A stretch of 18,011 nucleotides of DNA from Nephromyces sp. MM_2019 (lineage: Eukaryota > Apicomplexa > Aconoidasida > Nephromycida). The DNA lies in the NCBI GenBank assembly GCA_015657535.1, contig JADHZB010002139.1, positions 17,997 to 36,007 on the forward strand, written 5' to 3'. The notes beneath the pieces were generated by a model. That model was not told the DNA's origin and ran no database searches. It was given only the letters and a program-made list of their open reading frames with translations. The translations under genes and the position numbers were made by a program. Shown here one piece after another: positions 1 to 18,011 of the stretch; the stretch's first letter is position 1; each line of letters begins with the position of its first letter.

Positions 1-79
1 TGGTTGTTTTTTTCTTAGTTGTTTTCATTTTGAATAATTTACTTAAATTTACTAATTAATTAAATTCTGTTACACACAC
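1..79. other. Window edge, AT-rich, no assignable gene
   Basis: A T-rich tract ending in AG at 17-18 could be a splice acceptor for a short plus-strand terminal exon (VFILNNLLKFTN then TAA). On the minus strand an ATG at 28-26 opens a lysine/threonine reading that runs off the window. Both are too short to choose between, so no gene is called. Confidence 0.3.
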
Positions 80-114
80 ATGTTTATTGAGTGTGTATAT
101 GTGTGTATGTATAG

Positions 115-614
115 TGTGTGTGTGTGTATTGTGTGTTGTGCGTTGTGTGTTTGTGTTGTGTGTTGTGTATTGTGCGTTGTGTATTGTGTATTGTGCGTTG
201 TGTATTGTGTGTGTGTGTTTGTGTTGTGTGGTGTGTTGTGCGTTGTGTATTGTGTGTGTGTGTTTGTTTTGTGTGTTGTGTGTTTGTGTTGTGTGTTTGT
301 GTTGTGTGTGTTGTGTGTGTGCGTTGTGTGTTGTGTGTTATGTGTGTTGTGTGTTGTGTGTGTGTGTTTGTGTTGTGTGTGTGTGTTTGTGTTGTGTGTT
401 GTGTGTTTGTGTTGTGTGTTGTGTGTTTGTGTTGTGTGTTGTGTGTTTGTGTTGTGTGTGTTGTGTGTGTTGTGTGTGTGCGTTGTGTGTTGTGTGTTAT
501 GTGTGTTGTGTGTTGTGTGTGTGTGTTTGTGTTGTGTGTTGTGTGTGTGTGTTGTGTGTGTTGTGTGTTGTGTATTGTGTGTTGTGTATTGTGTGTTGTG
601 TGTTGTGTGTGTGT
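115..614. repeat. G/T-only microsatellite block with higher-order duplication
   Basis: About 500 bases consist almost wholly of G and T on the plus strand, built from TGTGTG, TTGTG and TTTGTG steps with rare A and C. It is more than a plain dinucleotide run. Positions 298-380 recur as 457-539 (83 bases, offset 159), and the stretch around the GCGTTG at 195 recurs around the GCGTTG at 240 (offset 45). Open frames through it translate only as Cys/Val/Leu runs and are not genes. Confidence 0.95.
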
Positions 615-675
615 GAAGATAGATAGGTATAAGTAAGATAATTTAAGTTGAATGTGTGTGTGTAATCTAATTTAC

Positions 676-740
676 TTGGTTTAGGGTTGAATTGTATCAT
701 ACGCATCAAGACTAAGCTTTCACCTTCTGTGAGGATAATT
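676..740 (-). other. Candidate isolated coding exon (minus strand)
   Basis: This 65-base island of non-repetitive sequence is bounded on the minus strand by a T-rich acceptor (TGTTTTCAG) and a GTAAAT donor. One frame is open with codon choice like that of the confirmed genes and reads IILTEGESLVLMRMIQFNPK-P, entering in phase 2 and leaving in phase 1. I do not recognise the family. The plus strand also has an open frame and plausible splice sites here, and AT-rich DNA gives 20-codon frames by chance, so this is only a candidate. Another exon-like piece lies at about 1555-1611 on the same strand, with an ATG at 1611, reading MNFNRVFSTESDLLCQ. I could not connect the two with confidence. Confidence 0.25.
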
Positions 741-2238
741 CTGAAAACATTTCAAGTGTGTGTGTAAGTGTTAGGGTAGAAAATCTGTGTGTGTGGGTTA
801 ACATAGTGTGTGTGTATTTAAGAATTAATAGAGTGTGTATATATGTTAATTATAAAACTTAATATGTGTGTATATAATCTAGGATATAGGATGTGTATTT
901 TTAAATAATCTAGTGTGTGTGTGTAAATTCATAAATAAATATAATATATTATTAGAAAAGAGTGCTCGATATTTCTTAAAACGTAATTTTGTTCAAAGTT
1001 TTGTATAGAATAATATATATATATACAAATATATTTATATATAATCTGTGTGCCCTGTGTGTATTGTGTATTTTCAATCTGCTTATATGTTTGTGTATTT
1101 GTATGTGTGTGTGTAGTTATTTGGTTTATGTGTATTTGTTGCAGGTGTGTCTGTGTAGCTATTATGAATGTAAATGTGTGTGTCGTTTCTATAGTGTGTG
1201 AGTGTGTTTGTTTGTGTGTGAGTGATGAGAGTGTGTATGTTTGTGTGTGTGTTAAGGGTATGTTTATTGTGTGTTACAGGTGAGGTGTAGTGTGTATGAT
1301 GGCAATATATCGATGTATTAATTCTTAATATACTATAAATGTCATTATGTGTGTGTGTGTTGTATTACATAAATAGCCGAGAGTGTATAGATTACATATC
1401 TCTGTGTATGATGGCATGTATATAGTTATATATATATGTGTGTGTATGTGTTTGTATGTATGTGTTTGTGTATGTCAATGTTTGTGTGTGGGCTTGTGTG
1501 TTTGTGTGTGTTGATATATATCTCAGTAACTTATATATGAAATGAGTAGTGTATACACACATATTGGCAAAGTAAGTCACTCTCAGTAGAAAACACTCTG
1601 TTGAAGTTCATATGTCAGAGATTACTTAAATTTAAATATATTTACACACACATAAACACATACACATATGGTTAAATAGGTATGTAATTATATGTACAAA
1701 TTATATGTATACACACACATACAGACTCTCTCACCAATTGTAAGTTTAGTAATCTGATAGAGCTACGTTGATTATATTATATTATACAGAGTGAAATATG
1801 CTTAGCCTGTAAACAATAAATTCAATTTTGTTAATTTAAATAACATTATGATCTCAAAATCTTTATATAAAAAATTTATATAGCAAACAAACACACACTT
1901 GTAACTACATAAATATATACATATACAACATCTCTATATATAAATTGCTACTGCAAAACACACACTCACATACTCCTAAGTTTTTTACACATATAACCAC
2001 AACATAAAAGCATACACACACACACACACATAGAAATGCAGATATACACACCTGCAAATATACATATACAAAACACACACAAATCTATATATAATATATT
2101 ACATAACACTCTCAAATAAATTAAATTTACACACCAAAATTTTCATATTTTTCTAGTAGAAAATTATATTATTATTTCTTACCAACTTTAGAAATATTTG
2201 GGAGAAATTAATAACTTAAAATTTGTATACAAAAGTGT
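741..2238. other. Intergenic or intronic GT-rich then CA-rich DNA
   Basis: Positions 750-1530 are GT-rich with TA runs; 1620-2120 switch to CA-rich on the same strand. Short complex islands near 950-1010, 1290-1400, 1565-1620, 1725-1830 and 2150-2230 have AG and GT borders and short open frames on both strands. None is long enough, or similar enough to a known family, to call. A minus-strand mini-exon at 1735-1762 joins in phase to sequence starting at 1597, but competing readings exist. Confidence 0.5.
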
Positions 2239-2239
2239 G

Positions 2240-2545
2240 TGTTTGTATGTACGCGTGTAAAATTATCAAATTATGTGTGTGTGTATGGGTGTGAAATCGT
2301 CAAATTGTGCGTGTGTGTGTCTGTGTACGTGTGCGTATGTAAAATTGTCAAATTATGTGTGTATGTGTTTGTAAAACCGTCTAATAGTAAAAAAACGTCT
2401 AATAGTAAAAAACCGCCTAATTGTATGTGTGTGTGTGTATGTAAGATTATTAAATTAGGTGTCTGTACCTAATAGTATCAAGTTATATGTGAACACAAAT
2501 TATCAAATTGTATGTGTATTTAATTATCAAATGGCATGTGTGAAT
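2240..2545 (+). repeat. Degenerate minisatellite, GTAAAAT-GTCAAATT-TGTGTG units
   Basis: About nine to ten imperfect units combine a non-repetitive core close to GTAAAATTGTCAAATT with a variable TGTG spacer. Cores sit near 2258, 2293, 2339, 2371, 2395, 2412, 2440, 2472, 2496 and 2521, so unit length varies from about 17 to 47 bases. Two short units carry CGTCTAATAGTAAAAAA. The plus frame stays open over 2239-2472 and gives repeats such as KLSNYVCV, EIVKLCVCV and KIVKLCVYV. I read that as a by-product of the repeat, not a gene. Confidence 0.8.
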
Positions 2546-2556
2546 AACATTTTTAG

Positions 2557-2774
2557 ATTATATATGGGGCATGCTTGTGCGTATTACAAAAATGGATGCA
2601 TATAATTAAGTGTTTATTGTAAGATGTGTGTGTGTAAAAATCAGGTATATGTATTAATGTGATTATTATTTATATATATATATATATATTATAATTTTAA
2701 ATTATGATGGGTATTTTAGGTCCCTGTTATTTTGTTACACGTGTGTACTAATTTATATAATTATATACTTGTGA
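2557..2774 (+). other. Candidate two-exon 3' end of a small gene
   Basis: Two complex islands are bounded by T-rich acceptors. Positions 2557-2618 follow CATTTTTAG and end at a GTAAGA donor, reading IIYGACLCVLQKWMHIIKCL. Positions 2720-2774 follow GGGTATTTTAG and continue in matching phase as LSLLFCYTCVLIYIIIYL then TGA. The intron would be 101 bases. The product would end in a hydrophobic, membrane-like tail. No 5' exon or family could be identified, and the reading may be chance in AT-rich DNA. Confidence 0.2.
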
Positions 2775-3660
2775 TGTGTGTATTAAAGTATACATATATG
2801 TATATATATCTTTGTGTGTGTGTGTAAAATGTAAATATATATATATTAAAAAATTTTTGTCAAATGAAGACTTCAAAATTTTGATTGTGTGTGTACTTAG
2901 AAAATTAAAACAAATTCCTTTTAAAATTATTTCAATTCAAATAAATAACATCTTCCGATAAAATTGAAATTATAACTTTTTCAAATAAATTCTTTATTAA
3001 AATAAATTGAAAATGTGTGTGTGTGAATTTTAGTCATAGCTTTTCTAATTATTTATATATTTGTATATATTTACTCTGTGTATGTAAAATATATGTAAAT
3101 ATAGTTATACATAAATGTATGAAAACATATATATAAATATATATATATATATACAATTGTGAGGAAAAATATATATAATTGTGAGTTTATGCATATATGT
3201 ATATATATATACATATATATATATACATATATAAACTCGTGTGTGTGTGTGTTTGTGTGATGTGTGTAAATGTGTAAACATGTGTATATATATATGTTAT
3301 ATAAGTATGTGAACCTCATATATATTTGTAAAAGTGTTAGGTGTGTGTATTAAGATGTTTATATGTATATGTTTGTAATGTGACTTTATAATTGTGATGC
3401 TTGTATTGTATGTATATAGGATGATGTATTTAAAATGTTTCGGTGCGTGTAAAATTTTAATTATTCATGTATAATAAAATGGGCATAATTTACTACAAAA
3501 TTATTTAATTATAAATACACATTTACACATTTATATACATACACCTATACATTCGTAAAATCATATTAAATAATGAGCTTTGAAGAATATAATAGTTTTA
3601 TATTTTATAATATATATATATATTATAATAAATGTATACACATTTTTAGATAATAAATAA
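2775..3660. other. AT-rich intergenic DNA with TA runs
   Basis: This is mostly TA and GT runs. A frame open to 2961 contains the protein-like stretch KKFLSNEDFKILI and then LRKLKQIPFKIISIQINNIF, but it lacks a convincing start. A mini-exon-like piece at 3420-3448 (DDVFKMFRC between a TATAG acceptor and a GTAAAA donor) is equally weak. No gene is called. Confidence 0.5.
3183..3238. repeat. 56-base imperfect palindrome
   Basis: GAGTTTAT at 3183-3190 is the exact reverse complement of ATAAACTC at 3231-3238. The 40 bases between are TA-rich and themselves largely self-complementary, so the block could form a cruciform or hairpin. No gene borders it. Confidence 0.7.
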
Positions 3661-4020
3661 TAAAACTATACACACATTACAATACTTATGCACTCATACA
3701 CAACACATACATACATGTAAAAACACGCACAGCACACACATAATCCACATAAACCAACACTCACATAATGCATACACAATACAAATATACATACACAATG
3801 CACACATAATACAAATATACATACACAATGCACACACACAAAATAAACACACCAAACGCGCACACACATATATCAAACTCATACAAACATCAAACGCACA
3901 CACACATATATCAAATTCATACACACCCACAAAATAACACACACATATATCAAATACACATACAATCACACACACAATAAATACACATACAATAGATACA
4001 CACACACAAACATGCTACAA
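3661..4020. repeat. CA-rich domain
   Basis: About 350 bases carry CACACA, ACATAC and related steps on the plus strand, with almost no G. Short higher-order duplications are visible, for example AATACAAATATACATACACA twice near 3778 and 3808, and CACACACATATATCAAA three times between 3860 and 3955. The minus-strand open frames here translate only as Cys/Val/Ile repeats. Confidence 0.9.
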
Positions 4021-4702
4021 ATTTTTCTTTATTTTTGAATTATTTTTATAAAGAAATTTTTAATTTTATACAGATTTCAAATTAGTAGTCACGGTATATA
4101 TAATTTAATTGAGTAAAATATGTGTGTATAATTGAAATGTGAAAAAAAAAAAAAATAAAATAAAAAAAATCAACAGATATTTAACATATATATAAATTAT
4201 GTAAAAATTCTGAATGTATTTTACATACAGATACGTTGGTGTGTGTGTGTGTTTGTATGAGCTGTTACTCTATGTACTAAAAATATGTGTATATTAATAT
4301 ATATTTTTGTATCAATTACACTTAAGGATGTTTGTGTATATGTTAATCCTAACATACACATAAAGGTGTGTGTGTGTACATAAAGAGTATATAAAAAAAA
4401 GTATATAGGTGTCTTAAATGATAATAATATCTATTTATGTGTGTGGGTATGTAACGTTAAAATTAATAAGGGATGGATGGTTGTGGGTGCATGTGTGTAT
4501 AAAAAATATATGAATAATAATGTGTGGGTGTATGTGTGTGTAAAAAATATAGGATTAAGGTGTGGGTGAGTAAATTTGTTTGGGCGTGTCTGTGTCTGTG
4601 TGCTGGTATGTGTGTCTCTGTGCGGGTGTGTGTGACTGTGTGCGGGTGTATGTTTCTGTATACTGTGTGTCTATCTGTGTATTGTGTTTGTGTGTATGTG
4701 TT

Positions 4703-4734
<32 letters not shown>

Positions 4735-4755
4735 GTGTGTGTGTAATGAATGATC
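4021..4755. other. Intergenic, AT-rich then GT-rich
   Basis: A T-rich stretch ends in an acceptor-like TTTTATACAG at 4064-4073, followed by a short open reading (FQISSHGIYNLIE then TAA). It might be a plus-strand terminal exon, but nothing upstream supports it. Positions 4440-4745 are GT-rich with a TA run at 4704-4728. This GT block ends only about 10 bases short of the stop codon of the minus-strand FUN14-like gene. Confidence 0.5.
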
Positions 4756-5969
4756 TTAATTTTTAGTAAGATTCTCTATAGCTTGCCAAATCCAATGTTT
4801 CTTAGTGTTTCCACGTTCATCCAGCAAACCAACAAATTTTAAAATATCAAATTGAAGTCGATCAAAATGAATATCTACATAACCAAATCTTTCTAATAAC
4901 TTAAATCCACACACACACACACACACATATATATATAAATATATATAGCTAAATATCATATACATATATACACACACATATAGGTATATTTATGTATAAA
5001 TAACAGAATAGTATAAAGATAAACAAATTTTCATACAAGGTGTGTAAATGTGTATAAATAATATATAAATACATAAATTATGTAATTATCATAAATGGCA
5101 AGGGTGTATGATAATTTAAGTATGTATGTATATGTATATAATAAAATATATATATATGAGAGTGTCGTGTGAGTGTGTGCTTTATATTGTATGTGTGTGT
5201 GTGTTTTTTTTGTGTGTGTATGTGTAGAGTGTGTGCTTTTTATTTTGTGTGTGTATATGTATTGTTTATGTGTGTGTTGTATATTTTGCTTGTGTGTGTG
5301 TGTAAATTTTGTGTGTATTTATTTTGTGTGTGTGTGTATGTGTTTTGTAATTTGTGTATTTGCTTTGTGTTTTGTTTGTTTGCTTTGTATTTAATGTGTG
5401 TGTGTATATTTTGTGTGCGTGTATATTTTGCGTGTGTGTATATATATACCTGTAATGACCCATAAAAACAAAGTAATGATCTCGTACTCCTAAATAAAGT
5501 GGGGCTAAAAATAAAACCAAAACCACAGCCAATTGCAAATCCAAACAAAAATTTTTTGTTTTTTAATTTTTCCAAAACTTTAAAATTCATTGTCATTGTA
5601 TAACAATATTGAGCAGTTGCTGGTTGTTCAGCTAAATATGTGTGTGTAAAAATAAATTTATTATATATTAGTAAATAAATAGAAATCTATTGTATTAATT
5701 ATTTGTATAACTTATATAACATTTACACGTATATATTTATTCACACTCATTAGACACATATATAATTATGCGAACACATACAAAACATATTTATATTTAT
5801 GCACACGCATACAAAACGCTTATATGATAATGCATATACACATAAAAGCATATGTATATTTACGTATATACAAACACATGTACACACACACATATGTTTA
5901 TTTACGTTCATTTGGATTCATATTATTTGGAATCATTGGTGTGGTTGAATAGTCATTGTTGTTCTGCAT
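4756..5969 (-). CDS. FUN14-domain-like small membrane protein (3 exons)
   Basis: Exons on the minus strand are 5969-5906, 5631-5450 and 4899-4756 (TAA), with phases 1 and 0 matching at both joins. The predicted product is 129 aa. Residues 1-36 are a polar Asn/Thr/Gln-rich leader. Residues 49-64 are hydrophobic and glycine-rich (FLFGFAIGCGFGFIFS), followed by a second hydrophobic patch ending in SLQ at 82, then LLERFGYVDIHFDRL. FUN14 proteins share a glycine-rich membrane segment, then Leu-Gln, then a GYI-x-[VI]-[DN] motif about six residues on. The spacing here matches, and the length suits the family (about 120-155 aa). FUN14 proteins such as mammalian FUNDC1 sit in the outer mitochondrial membrane and act in mitophagy and ER contact. 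No YxxL receptor motif is visible in this leader, so that role is not supported. Donors are GTAAAT and GTATAT; acceptors are ATTTAG and TTTAAG. The start ATG has A at -3. I am fairly sure of the exons and less sure of the family. Confidence 0.68.
4900..5449 (-). other. Intron 2 of the FUN14-like gene
   Basis: This 550-base phase-0 intron is CA-rich on the coding strand at its 5' end (plus-strand GT domain 5160-5440) and ends in a (GT)n run just before TTTAAG. GTGTGTGTATATAT at 5432-5445 lies beside the donor and is exactly complementary to ATATATACACACAC at 4964-4977, so the transcript could fold over the intron. Confidence 0.7.
5632..5905 (-). other. Intron 1 of the FUN14-like gene
   Basis: This is a 274-base phase-1 intron with donor GTAAAT and acceptor ATTTAG on the minus strand. 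ACACACACATAT at 5884-5895, nine bases inside the donor end, is perfectly complementary to ATATGTGTGTGT at 5636-5647, four bases inside the acceptor end. The arms could therefore close a stem right at both splice sites. Confidence 0.72.
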
Positions 5970-7590
5970 TCTATGAAATTTTAAATTTACACACAGAAAT
6001 TTTCTATTAATTGTATTTGTAACAATATAAGTGTGTATCTTTGTTTGTTTAAAACAAGTTACACATCTATATCATATATATTAATCAAATTATGAAGGTT
6101 CATAATATATGTGTATAATGCATAATGTTTGATGTATATGTAATCAAATTTTTAGATATCATGTGTGTTGAGTTAGGTTCTCAAATATCATGTGTTTTTG
6201 TATTTAAATTTTTAAGTATAACGTGTTTGCAAATTCTATAAATAAGTATTTATTAGGTGTGTGTTTAAAAAATATGTATAGACATAGTTAAAAAGTAGCT
6301 TATGTGATGTAAATAAGCTATAAATGGTAAATATATATATGTATGTGTGTAAAAATATATACAAATGTCTCAATATTATTTTGAAATAATTATTTGTTTT
6401 ACACATTCAAGTTTTTTCTATTATTTATTTATTGAAATTTTAATTATATACACTTTGTAATAAAAAGTTGTTAGTTTATTTTTATTTTATGTTTCCATAA
6501 ATTTGAAAAATAAGTAATATTTCTAGTGTTTTTTTATAATGAAATTTTGATATGTTTATACCCTCAAATTTTAAACATTTAAGAGAAAAAGAAGAAGATG
6601 ATAATTTACCATACTAAAACTCATTCATTCAAATGTGTGTGTGTATGTGTGTGTCTGCTTGAATATGTATATGTGTTTGTGGATGTTTGTGTGTATTATG
6701 AGTGTTTTTTGTGTCTGTTGTGTGTGTGTTTATATGTTTTTATGATGTATATCTGTGTATAAAAGATATATATGTATAATTTTAGGTTATTCCAAGGTGC
6801 TCAAATTTATATAAGTATGAACTAGATACTGTGGGTCTATATTATCTATAACCTAAGAGGTGCTATAGGTTTAATTTTATTATTATCTACTCTAAAATGT
6901 GTGTGTATATATCAATTATACTGAGATGTGTGTGTGACATTTGTTTTCATGTGTACATCTTTTCTTTTTTCGTGTTTGTGAATGTTCAGTCTACACATAA
7001 ATATATGTATGATCTACTTTTATAATCATGTATGTTTACCATATTGCACTAGTTTAGATCGTATTGTAAGGCTGTAATTATGTTATGACATGTGAATATA
7101 TTATCATTATTACCCTCTTTGAATAAAAGTTCCATAATACATGTGTGTAAGTTTATCCTAAGTTATAGGACTGTGTATGTGTATATGAAATGTGTATATG
7201 TATATTTTTAATTTTTTTTGGAAAATTGTGTGTATAAGATATATGTGTATATATCTAAGTCAATTACACATAGGATCTGTATAGTTTATATTAAATTTTT
7301 ATATGTATGGAAAATTACGCTCTAGATACTTACAAATGTGATCTTATGTATAAATATATGTGTGTATAGAAGGTATAGGTGAAATTTAATAGTTGTGTGT
7401 GTTGTAGATAAATGATTATAGATCGTTTTATATTTTCCTTGGTAAATTCTTCAATAATAATTTTCACTTGATTATATATTCAGTTATAACTTTTCTATAT
7501 ATATAATATTAATTATATTTTAATTATTCACACATCTCATATAAAGTGCAAATAAACTTGTTAAAATAAATAAAATTGGAAAGGAGTTTT
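5970..7590. other. Intergenic AT-rich DNA with GT patches
   Basis: This is the upstream side of the FUN14-like gene. GT-rich patches lie at 6634-6760 and about 6895-6940. Complex islands lie at about 6545-6615 (plus frame MFIPSNFKHLREKEEDDNLP-Y then TAA) and 6787-6900 (after TATAATTTTAG: VIPRCSNLYKYELDTVGLYY then Leu and TAA). In the latter island the minus strand is open too (VIDNIDPQYLVHTYINLSTL then Glu and TAA), so neither can be called. A six-base inverted repeat AACCTA..TAGGTT lies at about 6850-6872. Confidence 0.45.
7040..7142 (-). other. Candidate first two exons of a minus-strand gene
   Basis: An ATG at 7142 opens exon 7142-7114 (MYYGTFIQR), ending at a GTAATA donor. A 42-base intron ends in AATTACAG. 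Exon 7071-7040 continues in matching phase (LTIRSKLVQY) and stops at a GTAAAC donor. Both donors and the acceptor match the style of the confirmed introns. No convincing third exon or protein family was found, and alternative frames of the same pieces are also open. Confidence 0.25.
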
Positions 7591-8023
7591 GAAATCAAAG
7601 TGTGCGTATTAAAAAATTAATTAAAAATGCTTCCAATCGCTTTATCATATTTTTCAAATTGTTTTTAAATTTGTTTTCTCCGTATTATTTATATCAATTC
7701 ACACATTTCACATTCTTATCAAACAAAACATCCAAATATACATCGTTTAGATGTTTATATAAATTTAAAAAAAACAAATTTACAACTGAGAGTGGTTTTT
7801 TTTTTAAATAAGTGTGTAAGTAAATTTATGTAAAATTAAGTTATTTTAAAACGGTGCGTGACTTGCACATTTTTCTACAAAATATATCCTGAAGAATTTT
7901 ACAATTTTATGTCTGATTTGTGTGGCCAAATATTTACTATATAATCAATATTATATATGTCAGATAAAAATAAAATTGAACCCGTATTGAAATTTTAATG
8001 ATATCCTATACATTCTATTCAAA
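7591..8023. other. Unassigned AT-rich complex sequence downstream of the coilin-La gene
   Basis: This stretch has few dinucleotide repeats. The plus strand is open from 7593 to 7811 (72 codons, rich in Phe, Lys and Ser, no ATG at its head). The minus strand has several protein-like pieces in different frames: 7936-7846 (KYLATQIRHKIVKFFRIYF then VEKCASHAPF and TAA), about 7790-7702 (NLYKHLNDVYLDVLFDKN) and about 7657-7604 (MIKRLEAFLINFLIRTL). An ATG at 8013, eleven bases past the upstream stop codon, gives MYRISLKFQYG. It could be the 3' UTR of the coilin-La gene, a spliced small gene or a decayed one. I cannot decide. Confidence 0.35.
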
Positions 8024-10021
8024 TTAATTATTTGTCAATAATAATTTTCTAAGTTTTTTTCCATCTTGGGAGATTTCAATGTTTTTAATTATTGGTGAAG
8101 TTATACATAATTTGATAAAGTTGATGTTTTTGGTTAATGAAGACACCTTGTTAAAGCTTGCAATCAATGAGAGGTTTACCCATCCATCTGGGTCTAATTG
8201 AGATAATAGAAATGTGTCATTATAAAAATTCTTATCTGAAAAGTAATAGTCAATTTGCCGACGAATTGAATTCCTTAACTTAGTTAATTTAACTAGAATT
8301 AAGTCTTCGGTATCTAACGTTACAGAGTCCGGTTTATTTGAAGATAGATTAAATTCAAATCCTATATCTACTTGAGGTATAGATTGTAAGCTTATCTCTC
8401 CAATAATTTCATGATTCAAAATATGTCCATCGCCTACCTTCTGGAAGCACATTGAGAACATGCGGGCCGCTTCTATAAATTTCATCATTGATTCTTTCTT
8501 ATCAATGTGTTGTTTTGGTTGAGTATTGGTTGTGTTAGCTAGGGGGGGCTTTTCAAGATTTATCTCCTGATTGTTGTTATTATCAAGAGATTGATCTTGT
8601 AGGTTTGTATCGTTTGTAATATTTGCACCATTTATATCCAAGGGTGATATAAACTGTGTATTCGGAGAAAATTCATGGCCAAGATCTTGCGAATTACTTA
8701 CTAGGGAATAATATGTTCTGTTACTAATACTAAGAGACGAATTGGGAGAAGCTGGCTTCATCAAAATACATAAATGTGTTAGATCTTGTAAATTGTGTAT
8801 TTTTATTTTAAATCGTTCTTTATTTATCAATTGGCTAATCTTAATTGTGCCTTTAGCTATTAAGTAGGACTCGAATTTAGCAAGCCTAGGTTCAGATAAG
8901 CATGGCAGTCCCTTCTCCATATAAAACAAGCAATAGCGTATCCAATGGCCAGGATTAAGCTGTTCTAGTATATAAGAAGATTTTGACGATAAGGGCCTGA
9001 AATAAGTATCATCAATATTGGGTATAGATGTAGAAGGTTCAGCAAGTAATAACGATGAGCAAAAGTTTTCTAAAAACGATTCATTCGAACTTTCATTTCC
9101 AGAAATTGGGGCTGGAGTAGATGGTGTCTCAAGGGGATCAGGATATTGAGTGTTACTCGTTTCCAAGGTTGGTTCATTGCATAAAATGTTTGAAGAATCC
9201 TTCATGGGTATTGAGGAATCTGATAATTCCCTAAGACCTATGGGTAGAGATGGAAGATGAATTGACGATACTGACGCTTGAGAGTCATTTTCCTCTTGAA
9301 ATTCATTGGTAGAGCTCATGCTTATCTTAGTAGAGTTACTGGTTATATCTGTGTTATTCGGGAATGAAGTAGGATGGGGTTTTTTTGAGTTATTGGGGAT
9401 GTTGGAATTATTTGCGTTATCCTCTGTCAATTCGGAATCAACTGAAAGCCTTGGAATCTTGCGAGAAGGCCTAGATTTGTTATCCTCATTACTATCAAAT
9501 TGATATTTCTTCTTTTGTGGAGGGTTGTGGCTGGCTGGGTCATCATCTTTGTTCGATCTATCGTGGCGTGGAGTGTCGATTATGAGGTTGTTATCTCTAG
9601 GTCGCTCATATCTTGGAAACTGATCAAAGTTAATGTGTCGTACAATCGCAGTAATGTGATCATTTTCATGGATAAGATGTATAGGTTGGTGGTCAGGTAA
9701 TTCAAATTGTTCAATTAGAAGTTGAATACAGTAGGGAGTGGGTAAGGGTGATAGTGATATATGTGGTGTCGAGTAGGGTTGTCGGGTAGTGCCTTCTTCA
9801 GATGGAAAAAAAGTTTGTAGGATGAGTTTTTTTAGTTCAAAAATTGAGCTAACGGCATGTGGAGGAATCCAAAACCAGCACTGCCAAGGAAGGGAAGAAG
9901 TCTTCTCGTTTGAGATAAGATTTGATGAGACTGTGAATGGAGATAATCCCGATCTAATAGGTGTGTTTGTGACGACGGGTAGGCCACCATTTGAAGCATG
10001 GAAAGATAACTTCACCCTCAT
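8024..10021 (-). CDS. Coilin-like protein with C-terminal La-type RNA-binding domain
   Basis: Single uninterrupted exon, 665 aa; the start is the first ATG after an in-frame TGA four codons upstream. Residues 1-135 match the coilin N-terminal ubiquitin-like fold: a first strand (VKLSF), CWFWIPP at 48-54, a helix, and QLLIEQFELP..HLIHENDHITAIV (100-127), which parallels the coilin pattern ending in LPP..RDND..RV. Residues 168-191 are basic (KKKYQF, RPSRKIPR), a likely nuclear signal. Residues 195-345 are Ser/Asn/Thr-rich and disordered. Residues 352-400 (LNPGHWIRYCLF..LPCLSEPRLAKF) resemble the Tudor-like domain that ends animal and plant coilins. Residues 578-660 are a La-type winged helix retaining the six RNA-contact residues of human La: Q589, Y592, Y593, D602, F604 and F623. 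No RRM follows, unlike La and LARP7. Coilin scaffolds Cajal bodies; La domains bind the oligo-U 3' ends of small RNAs. The fusion suggests a nuclear small-RNA role (inference). Divergent from the HMG-box gene. Confidence 0.93.
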   Translation of the reverse strand: MRVKLSFHASNGGLPVVTNTPIRSGLSPFTVSSNLISNEKTSSLPWQCWFWIPPHAVSSIFELKKLILQTFFPSEEGTTRQPYSTPHISLSPLPTPYCIQLLIEQFELPDHQPIHLIHENDHITAIVRHINFDQFPRYERPRDNNLIIDTPRHDRSNKDDDPASHNPPQKKKYQFDSNEDNKSRPSRKIPRLSVDSELTEDNANNSNIPNNSKKPHPTSFPNNTDITSNSTKISMSSTNEFQEENDSQASVSSIHLPSLPIGLRELSDSSIPMKDSSNILCNEPTLETSNTQYPDPLETPSTPAPISGNESSNESFLENFCSSLLLAEPSTSIPNIDDTYFRPLSSKSSYILEQLNPGHWIRYCLFYMEKGLPCLSEPRLAKFESYLIAKGTIKISQLINKERFKIKIHNLQDLTHLCILMKPASPNSSLSISNRTYYSLVSNSQDLGHEFSPNTQFISPLDINGANITNDTNLQDQSLDNNNNQEINLEKPPLANTTNTQPKQHIDKKESMMKFIEAARMFSMCFQKVGDGHILNHEIIGEISLQSIPQVDIGFEFNLSSNKPDSVTLDTEDLILVKLTKLRNSIRRQIDYYFSDKNFYNDTFLLSQLDPDGWVNLSLIASFNKVSSLTKNINFIKLCITSPIIKNIEISQDGKKLRKLLLTNN

Positions 10022-10547
10022 TACCCCAGTTCAAAGGTACTCCTTAAGTAAAAATGAGGATAGTAGTCAGGAAAGAGTGAAAGTCAAATCTATCATAGTT
10101 AAAAATATATGTACATCATGTGTTTGATGAATAGAGGAATACTTTGTGGTGTTATAAGCATATGAAAAAAATCTTGAAAAAAGTCTACCTGTAAATCGAA
10201 AGTTATATATTTCAAATATAAGCTATGCAGCATAATCTGCAGAAAAAAAAATATATGAATATCAGTGTAATCTTATAAAAAAGGTAAAAAGTAATTGTAT
10301 TTTAAAATGAATGATAAGTGTATGTACTTGAGTTGGAAATTTTTTTTAAAAAGATATGCACAATTAGAATAAAAAAAGGGATAATAGAGAGAAAAGACAG
10401 GGCTTATACACCAAAAATGTTATGTAAACTCCTCTCATTAAAATTTTAAACCTTTACACACTTTGGAGAGTTTTTTTTTAACAATTTATTTACTTGAGTT
10501 ACTTAATTATGGAGGTAGAACAAGGGAAGACAATGTTTGTTGATACT
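10022..10547. other. 5' flank of the coilin-La gene
   Basis: AT-rich, without dinucleotide repeats, and so different in texture from the rest of the intergenic DNA. It is probably 5' UTR and promoter of the minus-strand gene. A short plus-strand reading starts at 10509 (MEVEQGKTMFVDTVT) and runs into the TA tract before stopping at 10584. I do not call it a gene. Confidence 0.5.
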
Positions 10548-10587
10548 GTCACATATATATATATATACACATATATATATATGTGAC
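10548..10587. repeat. Near-perfect 40-base palindrome
   Basis: GTCACATATATATATAT at 10548-10564 is the exact reverse complement of 10571-10587, giving 17-bp arms with a six-base loop (ATACAC). The arms are tipped by the non-repeat sequence GTCAC/GTGAC, so this is more than a TA run. It lies in the divergent interval between the coilin-La and HMG-box genes. Confidence 0.85.
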
Positions 10588-11390
10588 GTGTTGCTTGCTA
10601 CACATAAATCTATTAGTATTTATTAGTAATATATATTTTTGTTATTATCTCGTGTGGCACTCATTATACTTTACAGCTATATTATATATATATATGTTTT
10701 TAAGTGTTGTTTGCACACATAGCATTTCGTAGATAAAAACAGAAAAAAATAATGTACATCGAGTTTATATAAACTGTATTTATTTTATACACACATTTAC
10801 CCAAGCGTTTCCGAAATGTGTGCTGATCTATGTAACATTCTTATGTTCTTCAAGTTTCTAGAAATATATATATTGTGTGTGTACAAGGGTATGCCTATAA
10901 TAGTTCATAAATGTTGTCTGAGCAGTAGATATTGTAGTTCTAATATTTATATATATATATATATATATGAAAGGGTCGAGTAGTGCCGGTGTGATATTTA
11001 TATGCAATCTGAATATTTTATATATATATTTATATATATATATATATTTAAACATATATATTATTTATTTCCGTATTTATATAATGTGTAGTCATCTATT
11101 TGTGTTTTTATACAAAATTTATGGAATCAAATTGAACTTCGGATATACTCACATCTATGTACGACCTGCGCATGTGTGTATGTTCGCATTGTATATGTGT
11201 TTATGCGCATATGTGTTTGTGAATATTATAAAAGAAATATATGAAAATTTTGTTCAATATATTTTCCAAGATATGAGAGTATTGGTTTTCTGCAAGATAC
11301 TTGAAATCAAATCTTTTAAGCTAATTTGATTCATTTTGGAATTTTTGTTTCTGAATTTTGTAAATTAGAAATTAAAATTTTTATTAAACC
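10588..11390. other. Ambiguous complex islands and a 120-codon open frame
   Basis: The plus strand is open from ATG 10967 to TGA 11329 (120 codons). It begins MKGSSSAGVIFICNL, passes through TA-repeat Ile/Tyr codons and ends VFCKILEIKSFKLI. A 55-codon plus frame precedes it from ATG 10817 and contains GMPIIVHKCCLSSRYC, faintly like the HxxxL core of BTB domains. On the minus strand the same DNA gives a clean exon candidate at 10857-10801 (acceptor TTTCTAG, donor GTAAAT, NLKNIRMLHRSAHISETL) and an open stretch near 10890-11000 (NITPALLDPF, RTTISTAQTTFMNYYRHTL). Sense and antisense readings compete and no family is certain. Confidence 0.25.
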
Positions 11391-11537
11391 AATAAAGAAA
11401 AATAAATTTTAAATTTATCTATTCAACCCAATAAAGATAAATAAATTTTAAATTTATCTATTCAACCCAATAAAGATAAATAAATTTTAAATTTATCTAT
11501 TCAACCCAATAAAGATAAATAAATTTTAAATTTATCT
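11391..11537. repeat. 39-bp tandem repeat, 3.8 copies
   Basis: Units begin at 11391, 11430, 11469 and 11508; the last is cut off after 30 bases. Copies two and three are identical, and copy one differs only in GAAAAAT for GATAAAT. Each unit contains CTATTCAACCC. From copy two on it also contains a GATAAAT..ATTTATC inverted repeat (7-bp stem, 9-base loop). It contains no TG/CA repeat, unlike other tandem arrays in the window. Confidence 0.95.
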
Positions 11538-11728
11538 TTAAACAATTTTAAATTTTTTAATTACAAATTTAATAATTTAGTAAACATGATTTTTACCATT
11601 TTATAGGAATCCCAAGCTATATATATGATGACAAATACTAATAATTTGAAACTCTATTGTATAAAGCTTACATGTATTATTTACAGATAAAAAAATATAT
11701 TCATTTTGTATACATAATATACGCAACA
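11538..11728. other. AT-rich spacer
   Basis: Plain AT-rich sequence between the 39-bp array and the CA-rich block. I see no gene, repeat or structure in it. Confidence 0.5.
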
Positions 11729-12050
11729 TATTCAAATACACACAACTCTATATAACATACACATACACACAACTCTCTATAACATACACATACACACAAC
11801 TCTATATAACACACACATACACACGAATACACACACGCATATACACACACTTATGTAACACACACACAATCATCAACGCACATAATTTATGTATACGCAC
11901 ACACAATCAGATATGCACACATATAGAGATAAACATATATATACACTTACACTACTCATACACACTCATGTGCACACATAAAAACATATAGATAAACATA
12001 ACTCACACACACACATGTACACATAAACCTCTCTCCCCNCCCCCCCCCCT
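11729..12050. repeat. CA-rich block ending in a poly-C run
   Basis: CA-rich on the plus strand with a short tandem of about 32 bases (ACACAACTCTATATAACATA and its continuation) repeated three times between 11740 and 11812. It ends in a run of C at 12035-12049 that includes the only ambiguous base of the window (N at 12039), which probably marks a sequencing or assembly difficulty. Confidence 0.85.
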
Positions 12051-12516
12051 ACTCTCCATACAACTTTTACATACTAACTTCTTGAAATGGCCATATATAT
12101 ATTTCTAAGTGTAGCCTCTTGTTATCTTTGTCGATCAAATTTCAAATATATTACAAATCTAGTACAACTCTAAACACACACTTTCCCTGTTTGAAAATAT
12201 TTTTTGTGTAACTTATAATCTCATCAAATGATAATGACGATTTCCTAGCTTCGATTTGACAGCTTGTCTGTTATCCAGAAATACACATAATTTCGTATAT
12301 TTGAGGAATAAATTGAAATTACCCTCTGCCTAGAGGGCCGGGGTATTTATGTCTCTTATAACATACATCTTACTAGGATTTACCTCCATTTACTCTTTTA
12401 AAGTAAGGCCACTTTCACCGAGACAAACACCCTTGATTTGACACACCTCATCTATCTGGAGGACTGGGTACCTATTGATACGATTTGGTACTCATTCCGC
12501 TCCTTCAGCTCTACCT
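12051..12516 (+). promoter_or_regulatory. Upstream region of the HMG-box gene
   Basis: About 470 bases are more complex and less AT-rich than other intergenic DNA, suggesting 5' UTR or promoter. The reading frame of the gene is open upstream from 12442, after a TGA at 12439, and reads HTSSIWRTGYLLIRFGTHSA before the first ATG. A spliced upstream exon therefore cannot be excluded. I see no recognisable promoter element. Confidence 0.4.
12322..12337. promoter_or_regulatory. GC-rich hairpin upstream of the HMG-box gene
   Basis: CCCTCTgcctAGAGGG forms a six-pair perfect stem with a four-base loop and is followed by CCGGGG. It stands out because GC clusters are almost absent from the rest of the non-coding DNA. 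Its role is unknown; it could be a 5' UTR structure or a protein site. Confidence 0.5.
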
Positions 12517-15500
12517 ATGGACATACACACACACACCCAAATGAAAGGTAAAGACAGGCAACCCTCCTACCTCTTATCTATCCTACCCGAACAGCTTCAC
12601 TATGGGAGACCCTTCCAATTCCTCCCCCAACTCCTCGAACTCCACTCAGCCTACAAGGAACTCTACTCGGAGGCTACCAGGGCCTCCGAAGAAGACAATT
12701 CATTCGATGAACTCGATAACCTATTACCTACATACCAACGAATCCTTGAATATCGTCAATTTCTTGCTAATAAGGCCTTTGAGAACGTAACTAGGCAACA
12801 CACATTCGAATTAGGTACCAGTGTACCTACAGCCCTGAAAATAACCCTGGAAACCAAACATGACATATCCAACATCCAAAACACACACACACACGATATA
12901 CCTCCCAGCGATACATTACCATCAACTCAAGTAGCTCCTAGCAACACACAAAACATAAATCAAGATGATATATCAGCTTCAATTCATGATTACACCCCTT
13001 CATCAGCTGAGACTCATCCCCCTTCATCAGCTCAGATTACAAACATATCAACAGAATATCCCTCATCAACTCATTATCACACGTCACCATCAATTGAAGC
13101 TCCCACTCCACAATCAACTCAGACCCAACATGCATCGACTGAAACTCCTTCTCCTCGATCTATACACACATCATCATCTGAATATCCCGCTCCACAATCT
13201 ACACATTTAACAACTGAAACACATTCTAACCAAAATTCGGATGTTAAACAAGAGTGGGATATATTAAATTTCAGTTCAAACTCCTCAAAACCTACAGCTC
13301 CAATTGAGGATACAGCTGAGAGCTCACATACACCACACACATTCAACCTTGTTGAGACATCTATTAAGGACAAAGGACCAACCATAAATCCTGACTTTCT
13401 GGGGCTACACACATCTTCTATCACATATGAAAACACACCTTACTCACACCCACCTACTCTAGATGATTATCCTTACCAACTATTATCAGATGATTCTGCA
13501 GAAATAAATGTTGGGGGTATAGATTCTATATATTTCCCTCTATCAGACAAACCCATTTCTTGGGCTAATTTCCCTCAAAATGATGAAGATCCTAAGAATA
13601 AATTTGAGGATGAAGATGAAACCAATCTGAGTTTAAGCACACGAAATTCACACAAATACCTCTTCCACCAATTTTGTTCATTATTTTTGCACACAGATAT
13701 AAATTGTGCTCATGGGAATGCACTTGAGGCTAGTTTAGCTGATTCTGCATTCTTACATGAACAAATATTACTTGAATATGGTTTTCAAGGGTTAATACCC
13801 CTCATGACTAAGGAGTTAACAAACACACTTCTCAACAATAAGGATAACACAGACTTAACAGCTCCACCAGAAGATGATACATTACCATATTCTGATTCTG
13901 AAGAAGAAGAAGAATCAAAGGGTATATGTGAACCAAAAGAAAATTATCTAAATGATCTACAAACACCTCAGATTTATATAAGGAAGATGACACATCGTTT
14001 GTTATCAAAACAATCACCCGCTAATGTTAAACCACAAACATTAGAAAAATTATTAAATATACTTACAAATTTTATATGCAAATCAAAACAATTAGTTATG
14101 GCCATTATGTCAGGTGGTCAAGATATTGAAGCATTGGTTAAACCATTATTAGGTTATATTATATTACAAAATGAAACGGCTTGGACTGAACTTGAACAGG
14201 GCAATCAAACCAATAATAAATTACTAAGACCACCCTCAAAGCCCTCATCATCTACATCATCACCCGCAAGTATCAAACCTACTAAATTAGAAACTCCTAA
14301 TGATTTTACACACACACATAATGATCCGCATCACCCGCATCAACATATTTATGCACGTGATGTAGTAAACTTTGTGGATAAGACACGTCTTGTGTATGAT
14401 GTTATGGATGCCGCAAATCCCGATAACACAACGGATACATCTGCTACGGATGTCACAGACAAATCAAAAATACACCGTATCAATGCATACACACTCTTTT
14501 ATCAAGATAAGAGTAAAGAAATCGAAAAATCAGGCAATAAAATAACGAAAGAACAATCAGATCATATACAAAAACTGTGGCAATCACTTCCGCAAACTGA
14601 TAAAAAGTATTGGACCAATCAAGCAGCTAGTAAAAATCGTATTACTGGTCAAAATCCACGTAAGAAATCTACACGCGGTTTAACAGGTTATCATATATTT
14701 GGACAGGAAACACGTGCAGATTATAAGAATACACAACGTTCATTGGGTGACACATTACAGATACAGAATGCAACCCTCTCTAAATTATGGCAAGAATTGA
14801 ATACAGAAGAACAGAAAATATATCATGAGAAAGCGAGAGAATTCAATGAGAAAAAGAGAGAAGATTATCGTCAATCTGTATATATAAATGATGAAATACG
14901 TGAAAGTTCAGATGATGTAGAAGGTGATGAAATCGGTAATAATAACTTATTGGAAAAACATAAATCTAATACAAAACGTTTAAATAAAGAATGGACCTAC
15001 CCGCAAATGATTGATGCATTTACACTATTTTCTAGTGAAACATTAGATGGTTTAAATAGACAGGGAACTTTATTACCCAAAACTGCAGAAGCACAAAATT
15101 CATTAGCATTACATTATTGGCAAATGTTAACAGAAGATGAGAAATGTGAATGGGCAGAAGAAGCTATGTTATTGAAAGATCAACAACAAGGTGTTGTTGA
15201 TTATCGTACAAAATTACCAAATTATCCACATAAGAAACGTATAAAACATACTCAACCACATTTTCAATACACACAACCAATTGAAGAAAATAATTATGAA
15301 AAAAATATGTTTTATGAGCCACACACACAACAACATACCCTTTATAATGATCCAAATAATTTCTATCCACCTCCTATACATCATAATACATATCCGCCTA
15401 TTATTCAACCCAATATAAATCATACACATTATGCGCCTATTGGATATGGTTATACAAGTGGTGTATATACACCTTCAAATTATACTCCTAGACCTAATTT

Positions 15501-16124
15501 ATTACACACACCTGTTCTAAATTCACATACACCTACACACCTTCATCAAATCAATGCATCATTCCCATCATCAACCTCTCAAACAACTGCACACATTGAT
15601 ACACACATGCCATTCCCATCACCTAATACATACTCAAATACACTCCAATCACAACAAGGACCTACACTCCAAACATATATTAATAATACACACCCTAATG
15701 TTACACACACAAATGATACAATGTTAACTTACACACCCCAAAATAATAACATGAATAATGTACCTATGAGATATTTTCAAAATCAGTACTCACATGCACT
15801 TAGTATACCTAATGATTCAAATGAAACTACACACACACACAAATTTATTGGTGATAAAACTGTGTGTAATAATTACCCTACACATGATATAGGGTATACA
15901 CATACACAACACAATCATATATATAATGAAGAACATAACTCACTATCTAATATATTATGTATACCTGATCACACACATTTAGATGATATGTGTGTAGATA
16001 TACTTGATGAATCAAATATTGTGTGTAATACTGATGATGTTTGTATTAAATCAACCACCAAACGACCTCAATTTCAAAATGATGCTAAATTCTTCTCTGA
16101 AATACCCAATCCTATTCAATCAAC
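12517..16124 (+). CDS. Triple HMG-box chromatin protein, exon 1
   Basis: One long exon encodes 1202 full codons counted from the ATG at 12517; another ATG lies at 12541. Residues 25-110 form a helical, unrecognised region. Residues 120-276 are Ser/Thr/Pro-rich with degenerate repeats (PSSAQ, PQSTQ, PQSTH). Acidic runs lie at 362-368 and 459-467. Residues 482-556 form another helical region. HMG box 1 is at about 654-706 (INAYTLFYQDKSKEI..LWQSL..KKYW), box 2 at about 715-786 (TGYHIFGQETR..LWQEL..KIYHEKA) and a weaker box 3 at about 820-892 (DAFTLFSSETL..YWQMLTEDEKCEW). Residues 906-1146 are His/Asn/Thr/Pro-rich. HMG boxes bend DNA in the minor groove; tandem boxes occur in UBF- and HMGB-type chromatin factors, so a nuclear architectural role is likely. 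An apparent TAA at 16126 overlaps a GTAATT donor at 16125. Reading it as an intron joins it in phase to the exons at 16486 onward, which lack a start of their own. CA tracts inside the exon encode Thr-His pairs. Confidence 0.92.
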
Positions 16125-16485
16125 GTAATTATACACATATATATAAATATATATATATTTATATATACTTGTGTATGTATGTATGTGTATTTTATTATGT
16201 ATATGTGCCTATATCTGTTTATGTCTATGTGTGTATATATGTTTGTAATGCCTATGTGTGTATATATGTTTGTAATGTCTATGTGTGTATATATGTTTGT
16301 AATGTCTATGTGTGTATATATGTGTGTATGTGTGTATATATGTGTTTATGTGTGTATATTTATGTATACATGCAAGTATAATTGTATATGTATATAATTT
16401 CATGTATTTGTTTGTATATGTGTGTATCTGCGTAATTCTCTGTACATATATATATGTGTGTGTCTTGGTTTAAATTTTATTTTAG
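16125..16485 (+). other. Intron 1 of the HMG-box gene, with 27-bp tandem repeat
   Basis: This 361-base phase-2 intron runs from GTAATT to TTATTTTAG. It contains three full copies and one partial copy of a 27-bp unit starting at 16224, 16251, 16278 and 16305 (core TCTATGTGTGTATATATG). ACACATATATATA at 16133-16145 near the donor is exactly complementary to TATATATATGTGT at 16447-16459 near the acceptor. Confidence 0.75.
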
Positions 16486-16769
16486 TGAGGAAACTAACCC
16501 AGAAACTTCAAATAATGAAACACCAAAGAGTTCATATGAACCTATGGGTCAAAGTGTACCTCCAAGTAAATATGAGTGTGTGTATATATAATATGATAAT
16601 ATTTTATGCTATATATATATATATATATATATATATTTCAGAAAAGGAAACTGTTTGGACAATCATCAAACGAAATCGTCGACAAAAAACCGCCCTAGAA
16701 CGTCAAAAGGCAAAATCTCAGGCCAACAATCCAAACCTTCAAAATGTAAGTATTTGAGCTTACACACAC

Positions 16770-16832
<63 letters not shown>

Positions 16833-17604
16833 TACACATACACACACAACGCTATAATTTTGCAGCTATTTGCAGCGCCAACCAGTGCAATAACACCAAC
16901 CAGGGCATTCGATACTCAAACTAATAAAGACCCTCTACTTAGTTTATTTGGTAAACACATATATATATATATATATGTAACATAATATATTTATACACAC
17001 ACACAAACACTCACACATACTTACATATATATAAAATTTATATACACATACACACATAATTATTTATATATGTGTAAATATAGATTTACCTAATCCATCC
17101 AACTCAAATAATATGGACTTGAATTTCTTTGATCAACCCTCACAATCATCAGGTATTATAAATTGTGTAAATTTAATTTAATATTTTTGTGATTATATAT
17201 AATTTACACACACACACACACAAATTCATATAAACATTTATTTTAGATTATATATATATATACATATAAATAAATGTGTGTGGTATATATACATATATAT
17301 AAATGTGCTACATATATATATATATATAAATAAATGTGTCTGGTATATATACATATAAATAAATGTGTGTGTTGTATATACATATAAATAAATGTGTGTG
17401 GTATATATACATATAAATAAATGTGTGTGTGTGTGTATGTAAATTAATTTATAGGCCAAGCATTGCGTGTTAATAATAGTGGTGAATTAGTTATTAATGA
17501 AAATGCTTCATCGTCCATTAATCCAAACTCTGACCAAACTCTCCAATCACTGTTAGAGGGGAGATTAAGTGTAAATGAAAATTTAGTCAACTCACAAGTA
17601 ATTT

Positions 17605-17636
<32 letters not shown>

Positions 17637-18011
17637 TCATGTTATACACACACATTATACCCATGCACACACATAATACACATGTTACACAGCATATAAA
17701 CACACATAACAATCACATGCAAACTCATATTACACACATACACACACATTTTAAACAGCACACACATTTTAAACAGCACACACATTTTAAACAGCGCACA
17801 CATTTTAAACAGCGCACACATTTTAAACAGCACACACATACACACATTACAAATGCATACATTACACACAAATCTACAGATATATTTATATATAATATAA
17901 CAACTGATATATTTGTATACACACACATATGAGCCCCCATACATATTTACACATAAAAATTTATATTTACATTGATCATAAATACACATTATTTTTCAAT
18001 AGCTAATATAT
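16486..18011 (+). CDS. HMG-box gene, exons 2-7 (continues past window)
   Basis: Exons are 16486-16565, 16642-16745, 16866-16950, 17084-17152 and 17455-17597, then 18003 onward. Every junction agrees in phase (2, 1, 0, 1, 1, 0), and donors are all GTA- (GTAAAT, GTAAGT, GTAAAC, GTATTA, GTAATT). Exon 2 is polar (EETNPETSNNETPKSS). Exon 3 is basic (TIIKRNRRQKTALERQKAKS), a likely nuclear signal or DNA-contacting helix. Exons 4 to 6 are low-complexity with short hydrophobic motifs (DPLLSLF, LNFFDQP, TLQSLLEGRLS). The split Thr codon (AC+T) joins this chain to the 3.6-kb exon, giving about 1363 aa within the window. Exon 7 begins LIY after the acceptor TTTTTCAATAG. No domain is recognised in this tail. 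The chain could instead be a separate gene, but no initiating exon is visible between 16129 and 16485. Confidence 0.8.
16566..16641 (+). other. Intron 2 of the HMG-box gene
   Basis: A short 76-base phase-1 intron, GTAAAT to ATTTCAG, carrying a GT patch and a TA run of about 24 bases (16612-16636) immediately before the acceptor. It has no CA tract. Confidence 0.8.
16746..16865 (+). repeat. Intron 3 with a long (CA)n tract
   Basis: This 120-base phase-0 intron contains about 33 CA steps at 16762-16828, interrupted once by G at 16774. It is the longest uniform CA run in the window. The donor itself lies in a small hairpin: TGTAAG at 16745-16750 pairs with CTTACA at 16759-16764. Confidence 0.9.
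16951..17083 (+). other. Intron 4 with terminal complementary arms
   Basis: A 133-base phase-1 intron, GTAAAC to AAATATAG. ACACATATATA at 16955-16965 begins four bases inside the donor end and is the perfect complement of TATATATGTGT at 17065-17075, which ends eight bases before the exon. The rest is CA- and TA-rich. Confidence 0.8.
17153..17454 (+). repeat. Intron 5 with about six tandem units and long complementary arms
   Basis: A 302-base phase-1 intron. Between 17261 and 17430, a unit of about 28-38 bases with the core TACATATAAATAAATGTGTG occurs about six times. A CA run starting AATTTACACA at 17201-17222 pairs with a GT run ending GTATGTAAATT at 17424-17445: 22 positions with a single C/A mismatch. 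The 3' arm ends nine bases before the exon. Confidence 0.8.
17598..18002 (+). repeat. Intron 6 with an 18-bp tandem array
   Basis: A phase-0 intron from GTAATT to TTTTTCAATAG, CA-rich throughout. TTTTAAACAG recurs at 17749, 17767, 17785, 17803 and 17821, giving an exact 18-bp period over five copies; copies three and four are preceded or followed by GCGCACACA in place of GCACACACA. The 18-bp period is a multiple of three, so both strands stay open in some frames, but the translations are pure repeat. Confidence 0.85.

Follow-up and report, generated by a model that had tools for sequence, protein, structure and literature searches.

An uninterrupted open frame in the window

In the window (the whole 18,011-nucleotide stretch of DNA that was analysed), we identified an open frame of 665 codons plus stop that runs from ATG to TAA on the minus strand at 8024..10021. 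It is read from 10021 down to 8024, and the plus strand of the same interval contains many stops when read in frame. From its N-terminus, the predicted protein comprises a coilin-like domain (residues 1-140; 9602..10021, minus strand), a basic stretch whose sequence suggests a nuclear localisation signal (residues 169-191; 9449..9517, minus strand), a region modelled as a small beta barrel, located where coilin carries its Tudor (residues 352-400; 8822..8968, minus strand), a linker mostly predicted to lack structure (residues 401-577; 8291..8821, minus strand; pLDDT <50 over residues 402-576) and, as its last domain, a La motif without an RRM (residues 578-660; 8042..8290, minus strand). Nuclear Cajal bodies are built by coilin.

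The first-pass annotation had proposed an intron-free frame of 665 codons here, and this was borne out. The locus holds 668 stop-free codons at 32-40% GC. Since about 7% of random codons would be stops at this composition, such a run is not due to chance (of the order of 1e-21 by our own arithmetic). The 48.3 Mb assembly contains a single copy of the frame, and GC3 is even along its five segments (0.32, 0.34, 0.31, 0.30 and 0.27). We considered that the true gene might be larger or another one altogether, either because exons were missed or because two neighbouring genes were joined in the reading. Introns do exist elsewhere in the genome, in the tubulin gene and in a separate La gene, and the assembly appears mixed (an FtsZ-like contig by our own reading; GC from 0.30 to 0.48). 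Against this, the length of the stop-free run, the even GC3 and the coincidence of the frame's ends with domain ends (the start codon precedes strand 1 and the stop lies just past the La motif) make such a misreading very improbable.

Several other features lie in the window. A 1217-aa frame on the plus strand (12475-16128) shows HMG-box sequence in three places (Pfam HMG_box_2, E 7.4e-13) as well as Thr-His-rich stretches; it is arranged head to head with the minus-strand frame, with a gap of 2.4 kb between them. Between these two genes, at 11375-11537, a 39-base unit is repeated 4.3 times with a 96% match. GT/CA tandem arrays are found at 91-615, 16762-16848 and elsewhere (30 overlapping rows at a score of at least 80), and because such repeats lie inside coding frames, these frames carry Thr-His runs. 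On the minus strand, the first third of a 118-aa frame (5240-5596) resembles a membrane-spanning exon of another gene.

The protein ends in a lone La motif

The C-terminal domain was recognised by Pfam La at 70 bits (cut-off 37.1; E 1.5e-19; residues 586-637). Structures in the PDB were matched by sequence, with LARP1 first (E 4.1e-10), then human La (7.7e-10), a second La, 2m5w (9.2e-10), which we take to be that of Dictyostelium, LARP7 (2.7e-8), LARP6 (4.8e-6) and LARP4 (3.9e-5). By these matches, the motif could belong to the La-like or to the LARP1-like class. All six residues of the pocket that holds RNA 3′ ends are kept in the alignment with human La: Q589, Y592, Y593, D602, F604 and F623, opposite what are presumably Q20, Y23, Y24, D33, F35 and F55 of the human protein. 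The La domain with intact RNA-contact residues read by the first-pass annotation is well founded, and the protein is filed as a La-motif protein of the LARP superfamily. The residue that follows F623 is Asn, as in both La proteins aligned, whereas LARP1 has His there. The LARP1 motif has a nucleotide stacked in between the last adenine and His368 (PMC11259064, in excerpt); by our own reading of the alignment, His368 would be the His opposite this Asn.

A Pfam search with an E-value limit of 1 gave no RRM after the La motif, which ends at residue 660 and leaves five residues before the C-terminus at 665. As it lacks an RRM, the frame is not a La/LARP7 module. The same Pfam search likewise gave no match to the DM15 cap-binding region of LARP1. 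A protein search with the La region returned two relatives among 188 candidates; both are from plants and have a La domain by itself.

These features raise the alternative that the protein is of the LARP1 kind, in which a long disordered region precedes a lone La motif that holds the poly(A) 3′ ends of mRNAs, and that its likeness to coilin is due to chance or too remote for function. LARP1 as the best PDB match, the missing RRM and the two plant relatives are consistent with it, as is the behaviour of the stand-alone LARP1 La motif, which bound A6 11-fold better than U6 and lost binding 200-fold with a 3′-phosphate (PMC11259064, in excerpt). However, human La is equally close, the residue after F623 is Asn rather than His, and DM15 was absent from the Pfam matches. 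Together with the N-terminal evidence described below, this leaves the LARP1-like reading unlikely, though it is the foremost rival.

The N-terminus is probably related to coilin

The first-pass annotation had also read a coilin-like N-terminus. Pfam Coilin_N scored the whole protein at 22.1 bits (E 1.5e-4), below its cut-off of 32.9, and residues 1-140 alone at 18.2 bits over 28 profile positions; this sub-threshold score also speaks for a LARP1-like protein. In a six-frame search of the assembly with Coilin_N, the frame reached 19.7 bits, compared with 19.5 bits for an unrelated Thr-His-repeat frame (loci L004 and L008; 1770 aa with a PHD-finger-like stretch), whose match we take as chance. 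By Pfam's rule, the frame is thus not a Coilin_N member, since its score falls below the cut-off, and we therefore built our own coilin profiles. An Arabidopsis query gave 591 matches at E up to 0.001 among 7991 candidates, of which the 120 listed were available for profile building: a plant-only profile was made from 34 of these, and a combined profile joined 23 plant coilins with three manually entered animal N-termini.

The plant-only profile matched the frame collinearly over two segments (residues 36-71 and 95-124), and its score of 10.8 bits for residues 1-140 was reached by 1 in 5000 shuffles. With hhalign, the single sequence aligned weakly with the plant alignment (probability 2.3%, P 0.021). 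The combined profile gave 16.6 bits for residues 1-140, well clear of the best of 10,000 shuffles (10.3) and of the best among 387 control pieces from elsewhere in the assembly (8.2). These control pieces were frames of at least 100 aa from sampled loci, some of them overlapping, with the Thr-His-repeat locus included and the two loci of the window excluded.

Individual residues were compared in the alignment with 26 coilins. Human R8 corresponds to R2 of the frame, D79 to D121, D40 to E62 and R36 to S58; among the 26 coilins, the R8 column is conserved in 25, the D79 column in 24 and the R36 column in eight. R2 and D121 are also invariant in an alignment with 17 plant coilins. In human coilin, R8 and D79 serve self-association and R36 contacts Nopp140 (PMC9556525, in excerpt); the residues at the self-association positions are thus present in the frame, and the Nopp140-contact residue is not kept (Ser58). 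The alignments further place the start of the frame at the first strand, as in coilins.

Structure prediction was run on the N-terminal end. In an alignment-free model of residues 1-140, the elements are ordered as in a ubiquitin-like fold, though the pLDDT is low (41.8). A coilin-guided model contains four of the six elements of the N-terminal domain, with strands 4 and 5 absent, at a pLDDT of 40.5; it leaves even the certain La motif unfolded, and its alignment included no La-motif relative. Neither the model of residues 1-140 nor the other poor model had a Foldseek match with an E-value of 0.001 or below. In all, the coilin-like N-terminus stands by our own profile, which exceeds every control, and falls short by Coilin_N. 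We consider kinship with coilin likely on these sequence comparisons; the protein is not filed as a coilin, and its N-terminal likeness is read as likely homology. The profile result and the retention of R2 and D121 argue against a protein of the LARP1 kind.

The Tudor-like region claimed for residues 352-400 received no support from sequence: Tudor_Coilin (PF23086) gave no match on the frame at E up to 10, and 1916 of 10,000 shuffles scored as high as the segment. The small beta barrel at this place is a prediction of the same coilin-guided model.

A separate La gene and the make-up of the assembly

The assembly carries at least two La-motif genes, the frame in the window and a second one (L002/L007). 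At L007 (3471-5080), this separate gene encodes a La motif, followed by one intron and a DUF3223-like exon. The DUF3223-like domain scored 20.8 bits (cut-off 21; E 5.6e-4), a direct search of the genome for DUF3223 gave no match, and no Pfam RRM was found in the gene. The alveolate La protein Mlp1 has a La motif and DUF3223 without RRM1 (PMC9705548, in excerpt), and by its domain order the L002/L007 gene is a La of this type. The first-pass annotation had suggested that the fusion replaces an interaction made between separate proteins elsewhere. This is unsupported, as a separate La gene is still in the assembly; because of it, any function of the fusion would come on top of existing ones instead of taking their place.

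In tetranucleotide composition, stretches of the two contigs that carry this La gene and the tubulin exon described next are similar to the window (correlation 0.917 for L007 and 0.925 for L016), with lower values for the short loci immediately around the genes (0.829 for L002 and 0.836 for L009). An alpha-tubulin exon on contig C210 matched PDB chains 7tnt (701.5 bits) and 7miz (701.4) best, followed by 9r4x (687), 6u42 (676), 6u0h (662) and mammalian chains near 620 bits. We take 7miz to be from Toxoplasma, 6u42 from Chlamydomonas and 6u0h from Tetrahymena. The host is probably an alveolate near Apicomplexa, and the frame, the La gene, the tubulin gene and other genes likely come from one genome. 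The FtsZ-like stretch mentioned above lies on contig C173 (L010), and other contigs have 40-48% GC; the assembly looks mixed. Searches of the assembly for Nopp140 (SRP40_C, 25.9 bits; cut-off 28.6) and SMN (19.6 bits; cut-off 22.7) yielded only pieces below threshold.

A predicted nuclear scaffold that grips RNA 3′ ends

A coilin-La fusion in one frame had been proposed by the first-pass annotation. Its La end is firm, its coilin end stands as likely, and its Tudor is not borne out. For the protein as a whole, we favour a likely coilin-type N-terminus joined to a clear C-terminal La motif, and give about an even chance to this acting as a scaffold that assembles itself in the nucleus and takes hold of small RNAs by their 3′ ends. 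For a scaffold of the coilin type speak the profile that scores above all controls, the retained R2 and D121 and the predicted barrel at the place of the Tudor; against it stand the sub-threshold Coilin_N score, its near-tie with the Thr-His-repeat frame, the weak hhalign result, the two poor structure models, the lack of a Tudor in the sequence, the loss of R36 and the sub-threshold Nopp140 and SMN pieces.

Which RNA ends a lone La motif might hold was considered separately. For Mlp1 of Tetrahymena, binding is lost when the La motif (1-95) or the middle domain is taken by itself (PMC9705548, in excerpt). Given this result, the A6 preference of the LARP1 motif and the lack of an RRM, an oligo-U preference like that of La and LARP7 is not assumed for the frame. 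The LARP1 and Mlp1 findings both argue, by analogy, against an RNA clamp of the proposed kind, as the lone LARP1 motif prefers poly(A) and the Mlp1 motif alone does not bind. Nevertheless, we favour small nuclear RNA ends over poly(A) as the probable ligand, since the other end of the protein is coilin-like and the Asn after F623 is La-like. U6 snRNA genes are present in two copies on contig C195 (L033 and L034, 1501-1608 in each; 102.6 bits each), and in the copy that was read, seven T follow the gene; with this T7 end, U6 is a plausible ligand.

The Mlp1 finding bears on a further alternative, in which the protein is a coilin-like scaffold whose La motif has become a protein contact or lost RNA binding. 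This would fit the missing RRM and the lack of any domain after the La motif. In contrast, all six pocket residues are kept and the stand-alone LARP1 La motif does bind RNA, so that we regard a non-binding La motif as improbable, well behind a LARP1-like protein.

Under the favoured reading of a scaffold gripping small-RNA ends, the protein would enter the nucleus by means of its basic stretch (residues 169-191), and its N-terminal domains would associate through R2 and D121, as those of human coilin do through R8 and D79. The lone La motif would then capture small RNAs that are abundant, U6 among them, by their free 3′-OH ends, and the captured RNAs would gather in a Cajal-body-like condensate. 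The fusion would act beside the separate La protein of the assembly. The fuller proposal, that coilin became fused to an RNA 3′-end clamp in an alveolate, probably in the apicomplexan line, so that the scaffold of the Cajal body would itself take up the ends of small RNAs, we place just short of an even chance.

The architecture was not met elsewhere in our searches. No La domain is present among the precomputed Pfam domains of the 120 listed coilin relatives (of 591 matches), and a search with the full-length protein through 6909 candidates (366-1164 aa; search words from the first 500 residues) gave no relative with an E-value of 0.01 or below. In agreement with the earlier statement that no coilin-La protein had been described, no description of such a protein or fusion was found among the best matches in the openly licensed PMC literature, nor was a described coilin from the apicomplexan line.

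In our view, the field has yet to agree on what tethers RNA substrates to Cajal bodies. If the interpretation is true, the joining of a scaffold to a 3′-end-binding motif would suggest that holding RNA 3′ ends belongs to the scaffold's job, and one molecule offers a test of this. Arabidopsis coilin binds RNA non-specifically (PMC3539977, in excerpt). The finding would also extend the range of coilin towards a parasite group for which the best literature matches included no coilin work, and strong divergence would be one reason why profile searches in that group could fail.

Comparison with known systems

Compared with genuine La and LARP7, which have a La motif and RRM1, the frame shares the La motif and its pocket residues but has no RRM, and its La motif is the last domain where theirs is the first. 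Like LARP1, its best PDB match by sequence, it has a stand-alone La motif; unlike LARP1, it has no DM15 among the families searched, Asn in place of His, and a coilin-like front end. With Mlp1-type alveolate La proteins (La motif and DUF3223, no RRM1; PMC9705548, in excerpt), it shares a La motif without RRM1 and, probably, the same broad lineage; it differs in lacking DUF3223, and it is the separate La gene of the assembly that is of that type. Relative to the coilins of Arabidopsis and human (PF15862, PF23086), the frame departs in its sub-threshold Coilin_N score, in a Tudor not seen by sequence and in the loss of R36. It resembles them in an N-terminal domain recognised by our own profile with R8 and D79 kept, in a long unstructured middle with a basic stretch and in a predicted barrel in the C-terminal half, and to this plan it adds a La motif at the end.
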